A stretch of 64,000 nucleotides of DNA. Origin: Streptomyces sp. NRRL WC-3742. GTDB lineage: Bacteria; Actinomycetota; Actinomycetes; Streptomycetales; Streptomycetaceae. The notes below the pieces were generated by a model. That model did no database searches. It was given only the letters and a program-made list of their open reading frames with translations, and had not been told where the DNA came from. The DNA is taken from assembly GCF_000720635.1 (NCBI RefSeq), contig NZ_JOCF01000002.1, forward strand, positions 124,001 to 188,000, in the 5' to 3' direction. Below are positions 1-64,000 of this stretch, in pieces. Each line of letters starts with the position of its first letter. The stretch's first letter is position 1. Position numbers and translations under genes: made by a program.

Positions 1-1518
1 GAACTGCTCGAAGCCTGGGGCCTCAACCCGCCGCCCGTCCTGCGCGCCGGGGGCCTGGGCGTGCGCGACCTCAAGCGCACCGCGCAGACCCTGGAGACCA
101 CCGAGCAGCAGACCGCGTTCTGGCTCGAACTCGCCTACACCGCAGGCTTGCTGGCCCCGGACGGCGAGGCCGACGAACGCTGGGCCCCCACCCCCGGCTA
201 CGACGCCTGGCTCCACCTGGACACCGCCGAACGCTGGTCCGTCCTCGCCTCCGCCTGGCTCGCCGCCACCCGCGTGCCCGCCCTCACCGGCACCGCGGAC
301 GGCAAGGGCAAGCCCCGCGCCGCCCTCGGCCCCGAACTCGACCGCACCCTCGCCCCGTCCGTACGCCGCGCCGCCCTCGCCCTGCTCGCCGAACTCCCGC
401 CCGGCACCCCGGCCACCGCCGAGGAACTGCTCCCCACCCTGCGCTGGCAGCGCCCCCTGCGCGGAGGCCCCGTCGGCCCGGACGGCCGCGAGCTGCGCGA
501 CGGCCTCGCCACCTGGGCCCTCGAGGAGGCCGAACTCCTCGGCGTCACCGGCCGCGGCGCCCTCGCCGCCCCCGCCCGCGCCCTGCTCACCGCCGAGTCC
601 GACCCGGCCGAGGTACTCGCCCCGCTGCTGCCGCGGCCGCTGGACCACGTGATCCTCCAGCCGGACCTCACCGCGATCGCCCCCGGCCCGCTGCTCACCC
701 CGCTCGCCCAGGCCCTCGCGCTCTGCGCCGACATCGAGTCCAAGGGCGGCGCCACCGTCTACCGCTTCACCCCGAACTCCGTACGCCGCGCCCTGGACGC
801 CGGTCGCACCGCCTCCGACCTGCAGACCTTCCTGGCCCAGCACAGCCGCACGCCCGTCCCCCAGCCGCTGAGCTACCTGATCGACGACGTCGCCCGCCGC
901 CACGGCATCCTGCGCGTCGGCGCCGCCTCCTCGTACCTGCGCTGCGACGACCCCTCACTGCTGAACGAGGTCCTCGCCGACCGCCGCTCCGCCGAGCTGA
1001 GGCTGCGCCTGCTCGCCCCGACCGTCCTCGCCTCCCAGGCCGCCCCCGACGTCCTGCTCTCCATCCTTCGGACCATGGGCTACGCGCCCGTCGCCGAATC
1101 CGCCGAGGGCGACGTGCTGATCACCCGCCCCGACACCCACCGCACCCCGCCCCGCACGGCCCCGGTGCCCGTCCCGGACGGCCCGCCCACCCCGGACGAC
1201 ACCCTGCTCGCCGCCGCCGTCAAGGCCATCCGCGCCGGCGACCGCGCCGCCACCGCCACCCGCCGCGAGCCCGCACCCGACCCGCGCGGACTGCCCCGCA
1301 CGGCCGCCGCCGACACCCTCGCCGCGCTCCAGACCGCCGTCCTGCTCGGCGAGCGGATGTGGATCGGCTACCTCAACGCCGAGGGCATCGCCAGCCAGCG
1401 CATCATCGACCCGGTCAAGGTCGAAGGCGGCTTCGTCACCGCCTTCGACCACCACGCGGACGAGCTGCGCACCTTCGCCCTGCACCGCATCACGGGCGTC
1501 GCGGAACTCGACGAATAG
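1..1518 (+). CDS. Helicase-associated (XPB/Ssl2 N-terminal-like) protein with WYL-like C-terminus, 5' truncated by the window edge
   Basis: The frame is open from base 1, so the gene starts upstream; 505 codons are visible. It is Leu/Ala/Arg-rich and alpha-helical, and I see no Walker motifs. It resembles the actinobacterial 'helicase-associated domain' protein that sits next to the XPB helicase, as it does here. The last ~65 residues (from IGYLNAEG to ELRTFALHRITG) look like a WYL ligand-sensing fold, by the I-Y-n-x-x-G and ELR-x-F-x-L-x-R-I signatures. A role in DNA repair or helicase regulation is inferred from the neighbour. The stop codon lies inside an 8-bp tandem repeat. Confidence 0.75.
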   Translation, partial: ELLEAWGLNPPPVLRAGGLGVRDLKRTAQTLETTEQQTAFWLELAYTAGLLAPDGEADERWAPTPGYDAWLHLDTAERWSVLASAWLAATRVPALTGTADGKGKPRAALGPELDRTLAPSVRRAALALLAELPPGTPATAEELLPTLRWQRPLRGGPVGPDGRELRDGLATWALEEAELLGVTGRGALAAPARALLTAESDPAEVLAPLLPRPLDHVILQPDLTAIAPGPLLTPLAQALALCADIESKGGATVYRFTPNSVRRALDAGRTASDLQTFLAQHSRTPVPQPLSYLIDDVARRHGILRVGAASSYLRCDDPSLLNEVLADRRSAELRLRLLAPTVLASQAAPDVLLSILRTMGYAPVAESAEGDVLITRPDTHRTPPRTAPVPVPDGPPTPDDTLLAAAVKAIRAGDRAATATRREPAPDPRGLPRTAAADTLAALQTAVLLGERMWIGYLNAEGIASQRIIDPVKVEGGFVTAFDHHADELRTFALHRITGVAELDE

Positions 1519-1549
1519 ACGAATACGCGAGTAGGCGAGTAGGCGAATG
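1510..1549. repeat. Five tandem 8-bp repeats straddling the stop codon of the helicase-associated gene
   Basis: The units read GACGAATA, GACGAATA, CGCGAGTA, GGCGAGTA and GGCGAATG in direct succession. The TAG stop (1516-1518) lies across the first two units. No function is assigned; it looks like a slippage expansion at a gene end. Confidence 0.8.
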
Positions 1550-1564
1550 AACGTCCGTACGGGC

Positions 1565-1816
1565 TCAGTGCCCGGTCGCCCCCTTCATCTTCTCCTGCAC
1601 GGCGTGGTCGGCCACGCTGCCGATCTCGCCCTGCCCGATCGGCAGCGAGCCGCCGCCCACCTGGTCCGCGATCAGGAATCCGGGCGCCGCCAGCAGCCCG
1701 CCGGGCCCCTCGCCGATGCCCGCGAGGGCGTGGGCCGAGCCGGCCGAGGAGGCGGTGGCCGCGAAGGCCGTGCCCATCAGGGCGAGGGCGGTGAGAACAC
1801 GCTTCGAGGTCTTCAT
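1565..1816 (-). CDS. Small secreted protein, unknown function
   Basis: An 83-residue protein. It opens with a clear Sec signal peptide: MKTSKR, a hydrophobic stretch, then an Ala-rich region ending in the likely cleavage motif AHA at about residue 30. The mature ~53 residues are Gly-rich with no cysteine. It has the size and shape of the many streptomycete secreted peptides, but it lacks the chaplin and rodlin motifs I know. It is divergent from the next gene, sharing a ~105-bp intergenic region. Confidence 0.65.
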   Translation of the reverse strand: MKTSKRVLTALALMGTAFAATASSAGSAHALAGIGEGPGGLLAAPGFLIADQVGGGSLPIGQGEIGSVADHAVQEKMKGATGH

Positions 1817-1921
1817 GACCAGCTCAACGAGCGAGTACGGACTGTGGTCACTCGGAGCAGTTGACGGGCGGTCGCACCCGGCGTAGTCCGGAAGGGCAGG
1901 GGGTTTCCCAGAGGAGGCATC

Positions 1922-2326
1922 ATGCTCGGCGAACTGATCGGCGAGGTCAGCGGCAAGGACACCGGCCGACGGGTCCTCGCGGCCGCCGACGGACACGCGG
2001 TCCTCGAGGTGTCGTTCGAGGGCACCGGCGGCTACTACGGCGTCACGGTCTCCGGCTTCGGCACCTACGAGACCGAACTGCGCGCCGACGGCACAGTGTT
2101 CGGCGACGGACAGGGCGTCGACATGACCGCCGACGGTCAGACGGTCACCTGGCACGGCAGCGGCCTCGGCCACCTCACCGACGGAGGCGTCGTCCAGTAC
2201 CGCGGCGCGATCTTCTTCTCCACCACCGCCCCGCAGCTGGAGAAGCTCAACGGCGTCGTCGGCGTCTTCGAGTTCGACGCCGCCCCGGACGGCACCTCCA
2301 CCGGCAGGATCTACGAGTGGAAGTAG
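1922..2326 (+). CDS. Conserved hypothetical protein, probable small beta-barrel
   Basis: A 134-residue soluble protein with alternating short strands rich in Gly, Thr and Val (for example GGYYGVTVSGFGTYETEL) and no signal peptide or membrane segment. The pattern suggests a single beta-barrel domain, but I do not recognise the family. The start has a strong ribosome binding site (GAGGAGG, 5 bases before ATG). The TAG stop begins a short tandem repeat. Confidence 0.6.
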   Translation: MLGELIGEVSGKDTGRRVLAAADGHAVLEVSFEGTGGYYGVTVSGFGTYETELRADGTVFGDGQGVDMTADGQTVTWHGSGLGHLTDGGVVQYRGAIFFSTTAPQLEKLNGVVGVFEFDAAPDGTSTGRIYEWK

Positions 2327-2365
2327 CCCGGCGCCCATAGCCCGGCACCCGTAGCCCGTAGCCCG
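2324..2365. repeat. Tandem repeat beginning at a stop codon (14-bp x2 plus 7-bp x2)
   Basis: TAGCCCGGCGCCCA is followed by TAGCCCGGCACCCG and then two copies of TAGCCCG. The first TAG is the stop codon of the preceding gene, so the stop is effectively iterated four times. Confidence 0.75.
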
Positions 2366-2442
2366 TCACGCAACGCCGGGAATGAGCGACACTGGAGGGT
2401 CTGCGCCAACGCAGACTGTCAGCCAGTGGAGGGCTCCCCCGC

Positions 2443-4080
2443 GTGAACGACGGACCGCTCATCGTCCAGAGCGACAAAACTCTTCTCCTGGAGATCGACC
2501 ACCCCAAGGCTTCCGACTGCCGCCGCGCCATCGCGCCGTTCGCCGAGCTGGAGCGCGCCCCCGAGCACGTCCACACGTACCGGGTGACACCGCTCGGCCT
2601 GTGGAACGCGCGGGCGGCCGGCCACGACGCCGAGCAGGTGGTGGACGCCCTGGTGAAGTACTCCCGCTACCCGGTCCCGCACGCGCTGCTGGTGGACGTG
2701 GCGGACACCATGGGCCGCTACGGGCGGCTCCAGCTCCTCAAGCACCCCACCCACGGACTCGTGCTCACCACCACCGACCGGCCGGTGCTGGAGGAGGTGC
2801 TGCGCTCCAAGAAGATCGTGCCGCTGGTCGGCGCCCGGGTCGATCCGGACACCGTGGTCGTACACCCCTCCGAGCGCGGCCAGATCAAGCAGGTGCTGCT
2901 CAAACTCGGCTGGCCCGCCGAGGACTTCGCCGGGTACGTCGACGGCGAGGCGCACCCCATCGACCTGGAGGAGGACGGCTGGCAGCTGCGCCCGTACCAG
3001 GCGCAGGCCGTCGAGGGCTTCTGGCACGGCGGCTCGGGCGTCGTCGTGCTGCCCTGCGGCGCCGGCAAGACGCTGGTCGGCGCGGCCGCGATGGCGCACG
3101 CCAGGTCGACCACGCTGATCCTGGTCACCAACACCGTCTCGGCCCGCCAGTGGAAGCACGAACTGGTCAAGCGCACCTCGCTCACCGAGGACGAGATCGG
3201 CGAGTACAGCGGCACGAAGAAGGAGATCCGCCCGGTCACCATCGCCACCTACCAGGTGATGACCACCAAGCGGAAGGGCGTCTACGCGCACCTGGAGCTG
3301 TTCGACGCCCGCAACTGGGGCCTGGTCGTCTACGACGAGGTGCACCTGCTGCCCGCGCCCGTCTTCAAGTTCACCGCCGACCTCCAGGCCCGCCGCCGCC
3401 TCGGCCTGACCGCCACCCTGGTGCGCGAGGACGGCCGCGAGGGCGACGTGTTCAGCCTCATCGGCCCCAAGCGCTTCGACGCGCCGTGGAAGGAGATCGA
3501 GGCCCAGGGCTACATCGCGCCCGCCGACTGCTGCGAGGTGCGCGTCACCCTGACCGACTCCGAGCGGCTGGCCTACGCCACCGCCGAGCCGGAGGAGCGC
3601 TACCGCTTCTGCGCCACCACGGCGACCAAGCGGCGGGTGGTGGAGGCGCTGGTCAAGAAGCACGAGAAGGACCAGACGCTGGTCATCGGCCAGTACATCG
3701 ACCAGCTGGACGAGCTCGGCGAGGTCCTCGACGCACCCGTGATCAAGGGCGAGACCAGCAACGCCCAGCGCGAGAAGCTCTTCGACGCCTTCCGCAACAA
3801 GGAGATCGGCGTCCTGGTCGTCTCCAAGGTCGCCAACTTCTCCATCGACCTGCCCGAGGCGACGGTCGCCATCCAGGTCTCCGGGACCTTCGGCTCCCGC
3901 CAGGAGGAGGCCCAGCGCCTCGGCCGCGTCCTGCGCCCCAAGGCGGACGGCCACTCCGCGCACTTCTACTCCGTCGTCGCCCGGGACACCGTGGACCAGG
4001 ACTTCGCCGCCCACCGGCAGCGCTTCCTCGCCGAGCAGGGCTACGCGTACCGGATCATCGACGCGGACGACGTGCTGTAA
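2443..4080 (+). CDS. DNA repair helicase, XPB/ERCC3-type superfamily 2
   Basis: A 545-residue SF2 3'-5' helicase of the bacterial XPB family (known in mycobacteria and streptomycetes). Residues 1-175 form the XPB-specific N-terminal/damage-recognition region. A Q-like motif (LRPYQAQAV) lies near residue 183, Walker A CGAGKT at 205-210 and the DEVH box at 298-301. The C-terminal helicase domain ends with the arginine-finger motif QRLGRVLRP. It starts with GTG. It lies next to a helicase-associated protein, a pairing typical of actinomycetes. The reaction is ATP-driven duplex unwinding; the physiological repair pathway in bacteria is unsettled. Confidence 0.93.
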   Translation: MNDGPLIVQSDKTLLLEIDHPKASDCRRAIAPFAELERAPEHVHTYRVTPLGLWNARAAGHDAEQVVDALVKYSRYPVPHALLVDVADTMGRYGRLQLLKHPTHGLVLTTTDRPVLEEVLRSKKIVPLVGARVDPDTVVVHPSERGQIKQVLLKLGWPAEDFAGYVDGEAHPIDLEEDGWQLRPYQAQAVEGFWHGGSGVVVLPCGAGKTLVGAAAMAHARSTTLILVTNTVSARQWKHELVKRTSLTEDEIGEYSGTKKEIRPVTIATYQVMTTKRKGVYAHLELFDARNWGLVVYDEVHLLPAPVFKFTADLQARRRLGLTATLVREDGREGDVFSLIGPKRFDAPWKEIEAQGYIAPADCCEVRVTLTDSERLAYATAEPEERYRFCATTATKRRVVEALVKKHEKDQTLVIGQYIDQLDELGEVLDAPVIKGETSNAQREKLFDAFRNKEIGVLVVSKVANFSIDLPEATVAIQVSGTFGSRQEEAQRLGRVLRPKADGHSAHFYSVVARDTVDQDFAAHRQRFLAEQGYAYRIIDADDVL

Positions 4081-4095
4081 GAGCTGTCAACCGGT

Positions 4096-4254
4096 TCAGT
4101 ACCGGACACCGTCGCGCCCGAGGAAGATCACGCGCGCGGCGGTGTCCAGGGCGATCCCGACGTTGCGGAAGGCGATGCTCAGCGGGCTGCGGTGACGGGC
4201 GGCCGCGACGGTCGCACCGGCCGGGACAGTGGGGTTCTCGTCTCGTGTGCTCAT
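4096..4254 (-). CDS. Small hypothetical protein (52 aa)
   Basis: A short frame with start MSTRDENPTV and a C-terminus rich in Val, Ile, Arg and Gly. It has no signal peptide. It lies convergent to the XPB helicase (15 bases between stops) and divergent from the HelR-type gene. I do not recognise a family. Coding quality is plausible: third-position GC is high and the start precedes a palindrome-rich shared promoter region. Confidence 0.5.
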   Translation of the reverse strand: MSTRDENPTVPAGATVAAARHRSPLSIAFRNVGIALDTAARVIFLGRDGVRY

Positions 4255-4331
4255 GTCTTCAACGGTAGGTACCCGACCGGCCCACGGCATCACTCCGAAG
4301 GCCGTACCCACCGCGCCGCCCGTCCTCCTCC

Positions 4332-4347
4332 GGGTGTACGCACACCC
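4332..4347. promoter_or_regulatory. Perfect inverted repeat GGGTGT-ACGC-ACACCC in the helR upstream region
   Basis: Two 6-base arms with a 4-base spacer form a 16-bp palindrome about 200 bases before the HelR-type gene. It is a candidate operator for the divergent genes. I cannot name the regulator. Confidence 0.4.
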
Positions 4348-4358
4348 CCGAGACCTGC

Positions 4359-4372
4359 GGGGCTGGTACCCC
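4359..4372. promoter_or_regulatory. GGGGCTGGTACCCC imperfect palindrome upstream of the HelR-type gene
   Basis: A GGGG...CCCC dyad about 185 bases before the start. Rifamycin-responsive helR genes are known to carry an upstream inverted-repeat element (RAE). I cannot confirm that this sequence matches that element's consensus, so the link is only a suggestion. Confidence 0.25.
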
Positions 4373-4544
4373 GAGACGGACGGGTCTAAGATCGTCCGTC
4401 TGCCCCCTCCCGCACCGTGGTACCTGCTGAAGTCACGCAGGCAGCCGGGGGAGGCGTCGACCGCACGGCAACCGGTCGGCTGTACCCACCGTGAGCTCCA
4501 TCGATCCGCTGCGCCCGCCACCGGGGCAGCCGGGAAGGTTCGCT

Positions 4545-6620
4545 GTGCCCGCCACCCCCACCACCGACCCCCTCCAGCGCGAACGCGACCACCTGGCCGC
4601 CTCCAGGGCCGCGCTGCGAGCGATGCGCGAGGACGTCGAGTCGCTCGACATCCGCGACGTGACCGGCACCTGGGTCACCGCCGTCATCCTCCAGAACCAG
4701 ATCGAGGCCAGGATCGCCGCCCTGGCCGACCTCTCCGACACCCCGCTGTTCTTCGGCCGCCTCGACTACCTCCACGCGATCAGCGAGGAGCTCAGCGAGG
4801 GCGGCGGGGGAGAGAACTTCTACATCGGCCGCCGCCACGTCCACGACGCGGACGGCGACCCGATGGTCATCGACTGGCGCGCGCCCGTCTCCCAGCCCTT
4901 CTACCGGGCCAGCCGCACCGATCCGATGGACGTCGACCGCCGCCGCCGCTTCGGCTACACCGGCGGCGAACTCACCGCCTACGAGGACGAGCACCTCTCC
5001 GACCCGGCAGCCGAGACATTCACCGGCTCCGCCGGGGGGTCCACCGCCTCCGCCCTCCTCGCCGCCGAGATCGAGAAGCCCCGCGTCGGCCCGATGCGCG
5101 ACATCGTCGCCACCATCCAGCCCGAGCAGGACGAGATCGTCCGCTCCGACATCTCCGGCACCATCTGCGTCCAGGGGGCGCCCGGCACCGGCAAGACCGC
5201 CGTGGGCCTGCACCGCGTCGCGTACCTGCTGTACGCGCACCGCGAGCGCCTCGCCCGCACCGGCACCCTGGTGATCGGCCCCAACAACGCCTTCCTCTCC
5301 TACATCGAGCAGGTGCTCCCCGCCCTCGGCGAGCTGGAGGTCGGCCAGGCGACGGTTCAGCAGCTCGTCGGCCACGTCGAGGTGCGCGGCGAGGACACCC
5401 CCGAGGCGGCCCGGCTCAAGGGCGACGCCCGGATGGCCGAGGTGCTGCGCCGGGCCGTACGGTCGGGCATCGCCCTGCCCACCGAGCCCTGCGTGGTCGT
5501 CCGCGGCTCCCGCCGCTACCGCGTCCCCGTCCACGAACTCGTCCAGATCATCGAGGAGTTGAAAGCCCGCGACGTCCGCTACGGCGCCGCCGGGGACGCC
5601 CTGCCGCAGCGCATCGCGCACACCGTGCTGCTCAAGATGGAGCAGTCCGGCGAGGCCCCCGACGACCGGGTGCAGGACGCGGTGGCCCGCAACCCCGCCG
5701 TCAAGGCCGTGGCCAAGGAGTGCTGGCCGCCCGTCGACCCGGCCAAGCTGGTGCTGCGGCTGCTCTCCGAGCCCGGGTTCCTCGCCGCCTGCGCCGAGGG
5801 CGTGCTGACCGCCGAGGAGCAGGCGGCCGTCCTGTGGCCCAAGCCCGGCCGCTCGGTGAAGACCGCCCGCTGGACGCAGGCCGACGCCGTCCTCGTCGAC
5901 GAGGTGACGGACCTGGTGCAGCGCACCCCCTCGCTCGGCCACGTGGTGCTCGACGAGGCCCAGGACCTCTCCCCGATGCAGTACCGCGCCGTCGGCCGCC
6001 GCTGCACCACCGGCTCGGCGACCGTCCTCGGCGACCTCGCCCAGGGCACCACCCCCTGGGCGGCGGCCAGTTGGCCCGAGGCGCTGCACCACCTCGGCAA
6101 GCCGGAGGCGCACATCGAGGAGCTGACCAAGGGCTTCCGCGTGCCGGAGGAGGTCATCGTCTACGCCTCCCGGCTGCTGCCCTCGATCGCCCCGGGCCTG
6201 GCCCCGGCCACCTCGGTGCGCGAGACGCCCGGCTCGCTGGCGATCCGCGAGGTCGCGGCCGAGGAGATGACCGAGGCCGTCCTCGACGCGTGCCGCCAGG
6301 CACTGACCCACGAGGGCTCGACCGGCCTGATCGCCGCCGACGCCCGTATCCCGCTGTTCGCCGAGGCCCTGGAGGCGGCGGGCCTGCCGTTCCTCTCCCC
6401 CGGCACCGAGACCAGCGCGGGCGCCCGGCTCACCCTCGTCCCGGCCTCGCTGGCCAAGGGTCTGGAGTACGACTACGTGGTGCTCGACGAGCCGTCCGCG
6501 GTGGTCGCCGGGGAGCCGGACGAGCGCACGGGCCTGCGCCGGCTGTACGTGTCGCTGACCCGCGCCGTCTCCGGCCTGACGGTGCTGCACGCCGAGCCGC
6601 TGCCCGAGCAGCTGCTGTAA
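4545..6620 (+). CDS. helR: HelD-family RNA polymerase recycling motor ATPase (HelR-like)
   Basis: An SF1 UvrD/Rep-like ATPase of 691 residues. An N-terminal helical arm (residues ~5-80) is followed by the HelD hallmark DWRAP (about 110-114), Walker A GAPGTGKTA (about 211-219), Walker B VLDEAQDLSP, and C-terminal motifs VPASLAKGLEYD and LYVSLTRA. Known actinobacterial members displace stalled or rifamycin-bound RNA polymerase from DNA; streptomycete HelR gives rifamycin tolerance. I chose the GTG at 4545, which has GGGAAGG six bases upstream. An upstream in-frame GTG at 4491 would add 18 Pro-rich residues but has no good ribosome site. Whether it is the HelR (rifamycin) or housekeeping HelD paralogue is uncertain. 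Confidence 0.85.
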   Translation: MPATPTTDPLQRERDHLAASRAALRAMREDVESLDIRDVTGTWVTAVILQNQIEARIAALADLSDTPLFFGRLDYLHAISEELSEGGGGENFYIGRRHVHDADGDPMVIDWRAPVSQPFYRASRTDPMDVDRRRRFGYTGGELTAYEDEHLSDPAAETFTGSAGGSTASALLAAEIEKPRVGPMRDIVATIQPEQDEIVRSDISGTICVQGAPGTGKTAVGLHRVAYLLYAHRERLARTGTLVIGPNNAFLSYIEQVLPALGELEVGQATVQQLVGHVEVRGEDTPEAARLKGDARMAEVLRRAVRSGIALPTEPCVVVRGSRRYRVPVHELVQIIEELKARDVRYGAAGDALPQRIAHTVLLKMEQSGEAPDDRVQDAVARNPAVKAVAKECWPPVDPAKLVLRLLSEPGFLAACAEGVLTAEEQAAVLWPKPGRSVKTARWTQADAVLVDEVTDLVQRTPSLGHVVLDEAQDLSPMQYRAVGRRCTTGSATVLGDLAQGTTPWAAASWPEALHHLGKPEAHIEELTKGFRVPEEVIVYASRLLPSIAPGLAPATSVRETPGSLAIREVAAEEMTEAVLDACRQALTHEGSTGLIAADARIPLFAEALEAAGLPFLSPGTETSAGARLTLVPASLAKGLEYDYVVLDEPSAVVAGEPDERTGLRRLYVSLTRAVSGLTVLHAEPLPEQLL

Positions 6621-6640
6621 CCGGACACGCCCTCAGCGCC

Positions 6641-6672
6641 GAGGGGCCGGTCCCGTACGGAACCGGCCCCTC
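6641..6672. terminator. Bidirectional hairpin between helR and cutC
   Basis: GAGGGGCCGGT pairs perfectly with ACCGGCCCCTC around a 10-base loop. It sits between two convergent genes and could serve both. Confidence 0.7.
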
Positions 6673-6683
6673 GCGGAGCACGC

Positions 6684-7370
6684 TCAGGCGTCGATGAGCG
6701 CCCGCCACTCGGCGACCTTGGCCGCGTCCACCGGCGTCAGCCAGCCGTCGACGCGCACGGCCCCGCCGACGTGGAAGGCGTCGAAGCCCTCCGCCCGCAG
6801 CTCCTCGATGTGCTCGGCCCGCAGGCCCCCGCCGATCAGGATCCGCTGCCCGTAGCCCGGCTCGCCCCGGCGCGCCAGCTCGGCCGCCAGCACCTCGCGC
6901 CCGGCGTCGACCCCGGCGGCCGCACCGGAGGTGAGGAAGGTGTCCAGGCCCGGCAGGCCCGCCACGGCGGCCCGGACGGCGGCCCGGTCGGCGCTGTGGT
7001 CGATCGCCCGGTGGAAGGTCCAGCGGCAGCCGGCCACGGCCTCGGCGACGGCGGTGGTGGCGGCCAGGTCGACCGCGCCCTCGGCGTCGAGGAACCCGAG
7101 GACGAACTCCTCGGCGCCCTCGGCCCGCAGCGCGGCGGCCCGGGCGCACAGCTCGTCCAGGTCGCCGGGGGCGAAGCCGTCCCGGATGCGGAGCATCACC
7201 CGCAGCGGGATCGCGACGGCGGCCCGGATCCGGGCGAAGTCCTCGACGGACGGGGTGAGCCCGTCGGCGGCCATGTCGGTGACCAGTTCGAGCCGGTCGG
7301 CGCCGCCCGACTCGGCGGCCTGGGCGTCCTGGGGCGTCAGCGCGATGACTTCGAAAATTGGTCTAGACAT
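6684..7370 (-). CDS. cutC: CutC-family (copper homeostasis) TIM-barrel protein
   Basis: A 228-residue protein matching CutC along its length: the N-terminal FEVIALTPQDAQAAESGGADRLEL block, the central MLRIRDGF, and the C-terminal GGGLRAEHIEEL and FHVGGA blocks. CutC was named for copper tolerance in E. coli, but its biochemical role is unproven. The start at MSRPIFE is supported by family length. Its first codons (TCT AGA CCA ATT TTC) are rare in this genome and read as a DasR-type operator, see the separate entry. A terminator follows towards helR. Confidence 0.85.
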   Translation of the reverse strand: MSRPIFEVIALTPQDAQAAESGGADRLELVTDMAADGLTPSVEDFARIRAAVAIPLRVMLRIRDGFAPGDLDELCARAAALRAEGAEEFVLGFLDAEGAVDLAATTAVAEAVAGCRWTFHRAIDHSADRAAVRAAVAGLPGLDTFLTSGAAAGVDAGREVLAAELARRGEPGYGQRILIGGGLRAEHIEELRAEGFDAFHVGGAVRVDGWLTPVDAAKVAEWRALIDA

Positions 7371-7372
7371 AT
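7357..7372. promoter_or_regulatory. dre-like site (DasR-responsive element) over the cutC start codon
   Basis: ATTGGTCTAGACATAT matches 12 of 16 positions of the dre consensus as I recall it (A[C/G]TGGTCTAGACCA[C/G]T), including a perfect 10-base core TGGTCTAGAC. It covers the ATG and the second and third codons of cutC. Use of the rare codons TCT-AGA suggests selection on the DNA sequence rather than the protein. Binding by DasR is inferred. Confidence 0.6.
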
Positions 7373-7402
7373 CAGACAGCCTGCCACATCGCACCGGACG
7401 CG

Positions 7403-7433
7403 GCGAGCCCCCGGCACCCGGCCGGGGGCTCGC
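7403..7433 (-). terminator. Hairpin terminator downstream of the PadR-linked membrane gene
   Basis: GCGAGCCCCCGGC pairs with GCCGGGGGCTCGC around a 5-base loop, 24 bases past the stop of the leftward membrane-protein gene. Confidence 0.7.
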
Positions 7434-7456
7434 TCACGCGTACGGCGATCGGACGC

Positions 7457-8401
7457 TCACGCACGCACCTGCCCGGGGCGCCGCCGCAGCCCGTACGCCG
7501 CCAGCGCCACCATCGCCAGCAGGATCGCCACCGGCATCGCCGTCGACATCAGGTGCGAGATCCCGCCCGACTCGCGCCAGATGTTGAACAGGCTGCCCGG
7601 CCCGGTCAGCGCCAGCACCGCCACACCCACCGCGGCCGGGACCGCCCGGCCGCGCAGCGCGGTCAGGGTCAGCACCAGCGGGGCGATCAGCATCAGCACG
7701 AACCACTGCCGGTCCACCGGGAAGCCCGTGTCGTCCCAGCTCTGGACGGCCGCCAGCAGCCCGCCCGCGGCCACCGAGGCCAGCACCAGGCCGCCCGCCC
7801 GCAGGGAGGGCCGGGGCAGCAGGTCGGTCGGCGCCGCGAGCAGCAGCAGCGCCGCGAACACGAACGGCAGCGTGGCCATCCCGATGTACCCGGGCCACCA
7901 GACGTCGTCGAAGTGCGAGTCGACGACGGCCCCGCCCAGCTCGCCCAGCGCCATCACGCCGAGGAACAGGGCCAGCCCGCGCGCCGCCGTCCACCGGCCC
8001 AGCGTCGCCGCCACCACGAGCAGCATGGCGCCCACCGGCTGGAAGAACACCTCCGCGTAGGCGGAGAGCGAGTGGTTCCAGCTGAGCAGGAAGGTCACCC
8101 GCTCCGGCGCGGCGAGCCAGGGCACCAGCGCCGCCCCGGCCACCGCCCCGGCGATCATCGGCGCGACCAGCGCCAGCAGCCGGCCCGCCGCCGTGGAGCC
8201 CGTCAGCCCGGCGCGCACCCGCAGGCCGTACAGCGCCAGGTCGAACACCTCCCGGGCCACCGCGGAGCGCCCGGCCCGTGCCGTGCTGTCGGCGAACACC
8301 GCGGCCAGCTCCTCGCCCCGCTCGCGCCGGTAGCCGGCCGGGTAGAGCTGGAGCACGGCACGCAGCGCGCCCGAGGGCGCACCCATCGTCGGTGTGGTCA
8401 T
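7457..8401 (-). CDS. Multi-spanning membrane protein, co-transcribed with a PadR regulator
   Basis: A 314-residue protein. An N-terminal cytoplasmic segment of about 70 residues (LYPAGYRRERGEELAAVFAD, as in many PadR-linked permease-like proteins) is followed by about seven or eight hydrophobic helices. ATG is preceded by GGGGGAG and overlaps the PadR stop codon as ATGA, so the two are translationally coupled. PadR neighbours are often efflux or membrane-stress proteins; no transport signature is visible, so the substrate is unknown. Confidence 0.75.
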   Translation of the reverse strand: MTTPTMGAPSGALRAVLQLYPAGYRRERGEELAAVFADSTARAGRSAVAREVFDLALYGLRVRAGLTGSTAAGRLLALVAPMIAGAVAGAALVPWLAAPERVTFLLSWNHSLSAYAEVFFQPVGAMLLVVAATLGRWTAARGLALFLGVMALGELGGAVVDSHFDDVWWPGYIGMATLPFVFAALLLLAAPTDLLPRPSLRAGGLVLASVAAGGLLAAVQSWDDTGFPVDRQWFVLMLIAPLVLTLTALRGRAVPAAVGVAVLALTGPGSLFNIWRESGGISHLMSTAMPVAILLAMVALAAYGLRRRPGQVRA

Positions 8402-8781
8402 GTCGCACTCCCCCCTGCCGCGGACGGGCCCTTCGCGTCGGCCCCGCCCCACAGCATCGATCGGACCTTGGAGAGGCGGCGTTCCGCCTCCGTCGCCACC
8501 GCCCGCAGCCGCTCCGCCTCCGAGGCCAGCGCCGCCCGGCCGGCGTCGGTCAGCGCATAGCTGCGCCGGGCCCGGCCGTCGACGACCTCCTCCGCGGCGA
8601 CCTCGATCAGGCCCTGCTGGAGCAGCCGGTCGAGGGCGCCGTACAGGGTGCCGGTGCGCATCTTCACCCGGCCGTCCGAGATCGCGGCGACCTCCTGGAT
8701 GAGCGCGTAGCCGTGTCTGGGGGCGTCGGCCAGGGCGGTGAGCAGCAGCAGCGTCGGCTCCTGCATGGAGCGTTCTGTCAT
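8398..8781 (-). CDS. PadR-family transcriptional regulator
   Basis: A 127-residue winged-helix regulator with the PadR signature: LLLLTALADAPRHGYAL, then MRTGTLYGALDRLLQQGLIE, then RRSYALTDAGRAAL, and a C-terminal dimerisation helix. I chose MTERSMQEPT over an upstream in-frame ATG because it matches family length. PadR proteins usually repress their own promoter and a neighbouring membrane protein; the overlapping membrane gene and the palindrome 11 bases upstream fit that. Confidence 0.9.
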   Translation of the reverse strand: MTERSMQEPTLLLLTALADAPRHGYALIQEVAAISDGRVKMRTGTLYGALDRLLQQGLIEVAAEEVVDGRARRSYALTDAGRAALASEAERLRAVATEAERRLSKVRSMLWGGADAKGPSAAGGSAT

Positions 8782-8791
8782 ACGACTACAT

Positions 8792-8810
8792 ATATCGCCG
8801 AACGGCATAT
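8792..8810. promoter_or_regulatory. Candidate PadR operator (ATAT-c-GCCG-AA-CGGC-ATAT)
   Basis: A near-perfect inverted repeat with one extra base in the left arm, 11 bases upstream of the PadR start, embedded in an unusually AT-rich patch. Its position would overlap the padR promoter and lies between padR and the divergent HD-hydrolase gene. Confidence 0.55.
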
Positions 8811-8846
8811 CTGTCCAGGGGTCCCCGCCCCGCGAACAATGAGCGC

Positions 8847-9470
8847 ATGACCGAGGACCTGCTCACCGCCTGGACCGCCCTGCTGACCCGCTGCGGCGCC
8901 GACGTCGACCCCGAGCCGTACGGGCGGGAGCTGCTGCGCCGCTGGTCCGAGCCGCAGCGCCGCTACCACGGCGTGGACCACCTGCGCGCCGTCCTGCGGC
9001 ACGTCGACGACCTCGCCGGTCACGCCGCCGACGCGGACGCCGTCCGTCTCGCCGCCTGGTTCCACGACGCCGTCCACCGGCCCGACCGCACCGAGAACGA
9101 GGAGCGCAGCGCCGCCCTGGCCCGCCGCGCGCTGACCGGGGCCGGCCTGCCCGCCGAACGCGTCGCCGAGGTCGAGCGCCTCGTCCTGCTCACCGTCACC
9201 CACGCCCCGGCCCCGGGCGACCGCGACGGCGAGGTGCTCTGCGACGCCGACCTCGCCGTCCTCGGCGGCTCCCCCGAGGCGTACGGGGCCTACGCGGCGG
9301 CCGTCCGCGAGGAGTACGGCTTCGTCCCCGAGCCGGACTTCCGCGCAGGGCGCGCGGCCGTCCTGCGCGCCCTCCTCGCACTTCCGGCGCTCTTCCGCAC
9401 CCCCGCCGCGAGCGCCCGCCTCGAGGAGCCCGCCCGCGCCAACCTCCAGCGGGAGTTGGCGACGCTCTAG
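8847..9470 (+). CDS. HD-domain metal-dependent phosphohydrolase
   Basis: A 207-residue protein with the HD-superfamily pattern: RRYHGVDHL (first His), AAWFHDAVH (the HD pair) and a later CDADLAVLGG (final Asp). It is likely a small nucleotide or phosphate-ester hydrolase; the substrate cannot be read from sequence. Its TAG stop overlaps the stop of the following convergent gene inside a CTAG palindrome. Confidence 0.85.
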   Translation: MTEDLLTAWTALLTRCGADVDPEPYGRELLRRWSEPQRRYHGVDHLRAVLRHVDDLAGHAADADAVRLAAWFHDAVHRPDRTENEERSAALARRALTGAGLPAERVAEVERLVLLTVTHAPAPGDRDGEVLCDADLAVLGGSPEAYGAYAAAVREEYGFVPEPDFRAGRAAVLRALLALPALFRTPAASARLEEPARANLQRELATL

Positions 9471-9823
9471 CGCAACTCGCCCACCGCGGCGACGGCTTCG
9501 CCCCGCTTGCCGCACACCCAGTGCGGCTCGGGGCCCAACTCCGGCTCCACGCCCAGCGCGTGGGGGTCCCCGTCCTCGGCGCAGACGGTGCACAGCGGCC
9601 ACCGCCCGTACGCCTCCAGCAGCGCGTCCTGCACGTCCTGGGCGACCAGCCCGAGCACGTACTCGGTGCCGTCCGGCCACTGCTCCAGCCACCACCGGCG
9701 GTGGGTCACGGCCTCCTCCACCAGCGAGACGACGGCGGCGTCCGCCACGTCCCGCGCGGTGAGGTCGGCCAGGATCAGGGCCCGCGCGTCGTGCAGGGCG
9801 GTCTCAATGTCGTCGGAAGCCAT
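9467..9823 (-). CDS. Conserved hypothetical protein
   Basis: A 118-residue acidic soluble protein. The N-terminal half is helical (IETALHDARALILADL), followed by a Trp-rich segment (RRWWLEQWPDG). The C-terminus holds a possible zinc site: LCTVCAEDGD and later HWVCGKRGE. I do not recognise the family. It is convergent with the HD hydrolase, with a 4-base overlap of stop codons. Confidence 0.6.
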   Translation of the reverse strand: MASDDIETALHDARALILADLTARDVADAAVVSLVEEAVTHRRWWLEQWPDGTEYVLGLVAQDVQDALLEAYGRWPLCTVCAEDGDPHALGVEPELGPEPHWVCGKRGEAVAAVGELR

Positions 9824-9864
9824 CCGCCCATTCTCCGCCCCAGGGCGGCAACCCCGAAAACGCC

Positions 9865-9897
9865 GCATGGGCGGCCCCCGAAGGGAACCGCCCACGC
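9865..9897 (-). terminator. groEL hairpin terminator
   Basis: GCATGGGCGG pairs with CCGCCCACGC (one mismatch), 29 bases after the groEL stop codon. Confidence 0.6.
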
Positions 9898-9925
9898 GAA
9901 CGAGGAATCAATCGATCCGTGAGGA

Positions 9926-11650
<1,725 letters not shown>

Positions 11651-11667
11651 TCACCGACCCGGTCCGC

Positions 11668-11712
11668 TTATCACTCTCAAGCTCTGAGTGCTAACGCCAA
11701 TGATTAGCACTC
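11668..11712 (-). promoter_or_regulatory. CIRCE (HrcA operator) with an additional third half-site
   Basis: Read on the groEL strand: GAGTGCTAA (11712-11704), nine bases, TTAGCACTC (11694-11686), nine bases, GAGTGATAA (11676-11668). The last two form a CIRCE element (TTAGCACTC-N9-GAGTGCTAA) with one mismatch. The first is an extra half-site at the same 9-base spacing in the reverse arrangement. Confidence 0.9.
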
Positions 11713-11802
11713 CGGGTGGTCGAGTGCAAGCCCAATGACCGACCCGCGAGCCCCCGCGGGCCCTTCGTCCGGCCGCCGACGATCCGCGTCCGGACATGCG
11801 AA

Positions 11803-11834
11803 CGGGCCCGTACGACTGTCGTCGTACGGGCCCG
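11803..11834 (-). terminator. Strong hairpin terminator of the cold-shock gene
   Basis: CGGGCCCGTACGAC pairs perfectly with GTCGTACGGGCCCG around a TGTC loop, 57 bases after the csp stop. Confidence 0.8.
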
Positions 11835-11890
11835 CCGAAGAGCGAGTGGTCACCAGCCGTGGGCCGCGACGAGCTCCTGGAGCCGGAAGG

Positions 11891-12094
11891 TCAGACCGCC
11901 GCGCGAACCATGTCCGCCTGCGGGCCCTTCTGTCCCTGGGAGATCTCGAACTCGACCCGCTGGCCCTCCTCGAGGGTGCGGTAGCCGTCCATCTGGATCG
12001 CGCTGTAGTGGACGAAGACGTCCGCACCACCGTCGACCGCGATGAAGCCGTAGCCCTTCTCCGCGTTGAACCACTTGACGGTGCCCTGAGCCAT
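11891..12094 (-). CDS. Cold-shock protein, CspA family
   Basis: A 67-residue single cold-shock domain. RNP1 is KGYGFIAV and RNP2 is VFVHYSAI, preceded by [11 protein letters not shown]. It binds single-stranded RNA/DNA and acts as an RNA chaperone. It matches the streptomycete major Csp size and is monocistronic, with its own terminator. A long gene-free region (~520 bases) lies upstream, as expected for a gene with a long 5' leader. Confidence 0.95.
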
Positions 12095-12614
12095 TCCGAA
12101 CTCCCCTAGTGCTGTGCTGGCCCTTCACGCGCCCGCAGGTCGCGGGCCCGGTTCTGGTAGGCCGGCCCGGGGAACCCCCCCTGGGCGCAGCCGCAGCCGC
12201 CGTGTACCGCCGGGCGAGGCGATTACGTCGACCGCGGCTGAATGTATCCGGATCGACGCCCTCTGCAACAGAGCCAATCGCCGGGAATTCCGACGCGGCG
12301 TCAAGGGACAATCCCGAACGAGCCGGGAGGAAATCGGCATTTCAGTCCGGGCATAGCGGACGAATTACCCCAATCCGCCGCCGGAATTCTGACATCTGCC
12401 TGACATGTTTCACGGCCCCTGCCCCGGGCCGGTCTCAGCGGCCGGACTCCGTCCGGCGAATCGGAAAAGGAACCTCGTTCCCAACCGAGCCACACTCTAC
12501 TCCCACTCGACCAGGAAATATTCCCGCCGAAATGCAAGCGGCCGTCCACACATGCGGAGAATCGAATTCCGCACGCGTGGACGGCCGTTTCGGGCCCGAT
12601 ACGACCCTCGCGGG
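12095..12614. other. Gene-free region between csp and metO
   Basis: About 520 bases, less GC-rich than the surroundings, with several AATTC/GAATT patches and no credible reading frame. It should hold the csp promoter and long 5' leader at its left end. The metO terminator is at its right end. I see no tRNA. Confidence 0.6.
12539..12587 (-). terminator. Hairpin terminator of the metM-metO operon
   Basis: CGGCCGTCCAC pairs with GTGGACGGCCG, with a second inner stem (GCGGA...TCCGC), 28 bases after the metO stop. Confidence 0.75.
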
Positions 12615-12893
12615 TCAGCAGCCCCCGGCGACCGCCGGAATGATCGAGATGCCGGCGCCGTCCTTGATCTCGGTCGCCAGGCCCTCGGCGAAACGCACGT
12701 CGTCGTCGTTCACGTACACGTTCACGAAACGGCGCAGCTTGCCGGTGTCGTCCAGGATGCGGGCCGCGATGCCCGCGTGGTTCTTCTCCAGGTCGGCGAT
12801 GACCTCGCCCAGGGTGGCACCCTCGGCGCTCACCTCGGCGGCGCCGCCGGTGTAGGTGCGCAGGATGGTGGGGATGCGGACGTTCGCGCTCAT
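12615..12893 (-). CDS. metO: Sulfur-carrier protein MetO (CysO/ThiS/MoaD-like)
   Basis: A 92-residue ubiquitin-like sulfur carrier very close to mycobacterial CysO (RIPTILRTYTGG, LRRFVNVYVNDDDVRF, SIIPAVAGG). The C-terminal Gly-Gly would be adenylated and thiocarboxylated to donate sulfur. It lies directly downstream of the threonine-synthase-like gene, 19 bases away, in one SAM-riboswitch-controlled operon. This is the arrangement reported for streptomycete metM-metO, in which MetO thiocarboxylate supplies sulfur for homocysteine. Unusually, a Cys follows the Gly-Gly, so processing before activation seems necessary. Confidence 0.85.
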   Translation of the reverse strand: MSANVRIPTILRTYTGGAAEVSAEGATLGEVIADLEKNHAGIAARILDDTGKLRRFVNVYVNDDDVRFAEGLATEIKDGAGISIIPAVAGGC

Positions 12894-12912
12894 GGCTCTC
12901 CTATCGGGTGGT

Positions 12913-14220
12913 TCAGGCGGACGCGAGGCCGGCGTCGCGGAAGGACGCCAGGGTGGGGCGGATGACGGCGGTCATCCCGGCGTCGGAGACGGCGTCCAGC
13001 GTCTTGAGGCCGTCGCCGGTGTTGATCGCGACGGTCTCCTTGGCCGGGTCCAGCTGCCCGCTCTCGACCAACTTCTTCAGCACGCCGACGGTCACGCCGC
13101 CCGCGGTCTCGGCGAAGATCCCCTCCGTACGGGCCAGCAGCCGGATCGCCTCCACGACCTCCGCGTCCGTCACGTCCTCGACGGCGCCGCCGGTGCGGCG
13201 GGCGATGTCCAGCACGTACGGGCCGTCCGCCGGGTTGCCGATGGCCAGCGACTTGGCGATGGTGTCCGGCTTGACCGGCCGGATCACGTCACGGCCGTCC
13301 TTGAACGCCGTGGACACCGGCGAGCAGCCCTCGGCCTGCGCACCGAAGATCCGGTACGGCCGGTCCTCCACGAGGCCCAGCTTGATCAGCTCCTGCAGCC
13401 CCTTGTCGATCTTCGTCAGCTGCGAGCCCGAGGCCACCGGGATCACGATCTGCTCCGGCAGCCGCCAGCCGAGCTGCTCGCAGATCTCGTACGCCAGCGT
13501 CTTGGACCCCTCGCCGTAGTACGGCCGCAGGTTGACGTTCACGAAGCCCCAGCCCTCGCCGGCCGGGTCCCCGATGAGCTCCGAGCAGAAACGGTTCACG
13601 TCGTCGTAGTTGCCCTCGATACCGACGAGCTCGCCGCCGTACACCCCGGCCATCACGACCTTGCCCTGCTCCAGGTCGTGCGGGATGAACACGCAGGACC
13701 GGAAGCCCGCCCGGGCCGCCGCCGCGCCCACCGCACCGGCCAGGTTGCCGGTCGAGGAGCAGGACAGCGTGGTGTACCCGAAGGCCCGCGCCGCCTCGAT
13801 CGCGCAGGCGACCACGCGGTCCTTGAACGAGTGCGTCGGGTTGCCGGAGTCGTCCTTGACGTGCAGCTGCGCGGTGAACCCGAGCTCGCGGCCCAGGTTG
13901 TCCGCCTTCACCAGCGGGGTCCACCCCGGGTTCAGGTTCGGCTTGGAGGCGACGTCGGCCGGAACCGGCAGCAGCGGCGCGTAGCGCCAGATGGACGTCG
14001 GCCCGGCCTCGATCCGCTTGCGCAGCTCCTCGGCGCCCTCGCTGCCGAACTCGTACGCGATCTCCAGCGGCCCGAAGCACTCCAGGCAGGCGAAGCTGGG
14101 GCCGAGCGGGAACCGGGTTCCGCACTCCCGACAGGACAGGGCGGCGGCGGGGCCGAGGTCCACGGTCGGGGACACATCCAGCCGAAGGCTGGGGGAGGGT
14201 GCGTCGATGTCGATGGCCAT
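12913..14220 (-). CDS. metM: Threonine-synthase-like PLP enzyme, probable MetM (O-phosphohomoserine to homocysteine)
   Basis: A 435-residue fold-type II PLP enzyme of the threonine synthase family. The PLP lysine is in THSFKDRVV; the glycine-rich phosphate loop is SSTGNLAGAVGAA, and SGSQL and NTGDGLKT are conserved. A short N-terminal Cys pair region (CRECGTRF, CLECFG) resembles a zinc ribbon. Annotation pipelines would call it ThrC. The SAM-I riboswitch and the co-transcribed sulfur carrier point instead to MetM, which in Streptomyces uses O-phospho-L-homoserine and MetO thiocarboxylate to make homocysteine. Residual threonine synthase activity cannot be excluded. Confidence 0.85.
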   Translation of the reverse strand: MAIDIDAPSPSLRLDVSPTVDLGPAAALSCRECGTRFPLGPSFACLECFGPLEIAYEFGSEGAEELRKRIEAGPTSIWRYAPLLPVPADVASKPNLNPGWTPLVKADNLGRELGFTAQLHVKDDSGNPTHSFKDRVVACAIEAARAFGYTTLSCSSTGNLAGAVGAAAARAGFRSCVFIPHDLEQGKVVMAGVYGGELVGIEGNYDDVNRFCSELIGDPAGEGWGFVNVNLRPYYGEGSKTLAYEICEQLGWRLPEQIVIPVASGSQLTKIDKGLQELIKLGLVEDRPYRIFGAQAEGCSPVSTAFKDGRDVIRPVKPDTIAKSLAIGNPADGPYVLDIARRTGGAVEDVTDAEVVEAIRLLARTEGIFAETAGGVTVGVLKKLVESGQLDPAKETVAINTGDGLKTLDAVSDAGMTAVIRPTLASFRDAGLASA

Positions 14221-14238
14221 GATGGCGGAGCCTCTCTC

Positions 14239-14370
14239 CTCATCTTCCCCGCGGCACGGTCGCGCCACAGGCCGGAATTGGCACCTGTCCCGCCGGGGCC
14301 TGTCGACGACAGCCGAGCGAGAAGGTTGCCGGGACGTCAACGGGCCGTTCCCTCAGTCCCTCTGGATGAG
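14239..14370 (-). ncRNA. SAM-I (S-box) riboswitch controlling metM-metO
   Basis: On the minus strand the conserved S-box blocks are present in order: CTCATCCAGAGGGACTGAGGGA, then ACGGCCC, GTCCCGGCAACC, GGTGCCAATTCC, and closing GGAAGATGAG pairing with the opening CTCATC. It ends 18 bases before the metM ATG, so occlusion of translation or premature termination by bound S-adenosylmethionine would both be possible. It indicates that the downstream operon serves methionine/SAM synthesis. Confidence 0.93.
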
Positions 14371-14531
14371 CTTGTGAAATTGTGGTGGTACTCGGGCGGT
14401 TACCCCGGTGTGCCAAGGTCCGACCGCCGTACGAAGACTGTATCCGAAGGCGTCAAACCCGAATGGGACTGTCCGCCACGCGAGATGACACGTCTCGACC
14501 TAGCCCGCCCGACCCCGCCGAGGAGAATCCC

Positions 14532-15536
14532 GTGCCCGCCGAACCGACCCCCGAGCTCCTCCCGCAGGCGGCGTCCTGGCTACGCCGGCGCTCCTGGGCC
14601 GCGTCGGACCGGCCGGCCCAGGACCTCCTGCGCGCCAAGGAGCGCACGGGCCACACCGTCAGCGTCGTCCTGCCCGCCCTCGACGAGGAGGCGACCGTCG
14701 GGGACATCGTCCGCACCATCCGCCGCGAACTGATGGACCGCCTCCCCCTCGTCGACGAACTCGTCGTCGTCGACTCGGGCTCCACCGACGCCACCGCCGC
14801 CGTCGCCGCCGAGGCCGGCGCCCGCGTCGAGCACCGCGACGCCATCCTCCCGCGCCTGCCCGCCGTCCCCGGCAAGGGCGAGGTCCTCTGGCGCTCCCTG
14901 CTCGTCACCCGCGGCGACCTCGTCTGCTTCATCGACGCCGACCTGCGCGAGTTCGACCCCGCCTTCGTCTCCGGCATCCTCGGCCCGCTGCTCACCGAGC
15001 CCGACATCCAGCTGGTCAAGGCCATGTACGACCGCCCCCTCGAGACGGAATCAGGTGCGATCGTCCCCGCCGGCGGCGGCCGCGTCACCGAACTCGTCGC
15101 CCGCCCGCTCCTCAACCTCCACTGGCCGGAACTCGCCGGTTTCGTCCAGCCCCTCGGCGGCGAGTACGCGGCCCGCCGCTCCCTGCTCGAACGCCTGCCC
15201 TTCCCCACCGGCTACGGCGTCGAACTCGGCCTCCTCGTCGACGCCCTCGAAACCGTCGGCCTCGACGCCCTCGCCCAGGTCGACGTCGGCGTCCGCCACC
15301 ACCGCCACCAGGACGGCCAGGCCCTCGGCCGGATGGCCGCCACCATCTACCGCACCGCCCTCGAACGCCTCGACCGCACCCACCGCCTCAAGGCCGGCGC
15401 CGACCTCGTCCGCCCCCTCCTCACCCAGTTCACCCGCTCCCCCGAAACGCGCGAATTCACCGCCCACACCCTCCCCGTCACCGCCCTCGAACGCCCCCCG
15501 ATGCACACGGTCCCCGAATACGCGACCCGCCACTGA
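14532..15536 (+). CDS. gpgS: Glucosyl-3-phosphoglycerate synthase (GT81)
   Basis: A 334-residue GT-A retaining glycosyltransferase. It has nucleotide-sugar motifs SVVLPALDEEATVG and VDSGSTDAT, the metal-binding DxD-type FIDADLR, and the acceptor region GGEYAARRS. Known GpgS transfers glucose from NDP-glucose to 3-phosphoglycerate, the first step towards glucosylglycerate and methylglucose polysaccharides. The GTG start at 14532 has GAGGAG six bases upstream; an upstream in-frame extension is unlikely. It lies 38 bases before otsA on the same strand, linking two stress-sugar pathways. Confidence 0.9.
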   Translation: MPAEPTPELLPQAASWLRRRSWAASDRPAQDLLRAKERTGHTVSVVLPALDEEATVGDIVRTIRRELMDRLPLVDELVVVDSGSTDATAAVAAEAGARVEHRDAILPRLPAVPGKGEVLWRSLLVTRGDLVCFIDADLREFDPAFVSGILGPLLTEPDIQLVKAMYDRPLETESGAIVPAGGGRVTELVARPLLNLHWPELAGFVQPLGGEYAARRSLLERLPFPTGYGVELGLLVDALETVGLDALAQVDVGVRHHRHQDGQALGRMAATIYRTALERLDRTHRLKAGADLVRPLLTQFTRSPETREFTAHTLPVTALERPPMHTVPEYATRH

Positions 15537-15574
15537 GGGGTTTGCGGCGCCCACCCCCCGGCAAGATGCCAACC

Positions 15575-17050
15575 ATGGGCGATCTCACGACCGAACGTTC
15601 GAGCGCGACCGGCACCGCCCCCGTCCTGGTGGCCTCCAACCGGGGCCCGGTGTCCTTCGGCACCGCGGACGACGGCACCCTGACCCTCCGCAGAGGCGGC
15701 GGCGGCCTGGTCTCCGGCCTCTCCGCCATCGACGACCCCAACGCCGTCTGGGTCTGCGCGGCCCTGAACGACGCCGACCGCCGAGCCGCCCGCGAAGCCC
15801 CCCACGGCCGCCTCGACCTCGCCGGCCACGACGTCGGCGGCCAGGCCGTCCGGATGCTCGACCTCGACCCCGAGACCTTCGCCCACGCCTACAACGGCGT
15901 CGCCAACTCCACCCTCTGGTTCGTCCACCACCTGCTGTACGCGACGCCCACCGCCCCCGCCTTCGACGCCGACTTCCGCACCCAGTGGGCCGACTACACC
16001 GCCTACAACACGGCCTTCGCCGAAGCCCTCGCCGCCGAAGCAGCCCCCTCGGCCGCCGTCCTCGTCCAGGACTACCACCTCTCCCTCACCCCGGCCCTCC
16101 TGCGCGCCGCCCGCCCCGACCTGCGCATCGGGCACTTCTCCCACACCCCCTGGGCCCCGCCCGAGTACTACCGGCTGCTCCCCGACGACGTCGCCGCGGC
16201 CGTCCTCACCGGCATCCTCGGCGCCGACCGCGCCGGCTTCCTCACCGAACGCTGGGCCCGCGCCTTCGCCGCCTGCTGCGAATCCGTCCTCGGCGCCACC
16301 GTCGACCACGAGGCCCTCACCGTCACCCACGACGGCCGCACCACCCACCTCGGCGTCCACGCCCTCGGTGCCGACGCCGACTTCCTCCGCGAACGCGCCC
16401 ACCGCCCCGACGTCGACGAACGCCTCGCGGCCCTGCGCGAGGCCGTCGGCGACCGCCGCACCGTCGTCCGCGTCGACCGCACCGAGCTGAGCAAGAACAT
16501 CGTCCGCGGCCTCCTGGCCTACCGGCACCTGCTCCGCACCCGCCCCGAATGGCAGGACCGGGTGGTCCACCTCGCCTTCGCGTACCCCTCCCGCACCGAC
16601 CTCGCCGAGTACCGCGACTACACCGCCGCCGTCCAGGCCCTGGCCGAGCAGATCAACGAGGAGTTCGCCACCCCCACCTGGCAGCCCCTGATCCTCCACG
16701 TCAACGACGACTTCCCCCGCAGCCTCGCCGCCTACCGCCTCGCCGACGTCGCCCTCGTGAACCCCATCCGCGACGGCATGAACCTCGTCGCCAAGGAGGT
16801 CCCCGTCGTCTCCGACCACGGCTGCGCCCTCGTCCTGTCCCGCGAGGCCGGCGCCCACGCCGAACTCAAGGACGACGCCCTCGTCGTCAACCCCTACGAC
16901 GTGATCGCCACCGCCGACGCCCTCCACGCCGCCCTCACCATGCCCCTCGAGGAACGCGCCGCCCGCAGCAAGCGCCTGGCCGACGCCGCCACCGCCCTCC
17001 CCCCGCAGCAGTGGTTCCTCGACCAGCTCAACGCCCTCCGAACTCCCTGA
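15575..17050 (+). CDS. otsA: Trehalose-6-phosphate synthase (GT20)
   Basis: A 491-residue GT20 enzyme. It has SNRGPVSF with the Gly-rich loop GGGGLVSGL (glucose-6-phosphate and UDP binding), VQDYHLSLTP, the Arg/Lys pair in VDRTELSKNI, and NPIRDGMNLVAKE near the C-terminus. It makes trehalose-6-phosphate from NDP-glucose and glucose-6-phosphate. The ATG at 15575 begins the conserved region at the usual distance. Its 3' end overlaps the convergent otsB by 23 bases. Confidence 0.93.
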   Translation: MGDLTTERSSATGTAPVLVASNRGPVSFGTADDGTLTLRRGGGGLVSGLSAIDDPNAVWVCAALNDADRRAAREAPHGRLDLAGHDVGGQAVRMLDLDPETFAHAYNGVANSTLWFVHHLLYATPTAPAFDADFRTQWADYTAYNTAFAEALAAEAAPSAAVLVQDYHLSLTPALLRAARPDLRIGHFSHTPWAPPEYYRLLPDDVAAAVLTGILGADRAGFLTERWARAFAACCESVLGATVDHEALTVTHDGRTTHLGVHALGADADFLRERAHRPDVDERLAALREAVGDRRTVVRVDRTELSKNIVRGLLAYRHLLRTRPEWQDRVVHLAFAYPSRTDLAEYRDYTAAVQALAEQINEEFATPTWQPLILHVNDDFPRSLAAYRLADVALVNPIRDGMNLVAKEVPVVSDHGCALVLSREAGAHAELKDDALVVNPYDVIATADALHAALTMPLEERAARSKRLADAATALPPQQWFLDQLNALRTP

Positions 17051-17870
17051 TCCGCTCCCCCAGCGCGCCCAGCAGCTCCACCACCCCCTCCGGCCCGGCC
17101 ACCACCACGTCCGCCCGCTCCGCCAGCTCCCGCACCGGCGCGTCCCCCACCGCCCCGGCGCACACCAGCACGCCCTTCAGCCCCTCCTCCCTCAACTTCT
17201 CCACCGCAGCGAACGCCGCCACGTCCCCCAGGTCGTCCCCCGCGTACAGCACCGACCGCGCCGCCCGCTCCCGCAGGAACCCCGTCAGCGCCGCCCCCTT
17301 GTCCACCCCCGGCGGCCGCAGCTCCAGCACCAGCCGCCCCGGCTCCACCACCAGCCCGCACTCCGCCGCCAGCTCCCCCACCGGCGCCCGCAGCAGCTCC
17401 AACGCTTCCTCCGGCGCAGCCGTCCGCCTGGTGTGCACGGCCACCGACCGCCCCTTGTCCTCCACCCACGTCCCCTCCGGCGCCCCCGCCCGCGCCAGCG
17501 CCCCGGGCAGCGCCGCCCTCGCCCGCTCCACGCCCGGATCAACCCCCGGCGCCGTCACCACACCCCCTTCCCACCGCTCCGCCCCGTAGTGCCCCAGCAC
17601 CACCAGCCCGGGCACCTGCTCCAGCCCCCCGTACTCCACCGCCAGCCCCGCCGGCCGCCCGGTCACCACCACCACGGCCCCCACCACCGGCGCCAGCTCC
17701 CGCAACACCCCCACCACCCCGGGATGCGCCCTGGCCGCACTCGGATCGGCCACGATCGGCGCCAACGTCCCGTCGAAGTCCAGCGCGATCACCGCCTCCC
17801 CCGGCGCCCCCACGATCGCCCGCATCCCGTCCCGCCCGGCCCCGGTCCCGACCTGCTCCTCGATATCCAT
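17028..17870 (-). CDS. otsB: Trehalose-6-phosphate phosphatase (HAD family)
   Basis: A 280-residue HAD hydrolase. Motif I is ALDFDGTLAPI (nucleophile and acid Asp), motif II is VVTGRP, a Lys-containing VDKGAALTGFL precedes motif III/IV YAGDDLGDVAAF. It removes phosphate from the OtsA product to give trehalose. It is encoded opposite to otsA with the two stops overlapping by 23 bases, so the mRNAs are complementary at their ends. The start is uncertain; ATG codons 12 bases and 42 bases upstream also fit. Confidence 0.9.
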   Translation of the reverse strand: MDIEEQVGTGAGRDGMRAIVGAPGEAVIALDFDGTLAPIVADPSAARAHPGVVGVLRELAPVVGAVVVVTGRPAGLAVEYGGLEQVPGLVVLGHYGAERWEGGVVTAPGVDPGVERARAALPGALARAGAPEGTWVEDKGRSVAVHTRRTAAPEEALELLRAPVGELAAECGLVVEPGRLVLELRPPGVDKGAALTGFLRERAARSVLYAGDDLGDVAAFAAVEKLREEGLKGVLVCAGAVGDAPVRELAERADVVVAGPEGVVELLGALGERIREFGGR

Positions 17871-17912
17871 ACCGAACCCCATACCCCCCGACCCCCACCC
17901 TCCGAACAGCAA

Positions 17913-17942
17913 CGGGCGCGCGGGCCGAAACCCGCGCGCCCG
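17913..17942 (-). terminator. Hairpin terminator of the DUF3263 gene
   Basis: CGGGCGCGCGGG pairs perfectly with CCCGCGCGCCCG around a 6-base loop, starting 16 bases after the stop codon. Confidence 0.75.
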
Positions 17943-17957
17943 AAAGACGCTCCGCCC

Positions 17958-18185
17958 TCAGCGGGCCCCCCGCCGAGCCTCCCGCACCCGCCGCAGCCGA
18001 TTCACCAGCACCGGAGCCGCCGCCAGGGCCTCCCCCCGGTCCAGCAACCCGTTCAGCAGCTGGTAGTACCGCGTGGGCGAGAGCCCCAGCTCCTCCCGGA
18101 TCGCCCGCTCCTTCGCCCCAGCCGTCCGCCACTGCCGCCCCTCCAGCGCCAGCACCGCCCGCTCCCGCTCACTCAGCTCACCCAC
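17958..18185 (-). CDS. DUF3263-family small helix-turn-helix-like protein
   Basis: A 75-residue basic protein matching DUF3263 throughout: ELSERERAVLALEGRQW, GAKERAIREELGLSPTRYYQLLN, then ALAAAPVLVNRLRR. The AIREELGLSPTRYYQLL segment reads as a helix-turn-helix, so it probably binds DNA, but no target is known. It starts with GTG, with GAGGAGG eight bases before. It lies just downstream of the sugar-binding lipoprotein gene on the same strand. Confidence 0.8.
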   Translation of the reverse strand: MGELSERERAVLALEGRQWRTAGAKERAIREELGLSPTRYYQLLNGLLDRGEALAAAPVLVNRLRRVREARRGAR

Positions 18186-18235
18186 GGACCACACCTCCTC
18201 GGAGAGGCCATTGTCCGGCGAGCCGACGACAGGTC

Positions 18236-19516
18236 CTACTTGCGGACCCGGGCCGCCTCCTTCAGCGCGGCGTCCTGGATCCCCCCGAGCACCTGCTTCG
18301 GGTCCCCCGTGACGGCCTGCCCGATCCCGGCCTTGATCCGGTTGCTGACCTCGCCCCAGGCCGGGTCCCCGAACGGGTAGAAGCTCGCGTTCGTCAGCCC
18401 GGCCGCGAACTGCTTCAGGTCCTCGTGCTTCGGGTCCCCCGTCATCTGCGTGAACGCGTCCTGGGTGACCGGCAGCAGGTTGTACTGCTCGTCGAACCGC
18501 AGCTGGTTCTCCTTGCCGTACACGTAGCTGACGAACTTCTTGATCTCGTTCCTGTGCCCGTTCGCCTTGAAGGCCATCAGCCAGTCCGCCACCCCGAGGC
18601 TGCCGGTCTTCCCGACCCCGTCCTTCTTGGGGATCGGCGCCGTCCCGAAGTCGACCTTCCCGGCGGACGCCATCCGCAGCAGCGTCGGGTGCCCGTTGAG
18701 CATCGCGACCTTCCCGGCCGCGAAGTCCTGGAACACCGGCGTGCGGTTCATCTTGCCGGGCTCCGGGTACGTCAGCCCGGGCGCCACCAGGTTGTTCTTG
18801 AGCCAGCCGAACGTCGCCTGGTTCTGCGGGCTGTCGATCGTGTAGTTGCCGACGTCGTCGGAGAGGCTCCCGCCCCCGCTCAGCGTCCACAGCATCGACT
18901 CGGCCGGCGCCTCCTCGCTCCCGAGCGGCAGCCCGTACGGCGTCACCCCGGGCACCTTGGCCTTGATCTTCTCGGCGTCCTGCCGCAGCTCGTTCCAGGT
19001 GGCCGGCGGCTGGGTGATCCCGGCCTGCCGGAAGACCGCCTTGTTGTAGAAGAGCACCCGCGAGGAGGAGACGAACGGAATCCCGTACTGCGTGCCGAGC
19101 ACCTGCCCGGCGTGCGCGAAGTTCTCCATGAACTTGGCCTGGGTGTCCATGGAGAGCACGTCGGCCGCCGGGTAGAGCCGGTCGGCGGCGACCTGGTCGG
19201 CGAACCCGCCGGTCTGGAGGAGGTCGGGCGACTTCCCGGCCGCGACCATGTCCTCGACCTTCTTGCCGATGTCCGTCCAGTTGTCGACCTCGACGTCGAC
19301 CTTGATGCCGGGGTTGGCCGATTCGAAGCCCTTGGCGATCTCGTCCCAGTAGTGCTTGGAGCTGGTCTCGGCGTTCTCCCCGTAGTCGGCGGCGACCAGC
19401 TTGAGGGTCACCGGCCCGTCGTCCTTCGCGCTGCAGGCGCTGACCGCCGTGAGCACCAGGGCTCCGGCCAGCGCAGTACCGAGCACACGGGAGGGAACGT
19501 GGGCGCGCCTGTTCAA
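18236..19516 (-). CDS. Extracellular sugar-binding lipoprotein (ABC transporter, family 1)
   Basis: A 426-residue solute-binding protein. A basic start (MNRRAHVPSR) and hydrophobic core lead to lipobox VSAC, giving a lipid-anchored Cys near residue 28. The mature part shows the family-1 features GFADQVAADRLYPA, GIPFVSSSRVLFYNK and TWNELRQDAEKI. No permease or ATPase genes are adjacent. It is divergent from nagK-nagA and shares their dre-bearing promoter region, so amino-sugar or chitooligosaccharide uptake is likely. I chose the TTG start with GAAGGCGG eight bases upstream. Confidence 0.85.
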   Translation of the reverse strand: MNRRAHVPSRVLGTALAGALVLTAVSACSAKDDGPVTLKLVAADYGENAETSSKHYWDEIAKGFESANPGIKVDVEVDNWTDIGKKVEDMVAAGKSPDLLQTGGFADQVAADRLYPAADVLSMDTQAKFMENFAHAGQVLGTQYGIPFVSSSRVLFYNKAVFRQAGITQPPATWNELRQDAEKIKAKVPGVTPYGLPLGSEEAPAESMLWTLSGGGSLSDDVGNYTIDSPQNQATFGWLKNNLVAPGLTYPEPGKMNRTPVFQDFAAGKVAMLNGHPTLLRMASAGKVDFGTAPIPKKDGVGKTGSLGVADWLMAFKANGHRNEIKKFVSYVYGKENQLRFDEQYNLLPVTQDAFTQMTGDPKHEDLKQFAAGLTNASFYPFGDPAWGEVSNRIKAGIGQAVTGDPKQVLGGIQDAALKEAARVRK

Positions 19517-19757
19517 CGCGGGTACCGCCTTCAATAAGGAAAGAACTGCCGCCGGAGGAGGGACTCCGGTCGGGGGGAGGCGCCACACTGCCAAACGCGG
19601 CGCCCACTGGTCCACACCACTCGACCGAGCCCACCCAGTAGTTATCGAAGTGCGGAGGTCGTTGCACGATGCGCAACAGCAGGTGAACAAACGACCTCGC
19701 GGACGCGCCACTCGCAAAGCCCCCCACAGTCCCCGATCTGCGACAAAGCTCACCCAA

Positions 19758-19773
19758 TCTGGACCAGACCAAT
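19758..19773. promoter_or_regulatory. dre site 1 (DasR-responsive element)
   Basis: TCTGGACCAGACCAAT matches 12 of 16 dre consensus positions as I recall the consensus. It lies in the shared promoter region of nagK-nagA and the sugar-binding lipoprotein, 51 bases before the nagK start. Confidence 0.65.
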
Positions 19774-19779
19774 CCGACA

Positions 19780-19795
19780 ACTGGACTAGACCTCT
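19780..19795. promoter_or_regulatory. dre site 2 (DasR-responsive element)
   Basis: ACTGGACTAGACCTCT matches 14 of 16 dre consensus positions as I recall the consensus. It is 22 bases (about two helical turns) from site 1 and 29 bases before nagK. DasR, a GntR repressor released by glucosamine-6-phosphate, is the expected ligand. Confidence 0.8.
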
Positions 19796-19823
19796 TCGAC
19801 CCGACCAAGGGAAACTGTCCTCC

Positions 19824-20771
19824 GTGAAGCACGTCATCGCACTCGATGTAGGCGGCACCGGCATGAAGGCCGCGCTGCTCGCCCAGGACGGCTCCGTGCT
19901 GTTCGAAGCACGCCGACCGACCGGGCGGGAGCACGGCACGGACGCCGTCGTCGCCGCCATCCTCGACTTCGCCGCCGACCTCGCGGACGAGGGCCGGGCC
20001 CGCTACGGCGTCGCCCCCCTCGCCGCCGGCGTCGCCGTCCCGGGGACGATCGACGAGAGGAACGGGATCGCGGTCTACTCGGCCAACCTCGGCTGGCGGG
20101 ACCTCCCGATGCGCAAGCTCCTCGGCGAGCGCCTGGCCACCCCCGGCGACCGGACGATCCCCGTGGCGCTCGGCCACGACGTGCGCTCCGGCGGCCTCGC
20201 CGAGGGCCGGCTCGGCGCCGGCCGGGGCGTGGACCGCTTCCTGTTCATCGCCCTCGGCACCGGCATCGCCGGCGCCATCGGCATCAACGGCCGGATCGAG
20301 GCCGGGTCCCACGGCTACGGCGGCGAGATCGGCCACGTCGTGGTCCGCCCCGGCGGCCCCCCGTGCGGCTGCGGCGCCCGCGGCTGCCTGGAGACGCTGG
20401 CCTCCGCCTCCGCCGTCTCCCGCGCCTGGGCCGAGGCCAGCGGCGACCCCGACGCCGACGCGGCATCCTGCGCCGCCGCGGTGGACGCCGGGGACGACCG
20501 CGCCCTCGCCGTCTGGCAGGGCGCCGTCGACGCCCTGGCCGACGGCATCGTCCTCGCCCAGAGCCTGCTCGACCCGTCCACGGTGATCGTCGGCGGGGGG
20601 CTGGCCGAGGCCGGCGACACGCTCCTCAGCCCGCTGCGCGCGGCGGTCACCGAGCGCCTGACCTTCCAGATGCCCCCGAAGGTCGTACCCGCCATGCTCA
20701 AAGACACCGCCGCATCCCTCGGAGCGGGCCTGCTCGCGTGGGATCTGCTCTCCTTGGAGGTGACCGCGTGA
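19824..20771 (+). CDS. nagK: ROK-family N-acetylglucosamine kinase
   Basis: A 315-residue sugar kinase. It has the phosphate motif DVGGTGMKAA, catalytic-region sequence GHDVRSGGLAEGRLG, the ROK adenosine/sugar motif ALGTGIAGAI with GHVVVRPGG, and the zinc motif CGCGARGCLE. It phosphorylates internalised GlcNAc at O6. It starts with GTG. It overlaps nagA by four bases (GTGA), so the pair is translationally coupled. Its assignment as NagK rather than glucokinase rests on the neighbour nagA and the dre sites. Confidence 0.88.
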   Translation: MKHVIALDVGGTGMKAALLAQDGSVLFEARRPTGREHGTDAVVAAILDFAADLADEGRARYGVAPLAAGVAVPGTIDERNGIAVYSANLGWRDLPMRKLLGERLATPGDRTIPVALGHDVRSGGLAEGRLGAGRGVDRFLFIALGTGIAGAIGINGRIEAGSHGYGGEIGHVVVRPGGPPCGCGARGCLETLASASAVSRAWAEASGDPDADAASCAAAVDAGDDRALAVWQGAVDALADGIVLAQSLLDPSTVIVGGGLAEAGDTLLSPLRAAVTERLTFQMPPKVVPAMLKDTAASLGAGLLAWDLLSLEVTA

Positions 20772-21949
20772 CCACCGCGGACCGTGACCGTACCGCCCTC
20801 GCCGGCGCCCGCCTCGTCCTTCCCGGCGGCGTCGTGGACGGCGACCGCCTGGCCGTCGAGGGCGAGCGCATCGCCGGCCTCGGAGGCGAGAGCGAACCCG
20901 GCGACCTCGACCTGAGCGGCTGCACCGTCGTTCCCGGCTTCGTCGACCTGCACGTCCACGGCGGCGGCGGCGCCTCCTACGCCTCCGGCATCGCCGAGGA
21001 GGCCCTGCGGGCGGCCCGCACCCACCTGGAACACGGCACCACCACGACGATCGCCTCCACCGTCACCGGTGAGATCGACGAGGTCGCCCGCCAGGCCGCC
21101 GTCCTCTCCGAGCTCGTGGAGGACGGGGTCCTCGCCGGCGTCCACTTCGAGGGCCCGTTCATCTCGCACAACCGCTGCGGCGCCCACCGCCCCGACCTGC
21201 TGCGCGACCCGGACCCGGCGCTGGTGCGCAAGCTCGTCGACGCCGCCCGCGGCCACGCCAAGATGGTCACCCTCGCCCCCGAGCTGCCCGGCGGCATGGA
21301 GTCCGTCCGGATGCTGGCCGACCTCGGCGTGATCGCCGCCGTCGGCCACACCGACTCGGACTACACCACCACCCTCGAGGCCGTCGAGGCCGGCGCCACC
21401 GTCGCCACCCACCTGTTCAACGCCATGCCCGGCATCGCCCACCGCGCCCCGGGCCCGATCGTGGCGCTGCTGGAGGACGAGCGGGTCACCGTCGAGCTGA
21501 TCAACGACGGCGTGCACCTGCACCCGTCCGTCCTCGACCTCGCGTACGGCACCGCCGGCGCGAACCGTGTCGCCCTGATCACCGACGCCATGGGCGCCGC
21601 CGGCATGGGCGACGGCCTCTACCCGCTCGGCCCGCTCCAGGTCGAGGTCCGGAACGGCGTCGCCCGCCTCGTCGAGGGCGGCTCCATCGCCGGCTCCACC
21701 CTCACCCTGGACGTGGCGTTCAAGCGCTCGGTCACCGTCAACCGGCTGAGCCTGAACCAGACCGTCGAGTCACTCTCCACCACCCCGGCCCGCCTGCTCG
21801 GCCTCTCCGACTCGATCGGCTCGCTGGAGACCGGCAAGCTCGCCGACCTGGTCGTCCTGGACTCCGGGACCTACGACCTGGTCGCCGTCATGCGCCGCGG
21901 CCGCTGGGTCCTCGGCGGCGACCGCTTCCCCCGGGTCGAACCCGCCTGA
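20768..21949 (+). CDS. nagA: N-acetylglucosamine-6-phosphate deacetylase
   Basis: A 393-residue amidohydrolase. It has the metal motif DLHVHGGGG, HFEGPFIS, GHTDSDYTT, HLFNAMPG and catalytic ITDAMGAAG. It converts GlcNAc-6-P to glucosamine-6-P and acetate, producing the effector that lifts DasR repression. The GTG start overlaps the nagK stop. Confidence 0.95.
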   Translation: MTTADRDRTALAGARLVLPGGVVDGDRLAVEGERIAGLGGESEPGDLDLSGCTVVPGFVDLHVHGGGGASYASGIAEEALRAARTHLEHGTTTTIASTVTGEIDEVARQAAVLSELVEDGVLAGVHFEGPFISHNRCGAHRPDLLRDPDPALVRKLVDAARGHAKMVTLAPELPGGMESVRMLADLGVIAAVGHTDSDYTTTLEAVEAGATVATHLFNAMPGIAHRAPGPIVALLEDERVTVELINDGVHLHPSVLDLAYGTAGANRVALITDAMGAAGMGDGLYPLGPLQVEVRNGVARLVEGGSIAGSTLTLDVAFKRSVTVNRLSLNQTVESLSTTPARLLGLSDSIGSLETGKLADLVVLDSGTYDLVAVMRRGRWVLGGDRFPRVEPA

Positions 21950-21961
21950 CCGGCCCGCTCA

Positions 21962-22009
21962 CGCGCGAAGGCCGCCCGCCCCCGCACGGGGACGGGCGGC
22001 CTTCGCGCG
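21962..22009. terminator. Long hairpin between nagA and the convergent CBM-like gene
   Basis: CGCGCGAAGGCCGCCCG pairs with CGGGCGGCCTTCGCGCG. It lies between two convergent genes and can terminate both. Confidence 0.85.
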
Positions 22010-22017
22010 TCACGGCC

Positions 22018-23004
22018 TCAGCCCGAGTACGGCTCGATGGTGATCTGGTCGATCAGCACCGGCCCGGACGGCACCGTGAAGGCCACGGTGTTCGACCCGG
22101 CCTGGAACTGCGGCAGTATCCAGGTGTTGAACCAGGCGGCCGTCTGGTCCTTGGGCGCCGTCCCGCCGTAGATCTTGTACGTGATCCCGTTCGGCCAGTC
22201 CTTGCCGTTCACCGAGACCGCGCCCTTGATGTCCGCACCGGCGTAGTTGTAGTGCACGTTCAGCTTGTACGTCCCGGCCGCGGGGATGTCCCCGGTCCAG
22301 GTCACCGAGCCGCCCGGCTGGAGCGTGAGGTAGCTGCCGTCCGCCGACTTGGCGCCCTTGACGCCGTTGCCCAGCGGCGCGTTCTGCGCCTGGAGCTGCC
22401 CGGCGTCCACGGTGCCCGGGCCCGAACCGGCCGAGGCGCTCGCCGAGGGCGTGCCGGTGCCGGACGTGCCCGAGGCCGGGGCGGTGGGGGCCGGCGGCGC
22501 GACCGTCGAGGTGCCGCCCTTGGCGTTCTTGTCCGTCGTGTCCGGGTCGTTGCCGGACAGCGCGATCCCGGCGCCGATGGCGATCGCCGCCACCACCGCG
22601 ACGGCTCCGATCACCGCGCCCTTGCTGCGCCCGCTGCTCTGCCCACCGCCGGGCCGCTCCTCCCCCGGCTGCGGCCGGGAGTGCTCGGCGTAGCGGGTCT
22701 GCTGGGCCGGCGCGGCACCGTACTCGGGCTGCTGCTGCCCGTACGGGGCCTGGCCCTGCTGGCCGTACTGCTGCGAGTACCCCTGCTGCTCGTACGGTGC
22801 CTGCGGCCCGCGCGGCGCCTGGCCGTACTGCGCGCGCCCGACCTCCATCGGGCGGCTGTACGAGGTCCGGGGCACACCCTGCTGCGGCTCGGCCTGCGCC
22901 GGGGACCCTTCGGCCGGGCGGTACAGGTAACCGAACGGGTCGTCGTCCTGCGGGGCACCGCCCCCCTGGCCCTCGGGCACTCCGTTGCTGCCGGCGGTCG
23001 TCAC
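22018..23004 (-). CDS. Membrane-anchored protein with Gln/Pro-rich cytoplasmic region and CBM35-like domain
   Basis: A 328-residue protein. Residues 1-125 are low-complexity (Gln, Tyr, Pro, Gly; repeated YGQQ). One transmembrane helix lies at about 129-150 (GAVIGAVAVVAAIAIGAGIAL). A Ser/Thr/Pro/Ala linker follows, then a C-terminal ~125-residue beta-sandwich resembling CBM35/CBM6 carbohydrate-binding modules (GGSVTWTGDIPAAGTYKLNVHY, GSNTVAFTV, IDQITIEP). No catalytic domain is present. A location outside the membrane next to amino-sugar genes suggests glycan binding, but the ligand is unknown. Confidence 0.75.
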   Translation of the reverse strand: MTTAGSNGVPEGQGGGAPQDDDPFGYLYRPAEGSPAQAEPQQGVPRTSYSRPMEVGRAQYGQAPRGPQAPYEQQGYSQQYGQQGQAPYGQQQPEYGAAPAQQTRYAEHSRPQPGEERPGGGQSSGRSKGAVIGAVAVVAAIAIGAGIALSGNDPDTTDKNAKGGTSTVAPPAPTAPASGTSGTGTPSASASAGSGPGTVDAGQLQAQNAPLGNGVKGAKSADGSYLTLQPGGSVTWTGDIPAAGTYKLNVHYNYAGADIKGAVSVNGKDWPNGITYKIYGGTAPKDQTAAWFNTWILPQFQAGSNTVAFTVPSGPVLIDQITIEPYSG

Positions 23005-23175
23005 GGTGGTCTACTCCCCCATCCGGTGGGCACCGCCTGGCTGCGGGCCCGCGGCACGGATCATGGACGCTGTCGTCTGCCGGAACCCTACCTGCCGGAC
23101 ACGACGACAGGGAAAGAACCCTTGACAACTCACGGGTAACCTGCGCGCCCCCGACTCAATCCGCGCGCCGCCCGG

Positions 23176-24978
23176 TCAGCCCGCCCGCCGGTGCGAGCGC
23201 TCCCCCCGCGCGCCGCGCACCGCGCCGCCCCTGGCCCGCTTCTCGTCGTACATCCGCTCGTCCGCGGTGTGGAGCACCTCCTCGATGCTCATCCCGCAGC
23301 CGGCCCAGCCGACCCCCAGGCTCACCCCGACGCGCATCGCCCGGCCGTCGATCCGCATCGGCGGGATGATCGCGTTGCGGAGCCGGTGGGCGAGGTCCTT
23401 GGCCTCCTCGCGCCCGATGCCGTCCGCCAGCACCACGAACTCGTCGCCGCCGAGCCGCGCCACCGTGTCGCCGTCCCGGACGGCCTGGCTGAGCCGCCGG
23501 GCGACCTCGACCAGGACCGAGTCGCCCGCGTTGTGGCCGAACCGGTCGTTGATCGACTTGAAGCCGTCCAGGTCGCAGAAGAGCACCGCGAGCCCCTTGT
23601 CCTGCGCTCCCGAGCCGCCGCGGAACGACGAGGACCACGCCTCGCCGCCCGGCGCCTGGTCCTCGGGGACGACGGCGTGCACGTGCTCCCCGTAGCCGAG
23701 GCCCGCCGGCGCCCGGCCGTCCGCCTCCCCGTACCCGTGCACCGGCCCGCCGTACGGGTCCGCGCCCTCCAGCCCGTCGTGGGCCGTGTGCGCGCTGTAC
23801 GAGTCCGACGGGTGGGCGTACGCCGCCGGGTACGCCGTCTCGACCTGCCCGCCGACCGGCCCGCCGGAGGTGGCGACCGCGGCGCCGGAGGGCACCTCCG
23901 CGCAGAGCCGGCGCGCGAGGCGGGCCTTGAGCTCGGCGCCGTTGGGCAGGCCCGTGAGCGCGTCGTGGCTGGCCCGGTGGGCGAGCTGCAGCTCGTGCCG
24001 CTTGCGGTCCTCGATGTCCTCGACGTGGGTGAGCAGGAAGCTCGGGCCCTCGGCCGCGTCCGCCACGATCGAGTTGCGCAGGCAGACCCACTGGTAGCCG
24101 CCGTCCCGCCGGGACAGCCGCAGCTCCGCCCGACCGCTCTCGGCGCTGGTGCGCTCCAGCAGGGCGCGGTCGTCGGGGTGGACGAGGTCGGCGAAGCTCT
24201 GCTGGCGCAGCACGGCGCGGGGGCGGCCGAGGAGGCGACAGAGCGCGTCGTTGACGCGGGTCAGCTGTCCGCGCCCGACGCCGTGCAGTTCGGTGATCGC
24301 CATGCCGCTGGGCGCGTACTCGAAGGCTTGGCGGAAGCTCTCCTCGCTGGCCCGCAGCGCCTGCTGCTCCTTCTCCAGCCTGGCCAGCGCGCGTTGCATC
24401 TCCGCGCGTAGCCGGGCGTTGCCGATGGCGATGGACGCCTGGAGGGAGAACATCTCCAGGGCCTCGCGGGTCCACGCGCCGGGCCGCTTGCCGCTGCGCG
24501 GGCGGTCCACCGAGAGCACCCCGAGCAGGTCCCCGCCGGCGCTGTACATGGGGGCGAGCAGCCCGTCGGCGGGGTGCCAGTCGTTGGCGTAGACGGGCAT
24601 CGGCCCGTCGCCGATCCAGCGGGGGATGTCGCCGGCGACGGCCCAGCCGCGGTCGTACGGGAGGAAGCGCAGGGTGCCCCAGTGGTCGCTGACGCCGAGC
24701 AGCCGGTCCCAGGACTCCCGGGAGCCGACCTGGCCGAGCAGCACGGACGGGCCGCCCATGGTGCTCTCCTCGAGCTCCCAGACGGCCGCCACCACGAGGT
24801 CGCCGTCCGGGCGGACGAGGCTGACCGCGGCGGCGTCGAAGCCGAGCCCGTGCACCGCGCCCTCGACGACGGCCTGCAGCGTCCCCGCGAGACTGCGGGC
24901 AGCGTTGAGGTCCGCCACGACCCGGTGCAAGGTGCGGAGGGTCGCGAGACGGACGTACGGCTCCGACTCGGCTTCCAT
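23176..24978 (-). CDS. cdgB: Diguanylate cyclase with GAF and PAS domains (CdgB-like)
   Basis: A 600-residue protein: GAF domain ~residues 15-190, coiled linker, PAS/PAC ~205-325, then GGDEF. The catalytic motif GGDEF is intact at 510-514, with the metal motif FCDLDGFKSIND at 467-478. There is no EAL domain and no obvious RxxD inhibitory site. It makes c-di-GMP, which in streptomycetes controls development through BldD and RsiG-WhiG. The domain order matches CdgB. Two oddities are a ~99-residue Gly/Tyr/His-rich insertion (363-461) inside the GGDEF domain and a Crp-type palindrome upstream. Confidence 0.9.
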   Translation of the reverse strand: MEAESEPYVRLATLRTLHRVVADLNAARSLAGTLQAVVEGAVHGLGFDAAAVSLVRPDGDLVVAAVWELEESTMGGPSVLLGQVGSRESWDRLLGVSDHWGTLRFLPYDRGWAVAGDIPRWIGDGPMPVYANDWHPADGLLAPMYSAGGDLLGVLSVDRPRSGKRPGAWTREALEMFSLQASIAIGNARLRAEMQRALARLEKEQQALRASEESFRQAFEYAPSGMAITELHGVGRGQLTRVNDALCRLLGRPRAVLRQQSFADLVHPDDRALLERTSAESGRAELRLSRRDGGYQWVCLRNSIVADAAEGPSFLLTHVEDIEDRKRHELQLAHRASHDALTGLPNGAELKARLARRLCAEVPSGAAVATSGGPVGGQVETAYPAAYAHPSDSYSAHTAHDGLEGADPYGGPVHGYGEADGRAPAGLGYGEHVHAVVPEDQAPGGEAWSSSFRGGSGAQDKGLAVLFCDLDGFKSINDRFGHNAGDSVLVEVARRLSQAVRDGDTVARLGGDEFVVLADGIGREEAKDLAHRLRNAIIPPMRIDGRAMRVGVSLGVGWAGCGMSIEEVLHTADERMYDEKRARGGAVRGARGERSHRRAG

Positions 24979-25339
24979 GCGGGGGCTCCCCGGCTGCTTC
25001 GGATGGTTCTTGATTGGTTATCGTCCGATTGCCAGAAGAACTGAATCACAGGGAGCACAGCGTTCGGCACGCTCGGTCAGCAATAGGCCGCCCGTTGTGA
25101 CTTAAATCACAGAGCACTAATACGCCCTTAATCAGTTCATCCACCCATAGCCGGACATCGTCCGCTATCAGGACAATTCCCGTGGTCGACCGGTACGGCC
25201 CCGCCCTGAAGACGGCTGCCGTCCGCCAGTCCCCTCGCTTCACCCCCGCGAGTGATCTCGGCGTGATTTCCGCCACGGCCCGTAACCTGGCGGCTGCGCC
25301 GGTGGTCCTACGACCAGGGCCCGATACCGCGCCACCGGG
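24979..25339. other. Gene-free regulatory region upstream of cdgB
   Basis: About 360 bases between divergent genes with an AT-rich core near 25000-25140. It contains the Crp-like palindrome. No reading frame or RNA gene is apparent. Confidence 0.6.
25096..25111. promoter_or_regulatory. Perfect Crp-type palindrome upstream of cdgB
   Basis: TGTGACTTAAATCACA fits the classical TGTGA-N6-TCACA Crp consensus exactly, in an AT-rich patch 118 bases before the cdgB start. It does not fit the BldD consensus I recall. Confidence 0.65.
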
Positions 25340-25888
25340 GTGACGACTACCGTGCGGTACGTGCACCCGTCCCCGCAGCCCGAAGCTGCCCCCCACGCCA
25401 CGCCCGACGAGTTCCGGGCAGCACTCTCCCAGCTCGCCGCCGGCGTGAGCCTGGTGACCGTCCACGACCCCGAGGACGGCGAGGACGTCGGCATGACCGC
25501 CACGTCCTTCCTCTCGGTGTCGCTGGAGCCGCCGCTGGTGCTGATCTCGGTGCGCGAGGACTCCCGGATGGACGAGGTGCTCTCCCGGACCGACACCTGG
25601 GCGGTCTCGGTGCTCGCCGAGGGGCAGAAGACGCTCGGCTCCCGCTTCGCCATGAAGGGCCGCCTCAGCGACCGGCTGCTGTTCGCGGACACCCCGCACC
25701 GCCGCGGCACGCACACCGACGCCCCGCTGGTCGAGGGCGCCCTGGCCACCGTCGAGTGCCGCACCGAGCAGCGCATAGCGGCCGGCGACCACACCCTGCT
25801 GGTCGGCCGTGTCCTGGAGGCCACCGTCCCCACGCCCGGCGGCCGCCCCCTGCTCTACTTCCACGGCGGCTACCGCGCCCTCGGATGA
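25340..25888 (+). CDS. Flavin reductase-like domain protein
   Basis: A 182-residue protein of the FMN-binding split-barrel flavin reductase family: FRAALSQLAAGVSLVTV, GMTATSFLSVSLEPPLVLISV, and C-terminal RPLLYFHGGYRAL. Such proteins reduce FMN/FAD with NAD(P)H for a partner monooxygenase, but no oxygenase gene is adjacent. GTG at 25340 or at 25352 could start it. Confidence 0.88.
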   Translation: MTTTVRYVHPSPQPEAAPHATPDEFRAALSQLAAGVSLVTVHDPEDGEDVGMTATSFLSVSLEPPLVLISVREDSRMDEVLSRTDTWAVSVLAEGQKTLGSRFAMKGRLSDRLLFADTPHRRGTHTDAPLVEGALATVECRTEQRIAAGDHTLLVGRVLEATVPTPGGRPLLYFHGGYRALG

Positions 25889-25900
25889 CCGGAACGCGCC

Positions 25901-26332
25901 CTACTCGCCCTTCGGGGACCTGCGCCCCTGCTTGACCTCCGAGCGCTGCCGCTTGTTGGACAGCCGCCGCTCGACCATCCCCCGGCTCGGCTTGGTCGCC
26001 CGCCGGCTCTTCGGCGGCGGCGCGCACGCCTCGCCCAGCACCGCCGCCAGCCGCGCCGCGGCCGCCTCCCGGTTGCGCCACTGCGAACGGAACTCCGAGG
26101 CCGTCACCACCAGCACCCGGCCGTCCACCAGGCGGTTGGCCAGCCGCTCCAGCGCACGCTCGCGCCACACCTCGGGCAGCGCCTTCGAGGCGGCCAGGTC
26201 GTAGCGCAACTCGGCCTTGGAGTCGGAGGTGTTGACGTGCTGGCCACCGGGGCCGGAGGAACGTGAGAAGCGCCAGACGAGCTCGGCGTCGGGGACGACC
26301 ACCGACCCCCGTACGCGAATGGGCTCAGGCAT
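25901..26332 (-). CDS. arfB: Alternative ribosome-rescue peptidyl-tRNA hydrolase ArfB
   Basis: A 143-residue release-factor-like protein with the catalytic GGQ in SSGPGGQHVNTSDSKAEL and a basic C-terminal tail (KSRRATKPSRG, RRLSNKRQRSEVKQGRR) that enters the mRNA channel of stalled ribosomes. It hydrolyses peptidyl-tRNA on non-stop complexes. The start MPEPIRV gives the usual family length. Confidence 0.93.
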   Translation of the reverse strand: MPEPIRVRGSVVVPDAELVWRFSRSSGPGGQHVNTSDSKAELRYDLAASKALPEVWRERALERLANRLVDGRVLVVTASEFRSQWRNREAAAARLAAVLGEACAPPPKSRRATKPSRGMVERRLSNKRQRSEVKQGRRSPKGE

Positions 26333-26439
26333 GCGCCCATTCTCCCGCCCCCACCCCATCCGGTCACCCGGTTTTGCGTGACTCGCCCGCTCGCCCCCGG
26401 GCGGGGCCCGGTTACCCGGGCGGCCCCCGACCCCCGACA

Positions 26440-26937
26440 ATGGCGTACGTGATCGAGCTCGGCTACTCCCTCTCCAACCGCTTCCCCGACCCCCCGCAGA
26501 CGGACTACCGCACCGCCCCCGTGCGCTCCCTGCGGTACGACCTGTTCTGCGGCGACGTGTACCTGGACGCCGAGGGCGCCGAACTCTCCACCCGCTGGGC
26601 CTGGGTGCCCGTCCTGGACTTCGCCTGGGCGCTGTGCGACATCGCCGAGGAGCTGGACCGCGACCCCGACGGCTCGCGCGCCGCCCGGGTGCAGACCGCC
26701 GACCTCGACTTCACCCAGAACACCGAGCTGCTGCGCTTCGCCCGCCGCTTCAACTGGGTCGAGATCACCGCCACCTGGCTGCCCGACGAGCCGCCCGCCG
26801 TCGTCCGCCACAGCGAACTGCGGCGCGAGGCCCGCGACTTCCTCCAGGACACCCTCGCCGACCTCTTCGACATGCACCCCGACCTGGCCGACAACCCGAA
26901 CATCTGGACGCTCCAGGGCCGGTTCCCGCGCATCTGA
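26440..26937 (+). CDS. Conserved hypothetical protein
   Basis: A 165-residue acidic soluble protein, Trp- and Asp-rich (STRWAWVPVLDFAWALCDIAEEL). The alternating pattern suggests mixed alpha/beta, with no signal peptide or known catalytic motif. I do not recognise the family. The divergent arfB starts 107 bases upstream. Confidence 0.6.
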   Translation: MAYVIELGYSLSNRFPDPPQTDYRTAPVRSLRYDLFCGDVYLDAEGAELSTRWAWVPVLDFAWALCDIAEELDRDPDGSRAARVQTADLDFTQNTELLRFARRFNWVEITATWLPDEPPAVVRHSELRREARDFLQDTLADLFDMHPDLADNPNIWTLQGRFPRI

Positions 26938-27073
26938 CCGCTCCATTGCCCCGGCTTTGCCTCGCAATGACGTCCTTGCGCGGAATTGACTCAGAATTCC
27001 CGCCCGTCACGGAACCAAGCCCCCGAAGAACCGCGTTGTCCCGGGAAAAGCGATCGAAGGGACTGCAACCGTC

Positions 27074-27649
27074 ATGCCTGTGAGCCTCACCAAGGGTGGC
27101 AACGTCTCGCTGACCAAGGAGGCCCCCGGCCTGTCCGCGGTCAGCGTCGGCCTGGGCTGGGACGTCCGCACCACCACCGGCACCGAATTCGACCTCGACG
27201 CCAGCGCGATCGTCCTGAACGCCGACGGCAAGGTGCTCACCAACGGGCACTTCGTCTTCTTCAACAACACCAGCTCGCCGGACAACACGGTCGTGCACAC
27301 GGGCGACAACCGCACCGGTGAGGGCGCGGGCGACGACGAGTCGATCAACATCAACCTCGCGGGCCTGCCCGCCGAGGCCGTCAAGATCACCTTCCCGGTG
27401 ACCATCTACGACGGCACCGCCCGCGGTCAGAACTTCGGCCAGGTCCGCAACGCCTACATCCGCGTGGTCAACGCCGCCGGCGGCGCCGAGATCGCCCGCT
27501 ACGACCTCTCCGAGGACGCCGCCACCGAGACCGCGATGATCTTCGGCGAGCTGTACCGCAACGGCGCCGAGTGGAAGTTCCGCGCGGTCGGCCAGGGCTA
27601 CGCCTCCGGGCTGGCCGGCATCGCCCAGGACTTCGGCGTCCAGATCTGA
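27074..27649 (+). CDS. terD: TerD-family calcium-binding stress protein
   Basis: A 191-residue TerD-domain protein: [49 protein letters not shown], and AIIFGELYR-like [23 protein letters not shown]. The Asp-rich loops form the two calcium sites known for the family. These proteins are linked to tellurite resistance and, in Streptomyces, to differentiation. A GGAAC element with GTT 19 bases downstream (from 27010) resembles an ECF-sigma promoter, but this is tentative. Confidence 0.93.
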
Positions 27650-27662
27650 CGCCCGCGGAGAA

Positions 27663-27709
27663 CGCCGAACGGCGCGGAAGGCCACCGGGGCCTTCCGCGC
27701 CGTTCGGCG
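27663..27709. terminator. 21-bp perfect hairpin between terD and the convergent coiled-coil gene
   Basis: CGCCGAACGGCGCGGAAGGC(C) pairs with its complement at 27689-27709 around a 5-base loop. It can terminate both convergent genes. Confidence 0.88.
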
Positions 27710-27716
27710 ATCACGC

Positions 27717-28910
27717 TCAGCGCGAGGCGCGCAGCTCCGGGAGCTGGATCAGCTCGGTCTCGTCCTCCGGCGTCAGGTCCACCACCTCGGGCACACCCGC
27801 CGCCTGCTGCTCCCCGGCCGCCGAGACCGCCTGCGAGACCGCCTGAGAAGCCGCCTGCGGAGCCGTGTTCGGGGCAAGCTCCGAACCCGCCGCCTCGGCC
27901 TTCGCCTTCGCCGCGACCGCCTCGTCCCCCACCACGTCCGCCAGGTCCACCCGCTCGCCCAGCTCGGCGATGCTGCCCACCGCCGGCGTCGGCGCGGCAG
28001 CCCTCACGGCCGCCCCCTGGGTGCGCCCGAAGAAGCTGAATCCCGCCCCGCGCCCCTGCCCGGGCTGCCCCGGGCGCGGCCGCTGCCGCTCCACCGGGGC
28101 GGGCGTCACCGCCGCCGCGTTCGGCATGCCGCCGAGCTGACCGACCGTCGCCGTCAGCGCCGGGCGCACCGGCGCGGGCGGCACCGGGGTCGCCCGCTCG
28201 GGAGCCTCCGCCACCGGCGCCTGCGCGGGGGTGGGCACCGAGGGCGCCACCGGGGCCGGCACGGCCACCGGAGCGGGCGCCGGGGCCGCCGGAGCGGCCG
28301 GGACGGTACGCGCCCTCAGCGCGACCTCACCACCCGCCGTACGCGCCCGCCCCGCTTCCCGCTCGGCCTCCTGCTGGGCCGCCCGCCGCTCCAGCTGCCG
28401 CAGCACCGAGGCCGCGCGGACGTATGCCGCCGGGCTCGCCGGGTTCTTGGGCCGGCTCGCCGCCAGCGCCCGCTGGGCCGCCTCGGCCTCCTTGAGGGCC
28501 TGCTCGGCCACCATCACGGCCCGCTCGCGCAGCAGCCGGGCGATCTCCGTCTCGGCCTTCGCCAGCCGCGACTTCTCCGCCGTCAGCCGCCGCCCGAACC
28601 TGGTCGCCCGCTCCTCCGCGACCTCCGCCGCGTACTCGGCCTCCGCCAGCTGCTCCTCGAAGCGCTCCTCGGCCCGCATCCGCTGCGCGGCGGCGGTCTC
28701 GGCGGCCGCCCGGGCCGCCCGGTCCCGCTGACGCAACAGCAGCGCGAAGCCGAGCGTCGCGATCACGGCCGCGACGCCCACCGAGCGCACCAGGACGGTG
28801 TCCTGACTGGCGAGCAACGCGGCCAGAGCGGCCACGAGGAGCACGCCGGCGGCCGTGGGGGGAAAGATCCGGCCGAGGACGGAGGAATGACGGTGGCGTC
28901 CGCGAGACAT
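27717..28910 (-). CDS. Membrane-anchored coiled-coil protein with Pro/Ala-rich tail
   Basis: A 397-residue protein. Two closely spaced transmembrane helices occupy about residues 12-58. A ~130-residue Ala/Glu/Arg-rich coiled coil follows (MRAEERFEEQLAEAEYAAEVAEERA), then a low-complexity Pro/Ala/Val region and an acidic C-terminus (PEDETELIQLPELRASR). It has no enzymatic motif. It could be a structural or polar-scaffold protein, which is inference only. Confidence 0.65.
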   Translation of the reverse strand: MSRGRHRHSSVLGRIFPPTAAGVLLVAALAALLASQDTVLVRSVGVAAVIATLGFALLLRQRDRAARAAAETAAAQRMRAEERFEEQLAEAEYAAEVAEERATRFGRRLTAEKSRLAKAETEIARLLRERAVMVAEQALKEAEAAQRALAASRPKNPASPAAYVRAASVLRQLERRAAQQEAEREAGRARTAGGEVALRARTVPAAPAAPAPAPVAVPAPVAPSVPTPAQAPVAEAPERATPVPPAPVRPALTATVGQLGGMPNAAAVTPAPVERQRPRPGQPGQGRGAGFSFFGRTQGAAVRAAAPTPAVGSIAELGERVDLADVVGDEAVAAKAKAEAAGSELAPNTAPQAASQAVSQAVSAAGEQQAAGVPEVVDLTPEDETELIQLPELRASR

Positions 28911-28990
28911 GCCAAGAAACTAGCGTGCGAATTGGGGCCGTGTCAGCCCAGGGTCCCCTTCAACCCTCTCCGGCCCTCTCCGACCCTTGA

Positions 28991-29026
28991 CAGCGGGTCT
29001 CAGCGGGTCTCAGCGGGTCTCAGCGG
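28991..29026. repeat. Tandem 10-bp repeat CAGCGGGTCT (3.6 copies) at the end of the DUF3180 gene
   Basis: Three exact copies and a partial fourth run into the stop codon (29020-29022) of the leftward DUF3180 gene. Confidence 0.8.
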
Positions 29027-29508
29027 TGCGAGGCCGCCGGCCCGCCCGGGTCGTCGTGGTTCTCGGGCAGCTTGCACACGTGCTGGATCCACAGGGCCGC
29101 CGCGATCACCGCCGCGCCCGCCAGCACCGCCAGCCCGGCCGTGACGGCCTGGTCCTTGCGGGCCGACACGTCCAGCTCGCCGAGCAGGTAGATCCCGGCC
29201 CCCGCGTAGACGCCGGTGACCACCGCCGAGACCAGCGCGCTGGCCTGCCCCAGCACCACCGCACGGGCCGCCAGCAGCGGGTCCACTCCCTTGGCCCCGG
29301 GCTGGCGCTCGCGCACCGCCTTGAGGCGGGCGCGCAGCGAGAGCGCGGTGGCCAGCAGGATCACCGCCACCGCCGCCAGCACCACCGGCGCCGCCGTCGG
29401 CACCGCGGGCAGCGTGTCCAGCGAGGCCCACAGCTTGGAGCCGGCCCAGGACAGCGCCGTCGTGGCGGCGGTGATGCCGATCAGCAGACGGAGGCGAAGC
29501 AGCTTCAC
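29020..29508 (-). CDS. DUF3180 family membrane protein
   Basis: A 162-residue protein with four predicted transmembrane helices in two pairs, and a GKGVDP-like loop (PGAKGVDPLLAARAVVLGQASAL) that marks DUF3180. It follows folK in most actinomycetes, as here; its role is unknown. It starts with GTG. Confidence 0.8.
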   Translation of the reverse strand: MKLLRLRLLIGITAATTALSWAGSKLWASLDTLPAVPTAAPVVLAAVAVILLATALSLRARLKAVRERQPGAKGVDPLLAARAVVLGQASALVSAVVTGVYAGAGIYLLGELDVSARKDQAVTAGLAVLAGAAVIAAALWIQHVCKLPENHDDPGGPAASHR

Positions 29509-29674
29509 TCGGTGCAGGTCCTTCCCGGGGTGACGGAGCCGCCCACCGCCCCGGTCGGCCCGGCGCGGAGGCGCCAGGCCACCGTACCGGGCCCGGCCGG
29601 GCGGACATCTACTCGTACGGCCGGGCCCCCCGGAGTAGTTCCCGGGCCGACCCGGCCCGCAGGCCCGCGCAGCC

Positions 29675-30271
29675 CTACTCGGGCAGCGTCAGCCGGATGT
29701 CGTCGCGCCGCTTGACGCCCTGCGCGTCCGGGCCGCCGAGCGCCGCCAGCAGCGCGTCCACCCGCCCGTGGCCGGGCACCTCGGCCTCCGGCTGGGCGTC
29801 CAGCCAGGGCGCGAGCACGAACGCGCGCTCGTGCGAGCGCGGGTGCGGCAGCAGCAGCGCCGGGTCGTCGCTCAGCTCGCCCTCGTAGGCCAGGATGTCG
29901 ACGTCCAGGGTGCGCGGGCCCCAGCGGACCTCCCGCACCCGCCCGAAGGCGTCCTCGATCGCGTTGCCGCGCTCCAGGAGGTCCTTCGGCGGCAGCGAGG
30001 TGCGCAGCACCACGACCGCGTTGTAGTAGTTCGGCTGCTCCTCGGGCCCGCCGACCGCCTCGGTCTCGTAGACCGCGGAGACGGCCTTGATCGCCAGCCC
30101 GGGCGTGTCGGCCAGCGCGTCGACGGCCCCCTGCAGGGTGTCCAGCCGGTTGCCCAGGTTGCTGCCCAGGGCGATCACCGCGCAGCGCTGCCCGTGCAGC
30201 GTGGTGTCGGCGGAGTCCACCCGGCTCTCCAGGTCGAACGTGTTCGGCGCGGCGGTCGGGTCACTGCTCAT
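29675..30271 (-). CDS. folK: 2-amino-4-hydroxy-6-hydroxymethyldihydropteridine pyrophosphokinase
   Basis: A 198-residue HPPK: ALGSNLGNRLDTLQGAV, SAVYETEAVGG, NYYNAVVVL, and the signature RWGPRTLDVDIL with two metal-binding Asp residues, followed by LPHPRSHERAFVL. It transfers pyrophosphate from ATP to 6-hydroxymethyl-7,8-dihydropterin. An N-terminal ~28-residue extension is present. It is 43 bases downstream of folB in one folate operon. Confidence 0.96.
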   Translation of the reverse strand: MSSDPTAAPNTFDLESRVDSADTTLHGQRCAVIALGSNLGNRLDTLQGAVDALADTPGLAIKAVSAVYETEAVGGPEEQPNYYNAVVVLRTSLPPKDLLERGNAIEDAFGRVREVRWGPRTLDVDILAYEGELSDDPALLLPHPRSHERAFVLAPWLDAQPEAEVPGHGRVDALLAALGGPDAQGVKRRDDIRLTLPE

Positions 30272-30314
30272 CGGGGAAAGTCCTCTGCCTCGGGTGCCGG
30301 GTGCGCGGTGGGGG

Positions 30315-30686
30315 TCATGCGCGGCCCCGGTGGATGGTCACGGTCACGTCGTCGAACGGCACGGTGATCGGGGCGTCCGGCTTGTGCACGGTGACCTCGA
30401 CCTCCTCGACCGGCTCGTGCTTGAGGCACTGGTCGGCGATGCGCTGCGCCAGGGTCTCGATCAGGTCGACCGGCTCCCCGGCGATGATCGCGGTGACCTC
30501 CTCGGCCACGATGCCGTAGTGCGCCGTGCGGGTGAGGTCGTCTCCGGACGCGGCGGGGCGGGTGTCCAGGTAGAGCACCAGATCGACCACGAAGGTCTGG
30601 CCCTCGACGCGCTCGCGCTCGAAGACGCCGTGGTGGCCCCGGGCGCGCAGGCCCCGCAGGGTGACGCGGTCCAGCAAACGAATCAC
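30315..30686 (-). CDS. folB: Dihydroneopterin aldolase
   Basis: A 123-residue DHNA aldolase: TLRGLRARGHHGVFERERVEGQTFVVDL, with the catalytic-region DLIETLAQRIAD and C-terminal VTVHKPDAPI. It converts dihydroneopterin to 6-hydroxymethyl-dihydropterin and glycolaldehyde. The start is uncertain: GTG at 30686 has GGGAG only two bases away; TTG at 30677 has better spacing. Confidence 0.93.
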   Translation of the reverse strand: MIRLLDRVTLRGLRARGHHGVFERERVEGQTFVVDLVLYLDTRPAASGDDLTRTAHYGIVAEEVTAIIAGEPVDLIETLAQRIADQCLKHEPVEEVEVTVHKPDAPITVPFDDVTVTIHRGRA

Positions 30687-30933
30687 TGCTCCCAGTCGGA
30701 CGGGCCCCGCCCGGAAAACGACGTGAACGGGCAGGGCGAAGGCGGGCGGCACCGCCCGCCACTCCGTTTCGAATCTACCCGCGGGCGCGGACAACGCCTG
30801 ACCGTCCTACCCGGCACGAACCGTCGCCACGCGCGCCGGAATGGCGATTGACGTGAACGTTCGGTGACCACTCGGGAATTCCCCGGCGACGACGCCGAGG
30901 AGATTTCCCGCGACTCCGGGAAACGGCCCGGAA

Positions 30934-31431
30934 TCAGTCCTCGTCGTCCTCGTCACCGCTGGTCAGGACGGGTGAACCGTGGTGCGACCAGAGCTTCCAC
31001 CCCGACGGGGTACGACGGAAGAGATTCGTCGACACGACCTTTCCGCCCACGAGCGGCCCGAGTTCTCCCTCCTCCTCGGACTCACCCCCGGAGAGGATGT
31101 TCTCGGTGCACGTGACAAGGGCCACATCACCGTGGACCTCTGCCTCGACATCCGTCAGGAAGAACTGGATGTACTCCGTGTTCATCATGATCAGCATGTA
31201 CGAGCGCGTCACCTGCGCCCGGCCCCGCAGGACGGGCCAGCCGGGGTGCACGCACACCACGCCGCCCTTGTCGTCGGCGTCGGCCGCGCCGAGCCAGACG
31301 TTCTCGACGGCCTCCACGTCGCCGCGCTCCAGCGCCTCGTAGAGCGCCCGGTTCGCGGCGAGCACCGCCTCGACGTCCGCCTCCCGGGCCTTCCCGGCCG
31401 TCCCGCCGCTCACCCTGCCGTCACCTGCCAC
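30934..31431 (-). CDS. NTF2/SnoaL-like protein in the folate operon
   Basis: A 165-residue cone-shaped NTF2-like domain: VLAANRALYEALERGDVEAVENVW, VHPGWPVLRGRAQV, VALVTCTENIL, and TPSGWKLWSHHGSPV. It ends with an acidic tail (SGDEDDED). These domains bind small hydrophobic ligands or act as isomerases; no specific function is known. It begins 10 bases downstream of folP, so it is almost certainly co-transcribed. Confidence 0.85.
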   Translation of the reverse strand: MAGDGRVSGGTAGKAREADVEAVLAANRALYEALERGDVEAVENVWLGAADADDKGGVVCVHPGWPVLRGRAQVTRSYMLIMMNTEYIQFFLTDVEAEVHGDVALVTCTENILSGGESEEEGELGPLVGGKVVSTNLFRRTPSGWKLWSHHGSPVLTSGDEDDED

Positions 31432-31441
31432 AGACCCTCCC

Positions 31442-32314
31442 TCACCCCAGCCGCGCCGCGCGCTGCCAGGCCGCGACCACGCGGACGGCGTCCGCCGTGC
31501 CGGACACGTCGTGCACCCGTACCGCCCAGGCGCCCGCCTGGGCCGAGAGCACCGAGACGGCGGCGGTCGCGTCGTCCCGTTCCCTCGCCGGGCGCAGCTC
31601 CCCGGTTTCGGGGTCGGCGAGCAGCGTACCCAGGAACCGCTTGCGCGAAGCCGCGACGAGGACGGGGCGCCCCAGCGCGGTGAGCTCGTCGAGCCGTCCG
31701 AGCAGCGCCCAGTTGTGCTCGGCGGTCTTGGCGAAGCCGAGGCCCGGGTCGAGGATCAGCTGCTCCTCCTTGACGCCCACCGCGACCAAGGCGTCCATCC
31801 GGGCGGTCAGCTCGCCGACGACGTCGCGCACCACGTCCCCGTAGACGGCCCCGGCGTACATGTCGGCGGACTGCCCCCGCCAGTGCATCACCACGAAGGG
31901 CGCGCCGGTCTCGGCGACCACCCTGGCCATCGCCGGGTCGGCGAGCCCGCCGGAGACGTCGTTGACGACCACCGCGCCGGCCTCGACGGCCTGCTCGGCC
32001 ACGGAGGCGCGCATGGTGTCCACGGACACCGGCACGCCGGCGGCGGACAGCTCGCGGACCACCGGCAGCACCCGGCGCAGCTCCTCCTCCTCGGGCACCC
32101 GCTGCGAGCCGGGCCGGGTCGACTCCCCGCCGACGTCCACCAGGTCCGCGCCGCGCGCCCGCAGCGCGAGCCCGTGCGCGATGGCCTTGGCGGGGTCGTG
32201 CCAGAGCCCGCCGTCCGAGAAGGAGTCGGGCGTGACGTTGACGACGCCCATCACGGCGCAGCGGTCGAGCCGCGGCAGCCCGGCCGGCAGGGTGTACGAG
32301 GGCGAGTTGTTCAT
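31442..32314 (-). CDS. folP: Dihydropteroate synthase
   Basis: A 290-residue TIM barrel: VMGVVNVTPDSFSDGG, DVGGESTRPGS (pterin/pABA loops), VSVDTMRA, VNDVSGG, DPGLGFAKT and SRKRFLG. It condenses 6-hydroxymethyl-dihydropterin pyrophosphate with p-aminobenzoate; it is the sulfonamide target. It heads the folP-NTF2-folB-folK operon. Confidence 0.96.
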   Translation of the reverse strand: MNNSPSYTLPAGLPRLDRCAVMGVVNVTPDSFSDGGLWHDPAKAIAHGLALRARGADLVDVGGESTRPGSQRVPEEEELRRVLPVVRELSAAGVPVSVDTMRASVAEQAVEAGAVVVNDVSGGLADPAMARVVAETGAPFVVMHWRGQSADMYAGAVYGDVVRDVVGELTARMDALVAVGVKEEQLILDPGLGFAKTAEHNWALLGRLDELTALGRPVLVAASRKRFLGTLLADPETGELRPARERDDATAAVSVLSAQAGAWAVRVHDVSGTADAVRVVAAWQRAARLG

Positions 32315-32326
32315 GCCCTCATTATC

Positions 32327-32368
32327 GAACGGGGCCCCCGCCGAGGATTCTCGGCGGGGGCCCCGTTC
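32327..32368 (-). terminator. Perfect hairpin terminator after the LPG-synthase-like gene
   Basis: GAACGGGGCCCCCGCCGAG pairs with CTCGGCGGGGGCCCCGTTC around GATT. It separates the LPG gene from the folate operon. Confidence 0.88.
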
Positions 32369-32381
32369 ACGGCTCGGGCGC

Positions 32382-34226
32382 TCAGGCCGCCTCGGTGACC
32401 TCGCGGGCCGCCGGGACGGGCATCAGGCCCTCGCGCTGGCGCTTGCGGCCGAAGCGCGGCATCCCGAGGGTGATGAAGGCTTCCGCCTGCATCGCGGCGA
32501 AGCCGATCCGCGGCAGGTCCCGGGTGCTCGGGAAGACCAGGAAGCGCGGCTCCCACTCCGGCTGGAACTTGGCGTTGAACTTGTAGAGCGACTCGATCTG
32601 GAACCACCGCGACAGGAACACCAGCAGCCCGCGCCAGGCGCGCAGCACCGGGCCCGCGCCGATGCGCTCGCCGCGGGCCAGCGCCGAGCGGAACATCGCG
32701 AAGTTGAGCGACACCCGGCGGATGCCCATGGCGCCCACCTCCTGCAGCGCGGCGACGATCAGCAGCTCGTTCAGACCCGGGTCGGCGGCGCGGTCGCGGC
32801 GCATCAGCTCCAGCGAGATGCCGTCCGACCCCCAGGGCACGAAGTGCAGCACGGCCTTGAGGTCGTCGCCCTCCTCGCCCTCCTCGGGGGCCTTGTGGGC
32901 GGTGACGACCACGCACTCGTCGTCCAGCGGGTCGCCGAAGCGGCCCAGCGCCATCGAGAAGCCGCGCTCGGTGTCGGTGCCGCGCCAGCGGGCGGCGGCG
33001 TCGGCGATGCGGTACTTCTCCTCCGGGTCGAGGTCGGCGACCCGGCGCACCTTGCAGGAGTAGCCGTTGCGCTCGATCCGCTTGACCATCTGGCGCACGT
33101 TGCGCATGGCCCGCCCGGCGAGCGAGAAGGTGGCGGTGTCGACGATCGCCTCGTCGCCCAGCTCCAGCGCGTCCAGGCCCGCCTCGCGGGTCCAGACCTC
33201 GCCGCCGACCTCGCTGCAGCCCATCACGGCCGGCACCCAGGCGTGCTCGCGGGCCTCGGCCATGAACACCTTGATCGCGCCGGGCCACGCCTCGACGTCG
33301 CCGACCGGGTCGCCGGAGGCCATCATCACGCCGGAGACGACGCGGTAGGAGATCGCGGCCTTGCCGGTGGGCGAGAACAGCACGCTCTTGTCGCGGCGCA
33401 GCGCGAAGTAGCCGAGCGAGTCGCGCGCGCCGTGGCGCTTGAGCAGCTCGCGGACCTTCTCCTCGTCCTCGACGGTGAGCTCGGGCTTCGGCTTGCCCGG
33501 GCGCAGCGCCAGGTAGGCGGTGGTGAAGGCGGTCAGCAGGCCGAGCCCGCCGAGCAGGTAGGCGACCAGGTCGGACATCCGCTCGTTGCTGTAGCGGACC
33601 GGTCCTTCGAACCCGAACAGCCCGTACCCGACGTGCTCCAGCCGGTGGACGAAGCCCGGGTGCCCGACCTCGTACTTGGTGCGGGTCCACACGATCGCCA
33701 GGCCGAGCAGGGCACTGAGGACGCCCATCACGACGAGGTTGATCACCGCGCCCCAGCGGGTGCGCGGGTCGGCCTTGGCGTAGAACTCGCGCTGGTGCAC
33801 CAGCATCACCGCGAGGACGATCAGCGACACGACCGCCGGGCCGACCTGGTGCCAGCGCACGATGTGCAGCGCGGCGCTGAGCGGCAGCAGCACGCACACG
33901 GCGCGCCAGGCCCGCCGCTTGCGCCGGCGCAGCGCGTGCGCCAGCGGCACCAGCAGGATGCCGACCATCAGCGTGCCGACCGCGGCCAGGCTGGTGGTGC
34001 CGCCCGGCAGCTGCCCGGCGAAGGTGTGCATCTTGGTGTGCCGCAGCTTGGGGAACACCGCGCTGGCGATGTCCACCAGCCCGATCAGCAGGCAGGCGTA
34101 GCCGACCGCGCCGGGGAGCCAGGACCTCGGGACGGCAGCCGCCTGGTTGCGCAGCGTCTGCAGGCCGCGGCGACGGGGCGGCGGCGGCTGCTCGGGGCTC
34201 GGCTCAACGGACACGGGAACGCTCAT
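32382..34226 (-). CDS. Phosphatidylglycerol lysyltransferase-domain (MprF/LPG synthase-like) membrane protein
   Basis: A 614-residue protein. Its N-terminal half has about six transmembrane helices; its C-terminal half is the GNAT-fold DUF2156/LPG synthase domain (SYRVVSGVMMASGDPVGD, WVPAVMGCSEVGGEVW, FSMALGRFGDP, SLNFAMFRSALARGERI, FNAKFQPEWEPRFLVF). Known relatives aminoacylate phosphatidylglycerol using Lys-tRNA and lower membrane negative charge. There is no lysyl-tRNA synthetase fusion of the mycobacterial LysX type. The amino-acid specificity is not readable. Confidence 0.85.
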   Translation of the reverse strand: MSVPVSVEPSPEQPPPPRRRGLQTLRNQAAAVPRSWLPGAVGYACLLIGLVDIASAVFPKLRHTKMHTFAGQLPGGTTSLAAVGTLMVGILLVPLAHALRRRKRRAWRAVCVLLPLSAALHIVRWHQVGPAVVSLIVLAVMLVHQREFYAKADPRTRWGAVINLVVMGVLSALLGLAIVWTRTKYEVGHPGFVHRLEHVGYGLFGFEGPVRYSNERMSDLVAYLLGGLGLLTAFTTAYLALRPGKPKPELTVEDEEKVRELLKRHGARDSLGYFALRRDKSVLFSPTGKAAISYRVVSGVMMASGDPVGDVEAWPGAIKVFMAEAREHAWVPAVMGCSEVGGEVWTREAGLDALELGDEAIVDTATFSLAGRAMRNVRQMVKRIERNGYSCKVRRVADLDPEEKYRIADAAARWRGTDTERGFSMALGRFGDPLDDECVVVTAHKAPEEGEEGDDLKAVLHFVPWGSDGISLELMRRDRAADPGLNELLIVAALQEVGAMGIRRVSLNFAMFRSALARGERIGAGPVLRAWRGLLVFLSRWFQIESLYKFNAKFQPEWEPRFLVFPSTRDLPRIGFAAMQAEAFITLGMPRFGRKRQREGLMPVPAAREVTEAA

Positions 34227-34603
34227 GGGTGCTCAGCGTAGAGGCTGCGGGACGGCGTCCGCTCACCCCGGTGGGCGACGCGTGATGGACCTTCATGCCT
34301 ATTCCTTCATCAGGCAATGCGCATGCCAAGGACCCGGAAACGGTCGGTAAACCGGGGCGGTGGCGGCGCTGCGGGTTGAGCCGGCGGTGGGAGCGGGGGC
34401 CCGCGGCCGCGTGGCGCGGCGAGGCCCCCCGGGGCGGGTTACGTACGGTGGACGCCGCATTCTAGGGCGCCGGTTGCCGGCACCGCCCCCCTACCCTCCC
34501 GGCCCACCCGGGCATCCGGACAGCCTAGCTGCGGTGGCCAGGTCTGACGGGCCGCCAGACGATGAATCCCGCATCGACAGTGTCCCACCGGAAGGCCGAC
34601 GGC
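34227..34603. other. Divergent promoter region between the LPG-synthase-like and esterase genes
   Basis: About 375 bases, with a lower-GC patch (34290-34320) and a very GC-rich central part. I find no reading frame, RNA gene or strong hairpin. Confidence 0.5.
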
Positions 34604-35758
34604 ATGGAACTGACCAGCGACCTGCTGGTGAACTCGCTGCTCGCGCTCGGCGCCGCGGCTCTCGTCACGACCCTGTGGCTCTGGCCGCGCCTCGCACGAC
34701 AGCGCCCGCTGCCGGTGCTCGGCCGGATCGGCCTGCTGACGGTCACTCAAGCCGCGGTCCTGGCGGTGCTGGCGCTGTCGGTGAACAACTCCTTCGGGTT
34801 CTACACCTCCTGGGACGACCTGCTCGACCCCGGCGGCGCCAAGCTCGCGCTGACCAGCAGCGAGAACCACAAGGGCGGCACCCCGGTCTCCGACGCCCCG
34901 ATCCAGCCGACCAACGAGGGCGGCCTGGAGACCGTGACCGACCTGCCCAAGGGCCCGCCCGAGGAGGCCGGCAAGGTCGAGTCCGTCCGGGTCACCGGCA
35001 AGGACACGGGAATGTCCGACCAGATGTTCGTCTACCTGCCGCCCGAGTACTTCGACCCGAAGTTCGCCCTGGTCCGCTTCCCCGTCCTGATGACCATCGC
35101 CGGCTTCCCCGGCACGCCGCTCAATCTGATGAAGGAGCTGCCGGTCGTCAGGACGGCCGCGGAGCTCCAGAAGGCCGGCAAGATGCCGCCCACCATCGTG
35201 GTGCTGGCCCGGCCGACCGTCGCCCCGCCGCGCAACACCGAGTGCGTGGACGTCCCCGGCGGCCCGCGCGCCGAGACCTGGTTCGTCAAGGACGTCCCCG
35301 AGGCGCTGCGCACCACCTACCGCACCGGCCGCACCGCCGGCTCCTGGGCCGTCCTCGGCTACTCCACCGGCGGCAGCTGCGCGATGCGCCTGGCGATGCG
35401 CTTCCCGGGCGTCTACGGCAGCGCGGTGGGCCTGCACGGGGACTTCGTCGTGCACGAGGACCAGTTCACCGGCGGCAGCCTCTTCAACGGCGACAAGGCC
35501 CTGGCCCAGCAGAGTGACCTGTCCTGGCGGCTGCAGAACCTCCCCGCCCCGCCGCTGTCGATGCTGGTGGTCTCCACCCGCAAGGAGGCGGACTACCCGC
35601 AGACCGTCCGCTTCGTCGAGCAGGCCCAGCAGGTGGCCGCGGCCAATCCGCAGTTCGGCGTGGAGTCGCTGTACCTGGACGACGGCGGCCACAACTTCGA
35701 CAGCTGGGTCCGGGAGCTGCCGGCCTCCCTCGAATGGGTGGGCACGCACCTCGGCTGA
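34604..35758 (+). CDS. Membrane-anchored esterase, alpha/beta hydrolase (esterase D / antigen 85-like)
   Basis: A 384-residue protein. Two N-terminal transmembrane helices (residues ~5-25 and ~42-60) are followed by an extracytoplasmic linker and a hydrolase of the Esterase_D family. The nucleophile is in GYSTGGSC, and the probable catalytic His is in DDGGHNFDSW. It shares the fold of mycolyltransferases, but streptomycetes have no mycolates, so an acyl esterase role is more likely. The start MELTSDLL has GGAAGG upstream. Confidence 0.82.
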   Translation: MELTSDLLVNSLLALGAAALVTTLWLWPRLARQRPLPVLGRIGLLTVTQAAVLAVLALSVNNSFGFYTSWDDLLDPGGAKLALTSSENHKGGTPVSDAPIQPTNEGGLETVTDLPKGPPEEAGKVESVRVTGKDTGMSDQMFVYLPPEYFDPKFALVRFPVLMTIAGFPGTPLNLMKELPVVRTAAELQKAGKMPPTIVVLARPTVAPPRNTECVDVPGGPRAETWFVKDVPEALRTTYRTGRTAGSWAVLGYSTGGSCAMRLAMRFPGVYGSAVGLHGDFVVHEDQFTGGSLFNGDKALAQQSDLSWRLQNLPAPPLSMLVVSTRKEADYPQTVRFVEQAQQVAAANPQFGVESLYLDDGGHNFDSWVRELPASLEWVGTHLG

Positions 35759-35870
35759 CGCGTGCGAGTGACTACCCGCCGGTCGGTAGGGGCGCCCGGC
35801 GGCCCGGGGGTACGAATCGCGGTCGCCCGCCCGACCGGCGCGGGCGCCGCCCGTCCGCGCAGGAGGCGCC

Positions 35871-36659
35871 GTGCTGAGCACCAGATCGCTGTTCGACGAG
35901 ATCTACCGGAACGACCAGGCGTACCAGCTGTTCTGCAGCATCGCGGCCGGCGGCGAGGACCAGGGCGGCTGGGAGAACGAGCGGATCACCGCCCTCACCC
36001 GGGACGAGGTCCTCGCGCCGAAGGTCGCCCGGCACGGCGCGGACGAACGCAAGCACGGCCGGATCTTCTCCCAGCTGCTGAACAAGCGCGGCCTGCCCAA
36101 GGTGCCCGTCCCGGACGACGCCGACTACTGCATGCTGCTGGAGCGCCAGGGCGTCGGCCTGGCTCACGAGCGGCTCAACAGCGACGTCCCGCTGACGGAC
36201 CGCGAGATCATCGTCTACCTGGCGCACAGCCGGGTCACCGAGCAGCGCGCCGCCGAGCAGATGCGCCAGCTGGTCAAGGCGTACGCCGACAACCCGGACC
36301 TCGACCGGGCGATGCGGATGATCTCCGCCGACGAGGACAACCACCTCGCGTACTGCCACGAGGAGCTGCTGCGGCTGCGGGCGGCCGGCCACGGCCCGTA
36401 CATCCGCCACACCCTGGAGACCTGCGCCCGCGGCGAGATCCGCACCCATCGGGACGTCGGCCTGGCGGTGACGTCCCGGCTCGCGAAGATCCTGCGCTGG
36501 CCGCGCTGGCAGGTCGCCGTGGTCACCCTCGGGGTGCACGCGCTCTACCTGTACGACCGGGCCTACGGCTGGCGGCGGATGGTCACCCTGCGGATGCCCG
36601 AGCGCCGCAACGCCCTGGGCACCCCCGCCCCGCCGCACGCGGAGCGCGAGGTGCTCTGA
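35871..36659 (+). CDS. Ferritin-like domain protein (four-helix di-iron type)
   Basis: A 262-residue protein with helices carrying the pattern E..(x)..DERKHGRIF, an internal VTEQRAAEQ and SADEDNHLAYCHEE, which read as the carboxylate/His ligands of a di-iron ferritin-like site. A C-terminal ~70-residue region is more basic and hydrophobic. The closest description is a rubrerythrin/DUF455-like oxidase or stress protein; the substrate is unknown. It starts with GTG, with AGGAGG four bases before. Confidence 0.8.
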   Translation: MLSTRSLFDEIYRNDQAYQLFCSIAAGGEDQGGWENERITALTRDEVLAPKVARHGADERKHGRIFSQLLNKRGLPKVPVPDDADYCMLLERQGVGLAHERLNSDVPLTDREIIVYLAHSRVTEQRAAEQMRQLVKAYADNPDLDRAMRMISADEDNHLAYCHEELLRLRAAGHGPYIRHTLETCARGEIRTHRDVGLAVTSRLAKILRWPRWQVAVVTLGVHALYLYDRAYGWRRMVTLRMPERRNALGTPAPPHAEREVL

Positions 36660-36675
36660 AGCAGTCCTACCGGCC

Positions 36676-36722
36676 GATGCCCCTGTCGACCGTGCCCCTG
36701 TCGACCAATGCCCCTATCGACC
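36676..36722. repeat. Three 15-16-bp tandem repeats over the folE stop codon
   Basis: The units are GATGCCCCTGTCGACC, GTGCCCCTGTCGACC and AATGCCCCTATCGACC. The third contains the folE stop (36714-36716). The repeat fills the gap between convergent folE and the ferritin-like gene. Confidence 0.8.
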
Positions 36723-37319
36723 GATGATGAGGCTCATCGCCTCGGCCCGGGTGGCCGCGTCGCGCAGCTGGCCGCGCACGCAGGAGGTGATGGTCTTGGC
36801 GCCGGGCTTGCGGATGCCGCGCATCGACATGCACATGTGCTCGCACTCGACGACGACGATCGCCCCGCGCGGCTCCAGGATCCGCATCAGCGCGTCCGCC
36901 ACCTGGCTGGTGAGCCGCTCCTGCACCTGGGGGCGGCGGGCGTAGACGTCGACCAGCCGGGCGAGCTTGGACAGGCCCGTGATCTTTCCGGCCTCGGACG
37001 GGATGTACCCGACGTGCGCCACCCCGCGGAACGGCACCAGGTGGTGCTCGCAGACGGACGTCAGTTCGATGTCCTTCACGAGCACCATCTCGTCGTGCCC
37101 GAGGTCGAAGGTCGTCGTCAGGACGTCCTCCGGCTCCTGCCACAGGCCCGCGAATATCTCCTTGTACGCCCGCGCCACCCGGGCCGGGGTCTCCAGCAGA
37201 CCTTCCCGGTCCGGGTCCTCCCCGACGGCGAGCAGCAGCTCGCGGACGGCGTTCTCGGCCCGCTTCTGGTCGAAGGTGCCGACGGCAGACGAACCGTCGA
37301 GCGTCACCGGGTCGATCAT
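36714..37319 (-). CDS. folE: GTP cyclohydrolase I
   Basis: A 201-residue enzyme: [14 protein letters not shown], zinc/catalytic [35 protein letters not shown], and [18 protein letters not shown], which carries the second zinc Cys. It makes dihydroneopterin triphosphate from GTP, the first folate step. A terminator lies between ftsH and folE. Confidence 0.97.
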
Positions 37320-37363
37320 GCGGGCCTCGCTTACGTGTGGGACGACTTGGGCTGAACAGCACG

Positions 37364-37405
37364 GATGCCGCGCCTCCAGGGTACAAACCCCGGTGACGCG
37401 GCATC
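37364..37405 (-). terminator. Hairpin between ftsH and folE
   Basis: GATGCCGCG pairs with CGCGGCATC, extendable by flanking ACG/CGT bases, 30 bases after the ftsH stop. This suggests folE has its own promoter. Confidence 0.6.
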
Positions 37406-37434
37406 CATTCCGTGCGGTGGACCAGCCCAGGTGA

Positions 37435-39489
37435 TCAGCCCTCGGTCGGGGCCTCCGGGGTCTGGAGCGGCGGGAGCTTCACGATGTCCACCGCGGCGGT
37501 GTCACCCACGGCGGCACCGTTGGTCAGCGCCAGCTCCTTCGGCGACTGCACCGGCGGACGGGTCGACGGCGTCCGGCGCGAGGAGCCCGTCCAGGCCGGA
37601 CGGTGCGGGCGCTTGACGATCGGCGCGAAGATCTCGGCGATCTGCTCCTTGTTCAGGGTCTCCTTCTCCAGGAGCTCCAGGACGAGGTTGTCGAGCACGT
37701 CGCGGTTCTCGACCAGGATCTCCCAGGCTTCGTTGTGCGCGCTCTCGATGAGCTTCTTGACCTCTTCGTCGACGAGCCCGGCGACCTCTTCCGAGTAGTC
37801 GCGCTGGTGGCCCATCTCGCGGCCCAGGAACGGCTCCGAGTTGTCGTTGCCGAACTTGATCGCACCGAGGCGCTCGGTCATGCCGTACTGGGTGACCATG
37901 GCCCGCGCCGTGGCGGTGGCCTTCTCGATGTCGTTGGAGGCACCGGTGGTCGGGTCGTGGAAGACCAGCTCCTCCGCCGCGCGCCCGCCCAGCATGTAGG
38001 CCAGCTGGTCGAGCATCTCGTTGCGGGTGGTGGAGTACTTGTCCTCGTCCGGCAGCACCATGGTGTAGCCGAGGGCCCGGCCGCGGGACAGGATCGTGAT
38101 CTTGTGCACCGGGTCGCTGTACTGGCAGGCCGCCGCGACCAGGGCGTGACCGCCCTCGTGGTACGCGGTGATCTTCTTCTCCTTGTCGGACATGATCCGC
38201 GTGCGCTTCTGCGGACCCGCCACGACGCGGTCGATCGCCTCGTCCAGGATGCCGTTGTCGATCAGCTTCTTGTCCGAGCGGGCGGTCAGCAGGGCCGCCT
38301 CGTTCAGCACGTTCGACAGGTCGGCGCCGGTGAAGCCGGGGGTGCGCTTGGCGACGGCCGAGAGGTCGACGTCGGGCGCGATCGGCTTGCCCTTCTGGTG
38401 CACCTTGAGGATGTCCAGACGGCCCTGGAGGTCGGGGCGCTCCACCGCGATCTGGCGGTCGAAGCGGCCCGGGCGCAGCAGCGCCGGGTCCAGGATGTCG
38501 GGGCGGTTGGTCGCGGCGATCAGGATCACGCCGCCCTTGACGTCGAAGCCGTCCATCTCGACCAGCAGCTGGTTGAGGGTCTGCTCGCGCTCGTCGTGGC
38601 CACCGCCCAGGCCCGCACCGCGGTGCCGGCCGACGGCGTCGATCTCGTCGACGAAGACGATCGCCGGGGCGTTCGCCTTGGCCTGCTCGAAGAGGTCGCG
38701 GACGCGGCTGGCGCCGACACCGACGAACATCTCCACGAAGTCCGAGCCGGAGATCGAGTAGAACGGCACCCCGGCCTCCCCGGCGACGGCGCGCGCGAGG
38801 AGGGTCTTGCCGGTACCGGGCGGGCCGTACAGCAGCACGCCCTTGGGGATCTTGGCGCCGACGGCCTGGAACTTGGCCGGCTCCTGCAGGAACTCCTTGA
38901 TCTCGTGGAGCTCCTCCACCGCCTCGTCCGCGCCCGCGACGTCCGAGAAGGTGGTCTTGGGGGTGTCCTTGGTGAGCAGCTTGGCCTTGGACTTGCCGAA
39001 CTGCATGACCCGGGAGCCGCCGCCCTGCATCTGGTTCATCAGGAACAGGAAGACCAGGACGATGATCACGATCGGCAGCATCGACAGCATGAGGCTGACG
39101 AGGGTGCTCTGCTTCTCGGGGCTGACGGTGTAGCCCTCGGTGAGCGTGTTCGAGTCCTTGGCGTTGACCTGGTTCTGCAGCTTCTCGGCGAGCGCCACGC
39201 CCTGGTCCCCGATGTACGAGGCTTGGAACTTGCTGCCCGACGGGACCTTGCCGGTACCGGCGGGCGACAGCTTGGCGCCGTCCTTCAGCTGGATCTTGAT
39301 CGTGTTCGAGTCACCTGTGGTGATCTGCGCCGACTTGACGTCCTTGTTGTCGATCGCTGCGACCACCTGACCGGTGTCCACCGTCTTGTAGCCGTTCGAA
39401 TCCGAAACGACCTGCATCAAGACGATGACGGCGAGGACGGCCAGCACGATCCACATGATCGGCGCACGGAAGTATCGCTTAACGTCCAT
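37435..39489 (-). CDS. ftsH: ATP-dependent zinc metalloprotease FtsH
   Basis: A 684-residue membrane AAA+ protease. Two transmembrane helices (about residues 12-29 and 130-152) flank an extracytoplasmic domain. Walker A is GPPGTGKT, Walker [11 protein letters not shown], the second region of homology [21 protein letters not shown], and the zinc motif HEGGH. A distal Asp/Glu ligand is in the [12 protein letters not shown] region. It degrades membrane and short-lived cytoplasmic proteins. The C-terminus is a disordered Pro/Thr-rich tail of about 70 residues. MDVKRYFR is the usual actinomycete start. Confidence 0.97.
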
Positions 39490-39673
39490 CCATGCGGGGC
39501 GTTGCCGCCCCGTCCCTCCTGCCACTCAACGGCTCCGGGGGGCTGTGTGCCGACCCCGGCGCATACGGTCATTGCTCATGTGAAGAGCGGTTTATGGGAC
39601 CGTACCGCAGTCGGACCCGCCCATGGCGGGAGCACGGCGACACGGTTGTCGTTCTTTGTCCCCCCGGTCCAAC

Positions 39674-39701
39674 GGGCGGGAACGGGTTCCTGTTCCCGCC
39701 C
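39674..39701 (-). terminator. hpt hairpin terminator
   Basis: GGGCGGGAAC pairs with GTTCCCGCCC, 19 bases after the hpt stop. Confidence 0.75.
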
Positions 39702-39719
39702 ATCGCCCGAACGGGGTCC

Positions 39720-40274
39720 TCAGCCGCCGTAGACGTGCGGGGCGAGGGTGCCGATGAAGGGGAGGTTACGCAGCTTCTCCGCGTAGTCCAGGCCGTAGCC
39801 CACCACGAACTCGTTGGGAATGTCGAAACCGACGTACTTCACGTCGATCTCGACCTTGGCCGCGTCGGGCTTGCGCAGCAGGGCGCAGACCTCCAGCGAG
39901 GCCGGGCCGCGGGAGCCCAGGTTGCCCAGGAGCCAGGACAGCGTCAGGCCGGAGTCGATGATGTCCTCGACGATCAGGACGTCACGGCCGGCGATGTCGG
40001 TGTCGAGGTCCTTGAGGATACGCACCACGCCCGAGGACTTGGTGCCCATGCCGTAGGAGGAGACGGCCATCCAGTCCATGGTGACCTGCGAGTGCAGGGC
40101 CCGGGCCAGGTCGGCCATGACCATCACAGCCCCCTTGAGGACGCCGACGATCAGCAGGTCCTTGCCTGCGTAGTCCCGGTCGATGCGCTCGGCCAGCTCG
40201 AGGAGCTTGGCGTCGATCTCGTCCTTGCTGATGAGCACCTTCGCGAGGTCAGCGCCCATGTCGTTCTGGTCCAC
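39720..40274 (-). CDS. hpt: Hypoxanthine phosphoribosyltransferase
   Basis: A 184-residue purine phosphoribosyltransferase. [14 protein letters not shown] is the pyrophosphate loop, [11 protein letters not shown] the PRPP-binding signature, and [20 protein letters not shown] the C-terminal purine site. It salvages hypoxanthine/guanine to IMP/GMP. It sits between tilS and ftsH, the conserved tilS-hpt-ftsH order. The GTG start has GAGGAC upstream; an ATG 15 bases later is possible. Confidence 0.95.
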
Positions 40275-40343
40275 CGGGGATACGTCCTCAAACGTTCGGG
40301 GTCTGTGTGGCCGGCGGCCGGCCGCCCCGGGCATGCCTGCCCG

Positions 40344-41471
40344 TCAGTCGCCCTGTCGCCGAAAGACCAGCGTGCCACACCTGCGGGTGGCCTCGACGCC
40401 CCCGGGTAGGTGCAGCGGCCCCTGGCCTCGCCACCCGGTGACCAGCAGATCGATCGTCTCCAGGTGCCGCGCGAACAGATCCCCGGCCGGACAGCCCGCC
40501 CGCAGCGCGGCCCGGCGCAGCACCCGGCGGCGCACGGCGGAGGGCAGCTCGGCCAGTTTCACGGCGTCCAGGGCGCCTTCGCCCGTACGGAGGTCGCGTT
40601 CGGCCAGGGAGGCCCACTGGTCGAGGGCGTCGGCGTCGTCGCGGAACAGCCGGGCGGTGCGGGCCAGCGCCTCCACCACTCCGCCGCCCAGGTGCTTCTC
40701 CAGCACCGGCAGGACCTCGTGGCGCACGCGGGAGCGGGTGTAGGCGGGATCACAGTTGTGCGGGTCGTCCCAGACGGGGATCGACTGCGCCGAGCACGCC
40801 TGCCGGGTGGCGGCGCGGTCGAGCTCCAGCAGCGGGCGGCGGTAGCGGCCCTTCTGGGCCGGCATCCCGGCCAGCGAGCGGGCGCCCGAGCCTCGGGCCA
40901 GGCCCAGCAGGACGGTCTCGGCCTGGTCGTCGCGGGTGTGGCCGAGCAGCACCGCCACGGCGCGGTGGCGTTCGGCGGCCTCGTCGAGCGCGGCGTAGCG
41001 GGCGTCCCGGGCGGCGGCCTCGGGGCCGCCGTCGCGGCCGACGCGCACCCGGACGGCCTCGACCGGGTCCAGCCCCAGCGAGCGCAGCCGCTCGGCGACC
41101 TGGGCGGCCCGCTCGCCGGAGCCGTCCTGGAGACCGTGGTCGACGGTGACGGCGCCGACCCGCAGGCCGATCTTGGGGGCCTCGAAGGCGGCGGCGATGG
41201 CCAGCGCCATGGAGTCGGCGCCGCCGCTCACGGCGACGAGCACCAGCGGCGACCCGGGGGCGGCCGGGGTACGGGGAAGGCCCGAGGGGTGGCGGGCGGC
41301 GTTGCCGATCAGCGTGGTGCCGACGGCGGCGCCCACCAGCGGGGAGCCTGCCTGGCGCTCGCGCGGGGCGCGGGCGGGCGGCGTGAAGGTGGAGCCGGCT
41401 TCGGCGGCCAGCTCGGTGAGCGTACGGCGGACGGCCAGGCGTATCGCGGCGACTGCGGGGTGAGGGCCCAC
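40344..41471 (-). CDS. tilS: tRNA(Ile)-lysidine synthase
   Basis: A 375-residue N-type ATP pyrophosphatase. The PP-loop is [12 protein letters not shown], followed by [28 protein letters not shown], and the C-terminal substrate-binding region. It converts C34 of tRNA-Ile(CAU) to lysidine so that it reads AUA. An N-terminal ~60-residue Ala/Pro-rich extension precedes the PP-loop domain. The GTG start is the best supported. Confidence 0.93.
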
Positions 41472-41765
41472 GGCGGACGACTCCTCGGCGGAGGTCGGGG
41501 ACAGGACGGCGGCGGACGCGGCGGGGAGCCGTGCAGCCTGTGAGCGCCGCGTTACCGGGCGCTCACAGATGGTGGCAGAAAGGAGGTGCCCGCTACGCCA
41601 CCCTCGCCACCAGTACGACCACCGTCCCACGTTCGGGTGAATGGAGAAACGTATCTTCACCCTTGGCCTGCCGGATTGGACCACTCGTACGAGCGGGTTT
41701 GACCGCCGCGCGGCGCTTTACAGGTGCGGGCGCCGCGCGCCCCTCAGCCATCGGCCCTCAGCCCT

Positions 41766-41796
41766 CGGCTCGCGGCTCGCGGCTCGCGGCTCGCGG
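41766..41796. repeat. Tandem 7-bp repeat CGGCTCG (4.4 copies) at the 3' end of the metalloprotease-like gene
   Basis: Four exact copies and a partial fifth end two bases before the stop of the leftward DUF2342 gene. Confidence 0.8.
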
Positions 41797-41798
41797 TC

Positions 41799-42986
41799 TC
41801 AGCGGGCGACGCGGGCGACCCAGGCGGCCGGGTCGTGGATCTCCTCCTTGGTCGGCAGCGTGTTCGGGGAGGTCCACACCCGGTTGAACCCCTCCATCCC
41901 GACCCGCTCGACCACCCCGCGCACGAACACCGCCCCGTCCTGGTACTGGCGCAGCTTCGCGTCCATGCCCAGCAGCCGGCGCAGCATCAGGTCCAGCCGG
42001 TTCGCGCCACGGTCCCGGCGCTGCTGGAACTTCTCCCGGATCTCCGCGACGGTCGGCACCACGGCCGGGCCCACGCCGTCCATCACCACGTCCGCGTGGC
42101 CCTCCAGCAGCGACATCACCGCCGTCAGCCGGCCCAGGATCTCCCGCTGCGCGGGCGACTGGACGATCTCCAGCAGGTTGGACGACCCGGCGCTCTCGCG
42201 CTCCCGGCCGCCCGTACCGCCCGGCAGCCCGCCGCCCAGCGAGCCCGCCGCGTCGCGCAGCCGCTCCAGCAGCGCGCCCGGGTCCACGTCCGTCTCGGCG
42301 AGGAAGGACTGCACCTCGGACTGGATGTGGTCCCGCAGCCAGGGCACCGCCGTGAACTGCGTGCGGTGCGTCTCCTCGTGCAGGCAGACCCAGAGCCGGA
42401 AGTCGGCCGGGTCGACGTCCAGCTCCCGCTCCACGTGCACGATGTTCGGCGCCACCAGCAGCAGCCGGCCCGGCCCGGGGCCGTCCGGGCCCAGCCGGGG
42501 CTTGTCGAACAGCGCCGCCGGGCTGTCCGGCGCCTCCAGGGAGGGCTCCGCCGGGGCGAAGGTCTCGTACTGGCCCAGCACCTTCGTCGACAGGAACGCC
42601 AGCAGCGCCCCGACCTCGATCCCGGTGGCCTTCTCGCCCACCGAGCCGAACACCCCCGCCGCCGCGCCGCCGGCCGCCCGGCGCGCCCGCAGCTTCTCCA
42701 CCAGCGGCTGCACGACCGTCCGGAAGCCGGCCACGTTGGCCCGCACCCACCCGGGGCGGTCCACCACCAGGACCGGCGTCGCGGCGGCGGCCGCCAGGCT
42801 GCTCGACCGCATCCCGGTGAACGCGCGGACGTGCTCCTCGGCCTCCAGGGCGTGCCGGCGCAGCTCGGCGACGACGGCCGCAGCCTCCGCCCGGCTGACC
42901 TCCGGCCCCGGCCGCACCAACCTGGTCGCGGTTGCGACCGCGAGATTCCAGTCGACCATGTCAGCCCCGCCGCTCGCGCTCGTCAT
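41799..42986 (-). CDS. Zinc-dependent metalloprotease-like protein (DUF2342 family)
   Basis: A 395-residue actinobacterial protein. Its zinc motif HEETH lies in WVCLHEETHRTQF, and SLLEGHADVVMDGVG could supply the third ligand Glu/His. The N-terminal half is Ala-rich and helical. A peptidase reaction is predicted from the HExxH motif, but no substrate is known. It is conserved next to tilS and dacB. MTSASGG was chosen because GTGAGGG lies just upstream. Confidence 0.85.
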   Translation of the reverse strand: MTSASGGADMVDWNLAVATATRLVRPGPEVSRAEAAAVVAELRRHALEAEEHVRAFTGMRSSSLAAAAATPVLVVDRPGWVRANVAGFRTVVQPLVEKLRARRAAGGAAAGVFGSVGEKATGIEVGALLAFLSTKVLGQYETFAPAEPSLEAPDSPAALFDKPRLGPDGPGPGRLLLVAPNIVHVERELDVDPADFRLWVCLHEETHRTQFTAVPWLRDHIQSEVQSFLAETDVDPGALLERLRDAAGSLGGGLPGGTGGRERESAGSSNLLEIVQSPAQREILGRLTAVMSLLEGHADVVMDGVGPAVVPTVAEIREKFQQRRDRGANRLDLMLRRLLGMDAKLRQYQDGAVFVRGVVERVGMEGFNRVWTSPNTLPTKEEIHDPAAWVARVAR

Positions 42987-43133
42987 GCCCTCACCGTACG
43001 TGCTCGCCACCATCGGCGGCAGCCACCCGCCACGATCGTCTTCCCGCCCTCCGGAGCCGCCTCCGGCGCACATCGGGAGCACCCGCGGAGGCGGGACGGA
43101 GGCGACCAGGAGGCGGCCAGGAGGCGGGGCGGG

Positions 43134-44729
43134 TCAGTGGCAGCCGCAGGTGGCGAGACGGGCGGCTATGCGGTCGAGGGCGGCGCGGGCGGTGTCGGCG
43201 GGGGCGGTGGTGCGGGTCATGACGGCGAAGGCGAGGAGGCGGCCGTCCGCGTCGACCACGGTGCCGGCGAGGGTGTTGACGTTGTTGAGGCTGCCGGTCT
43301 TGGCGCGGATCAGGCCGGCCGCCTCGGCGGCGCCGGAGTTCGGGCCGTAGCGCTTGGCGAGGGTGCCGGTGAAGCCCGCGACGGGCAGGCCCGCGAGGAC
43401 CGGGCGCAGCGCGGGGTGCTGGTCGGAGGCGGCCAGGGCCAGGAGCCGGGTGAGCACGACGGGCGCGATGGCGTTGCCGGGGTTCAGCCCGCTGCCGTCG
43501 TTGAGGGTGGTGCCGCCCATCGGCACGCCGAGCTTGGTCAGCTCCTGGGTCACCGCGGTGGCCGCGCCCTCGAAGCCGGCCGGCTGGTGGCCGGCGATCG
43601 CGGCCTGGCGGGCGATCGCCTCGGCGAGCTGGTTGTCGGAGGTGGTGAGCGCCCGTTCGACCAGGCGGGCGATGGTCGGCGAGTCGACCCGGCCGAGGAC
43701 GGGCGCGTCGGCGGCGGCCGGGGCGGCGGCGGGCTTGGCCCGGCCCTCGACGGTGACGCCCTGGGCCTTGAGCAGCCCGGCGAACGCCTCGGCGGCGGAG
43801 GCGGCCGGGTCGGCGACCCGCTTGGGCGCGTCCTCGCGGCTCTTCGGGTCCACCCGGCCCTCGTCCACCATCAGCGGGACGACCGGGGCGATGTTGGTGT
43901 CGTCGTCGTGGAACTTGTGCAGCGGGTTGCCGGTGTACAGCGAGAGGTCGTAGTCGAGCGTGACGGTGGTGGTGCCGGCGGCCTTGAGCGCGGCGGCGGT
44001 CTGCCGGGCCAGGTCGTCGAGGGAGGCGGGGGCGGTGTCCGCGTCGGTGGGCCGGCCGCCGATCTGCACCTGGTCGGCGGGCAGCGCGGTGAGCGTCGGG
44101 TCCCCGCCGCCGACGAGGGTGATGCTCGCGGGCGTGGCGCCCTTGACCACCCGGGTGGTCAGCCGGGTGTCGCCGGGGACGAGGGACAGGGCCGCGATCG
44201 AGGTGGCGATCTTGGTGGTGGAGGCGGGGGTGGACGCGGTGTTCTCGCCCGTCCCGTACAGGAGTTGACCGCCGGAGGCGTCCGCGACCGCGATGCTGAC
44301 GGTGCCGAGGTTCTTGTCGGCGAGCAGGGGGGCGAGGGCCTGCTGGAGGCCCTGCGTGGTGGGGACGGGGACCTCGGGGCCGGTCTCGGCGGTGGCGAGG
44401 ACGGCGCCCGCGGCGGGCGCCGGGCGCGCGCCCGCGGCATCGCTCCCGCCGGTGCCGGGCTGCTCGGCCCGGTGGGTCGGGCTCTTGCCCTTGTCCTTGC
44501 CGTGGTCGCCCTTCTTGCCGTCCCGACCGGTGGACCCGTCGTGGCCCTCGTCCTGGTTGTCGCGGTCGTCGTTGCCGCCGTTCGGGGTGCTGTGGCCGCC
44601 GGGCGTCGGCGAGGGCTGCGCGTACGCACCGCCCGCGCCCAGGACCGTCCCGGCGACGAGCACCGCCGCTCCGAACAGTCCGGCGGCCGTCCCCCTGCGA
44701 CGGCGCGCCGCCCCCACCCGTACTCCCAC
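43134..44729 (-). CDS. dacB: D-alanyl-D-alanine carboxypeptidase/endopeptidase (PBP4, family S13)
   Basis: A 531-residue secreted penicillin-binding protein. After the signal peptide ([19 protein letters not shown]...AYA) comes a ~90-residue charged Gly/Asp/Lys-rich linker. The active site has SxxK in ASTTKIAT, SxN in TSDNQLAEA and KTG in AKTGSLNNV. It trims D-Ala from peptidoglycan stems and may cut cross-links. I chose GTG at 44729, with GGGAAAGGGG upstream; GTG at 44756 is an alternative. The C-terminal ATCGCH is unusual in holding two cysteines. Confidence 0.92.
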
Positions 44730-44805
44730 CGACCGGCCCCTTTCCCGAGCATCCACTCCCGTAGGAGACACTGGGATTCTGTCAGTACCTACCTTGGAGG
44801 AACCG

Positions 44806-45297
44806 TTGGAGTTCGACGTCCTTATCGAAATCCCGAAGGGCTCTCGTAACAAGTACGAGGTCGACCACGAGAGCGGCCGCCTGCGGCTCGACCGGATGCT
44901 CTTCACCTCGACCCGCTACCCGGCCGACTACGGCTACGTCGAGGGCACCCTGGCGGACGACGGTGACCCGCTGGACGCCCTGGTCATCCTGGACGAGCCG
45001 ACCTTCCCCGGTTGCCTGATCAAGTGCCGCGCCATCGGCATGTTCAAGATGACGGACGAGGCGGGCGGCGACGACAAGCTGCTCTGCGTCCCGGCGACGG
45101 ACCCGCGCTGGGAGCACCTGCGCGACATCCACCACGTGTCGGAGTTCGACCGCCTGGAGATCCAGCACTTCTTCGAGGTCTACAAGGACCTGGAGCCGGG
45201 CAAGTCGGTCGAGGGCGCCAACTGGGTCGGCCGCGCCGAGGCCGAGGCCGAGGTCACCGCTTCGATCAAGCGTCTGGCGGACCAGGGCGGCCACTGA
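44806..45297 (+). CDS. ppa: Inorganic pyrophosphatase
   Basis: A 163-residue family I enzyme: [26 protein letters not shown], the metal-binding [10 protein letters not shown] signature, and KDLEPGK. It hydrolyses pyrophosphate and drives biosynthesis forward. It starts with TTG, with GGAGG five bases upstream, which decides the start. It is divergent from dacB, sharing a 76-base region. Confidence 0.97.
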
Positions 45298-45334
45298 GCC
45301 GTCGTTCCGATCTCCTCGGTCGGGACGGGTCCCT

Positions 45335-45375
45335 GAGGCCGGGGTTCCACGGATTCGTCCGCGGTCCCCGGCCTC
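45335..45375 (+). terminator. ppa hairpin terminator
   Basis: GAGGCCGGGG pairs with CCCCGGCCTC, starting 38 bases after the ppa stop. Confidence 0.65.
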
Positions 45376-45436
45376 TGGCGTTCCCGGGGCACGTTTGCCG
45401 ACAGGCCGTCGGCAAGCCGGTGGGGCGGGAGCCCGC

Positions 45437-45646
45437 TCAGTCCTCCAGGCGGAAGCCGACCTTGATGCACACCTGGTAGTGCTTGACCCGGCCGTCCTCC
45501 AGGTGGCCCCGGACCTGCGAGACCTCGAACCAGTCGAGGTTGCGCAGCGTCCGGGAGGCCCGTTCCACCCCGTTGCGGATCGCGGCGTCGACGCTCTCGG
45601 TCGAGGACCCGACGATCTCGGTCACCCGGTACACATGGTCGGACAT
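45437..45646 (-). CDS. Dodecin (flavin/CoA-binding dodecamer)
   Basis: A 69-residue dodecin: VYRVTEIVGSSTESVDAAI, then the flavin-stacking Trp in LRNLDWFEVSQVRG and C-terminal KHYQVCIKVGFRLE. Known dodecins store FMN or riboflavin in a hollow dodecamer. It has a single internal Cys. Confidence 0.93.
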   Translation of the reverse strand: MSDHVYRVTEIVGSSTESVDAAIRNGVERASRTLRNLDWFEVSQVRGHLEDGRVKHYQVCIKVGFRLED

Positions 45647-45760
45647 GGCGGACTCCTCAGCTGTGCGACGGCCCCCGGTCCTCCACCGTGCACCGCCGTC
45701 CGCCCGCCCGCACCCCGGCGGGCGCCGAGCGCCCGGCGTGAGCCGAAGGACACGCCCCGG

Positions 45761-46720
45761 TCAGAACGCCGCCCGCACCTGCCCGACCGGCACCCCGCCG
45801 CCCAGCAGCACGGCCTCGCCGATGCGCTCCAGGGTCTCGTCCGCGCCGCTCACCCCGAGCCGGCGCAGCGCCGCCGCCAGGACGGGGCCGCGGGCCCGCT
45901 CGCCGCCGTCCTCGATCTTGAAGGCGAGCGCCCGGCCGTCGGGCAGCGCCACCACCTGGACGGCCTCGGCGCCCATCTTGGACAGCGCGCCCGGCACGGC
46001 CCGCATCAGCCAGGTGTCGGCGCGGCGGGTGCCGGCCACGTACTCGGGGTGGGCGCGCATCGCGTCCGCCACCCGGCGCTGCTCGGTGCCCTCGGCGGCC
46101 AGCACCAGGGCCCGGTAGCCGCGCGCCAGGCCGGCCAGCGAGACGGCGAGCAGGGGCGCGCCGCAGCCGTCCACGCCCAGGTGGGCCGGGGTCTCGCCGG
46201 TGCCCTCCGCCAGGGCGTCCTGGGCCAGCCGCTGGATGGGGTGGGCCGGGTCGAGGTAGTCCTCGGTGTCCCAGCCGTTGGCGACGCAGGCGGCCAGCCA
46301 GCCGGCGTGCTTGCCGGAGCAGTCCATGAAGATCGGGGCGCGGCGGCCGCCGGAGGCCAGCAGCAGCTCGGCCTCGGTCTCGTCCAGCGGGAGGTCGGCG
46401 GGGGTCCGCAGGGCGCTCTCGTCGAGCCCTGCGGAGCCGAGTATCGCCCGGACGCCGTCGAGGTGAAACGATTCCGCGGAGTGGCTGGAGGCCGCCAGCG
46501 CCAGCAGCTCGCCGCCGATCGCCAGCCCGGCCCGCAGGGTCGCCACCGCCTGGAAGGGCTTGGCGGTGGAGCGGGGGAACACCGGGGCGTCCGGGTCACC
46601 GAGCGCGAACTCGACCGAGCCGTCCGCAGCGAGCAGCACCAGCGAGCCGTGGTGACGGCCCTCGGTGAAGCCCGAACGGACGACCTCGGCGAGGACGGGC
46701 GGGGTGGCGTGCTGGGGCAT
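45761..46720 (-). CDS. Asparaginase, Rhizobium-type (asparaginase II family)
   Basis: A 319-residue protein of the AnsA (R. etli) family rather than the E. coli type. Conserved blocks are FPRSTAKPFQA, AASSHSAESFH, FMDCSGKHAGWLAAC and DGCGAPLLAVSL; in solved family members the Ser/Lys/Cys residues of such blocks form the active and zinc sites. It hydrolyses asparagine to aspartate and ammonia. It lies next to rsiG but has no visible link to it. Confidence 0.85.
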   Translation of the reverse strand: MPQHATPPVLAEVVRSGFTEGRHHGSLVLLAADGSVEFALGDPDAPVFPRSTAKPFQAVATLRAGLAIGGELLALAASSHSAESFHLDGVRAILGSAGLDESALRTPADLPLDETEAELLLASGGRRAPIFMDCSGKHAGWLAACVANGWDTEDYLDPAHPIQRLAQDALAEGTGETPAHLGVDGCGAPLLAVSLAGLARGYRALVLAAEGTEQRRVADAMRAHPEYVAGTRRADTWLMRAVPGALSKMGAEAVQVVALPDGRALAFKIEDGGERARGPVLAAALRRLGVSGADETLERIGEAVLLGGGVPVGQVRAAF

Positions 46721-46792
46721 GGCGAGAGCCTTCCGGGGCGAGGGTGAGCCGGGGGCGAGCCCGGGCCCGTCCGCCTGCGGGGCCTCGCCCGG

Positions 46793-47422
46793 TCAGAGCG
46801 GGCCGCCCGCGAGCAGGTCGTCGACCCGTGCTTCCCCATCACGGTACCTGCGGGTGATCTCGGCGTTGCAACCGTCCGCCGTGCGCAGCAGCAGCTGGCG
46901 ACGGCCGGACACCTCGCGCTCGTGCGTCCGCAGCCGCTCCAGCGCGGCCAGCAGGTCCTCGGCCGGGTGCGCGGCGAGGTCGGCGAGCTGGACGTCGCCC
47001 ATCAGCTCGTCCGCCTCCAGCCGGGCGTCCAGGGTGCGCGGCGGGCCGAGGGTGACGTGCCGGGCCGAGCGGCGCACGGTGGAGGGGGCGTCGGTGAGGA
47101 TCGCCGGCAGCCGGTCCAGCAGTTCCCCGCCCGCCTGGCCGCCGCCCGCCTCCCGGCCCGCCGCCTCCGTCCTCGGGGCCGGGCCCGCGCCGGGGAGGCC
47201 GCCGGAGAGGCCGCCGGGGTCGCGGCGGTCGAGTTCGGCGTGCAGGATGTCCATCCGGCCGTGCAGCAGGCGCCGCAGGTACGACAGGTCGGCCTCCTGC
47301 TCCAGGGTCTCGCGGCGCAGGACGCGCAGCTCGTCCAGGCGCAGGCGCTCCAGGCCGGGATCGCGCTCCCCACCCCCGCCGCCCGTCGACCGCTCCCGCG
47401 CCGCGCTGCTCGCGTCCATCAT
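46793..47422 (-). CDS. rsiG: RsiG, c-di-GMP-dependent anti-sigma factor for sigma-WhiG
   Basis: A 209-residue helical protein. It has an N-terminal coiled-coil helix, a Gly/Ala-rich linker (about 67-100), and a C-terminal helix. Two E-x3-S-x2-R-x3-[x]-x3-D motifs are present at 43-58 and 168-183, matching the paired c-di-GMP-binding motifs of RsiG except at the fourth position (His54 and Leu179, where I recall Gln). Known RsiG binds a c-di-GMP dimer and then holds sigma-WhiG inactive, blocking sporulation. The start is ATG at 47422 or 47419. Confidence 0.85.
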   Translation of the reverse strand: MMDASSAARERSTGGGGGERDPGLERLRLDELRVLRRETLEQEADLSYLRRLLHGRMDILHAELDRRDPGGLSGGLPGAGPAPRTEAAGREAGGGQAGGELLDRLPAILTDAPSTVRRSARHVTLGPPRTLDARLEADELMGDVQLADLAAHPAEDLLAALERLRTHEREVSGRRQLLLRTADGCNAEITRRYRDGEARVDDLLAGGPL

Positions 47423-47743
47423 CCAGCCACCTGCCGTCGTCCGATCCCGCCCGCTCACGGCACCCCGTCCCTGCCGCCGGTCCGGCCCGCCCCCGTCGGG
47501 CTCGCGTCCCGTTCGTATGGTCCACCAGCGTGCCACCCCACCCGGCGCGCGCGCACCGCCCGTGCACCCGAACGGCCCCCTGGCGAACGGGGGTGGCTGA
47601 TATGACAGAGCCTTTCCCCAGGAAGAGCGGCGCCCGCCACCGCGCAGGCGCTCAGAACACGGCGTGCGCCACCCCTTCGCGCGCCCCCACTCTGCGCCCC
47701 AGGGCCCTCCGAACGGGTTACGGACTCCGGCACAATGGCGGGC
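47423..47743. other. Divergent region between rsiG and dtd
   Basis: About 320 bases holding both promoters. A short ATG frame at 47601 runs over the start of dtd and is not convincing. I see no strong hairpin or RNA gene. Confidence 0.5.
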
Positions 47744-48184
47744 ATGCGAGCAGTGGTGCAGCGAGTGACCGAGGCCAGGGTGACCGTGGCCGGAGAGACC
47801 GTCGGCGCGATCGAGGGGCCCGGGCTCTGCGTCCTGGTCGGCGTCACCCACGAGGACACCCCGGCCAAGGCGGCCCAACTGGCCCGCAAGCTCTGGACGC
47901 TGCGGCTGCTGCCGGCCGACAAGGACGGGGTGGAGCAGAGCTGTTCCGACATCGGGGCGCCGCTGCTGGTGATCAGTCAGTTCACCCTCTACGGCGACGC
48001 CCGCAAGGGCCGCCGGCCCACCTGGAACGCCGCCGCCCCCGGCCCGGTCGCCGAGCCGCTGGTGGACGAGGTGGTGGCGCAGCTGCGCGCGCTGGGGGCC
48101 AAGGTGGAGACGGGCCGGTTCGGCGCCGACATGCAGGTGGCGCTGGTGAACGACGGCCCGTTCACCGTCCTCGTCGAGGTCTGA
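47744..48184 (+). CDS. dtd: D-aminoacyl-tRNA deacylase
   Basis: A 146-residue [33 protein letters not shown] and the C-terminal [10 protein letters not shown] (usual NxGP[VF]T signature). It removes D-amino acids, and glycine, from mischarged tRNA. The second ATG (47744) gives the canonical MRAVVQRV start. Confidence 0.96.
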
Positions 48185-48193
48185 TCCCGCCGG

Positions 48194-49165
48194 CTACTGC
48201 GGGACGATCACGTCCTGGGTGCCCGGTACCGTCCCGGCCAGCAGCACCGCGTCCGCCGGGACGTTGCGCTTGACGATCGCCAGCGCGATCGGCCCCAGCT
48301 CGTGGTGGCGGGCCGAGGAGGTGACGAAGCCGAGCGACCGCCCGTCCGGGTCCGAGGCGAGCCGCACCTCGGTGCCGTGCGGGGGCAGCGTCTCCTCGGT
48401 GCCGTCCAGGTGCAGGAAGACCAGCCGGCGCGGCGGGCGGCCCAGGTTGTGCACCCGGGCGACGGTCTCCTGGCCGCGGTAGCAGCCCTTCTGCAGGTGG
48501 ACGGCGGTGCGCAGCCAGTCCACCTCGTGCGGGATGGTGCGGTGGTCGGTCTCGAAGCCGAGCCGGGGCCGGTGGTCCTCGATGCGCAGCGCCTCGTACG
48601 CCCAGATCCCGGCGGCCGGGCCGTACCCGGCGGTGAGCTTCTCCAGGTCGGCGCGCGGCACGAACAGGTCGCGCCCGTACGGGAGTTCGCGGACGGCGGC
48701 GGCGCCCTCGGCGGAGCCCTCGGAGCCGGCGGGCAGGTGGACCACGGCGTAGTCCGCGGTCGCGTCGGCGACCTCCACCCGGTAGAAGAACTTCATGCTC
48801 TCCAGGTACGCCACCAGCGCGCCCTGGGTGCCGGGCTCGACGTGCGCCCAGGTGGTGGTGCCGTCGTCGACCAGGTAGAGCGCGTGCTCCACGTGCCCGT
48901 TCGGGGAGAGCACCAGCGCCTCCACGGCCTGCTGCGCCGGCAGTTCGCTGACGTGCTGGGTGACCAGCAGGTGCAGCCAGGCCAGCCGGTCGGCGCCGGT
49001 GACGGTGAGGACGCCGCGGTGCGAGAGGTCGACGAAGCCGGTGCCGCGCGCGAGGTTGCGTTGTTCGCGGAAGATGTCGCCGTAGTGGGCGGCGACGCCC
49101 TCGTCGGCCCCCTCGGCGGGGACGGCTCCGGGCAGGGAAAGCAGCGGGCTCTTCACACCGGTCAT
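48194..49165 (-). CDS. ygfZ: YgfZ/GcvT-like folate-binding protein (Fe-S cluster maintenance)
   Basis: A 323-residue GcvT-fold protein with the YgfZ signature KGCYRGQETVARV, containing the conserved Cys, and N-terminal DLSHRGVLTVTGADRLAWLH. It supports Fe-S enzyme assembly in a folate-dependent way. It lies just downstream of nur on the same strand, with a 10-base gap. Confidence 0.9.
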   Translation of the reverse strand: MTGVKSPLLSLPGAVPAEGADEGVAAHYGDIFREQRNLARGTGFVDLSHRGVLTVTGADRLAWLHLLVTQHVSELPAQQAVEALVLSPNGHVEHALYLVDDGTTTWAHVEPGTQGALVAYLESMKFFYRVEVADATADYAVVHLPAGSEGSAEGAAAVRELPYGRDLFVPRADLEKLTAGYGPAAGIWAYEALRIEDHRPRLGFETDHRTIPHEVDWLRTAVHLQKGCYRGQETVARVHNLGRPPRRLVFLHLDGTEETLPPHGTEVRLASDPDGRSLGFVTSSARHHELGPIALAIVKRNVPADAVLLAGTVPGTQDVIVPQ

Positions 49166-49175
49166 ACCGGCCAGC

Positions 49176-49640
49176 TTACGTCCGGGGGTCGGAGAGCTTG
49201 GCGGTGCAGTCGGCGCAGCGGCCGAAGATCGCGAAGTGCTTGAGGTCCGTGTCGAAGCCGTGCCGCTCGCGCAGGCTGTCGATCAGCGGCTGGGCGATCT
49301 CGGTGCCGGTCTCGGTGACCTGGTCGCAGTCCCGGCAGACCAGGTGCAGGTGGTGGTGGCGCCCGGCCAGGTGGTAGGTCGGGGCGCCGTGGCCGAGGTG
49401 GGCGTGCGAGACGAGGCCCAGCTCCTCCAGCAGCTCCAGCGTGCGGTAGACGGTGGAGATGTTGACGCCGCTGGCGGTGCGCCGCACGTGGCAGAGGATG
49501 TCGTCGGGGGTGGCGTGGTCGAGCACGTCGACGGCCTCCAGGACGAGCTGGCGCTGCGGGGTGAGCCGGTACCCGCGCTCGCGCAGGTCGGCCTTCCAGT
49601 CGCCGGAGAGCTGCCAGTCGGTGGTGCCGGTGTCCGCCAC
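49176..49640 (-). CDS. nur: Nur, nickel-responsive Fur-family repressor
   Basis: A 154-residue Fur protein almost identical along its core to Streptomyces Nur: RGYRLTPQRQLVLEAVD, HATPDDILCHVRRTASGVNISTVYRTLELL, and HLGHGAPTYHLAGRHHHLHLVCRDC, then KHFAIFGRCADC. The His residues in HGAPTYH and HHHLH and the later KHF supply the two metal sites. With nickel it represses nickel uptake and the iron SOD, allowing Ni-SOD. It starts with GTG. Confidence 0.92.
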   Translation of the reverse strand: MADTGTTDWQLSGDWKADLRERGYRLTPQRQLVLEAVDVLDHATPDDILCHVRRTASGVNISTVYRTLELLEELGLVSHAHLGHGAPTYHLAGRHHHLHLVCRDCDQVTETGTEIAQPLIDSLRERHGFDTDLKHFAIFGRCADCTAKLSDPRT

Positions 49641-49680
49641 TGTCTGTCCCTGCCAAGGTCGGGGGGGTCCTGATGCCAGT

Positions 49681-49709
49681 GTAGGGACCGGCCCGGGGCC
49701 GGTCCCTAC
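49681..49709. terminator. Palindromic hairpin downstream of the nitrobindin gene
   Basis: GTAGGGACCGGCCC pairs with GGGCCGGTCCCTAC, starting 21 bases past the stop of the leftward nitrobindin-like gene. Confidence 0.8.
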
Positions 49710-49729
49710 CTCGTGCCTTGCGGAGAGCC

Positions 49730-50332
49730 TTACTTGAAGAAGGCGATCCCGTCGTCCGGCAGGTCGTTGATGTCCTTGATCAACTGGGCCGGGCTGAGCA
49801 CCTTCTTCAGCTGCGCGGACATGTACGGCCGCAGGGGCACCTGGGGCGCGGCCTTCTCGCCGACCCAGAGCAGCTCGTTGTTGACGAAGCCGTACAGGCG
49901 CTTGCCGCCCGAGTACTCCGGGGAGCCCTCGATCCGGGCCACCGCGTCCGTGGAGACGTCGATCTGCGGCTTGCCGTCGGCCAGCTCGCCGTACCAGATC
50001 TCCACGGTGCCGTCGTCGCGGACGGAGGAGATCTCGATCCCGCGGGCACCGCTGGTGCCGTGCTGGTTGCTGGTGATGCGCCAGAACGCGTGCTCGTTCT
50101 CCAGCGGGCGGACCTTCTCGCCCTCCTCGTCCAGGACCCAGGTGCGGGACCGGAACTCCAGGAAGGGGCGGCCGTCGTGCCGGATCACGATCTCCTGGCC
50201 GAAGTTGCACTTCTCCGTGCCCGGGCCCACCTCATTGGGCAGAGGGGCGTAGACGCCCGCGCCCTCCCACGTGCCGAGGAGGAAGGCGAGCGGGACGACG
50301 TCCTGGTGGAGGTCAGAGGGGATCTCGATCAT
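49730..50332 (-). CDS. Nitrobindin-like heme-binding beta-barrel (FABP family)
   Basis: A 200-residue protein with the nitrobindin signature LLGTWEGAGVY near the N-terminus and a ten-strand barrel pattern thereafter. Known bacterial nitrobindins bind ferric heme and isomerise peroxynitrite to nitrate. I cannot place the proximal heme His with certainty. It is just upstream of nur on the same strand, but a terminator separates them. Confidence 0.85.
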   Translation of the reverse strand: MIEIPSDLHQDVVPLAFLLGTWEGAGVYAPLPNEVGPGTEKCNFGQEIVIRHDGRPFLEFRSRTWVLDEEGEKVRPLENEHAFWRITSNQHGTSGARGIEISSVRDDGTVEIWYGELADGKPQIDVSTDAVARIEGSPEYSGGKRLYGFVNNELLWVGEKAAPQVPLRPYMSAQLKKVLSPAQLIKDINDLPDDGIAFFK

Positions 50333-50382
50333 GTTCCTGGTCGCTGTCGTCGGTGTGCGGATGCCTCAACCGTACGGCAGGC

Positions 50383-50490
50383 TCAGCGCTGGCCCTGGTA
50401 CAGCTTCATCACCGAGAAGATGGCGAACCAGGTGATCAGCACAGCCATGAGGGCCAGCAGACCGTCGAAGAAGTATTCCAGAGCGGACAC
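50383..50490 (-). CDS. 35-residue single-helix membrane protein
   Basis: GTG start with GGGAGC five bases before. The product reads MSALEYFFDGLLALMAVLIT, followed by WFAIFSVMKLYQGQR. One hydrophobic helix carries a short basic C-terminus. Its reading frame, ribosome site and position behind the nitrobindin gene support a real gene despite its size. The function is unknown. Confidence 0.7.
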   Translation of the reverse strand: MSALEYFFDGLLALMAVLITWFAIFSVMKLYQGQR

Positions 50491-50689
50491 GGGGAGCTCC
50501 CAGGCGACGACAGTGTGGTGGATCGTTCGCCGCTCACTCTATCCGCCGGGCATTCCCCGGTCGTGGTGAGCCCCACCACCTGGGGCGGGTCTTTCGGCTC
50601 ACGCCGGGAGGACATCCGCCGCCCAAGGTTTGCCCAAGGGATTCGGGGATGACGGCGGGCCGGGGCCGCCGGAGCTCTAAGGTGTCGCC

Positions 50690-51052
50690 ATGTCGAAGAA
50701 ACTGGTCATCAAGGTCACCGCCGGGGCGGACGCGCCGGAGCGGTGCTCGCAGGCGTTCACGGTGGCGGCGGTGGCCGTCGCCAGCGGGATCGACGTCTCG
50801 CTCTGGCTGACCGGGGAGTCCTCCTGGTTCGCCCTGCCGGGGAGGGCGGCGGAGTTCGAGCTGCCGCACGCGGCGCCGCTGCCGGACCTCCTGGAGGCGA
50901 TCCTGGCGGCCGGTTCGGTGACGCTGTGCACCCAGTGCGCGACCCGGCGCGGGATCGAGCAGAAGGACACCGTCGAGGGCGTCCGGATCGCGGGCGCGCA
51001 GGTCTTCGTCAGCGAGATCATGTCGGACGGCGTGCAGGCGCTCGTCTACTGA
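50690..51052 (+). CDS. DsrE/DsrF-like sulfur-relay family protein
   Basis: A 120-residue DsrE-fold protein: KLVIKVTAGADAPERCSQAF, GIDVSLWLTGESSW, and a Cys pair in LCTQCATRRGI, a position used as the sulfur-accepting Cys in this family. It may carry sulfane sulfur. Its 3' end overlaps the convergent DUF3099 gene by seven bases. Confidence 0.85.
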   Translation: MSKKLVIKVTAGADAPERCSQAFTVAAVAVASGIDVSLWLTGESSWFALPGRAAEFELPHAAPLPDLLEAILAAGSVTLCTQCATRRGIEQKDTVEGVRIAGAQVFVSEIMSDGVQALVY

Positions 51053-51324
51053 CGAGGACGGTCGGGGCGGTCGGGGCGGTCACGGTCGTGGCCGGGCTCG
51101 TCCCACTTGGGGTCGTCCCAGCGCGGGTCGTTCCACCAGTCGTCGTCCGGGTCCCTCTTGTTGGCGAACACCGAGGCGGCCGGCGGGATGACCATCGCCA
51201 CCAGGCACAGGCCGATCGCCGCACCCACCGAGAAGAACCGCACCACGCCCCAGGCCAGCACGAACAGGCCGAGGCAGACGCCCATCAGGACGTAGTACCA
51301 ACGCCGCCGCCGTCTCGCCTGCAC
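51046..51324 (-). CDS. DUF3099-like small membrane protein
   Basis: A 92-residue protein with an Arg-rich start (QARRRRRWYYVLMG), two transmembrane helices and a charged Asp/Arg/Pro-rich cytoplasmic tail (RDRPDRPDRPRQ). It starts with GTG. The family has no known function. Confidence 0.7.
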   Translation of the reverse strand: MQARRRRRWYYVLMGVCLGLFVLAWGVVRFFSVGAAIGLCLVAMVIPPAASVFANKRDPDDDWWNDPRWDDPKWDEPGHDRDRPDRPDRPRQ

Positions 51325-51340
51325 GCTTCCACGGTACGGC

Positions 51341-51369
51341 GGAGGGCCCCTGCTCGGCAGGGGCCCTCC
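51341..51369 (-). terminator. Hairpin terminator of the sulfurtransferase-DUF1416 operon
   Basis: GGAGGGCCCCTG pairs perfectly with CAGGGGCCCTCC around a 5-base loop, 40 bases after the DUF1416 stop. Confidence 0.8.
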
Positions 51370-51409
51370 GTCCGTTCCTGAAGCCGATCAAAGGCTGATC
51401 AGGGGCTGA

Positions 51410-51700
51410 TCAGACCGCGATCGCGACCTCGACGGCGGTGCCCTGGGAGGCCACCACCTGACGGTCCACGGTCTGGCCCGGCACCAGCGCGCGCAGGGTC
51501 CACTTGCCCGGGCGGGCGAAGAAGCGGAACTGCCCGGTCGCCGAGGTGGGCACCTCGGCCGTGAACTCGTTGTTCTCGTCCAGCAGCCGGACGTAGCCGT
51601 TGACCGGCTCACCGTCGCGGGTCACCGAACCCTGGATGATCGTCTCGTTCGCCACGTCTACTCCTGCCAGGTCCGGGCCGCCGGCCTTCGCACCGCACAT
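51410..51700 (-). CDS. DUF1416 family protein, sulfurtransferase partner
   Basis: A 96-residue beta-rich protein starting MCGAKAGGPD, with IIQGSVTRDGEPVNGYVRLL and a C-terminal GTAVEVAIAV strand. It resembles a transthyretin/carboxypeptidase regulatory-like fold. In actinomycetes it is always found directly after the thiosulfate sulfurtransferase gene, as here (39-base gap). A role in sulfur handling is inferred from context; Cys2 is a candidate sulfur acceptor. Confidence 0.85.
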   Translation of the reverse strand: MCGAKAGGPDLAGVDVANETIIQGSVTRDGEPVNGYVRLLDENNEFTAEVPTSATGQFRFFARPGKWTLRALVPGQTVDRQVVASQGTAVEVAIAV

Positions 51701-51739
51701 GTCTTCGTTTCCCTTCTGACTTACCGCGCGAGCCGGGGC

Positions 51740-52576
51740 TCAGTTGCTGCCGAGCTCGATCGGCACGCCGACGAGGCTGCCGTACTCGGTCCACGAGCCG
51801 TCGTAGTTCTTGACGTTCTCCTGGCCGAGCAGCTCGTGCAGCACGAACCAGGTGAGCGCGGAGCGCTCGCCGATGCGGCAGTAGGCGATGGTGTCCTTCG
51901 CCAGGTCGACGCCCTCGGCCTCGTACAGGGCCTTGAGCTCGTCGTCGCTCTTGAAGGTGCCGTCGTCGTTGGCGTTCTTGGCCCACGGGATGTTGCGGGC
52001 GCTCGGCACGTGGCCGGGGCGCTGCGACTGCTCCTGCGGGAGGTGGGCCGGGGCGAGCAGCTTGCCGGAGAACTCGTCGGGCGAGCGGACGTCGACCAGG
52101 TTGAGGTAGCCGATCGCGGCGATCACGTCGTCGCGGAAGGCGCGGATGGAGGAGTCCACGGCCTGGGCCTTGTACTCGGTGGCCGGACGGGCCGGGACCT
52201 CGACGACCAGGTCGCGGGAGTCCAGCTCCCACTTCTTGCGGCCGCCGTCCAGCAGGCGGACGTCGCCGTGGCCGTACAGCTTGAAGTACCAGTAGGCGTA
52301 CGAGGCGAACCAGTTGTTGTTGCCGCCGTACAGGACGACGGTGTCGTCGTTGGCGATGCCCTTGGCGCTGAGCAGCGCCTCGAAGCCGGCCTGGTCGATG
52401 AAGTCGCGGCGCACCGGGTCCTGGAGGTCCTGCTTCCAGTCGATCCGGACGGCGTTGCGGATGTGGTTCTTCTCGTAGGCGGAGGTGTCCTCGTCGACCT
52501 CGACGATGACGACCTTCGGGTCGTCCAGGTGGGCCTGGACCCAGTCGGCGTCGACCAGGACGTCGCTGCGGCTCAT
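51740..52576 (-). CDS. Thiosulfate sulfurtransferase (rhodanese, CysA/SseA type)
   Basis: A 278-residue tandem rhodanese. The catalytic Cys is in AYCRIGERSALTWF (CRxGER loop) of the second domain; the first domain is inactive. A persulfide forms on this Cys and is passed to acceptors. MSRSDVLVDADWV at 52576 is the usual start; an in-frame ATG five codons upstream is less typical. A cysteine-rich leader peptide is encoded 234 bases upstream. Confidence 0.93.
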   Translation of the reverse strand: MSRSDVLVDADWVQAHLDDPKVVIVEVDEDTSAYEKNHIRNAVRIDWKQDLQDPVRRDFIDQAGFEALLSAKGIANDDTVVLYGGNNNWFASYAYWYFKLYGHGDVRLLDGGRKKWELDSRDLVVEVPARPATEYKAQAVDSSIRAFRDDVIAAIGYLNLVDVRSPDEFSGKLLAPAHLPQEQSQRPGHVPSARNIPWAKNANDDGTFKSDDELKALYEAEGVDLAKDTIAYCRIGERSALTWFVLHELLGQENVKNYDGSWTEYGSLVGVPIELGSN

Positions 52577-52809
52577 GGTGGTGTTCTCCATCCGAGGGCG
52601 GTGTGGCGGAAGGTGCTGCTCAGGGTGCTGCAGGGCTGCCGGGTGGACACCTGTTCCGAAAGCCCGTCCGAATGTCGAGACGGACGGGGGGATGCGGTAC
52701 GACCGGGCGGGAGACTGCGGAGTACGGCGGCAACCTGCGGCCGGAGCGGCCGGCGGAGGTCACCGGGAGGATCGGCGGCGGGCTGCAACTGCCCTGCCAG
52801 GATGCCGAT
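52577..52809 (-). other. Long leader between the cysteine leader peptide and the sulfurtransferase
   Basis: About 233 bases with no gene. The interval probably lies in the sulfurtransferase mRNA and is where an attenuator would act. I cannot assign alternative hairpins with confidence by eye. Confidence 0.45.
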
Positions 52810-52890
52810 TCAGCGCATTCGACACAGACAGGCGGACACGCGGCACAGGTCGACCGCCCGCCGCTTCGTGAGATCCGCCTGTCGCTTCAT
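52810..52890 (-). CDS. 26-residue cysteine-rich leader peptide
   Basis: ATG starts a peptide reading MKRQADLTKRRAVDLC, then RVSACLCRMR and stop. Three Cys codons fall in eight residues near the end, among Arg codons. It matches the short 'putative leader peptide' annotated ahead of sulfur-metabolism genes in streptomycetes. A ribosome slowed at the Cys codons when cysteine is short could raise expression of the downstream sulfurtransferase-DUF1416 operon. Confidence 0.8.
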   Translation of the reverse strand: MKRQADLTKRRAVDLCRVSACLCRMR

Positions 52891-53040
52891 GTCGACGATG
52901 CTAGGGACACTCGAGGGCCGCTGTCATCAGCGTATCGAATGGCGAGACCAGGAAGCTCACATTCCGGGATTTGCCTCCCCCGCACCCACGGCGGGCCCGG
53001 GCCGCGGCGGCGCGGCGGCGCAGAACGGGCGGAAACGACA

Positions 53041-53082
53041 CCGCTCCGCGGGTCGCGCTGGACAGCGCGTCTCGCGGAGCGG
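53041..53082 (-). terminator. Hairpin terminator of the DUF2993 gene
   Basis: CCGCTCCGCG pairs with CGCGGAGCGG, with an inner GCGCTG/CAGCGC stem, 23 bases after the stop. Confidence 0.8.
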
Positions 53083-53104
53083 AACGAAGGTTCGGACGGG
53101 CCCG

Positions 53105-53824
53105 TCAGCCGTGGAGCTGGACGTCCTTGCCGTCGAAGGCCAGCCGGAGCCCCTCCTCGACCGGCACGGCGCCGTCCTTGTCGGCCAGCTTCAGCCCGGC
53201 CGGCAGCGAGTCCAGGGTGAGGCTCACCGGCTCCACCTGCTGACCGGACACCCCGGCGAGCGCACCGGCGAGGCCGCTCAGCTGGAAGCCGTCCACCGTG
53301 ATCGTGTTGCCCTTGGTGCGCACCGTGCCCTCGCCGACCGGCAGCGGCCCCAGCGACGCCTTCACCTTGCCGGGCCCGCCGTAGGAGAGGCTCACCCGGG
53401 AGGAGCTGCCGACCGGGAGCTTGCCGTGCACCAACTGGCTCGCCGGGGGCAGCAGTTGGGCGAGGTCCGCGTAGGTGATCACCCCGCTGCCGCTACCGCT
53501 GTCCACGGTGACGCTGCTCAGCCCGTCCTTCACCCTGACCCCGGACAGCTTCGCCTCGAAGGCGTGCATCGCCACCTTCTGGCCGCCCTCGCCGACGGCC
53601 ACGTTGTCCGAGGTGACCCTGACGTCGTCCAGGTCCATCGACAGCGCCTGGGTGAGGAACGGGAAGCCCTCGATCGACACGTCCGGCTTCTGGTTCATCC
53701 AGCCGCTCTTCACGATCCGGTCGGCGGCCTCGTCCTCGGCCACGCCGACCGCGATCCGGTCGGCCCCCACCAGCAGGCCGCAGAGCACCGCCAGGCCGAT
53801 CGTGGCCTTCAGCCATCCGCGCAT
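53105..53824 (-). CDS. LmeA-like (DUF2993) exported lipid-binding protein
   Basis: A 239-residue protein. An N-terminal signal/anchor helix (ATIGLAVLCGLLVGADRIAV) is followed by the DUF2993 pattern: SIEGFPFLTQALSMDLDDVRVTS and repeated beta-strands ending in LRLAFDGKDVQLHG. The mycobacterial relative LmeA binds phospholipids and supports lipoglycan maturation. ATG has GGGGGAG four to five bases before it. Confidence 0.82.
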   Translation of the reverse strand: MRGWLKATIGLAVLCGLLVGADRIAVGVAEDEAADRIVKSGWMNQKPDVSIEGFPFLTQALSMDLDDVRVTSDNVAVGEGGQKVAMHAFEAKLSGVRVKDGLSSVTVDSGSGSGVITYADLAQLLPPASQLVHGKLPVGSSSRVSLSYGGPGKVKASLGPLPVGEGTVRTKGNTITVDGFQLSGLAGALAGVSGQQVEPVSLTLDSLPAGLKLADKDGAVPVEEGLRLAFDGKDVQLHG

Positions 53825-53969
53825 CGCGCTCCCCCGTCGTCGCCGGTCGCCGTCGTCGTTCGCCGTCACCGGTGGCCGCTCCTGCGACCACTCCCGCCCC
53901 GACCGTACGACGAACCGCCCCGGAGCTTGGTTCCGAGGCGGTTCGAGGTGTGCCGTGCGTCGCCCGCCG

Positions 53970-55250
53970 TCAGGCCAGGAGATCGGTGGCGATCCAGATC
54001 AGCGGCGCGGCCACCGCCAGCGGCAGCGCCACGCCCGCCGTCATGTGCACGAAGCGGGACGGGAAGTCGTACGCCGCGACCCGGCGCCCGACCAGCGCGC
54101 CCACCGCGGCGAGCGCACCCAGCGCGAGCGGCGCGCCCTCCACCAGGCCCAGCAGCACCGCCGCGGCCAGGCCCAGCAGCGGGCCCAACTGCTTCGGGCC
54201 GGGCAGCGGCGCCGCGGCCAGCACGGTCGCCACCGCGACCGCGCCCACCCCGGCGGACACCCAGTCGGCCAGCAGCAGCATGGTGCACAGCGCCGTCACC
54301 ACCGTCGCCGAGCCCAGCACCGTCAGCGCGTAGAACCGCTCCTTCGGGTCCGAGGGACGGAAGGTCTGCAGCACCATCACCAGCAGGAAGAACCCGCCGA
54401 GGGTGCCCACCACGGCCGCCGCCGAACCGTCCGACCCGGCCACCAGCACGGCCACGTCCGCCGTGAACCCGGCCAGCGCGGCCAGCGCGATGCCCTGCCG
54501 AGCCGGCCACATGCCGTTCAGCCGGAACCAGCCGGCCGCCGTCAGCACCTGGAGCAGCGCCACCACCAGGGCCAGCGGCACCTGCCCGAGCGCGGAGCCC
54601 GCGGCCAGCAGGCCGGCCACGGCGGCGGTGATCAGCGCGGGCTGCAGGCCCGGGTCGATGATCGGCGAACCGGTCCGGCCGCGAGGGCCGGCCGCGGGCT
54701 GCGGGGGCCGGGGGGCCTGCGGGGGGAACTGCTGCGACGGGACGCCCGGGTACGGCGGGCCGGCGGGGGCTTCCGGGCGCTTGAGCGTCATGGTCGGCGG
54801 GTCGAACCCGGGCGCCGGCTGCGGCACGGGCGCAGCGGCCTGGACCGGGGCCGGGCCGGGAGTGTGGGCCTGGGCCGGAGCCGCGTGCCGCCCCTGAGGC
54901 CGGGGCTGCGGCGGCTGCGGCTGGTACGGCGGCATCGCGCCGGGGACCACCGGCGGCAGCAGCGTCGTGGCCGCCGCGTCGTCGAGCGGCGGCACGGGCG
55001 GCAGCAGCGTGGTCGCGGCGGCGTCGTCCGTCGCCGGGACCGGCGGCAGCAGCGTCGTCGCGTCCTGGTCCGCCGGGTAGCCGTACGGCCCCGGCTGCGC
55101 CTGCTGGCCCTGTTCCGGGTACGGCTGGTAGCCGGGCGCCTGCGGGTGGACCTGCTGCGGCCACTCACCGAAGCCACCGTGCTGCGGCCCGCCCTGTTGG
55201 GGCCCGCCGTGCTGCGGCCCGCCCTGATGCGGGTTGTTCATGTCCGTCAC
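53970..55250 (-). CDS. Membrane protein with Pro/Gln-rich N-terminus carrying three ATTLLPPV repeats
   Basis: A 426-residue protein. Residues 1-200 are disordered and rich in Gly, Gln, Pro and His ([15 protein letters not shown]). Within them ATTLLPPV occurs three times with a 15-residue period (64-71, 79-86, 94-101). The C-terminal half has about six or seven transmembrane helices. There is no enzymatic motif. The gene starts five bases after the preceding MoaD-like gene, implying one transcript. The repeat is a candidate docking or phosphorylation motif, which is inference. Confidence 0.7.
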
Positions 55251-55255
55251 GCCCC

Positions 55256-55552
55256 TCAGCCTCCCGCGAACGGCGGAAGGACCTCGACCGTCCCGCCCTC
55301 GGTCAGGGCGACCAGATTGTGGTCACGGCCGCCCACCTGCGCGCCGTCGACCAGGTACGAGCAGTGCCCGAGCAGGCGCAGCAACGCCGGCCGGTCCGCG
55401 TGCCGCTCCCGGACGCCCGCCAGCGCCTGCGCCAGCGTCGCCGCCTCGTACGGCTCCTCGGCGAGCCCGGCCCCGGACTTCGCCGCCGCCCAGTAGCGGA
55501 TCGTCCCGCGCACCCGGGCGCCGCCGTCGGCGGGCTCGGTGGTCGCGCCCAT
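55256..55552 (-). CDS. MoaD/ThiS-family sulfur-carrier protein
   Basis: A 98-residue ubiquitin-like protein ending PPFAGG, with the terminal Gly-Gly exposed and ready for adenylation. Conserved blocks are [17 protein letters not shown] and [17 protein letters not shown]. It is probably a molybdopterin synthase small subunit (MoaD); ThiS is less likely. It contrasts with the GGC-ending MetO in this window. Confidence 0.85.
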
Positions 55553-56235
55553 CGGGCCACCCCTTCTCGTCGTCCTCGCCCGGCACGGGAGCCCCGGTCC
55601 GGATCGCCACCGCGGCGGCCCCCGAAACCACCCGAACGATGGACCCGAGCTGCGCCGACGGTGCGCGTCCCATGATGGCGTGTCGGCCACCACGAGCGGC
55701 AATCGCCCTGGCCGGACGGGCCCCGGCCGGGGCCCGAAGCCGTGACCAGGCTCACCCGCCCCGTGCCCGGATTGGGCGAAGCGCCGCATTCGACACCTCC
55801 CGGGCCGGGCGAGGGTCGGCTATCCTCGACCACCAAGAGGGACCCGGGCAGAGTCGCCCCCGGGTCCTTTCGTGCTTACAGGACGCCAGTACGGACGTTC
55901 TTGCGATTCGTCGGCCCACCCCCGGCGGACGCAGGGACCACCCGCCGCTCGCGGCACGACGACGTGCCCCGTCCGGCCGGGTGTCGCCACCGGGCGCCGG
56001 GCCGCCGCCCGGTACCGGACCAGACCGGAGGGTTCGCGGGAATGAGCGGGGCAGAAACGGTGTGCCAGGGGTCGCGGGCCCCGGGGCGCGTGCGCCGTCG
56101 CGCCCGGCACGCCGCCCACGCCCTCCTTTCGCATCGGGCTCCCGACGTCCTTCCCCCCACCCCAGCACGTGCGCCTTCCGGCTGTGGCGGCAGCCGGACA
56201 GCGACCGCGACGACCCGGAAAGGGGACCACCGGGT
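55553..56235. other. 683-base gene-free region upstream of glnR
   Basis: No convincing reading frame. It includes a hairpin with a T-run (next entry). The rest should hold promoters for glnR and the leftward MoaD operon. Confidence 0.6.
55821..55870 (+). ncRNA. Candidate short transcript or attenuator upstream of glnR
   Basis: TATCCT resembles a -10 box. About fourteen bases later GGACCCGGG pairs with CCCGGGTCC (55840-55848 with 55859-55867), followed by TTT. This is either an independent small RNA of about 40-50 nt or a terminator/attenuator in a long glnR leader. The -35 box is poor. Confidence 0.35.
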
Positions 56236-56967
56236 ATGAGTTCTCTGCTCCTCCTCACCAACGCCCTGCAACCCTCCGCCGAAGTGCTGCCCGCCCTCGG
56301 CCTGCTGCTCCACAACATCCGGGTGGCCCCCGCCGAGGGCTCGGCCCTGGTGGACACCCCCAGTGCGGACGTCATCCTCGTCGACGGCCGGCGCGACCTG
56401 CCGCAGATCCGCAGCCTGTGCCAGCTGCTGCGCTCCACCGGCATCGCCTGTCCGCTGATCCTCGTGGTCACCGAGGGCGGCCTGGCCGCCGTCACCGCCG
56501 AGTGGGGCATCGACGACGTCCTGCTGGACACCGCCGGCCCGGCCGAGGTCGAGGCCCGGCTGCGGCTCGGACTCGGCCGGCTCCAGGTCGCCGTCGACGA
56601 GAGCCCGATGGAGATCCGCAACGGCGACCTCTCCGTGGACGAGGCCACCTACTCGGCCAAGCTCAAGGGCCGCGCACTCGACCTCACCTTCAAGGAGTTC
56701 GAGCTGCTCAAGTACCTCGCCCAGCACCCCGGCCGGGTCTTCACCCGGGCGCAGCTGCTCCAGGAGGTCTGGGGCTACGACTACTTCGGCGGCACCCGGA
56801 CGGTGGACGTCCACGTGCGGCGGCTGCGCGCCAAGCTCGGCGTCGAGAACGAGCAGCTGATCGGCACGGTGCGCAACGTCGGCTACCGCTTCGTCGTCCC
56901 GGAGAAGCCCGACAAGGGCGAGCGCCCGGAGTCCGCCCCGCGCGCCACGTCACCGCTGGAAGCCTGA
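56236..56967 (+). CDS. glnR: GlnR, global nitrogen regulator (OmpR-family orphan)
   Basis: A 243-residue protein nearly identical to streptomycete Gln[22 protein letters not shown], the atypical receiver with a conserved Asp in [12 protein letters not shown], then the winged helix [28 protein letters not shown]...VRRLRAKLG. It acts as a non-phosphorylated homodimer on glnA, amtB and nirB promoters under nitrogen limitation. No kinase is adjacent, as expected. Confidence 0.96.
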
Positions 56968-57093
56968 ACGGGCGGGGGAGAACCGTTCCCCCGCCCGGCT
57001 TGTCCGGGTTCCGCCCCTCACCCGTACGGCCCACGCCGCGGGAGGCGAAAGGTCCCCCTGCCCAGGTCGGGACCACACGCGTAGACTCCCCCC

Positions 57094-58140
57094 GTGGCCA
57101 AAGTGACGCGCGACGATGTAGCCCGACTGGCTGGGACCTCGACGGCGGTCGTCAGCTACGTCATCAACAACGGGCCGCGCCCGGTCGCGCCCGCCACCCG
57201 GGAGAAGGTCCTCGCGGCGATCGACCAGCTCGGCTACCGGCCGAACAGCGTCGCCCAGGCCATGGCCTCCCGCCGCACCAACCTCATCGGCATGGTCGTC
57301 CCGGACGCCCGCCAGCCCTTCTTCGCCGAGATGGCCCACGCCGTGGAACGGGCCGCCTCCGAGCGCGGCAAGCTCGTGCTGATCGGCAACTCCGACTACG
57401 TGGACGACCGCGAGGTCCACTACGTCCGCGCCTTCCTCGGGATGCGGGTCTCCGGCCTGATCCTGGTCAGCCAGGGCCCCTCCCAGCGCGCCGCCGAGGA
57501 GTTCGCGGCGATGGAGGGCGCCAAGGTCGTGCTGCTGCACCGCCGCCCCGAGGCCATCGACGACGTCGCGGTGGTCACCGACGACGTGGCCGGCGCCGAG
57601 GCGGTCGTGCGGCACCTGCTGGAGGTGCACGGGCACCCGTACGTGGCCTGCTTCGGCGGCCCGGTCGAGTCCCCCGCGCCCGGCGACCCGGTCATCGACC
57701 ACGTCGAGGGCTGGCAGCGCGCCATGGACGCGCACGGCCTCCCCACCGAGCCGCACCTGATCGACGCCCCCTTCCACCGCTACGGCGCGTACGACGTGGC
57801 GCTCGGCGTCCTGCGCTCGCCCGACCGGCCTCGGGCGATCTTCTGCTCCACCGACGACCAGGCCATCGGCGTGCTGAGAGCCGCCCGCGAGGTCGGCCTG
57901 CGGGTGCCCGAGGACCTCGCGGTGGCCGGCTTCGACGACGTGCCCGAGGCCGCGCTCGCCGACCCGCCGCTGACCACCGTCGCCTCCGACCGCGACGCGA
58001 TGGCCCGCGCCGCCGTCGACCTGGTCCTGGACGACTCGCTGATGGTGCCCGGCTCGGACACCGAACGGGTCCGCACCTTCCCGTCCCGCCTGGTCATCCG
58101 GCGCTCCTGCGGCTGCAACGGCACCGATCGAACGGAATAG
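57094..58140 (+). CDS. LacI-family transcriptional regulator
   Basis: A 348-residue regulator. The helix-turn-helix and hinge are [23 protein letters not shown] and [29 protein letters not shown] sequences; the periplasmic-binding-like sensor ends [10 protein letters not shown]. It starts with GTG. No sugar-use operon is adjacent, so effector and targets are unknown. Confidence 0.92.
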
Positions 58141-58190
58141 CGCGCTCCGCCCGAGTGGTCGCCTGACCAGGCTTTATGAGAACCGAACGG

Positions 58191-58234
58191 GCTTCTCGGG
58201 CCGTTCTGATCCGCTTCTCATCCGCTCCTCATGC
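58191..58234 (+). promoter_or_regulatory. Four phased 11-bp direct repeats upstream of the HtrA-family protease
   Basis: Consecutive units are GCTTCTCGGGC, CGTTCTGATCC, GCTTCTCATCC and GCTCCTCATGC, with consensus gcTTCTcATCC. An 11-base period places every unit on the same face of DNA, as for OmpR/PhoB-family response regulators. A copy of the core in inverse orientation (ATGAGAA) lies at 58176-58182. The repeats end 22 bases before the start codon. Confidence 0.65.
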
Positions 58235-58255
58235 GCCGGGCGGAGCTTGGTCGTC

Positions 58256-59437
58256 ATGAGCGAACAGCAGCGGCCCGGCCACGAGCAGTACGACCAGCAG
58301 CAGCCCTACGGCACCCCGCAGCCGTACAGCACCCCGCAGCCGTACGGCACGTACGACCCCCGGGTGATCGAGGGCACCGTCCTCCACGGCGGCACCGGCA
58401 CCGGCGGCTTCGACGCCCCTCCCCCGCCGCCGCCCGTACCGCCCGAGCCGCCCACCATCCTCGGCCACGGGCCCTCCTACGGCCCGGACGGCCCGAACGG
58501 TCCCCAGGGCGCGCCGAACCCGCAGGGCCACGGCGGCCGGGCCCGGCGCGGACTGCTGCGCGGCCGCCTCGCCCTGGTCACGGCCGTCGCCGCGGTCGCC
58601 GCCGTCCTCGGCGGGGTCACCGGCGGGATCGTCACCTCCGAGCGCCAGGCCCGGGACACCCGGGTCTCCACCGTCGCCAGCCCGGTCTCCGCCCGCTCCG
58701 ACGGCACCGCGAACGTGCCCGCCATCGCCGCGGCCGTCTCGCCCAGCGTCGTCGAGATCACCGTCAAGAACGCGGCCGGCACCGCCACCGGCACCGGCGT
58801 CGTCCTCGACAAGGGCGGCCGCATCCTCACCAACTACCACGTCATCGCCACCGCGGCCGCCGGCGGCCGGATCACCGTCACCTTCCACGACGGCTCCACC
58901 GCCCAGGCCACCGTCACCGGCACCGACAAGTCCCTCGACGTCGCCGTGATCACCGCGAGCGGCGCCACCAACCTCACCCCCGCCGTCCTCGGCGACTCCT
59001 CCGCCGTGGCCGTCGGCGACCCGGTCGTGGCCATCGGCAACCCGGACGGCCTCACCGGCACCGTCACCTCCGGCATCATCAGCGCCGAGAACCGCGACGT
59101 CACCGTCCAGCTCGACGAGGGCAGCACCAGCGGCAACGGCGGCTTCGGCCTCCCCCAGCTGCCCGGCCAGCGCGGCGGCGCCCAGCAGCGCACCGGCGGC
59201 GACAGCACCACCTACAAGGCGTTCCAGACCGACGCCGCCCTCAACCCCGGCAACTCCGGCGGACCGCTGATCAACGCGGGCGGACAGGTCATCGCCGTCA
59301 ACTCCGCGATGTACGCGCCCGGCGGCTCCGGCTCCTCCGGCACCGGCCAGGCCGGCAGCGTCGGCCTCGGCTTCGCCATCCCGATCGACGCCGTCAAGCA
59401 GGTCCTGCCGAAACTTCAGGCCGGCCAGAACCTGTGA
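58256..59437 (+). CDS. htrB: Membrane-anchored HtrA/DegP-family serine protease without PDZ domain
   Basis: A 393-residue protein. A cytoplasmic Gln/Tyr/Pro-rich N-terminus (repeated PQPYGT) leads to one transmembrane helix (~residues 105-128) and an S1C trypsin-like domain. The triad is His in LTNYHVIA, Asp in KSLDVAVI and Ser in NPGNSGGPL. It ends right after AIPIDAVKQVLPKL, so no PDZ domain is present. It handles misfolded secreted proteins. It sits next to a two-component system in the same direction, as mycobacterial pepD follows mprAB. Confidence 0.9.
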   Translation: MSEQQRPGHEQYDQQQPYGTPQPYSTPQPYGTYDPRVIEGTVLHGGTGTGGFDAPPPPPPVPPEPPTILGHGPSYGPDGPNGPQGAPNPQGHGGRARRGLLRGRLALVTAVAAVAAVLGGVTGGIVTSERQARDTRVSTVASPVSARSDGTANVPAIAAAVSPSVVEITVKNAAGTATGTGVVLDKGGRILTNYHVIATAAAGGRITVTFHDGSTAQATVTGTDKSLDVAVITASGATNLTPAVLGDSSAVAVGDPVVAIGNPDGLTGTVTSGIISAENRDVTVQLDEGSTSGNGGFGLPQLPGQRGGAQQRTGGDSTTYKAFQTDAALNPGNSGGPLINAGGQVIAVNSAMYAPGGSGSSGTGQAGSVGLGFAIPIDAVKQVLPKLQAGQNL

Positions 59438-59522
59438 CCCACCGTCCCCAGGACGGACAATTGCTCCCAGCGGGCCCCACCGCCGAGACCCAGCAGCACC
59501 AGACGAGAAAGGGCATCCGCCC

Positions 59523-60299
59523 ATGACCCCGTCCGCCGACGACCGCACCCCCGCCGAGACCGGCCACCCCGGCGCCCGGCTCCTCGTGGTCGACGACGAA
59601 CCCGCCCTCCGGGACGCCCTGGAGAGCAGCCTCGCCTTCGAGGGCTACGAGGTCTCCACCGCCACCGACGGCTACGAGGCCCTGGAGTCCGTCGAACGCG
59701 ACAGGCCCGACCTCGTGCTGCTGGACATCATGATGCCCCGGATGGACGGCCTCACCGCCGTCCGCCGGATGCGCTCGCGCGGGGACACCGTCCCCGTCCT
59801 GATGCTCACCGCCCGCGACGCCGTCGGCGACCGCGTCACGGGCCTCGACGTCGGCGCCGACGACTACCTCGCCAAGCCCTTCGAGCTCGACGAACTCCTC
59901 GCCCGCGTCCGCGCCCTGCTGCGCCGCAACGCCCTCGCCACCGAGGCCGCCGCCCGCGCCGCCGCCGAGGACGAGAGCGAGGTCCTCGCCTACGCCGACC
60001 TGCGGATGAACACCGCCACCCGCGAGGTCACCCGCGCCGGCAAGCCGGTCGAGCTCACCCGCACCGAGTTCATGCTGCTGGAGATGTTCCTCTCCCACCC
60101 CCGCCAGGTCCTCACCCGCGAGCAGATCCTCAAGGCGGTCTGGGGCTTCGACTTCGAGCCCTCCTCCAACTCCCTGGACGTGTACGTGATGTACCTGCGC
60201 CGCAAGACCGAGCAGGGCGGCATGACCAGGCTCATCCAGACCGTCCGCGGCGTCGGCTACGCCCTGCGCCCGGCCACCAGCGGCGGCACCGCCACGTGA
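59523..60299 (+). CDS. OmpR-family response regulator (MprA/CseB-like)
   Basis: A 258-residue regulator. The receiver has VVDDEP, phospho-Asp in LVLLDIMMPRMDG, and TAR/K in LTARD and KPF. The winged helix reads VELTRTEFMLLEMFLSHPRQVLTREQI...VYVMYLRRKTE. An N-terminal 17-residue extension precedes the receiver. It overlaps the kinase start by four bases (GTGA). It is the likely ligand of the repeats before the protease gene. Confidence 0.95.
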   Translation: MTPSADDRTPAETGHPGARLLVVDDEPALRDALESSLAFEGYEVSTATDGYEALESVERDRPDLVLLDIMMPRMDGLTAVRRMRSRGDTVPVLMLTARDAVGDRVTGLDVGADDYLAKPFELDELLARVRALLRRNALATEAAARAAAEDESEVLAYADLRMNTATREVTRAGKPVELTRTEFMLLEMFLSHPRQVLTREQILKAVWGFDFEPSSNSLDVYVMYLRRKTEQGGMTRLIQTVRGVGYALRPATSGGTAT

Positions 60300-61783
60300 G
60301 CAAGATCCCTCCCCCGCCCCTCGCTCCGCCCCGCACCGCACCGGGCCGCCGCGCGCGCCTCGTCCACTGGCTGCGCTCCCGCTCCCTGCGCAGCCGGCTC
60401 ACCTTCCTGAGCGCGGCGGCGGTGGCGGTGGCGATCGCCCTGTCGGCGCTGGCGTGCTGGTTCATCGTGGAGAAGCAGCTCTACAACCAGGTCCGCACCG
60501 ACCTGGCGGACGTACAGCTGATCAAGGGGATGCCCTTCCCGTACTGCGGCACCTCCCCCGAGGGCGCCCTGACGCTCGAGGGGGCGAATCCTTCCGAGAC
60601 GAGCGGCTCCACCCTGCGGGACATCCAGTTCGTCCCGGCCAAGTCCCACGAGGTGTGCCTGCCCCCGCACGCCCGGAGGGCCGTCACCCTCAAGACGGAC
60701 GACGCCCAGGCGTACCGCCTCGCACCCGGCCAGTCGCTCATCCGCGAAGGTCACTACACCAACGGCGAACCGGCGCTCGTCCGTATCTCCTACTCCCGCG
60801 ACCCCAAGCTCGTCCCCGGGCTGGTGATGATCGCCACCCCCACCAAGTCCGTCGAGGAGTCCCTCCAGGGCCTCGCCCTCCTCCTCGGCGCCGTCTCCCT
60901 CGGCGGTATCCTCCTCGCCGCCGTCGCCGGCCGTCTGGTGGCGCACTCCTCGCTCAAGCCCGTCGACCAGCTCACCGACGCCGTCGAGCACATCGCCCGC
61001 ACCGAGGAGGTCGGCACCACCATCCCGGTGCAGGGGCAGGACGAGATCGCCCGGCTGTCCACCTCGTTCAACTCCATGAGCACGGCCCTCGCCAACTCCC
61101 GCGAGCGCCAGACCCGGCTGATCGCCGACGCCGGGCACGAACTGCGCACCCCGCTCACCTCGTTGCGCACCAACGTCGACCTGCTGATCCGCAGCGACGC
61201 GACCGGCCGCCCGCTGCCCGCGGCGACCAGGACCAAGCTGCTGGGCAACTTGAAGGCCCAGATGCAGGAGCTCACCGTCCTGATCGGCGACCTGCTCCAG
61301 CTCTCCCGCCCCGACTCCCCCAAGCCGGTGCGCCAGCTCGCCGTCGTCGCCCTGCACGAGATCACCGAGCGGGCGCTCGAACGGGCGAAGCTGCGCGGGC
61401 CCGGGCTGGTCTACGACACCGAGACCGAGCCCTGGTACGTGCACGGCGACGCGGCCGCGCTGGAGCGGGCGGTGATCAACCTGCTGGACAACGCCGTCAA
61501 GTACAGCCCGCCCGGCGGCGCCATCGAAGTCCGGCTCCACCAGGGCGTGTTGACCGTCCGCGACCACGGGCCCGGCATCCCGGCGGACGAACTCCCGTAC
61601 GTCTTCGACCGGTTCTGGCGCTCGCCCTCCTCGCGCCAGCTGCCCGGTTCGGGCCTGGGACTGTCGATCGTCGCGCAGAGCGTCCAGGAGGCGGGCGGCG
61701 AGGTCGCCCTCGGCCCGGCCGGAGACGACGGCCCCGGCACCCTCGCCACCGTCCGCCTGCCCGGCGGGCCCGCGCCGGAGTGA
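60296..61783 (+). CDS. Sensor histidine kinase partner of the adjacent response regulator
   Basis: A 495-residue kinase. TM1 is ~35-58 and TM2 ~192-213, with an extracytoplasmic domain between them that holds two cysteines (Cys84 and Cys121). HAMP follows, then the H-box DAGHELRTPL (His281), N-box NLLDNAVKY, and ATP lid GPGIP and GSGLGLSIV. Cys pairs in sensor loops can report the redox or folding state of the cell surface, which fits the neighbouring HtrA protease. Confidence 0.94.
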   Translation: MSKIPPPPLAPPRTAPGRRARLVHWLRSRSLRSRLTFLSAAAVAVAIALSALACWFIVEKQLYNQVRTDLADVQLIKGMPFPYCGTSPEGALTLEGANPSETSGSTLRDIQFVPAKSHEVCLPPHARRAVTLKTDDAQAYRLAPGQSLIREGHYTNGEPALVRISYSRDPKLVPGLVMIATPTKSVEESLQGLALLLGAVSLGGILLAAVAGRLVAHSSLKPVDQLTDAVEHIARTEEVGTTIPVQGQDEIARLSTSFNSMSTALANSRERQTRLIADAGHELRTPLTSLRTNVDLLIRSDATGRPLPAATRTKLLGNLKAQMQELTVLIGDLLQLSRPDSPKPVRQLAVVALHEITERALERAKLRGPGLVYDTETEPWYVHGDAAALERAVINLLDNAVKYSPPGGAIEVRLHQGVLTVRDHGPGIPADELPYVFDRFWRSPSSRQLPGSGLGLSIVAQSVQEAGGEVALGPAGDDGPGTLATVRLPGGPAPE

Positions 61784-61805
61784 CTCCCTCCGGTGTGCGG
61801 AGAAC

Positions 61806-61844
61806 GGGACGGGCGGGGCGCCCCGACAGCGCCCCGCCCGTCCC
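61806..61844. terminator. Hairpin between the kinase and the convergent 5'-nucleotidase gene
   Basis: GGGACGGGCGGGGCG pairs perfectly with CGCCCCGCCCGTCCC around a 9-base loop. It is placed to end both convergent genes. Confidence 0.85.
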
Positions 61845-61856
61845 GCCCGGTGAGGA

Positions 61857-63656
61857 TCAGTCGACGTCGGCACCCGGGCCGACGACCTTGATCCGGTCCT
61901 GCGCCGGCGCCTTCAGCGGCGAGGCCGCCGAGGAGTGCGCGGTCAGGTACGCGGTGAACACGTCCAGGTCGGAGGCGCCCACGAGCTTGTCGGTGCCCGC
62001 CGCGAAGGCCGGGAAGCCGTCGCCGCCGGAGGCCAGGAACTCGTTGGCCGCGACCCGGTACCTGGCGGCCGGGTCGATCGCCGCGCCGTTCAGGCGGATC
62101 GAGTCGACGACCACCCGGTCGGCGCCGGTCTTGCGCATGTCCAGGGTGTAGTGGAGGTTCGAGGACACCTGGAGGATCTTCGGCGCCGCGGCGTTGCCAC
62201 CGCTCACCTGCTGCTGGAGCAGCTGGACCAGCTGGGCGCCGGTCAGCGTCTTGATCTGCATCATGTTGGTGAACGGCTGCACGGTGAACGCCTTGCCGTA
62301 CGTCACCACCCCGTCGCCCTCGGTCCCGGCGGCCTTGTAGACCAGGTCGGAGCGGATACCGCCCGGGTTCATGAAGGCCACCTGCGCGCCGCCCTTGTCG
62401 GCCGCCGACAGCTGGTCCTGCTGGGCGTCGGCGATCAGGTCACCGAGCGGCTTCTCCAGGTCGGAGCTGCCACGGCCGTTGATGTCCGAGGCGATGTAGC
62501 CGACCGGACGGTTGGCCAGCGGAGCGGCCAGCTTCTGGTAGTGCTCCACCAGCTGCGTCAGGTCCGGGGCCTTCTCGCCCGTCCGGCGCACCACGTGGTT
62601 CTCGGCCTTGACCGAGGGGCGCACGATCTCGCCGGTGGTCCTGTCCAGCTTCATGTTGATCTCGGTGAACAGCCGGCCGAAGGAGGCGGCGCTGGTCACC
62701 GAACGCGGCACGCCGTTCGGGTCCGGGATGCTGCACGCGTACGCGTTGTGGGTGTGACCGGTGATGATCGCGCCGACCGACGGGTCGATCTTCTCGGCGA
62801 TGTCGACGATCGGGCCGGAGATGCCCTGACCGGCCGGGCCGCAGTCGTAGTTGTACGTGCTGCTGGCCGGGTAGCCGCCCTCGTGGATCAGCGCGACGAT
62901 CGAGTTGACGCCCTTGGCCTTGAGCTCGGCGGCGTACTTGTTGATCGTGGTGACCTCGTTGGCGAACTTGAGGCCCTTGACGCCCTCGGCGGTCACGATG
63001 TTCGGCGTGCCCTCCAGGGTGACGCCGATGAAGCCGACCTTCACGCCCTGGGACTTGGTCACCCAGTACGGGGGCAGCAGCGGCTTGCCGCTCTTCTCGT
63101 CGGTCACGTTGGCCGACAGGTAGTTGAAGTTGGCGCCCTTGAAGGTGCGGCCGTCCTCGTAGCAGCCGTCCTTCGGGTGGCAGCCGCCGTCCTGCTTGCG
63201 CAGGAGCTCCGCCGAACCCTGGTCGAACTCGTGGTTGCCCACGGAGGAGACGTCCAGGCCGAGCATGTCCATCGCCTCGATGGTCGGCTCGTCGTGGAAC
63301 AGCGCCGAGGTCAGCGGGCTGGCGCCGACCAGGTCGCCCGCGGCGACGGTGATCGAGTCGTCGGCCGCGACGCGCGCCTCGCGCAGCGCGCCGGCCAGGT
63401 ACTCGACGCCACCGGCCGGCGTCGAGACGACCTGGCCGGTGGCCGGGTCGATCTCCTTGATCGTGCCGGACGAACCGGCCGGGGGCTCCAGGTTGCCGTG
63501 GAAGTCGTTGATCGCCAGCAGCTGGAGGTTGACGGTCTTGTGACGCTTGGCACCGGCGTCGGCGGCCTGCGCGGCCGTCGGCACGACGACCGTGCCGAAC
63601 AGACCGGCGGCCGCGACGACGGCGAGCGCCGCGCGTCGGGATCTGACGGAGAGCAT
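61857..63656 (-). CDS. Secreted bifunctional metallophosphatase / 5'-nucleotidase
   Basis: A 599-residue exported enzyme. A Sec signal peptide (MLSVRSRRAALAVVAAAGLF...AQA) precedes the metallophosphatase domain: LLAINDFHGNLEP (Asp/His), AAGDLVGASPL, SSVGNHEFDQG, VALIHEGG and ITGHTHNAY. The C-terminal 5'-nucleotidase domain has FMNPGGIRSDL and SGGDGFPAF. It hydrolyses extracellular nucleotides to release phosphate. The chosen ATG starts the signal peptide. Confidence 0.93.
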   Translation of the reverse strand: MLSVRSRRAALAVVAAAGLFGTVVVPTAAQAADAGAKRHKTVNLQLLAINDFHGNLEPPAGSSGTIKEIDPATGQVVSTPAGGVEYLAGALREARVAADDSITVAAGDLVGASPLTSALFHDEPTIEAMDMLGLDVSSVGNHEFDQGSAELLRKQDGGCHPKDGCYEDGRTFKGANFNYLSANVTDEKSGKPLLPPYWVTKSQGVKVGFIGVTLEGTPNIVTAEGVKGLKFANEVTTINKYAAELKAKGVNSIVALIHEGGYPASSTYNYDCGPAGQGISGPIVDIAEKIDPSVGAIITGHTHNAYACSIPDPNGVPRSVTSAASFGRLFTEINMKLDRTTGEIVRPSVKAENHVVRRTGEKAPDLTQLVEHYQKLAAPLANRPVGYIASDINGRGSSDLEKPLGDLIADAQQDQLSAADKGGAQVAFMNPGGIRSDLVYKAAGTEGDGVVTYGKAFTVQPFTNMMQIKTLTGAQLVQLLQQQVSGGNAAAPKILQVSSNLHYTLDMRKTGADRVVVDSIRLNGAAIDPAARYRVAANEFLASGGDGFPAFAAGTDKLVGASDLDVFTAYLTAHSSAASPLKAPAQDRIKVVGPGADVD

Positions 63657-63766
63657 GAAGGGTCCCCTGCACCTCGGAGGAGCACCGGCTGTGGGACAGG
63701 GCCGGGCGTTGGGCATGTGTTGCGTCCGTGAAGCCTAGAGTCAACGCGCGTAGCTGTCAGGTGGTC

Positions 63767-63787
63767 GGACATAACGAGAAGATGTCC
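63767..63787. promoter_or_regulatory. Inverted repeat GGACAT-N9-ATGTCC upstream of the 5'-nucleotidase
   Basis: Perfect 6-base arms with a 9-base spacer in a lower-GC patch, 111 bases before the start codon. It does not fit the PhoP direct-repeat consensus I recall, so the regulator is unknown. Confidence 0.4.
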
Positions 63788-63896
63788 TACTGACGAACCG
63801 TCGCCGCCACCCCGGTGCGGAACCGGTGTGCACGGGCCCCGCACCGCGCGACTCGGACCTCCCGCGCCGCACGGCCCAGCCCCCGCGCCGCGCGGC

Positions 63897-64000
63897 TCAG
63901 ACCCCCGGCTCGGCCGCCAACTGCCGCTCCGCACGCGACCGTTCGGCCACCGCGTCCTCCGTCATCGCCCGGTCCGTGTACACCAGCGGCCGCTCGGTCT
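63897..64000 (-). CDS. 3' end of a gene running off the window
   Basis: The frame is open from the window edge to a TGA at 63897-63899, giving 33 codons ending AERQLAAEPGV. The codon bias is normal for the genome. It is too short to identify the protein. Confidence 0.35.
   Translation of the reverse strand, partial: TERPLVYTDRAMTEDAVAERSRAERQLAAEPGV

Follow-up and report, generated by a model that had tools for sequence, protein, structure and literature searches.

A SAM riboswitch, a threonine-synthase-like gene and a sulfur carrier gene form a predicted methionine operon, metM–metO, in a genome of the Streptomycetaceae

The window, a stretch of 64,000 nucleotides of a Streptomycetaceae genome, contains a locus that very probably represents a SAM-regulated methionine operon, metM–metO, in which MetM is a predicted homocysteine synthase. 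Sequence and ORF reading indicate the order S-box SAM riboswitch, metM, metO on the minus strand. The sequence-only reading of this DNA had described an S-box, a ThrC-family gene and a CysO-like carrier gene lying 19 bases apart; its coordinates and the gap were right, and the strand, which it did not give, is minus. The features of the locus are the following:

14237..14372, minus strand: S-box (SAM-I) riboswitch aptamer in the metM leader (RF00162, 73.4 bits, E 2.7e-15)
14221..14242, minus strand: last part of the P1 3' strand of the aptamer, continuing into the ribosome-binding region (GAGGAGAGAGG...), plus the spacer that precedes the ATG; predicted expression platform (sequence, fold model and the same layout in 11 Streptomycetaceae loci)
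12913..14220, minus strand: metM (ATG at 14220), a threonine-synthase-family PLP enzyme of 435 aa, predicted homocysteine synthase using O-phosphohomoserine (family matches, clade and altered positions; relatives annotated 'threonine synthase')
14077..14133, minus strand: N-terminal four-cysteine ribbon of metM (C30, C33, C45, C48; each Cys kept in 59–60 of 61 MetM rows)
13822..13824, minus strand: codon of metM Lys133 in SFKDR, predicted PLP lysine (kept at ≥95% in both MetM and ThrC rows)
13324..13326, minus strand: codon of metM Cys299, a MetM-specific cysteine (60 of 61 MetM rows)
12894..12912, minus strand: gap between metM and metO, 19 bases (sequence)
12615..12893, minus strand: metO, a ubiquitin-fold sulfur carrier of 92 aa (ThiS match; 60% identical to CysO of the same genome)
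12618..12626, minus strand: Gly-Gly-Cys tail of MetO (GGG GGC TGC, followed by TGA; sequence)

The metM product matched the NCBIfam family TIGR00260 (thrC) with 275 bits against a cut-off of 167.1, as well as PALP (226 bits), and MetO matched the Pfam family ThiS (66 bits), its NCBIfam SAMP1 score of 59.7 bits being just under the cut-off of 60. The best solved-structure match of MetO by sequence was 3dwg_C ('9.5 kDa culture filtrate antigen cfp10A', E 3.8e-31), which we take to be CysO of M. tuberculosis. The top-ranked named homologues of MetM and MetO, among the best 120 listed for each, belong mostly to Kitasatospora, and the nearest named locus is that of Kitasatospora sp. SUK 42, where the enzyme is 96% identical to the window MetM; judged by its sequences, the source genome is Kitasatospora-like. 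A divergent pair of genes, read by eye as encoding a glycosyltransferase and a trehalose-phosphate synthase, occupies positions 14382–17050 of the plus strand, and its start region abuts the S-box. Elsewhere in the window, an ORF at 55256–55789 (minus strand) that ends in PPFAGG showed a weak ThiS-family match (24.5 bits) and may encode a further sulfur carrier.

MetM and MetO were reportedly described in Streptomyces albulus by Hasebe et al. 2024, where metO is said to adjoin metM, the MetO thiocarboxylate is said to serve as sulfur donor and the pathway is reportedly widespread in Streptomyces. Since the system was published in 2024 for S. albulus, riboswitch included, the window locus can be considered an orthologue of a known system. 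According to the portion of PMC12172450 available to us, the Streptomyces MetM acts as a homocysteine synthase and has homologues in cyanobacteria, a SAM riboswitch lies upstream of S. albulus metM, and MetM prevents methionine auxotrophy in this species. As far as that portion goes, the two systems belong to the same bacterial family and have in common a homocysteine synthase of ThrC type, the metO gene for a carrier and a SAM riboswitch upstream. This comparison of described features brought out no essential difference; the C-terminus of the window MetO is Gly-Gly-Cys.

Two proteins encoded in the genome matched TIGR00260 above the cut-off, and the better one (321 bits) is the product of a canonical thrC (locus L022) found in the order argS–lysA–hom–thrC–thrB–rho, the gene names being given from reading the proteins. 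The second, canonical thrC that the sequence-only reading had proposed to look for is therefore present, and the possibility that the window gene is the only thrC of the genome is ruled out by the two TIGR00260 matches; judging from gene order and family matches, the thrC of hom–thrC–thrB most likely encodes the true threonine synthase. The window MetM is 36% identical to this ThrC over 347 positions; ThrC is shorter and aligns from MetM residue 70 on, and the region of the four-cysteine ribbon has no counterpart in it.

In a sample of 296 actinomycetotal genomes of at least 90% completeness, a MetM-like match was found in 111, including all 12 Streptomycetaceae. At least two thrC-family genes (E ≤ 1e-45) are present in 108 of these 111 genomes, as counted by eye, the exceptions being G034, G056 and G241; the MetM match of G034 is weak (35% identity) and that of G056 is partial. 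The locus of G241 (L040; genome 99% complete) contains an S-box, MetM and MetO, and no second thrC-family gene was found in this genome at E ≤ 1e-45.

Sixty MetM-like loci, hand-chosen across the 110 loci other than that of the window, were fetched, along with 20 loci of canonical thrC taken from the listed matches. The alignment comprised 61 MetM and 21 ThrC rows; for the tree, one MetM row of less than 300 aa was dropped, leaving 60 MetM rows and the same 21 ThrC rows. The maximum-likelihood tree places MetM and ThrC on opposite sides of one branch with a support of 100/100, and at 25 positions each group is fixed (≥90%) for a residue of its own (61 MetM rows versus 21 ThrC rows). Residues S168, N170 and R173 of ThrC, which belong to the segment NS.N..R, and T101 are present in 21 of 21 ThrC rows, and MetM has N230, R232, Y235 and L160 in place of them; the segment aligns with NSVNPHR of T. 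thermophilus ThrC (1uim) and presumably binds the substrate phosphate, so the active site of MetM would be remodelled. The position of Cys299 is occupied by cysteine in 60 of 61 MetM rows, the remaining row having a gap, and by alanine (17 of 21) or serine (4 of 21) in ThrC rows. Compared with canonical ThrC, represented by the solved structures 2d1f and 1uim, MetM belongs to the same family, shares the SFKDR motif, the lysine of which we assume to be the PLP lysine of the family, and has the same predicted substrate, O-phosphohomoserine; it differs in the low identity and the 25 fixed differences given above, in the extra N-terminal ribbon, in the S-box and in having a sulfur carrier as partner. 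Named proteins among the best 120 listed relatives of MetM are all called 'threonine synthase', one of them 'putative', and, taken together with the TIGR00260 match, this bears out the prediction that standard annotation would mislabel the gene.

The earlier argument that a SAM switch ill fits a true threonine synthase was upheld by a control comparison across the 296 genomes: among the matches listed, with related genomes counted separately, an S-box lies upstream of at least 66 of 111 MetM places and at least 23 of 112 metX places, versus 0 of 143 other thrC-family places. An S-box was counted as upstream when located on the same strand within 600 nt; the S-box places were the 150 listed from the 296-genome search under strict filters, of more that exist; the MetM places were all 111 matches to the window enzyme at E ≤ 1e-60; the metX places do not include a fragment (G266) and weaker second matches; and the other thrC-family places were the 150 listed, of more, minus seven that are MetM itself. 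The suggestion that S-boxes also stand at ordinary thrC genes found no support, none of the 143 places listed having one within 600 nt upstream. Thirty genomes contain both metM and metX, and among the matches listed the S-box stands at metM in 23 of them and at metX in none; in G196, which has both genes, a further S-box lies on the upstream side of metX at a distance of some 1.46 kb, outside the 600-nt limit. Sixty-one of the 150 listed S-box places are at neither MetM nor metX, 12 of these being in MetM-positive genomes. An Rfam search at gathering scores placed the S-box before MetM in 49 of the 60 fetched loci, always on the MetM strand (11 loci had no detected S-box), and a motif search found the S-box core in 79 of 80 named Streptomycetaceae MetM loci. 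The metX loci of family f18, e.g., G026:C2:59254 and G011:C1:383844, often have an S-box before metX in genomes without metM, so that one kind of switch controls the committed step in either of two routes.

The absence of an S-box upstream of the 143 other thrC-family places listed, the presence of two or more thrC-family genes in nearly all MetM-like genomes, the separate clade, the altered positions and the adjoining sulfur carrier all speak against an explanation in which the window gene encodes another threonine synthase, or an enzyme that deaminates threonine as a protein of Microcystis does, and SAM control balances threonine and methionine at the O-phosphohomoserine branch. This explanation, which we regard as very unlikely, can draw on the name 'threonine synthase' given by NCBIfam and by the named relatives, on genome G241, with its MetM, MetO and S-box and no second thrC-family gene at the threshold used, and on the Microcystis MetM-like protein. 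The latter, as described in the portion of PMC12172450 at hand, is 51.6% identical to S. albulus MetM, has a metO-like neighbour and no SAM riboswitch, possesses threonine deaminase activity and weak threonine synthase activity, and did not raise methionine. The identification of the window 'thrC' as metM, put forward in the sequence-only reading, is supported by the second thrC, the separate clade, the altered positions and the S-box control.

The RF00162 match of the window covers model positions 1–108 and, at 73.4 bits, is well above the gathering score (44.4), which rules out a chance or weak match, and it is the only S-box found by the Rfam search in the 8.74-Mb genome. Its 3' end is separated from the metM ATG by 16 bases. 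The closing helix P1 ends in GAUGAG and runs directly into the ribosome-binding region, a layout common to 11 Streptomycetaceae leaders. When the P1 5' strand is held unpaired, the minimum-energy folds of 9 of the 11 leaders pair GAGG with CCUC of the spacer and leave the purine-rich SD-like stretch looped; according to the fold models, read by eye, the leaders of the window and L036 form a GGAG/CUCC pairing instead and that of L034 forms neither, and with P1 closed part of the SD-like stretch pairs downstream in most of the 11 leaders. The modelling suggests an expression platform of mutually exclusive hairpins, a proposal that stays a model given that the predicted energies of the closed-P1 and open-P1 states differ by no more than 4.4 kcal/mol. 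When SAM is scarce, the leader would keep the ribosome-binding region accessible, allowing synthesis of MetM and MetO. A simple scan revealed no terminator in the window leader; it returned two terminator-like sites, both elsewhere, versus a mean of 1.0 in shuffled sequences. In the leaders of L047, L070, L074 and L075, which represent other lineages, a hairpin followed by a T run is visible by eye, and transcriptional control is therefore likely there.

MetO adjoins MetM downstream on the same strand in 50 of the 60 fetched actinomycetotal loci and in all 80 named Streptomycetaceae loci, a set that contains no S. albulus record. Together with the S-box counts above, these numbers show that the arrangement in the window is not accidental. 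The 10 loci without adjacent MetO include seven that still have an S-box, and L084, where the contig ends just after MetM. In locus L086 (G166), the S-box-preceded MetM at 3842–5563 (MetM-strand coordinates) has no adjacent MetO and is followed by a gene that looks sulfite-reductase-like by eye; perhaps this is a sulfide-fed variant. These loci, the seven with an S-box and L086 in particular, could be taken to mean that MetM makes homocysteine from free sulfide or another carrier and that MetO serves something else. Such an explanation is extremely unlikely, considering the constant neighbourhood of the two genes in the named loci and in most of the diverse ones, the truncation of L084 by the contig end and the role as sulfur donor that the MetO thiocarboxylate reportedly has in S. 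albulus.

For the assumed steps of the route to homocysteine via MetM and MetO, genes were found for thrB, a MoeZR-like protein, mec and cysO; the MoeZR-like protein (392 aa) is a fused adenylyltransferase-rhodanese with a ThiF domain match of 279 bits, and the JAMM protease and CysO are encoded in mec–cysO–cysM. ThrB, the gene for which is present, would provide O-phosphohomoserine. The tail cysteine of MetO would first be cut off, most simply by the JAMM protease Mec, and this is the least certain step; the exposed Gly-Gly would then acquire its thiocarboxylate through adenylation and sulfuration, for which MoeZR is the most likely enzyme, as can be supposed from the example of CysO. As the published orthologue and the chemistry of the family suggest, MetM would eliminate phosphate and the MetO thiocarboxylate would attack the gamma carbon, yielding homocysteine, whereas ThrC adds water at the beta carbon. 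Carrier-protein sulfur also enters homocysteine in the thiocarboxylate-dependent HcyS/HcyD route of Wolinella, where a protease trims the carrier tail as well; the enzyme of that route is an O-acetylhomoserine sulfhydrylase of PLP fold type I, unlike the ThrC-type MetM. The cysteine pathway of M. tuberculosis (CysM/CysO/Mec/MoeZR) resembles the window system in that a carrier with a C-terminal thiocarboxylate feeds a PLP enzyme using a phosphorylated amino acid (PMC3227635 and PMC11361707, as far as the available portions describe it), and in that pathway CysO obtains its sulfur through MoeZR, while hydrolysis of the CysO-cysteine adduct is the task of Mec (PMC3227635, same restriction); the window system differs in its predicted product, homocysteine, in a partner of the ThrC family rather than the CysM family and in the SAM riboswitch.

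The window MetO has one encoded residue, Cys, past the Gly-Gly expected to carry the thiocarboxylate and, because of this Gly-Gly-Cys tail, the cysteine would have to be removed before sulfur loading. The C-termini of the best 120 listed MetO homologues (of 8000 scored) are GGC in 100, AGG in 18, GGA in one and otherwise in one; at the 80 named loci, MetO ends in GG in 68, GGC in 11 and GGA in one. When the 50 fetched MetO proteins and that of the window were read, 15 of the 51 proved to be extended past Gly-Gly, and eight of the 15 extensions start with Cys. The tail of CysO in the Mec-CysO-CysM operon of the genome (L023:4839-6965) is also extended (GGAR). It might tentatively be proposed, although we find it rather doubtful, that the MetO GGC tail is chemically identical to the CysO-cysteine adduct hydrolysed by Mec, so that freshly made MetO resembles a CysO that has completed a round of cysteine synthesis, and that new MetO must pass Mec before sulfuration, in which case the methionine supply would be coupled to the protease of the cysteine pathway. 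The bare Gly-Gly of 18 of the best 120 listed MetO homologues argues against this proposal. A JAMM match at E ≤ 1e-5 is present in 59 of 61 MetM genomes, and the two without a detected one, G010 and G276, both have extended MetO tails, which counts against trimming by Mec. Stop-codon drift from TGA to TGC, which alone could favour Cys at MetO tails, is a further point against the proposal. The encoded Gly-Gly-Cys tail is perhaps unreported; no paper on it or on the S-box comparison was found in the literature searched, a search that lay apart from the primary MetM/MetO paper.

The search for the classical genes metA, metX and metB that the sequence-only reading had proposed agreed with its interpretation in part: the homology search of the 296-genome sample did not reveal metX in the genome of the window (of the 11 further Streptomycetaceae in the sample, 4 have metX), and metA-like, metB-like and metC-like genes are present, which rules out a genome free of classical methionine genes. 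The metA-like gene (L087:7577-8482, G000:C4:197576-198481; homology match of 339.5 bits at C4:197615-198478) is below three NCBIfam MetA cut-offs (343 vs 460.5, 316 vs 495 and 164 vs 358 bits), is unique among 61 genomes of the genus and is absent from the other 11 Streptomycetaceae in the phylum sample. Its neighbours, named from reading the proteins, are an ATP-grasp gene and then an MFS gene, and the group lies where a contig ends; by its sequence setting the metA-like gene looks like a gene of specialised metabolism, possibly part of a specialised-metabolite cluster. A cystathionine gamma-synthase/lyase scored 677 bits against a cut-off of 513, and a cystathionine beta-synthase (690 bits) is encoded about 3.6 kb away, an arrangement that fits reverse transsulfuration. 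A cystathionine beta-lyase-like protein encoded elsewhere in the genome scored 359.4 against a cut-off of 365.9. Across the sample, with related genomes counted separately, metX or metA was found in 36 of 111 MetM-positive versus 123 of 185 MetM-negative genomes (Fisher p 1.3e-8).

On paper, then, the gene content would allow an alternative methionine route in the strain, and the metA-like gene, the gamma-synthase above its cut-off and the beta-lyase-like protein might indicate that methionine is made mainly via the classical acyl-homoserine route, with metM–metO as a backup. This scheme is compatible with the activity proposed for MetM; we consider it unlikely, given the uniqueness, low scores and specialised-metabolism-like setting of the metA-like gene and the proximity of the gamma-synthase to the cystathionine beta-synthase. 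Given the three genes, methionine auxotrophy on metM deletion is likely but not assured in this strain, and the exclusivity of the MetM/MetO route is a weaker conclusion than the identity of the operon.

The pathway itself has already been published, and for specialists the surprise is modest. Because public annotation, in the case of the named proteins among the best 120 listed relatives, says threonine synthase, metabolic models based on such genomes contain thrC twice and seem to lack a step of methionine synthesis. The S-box control suggests an annotation rule for Actinomycetota, according to which a thrC-like gene right behind an S-box would be metM.
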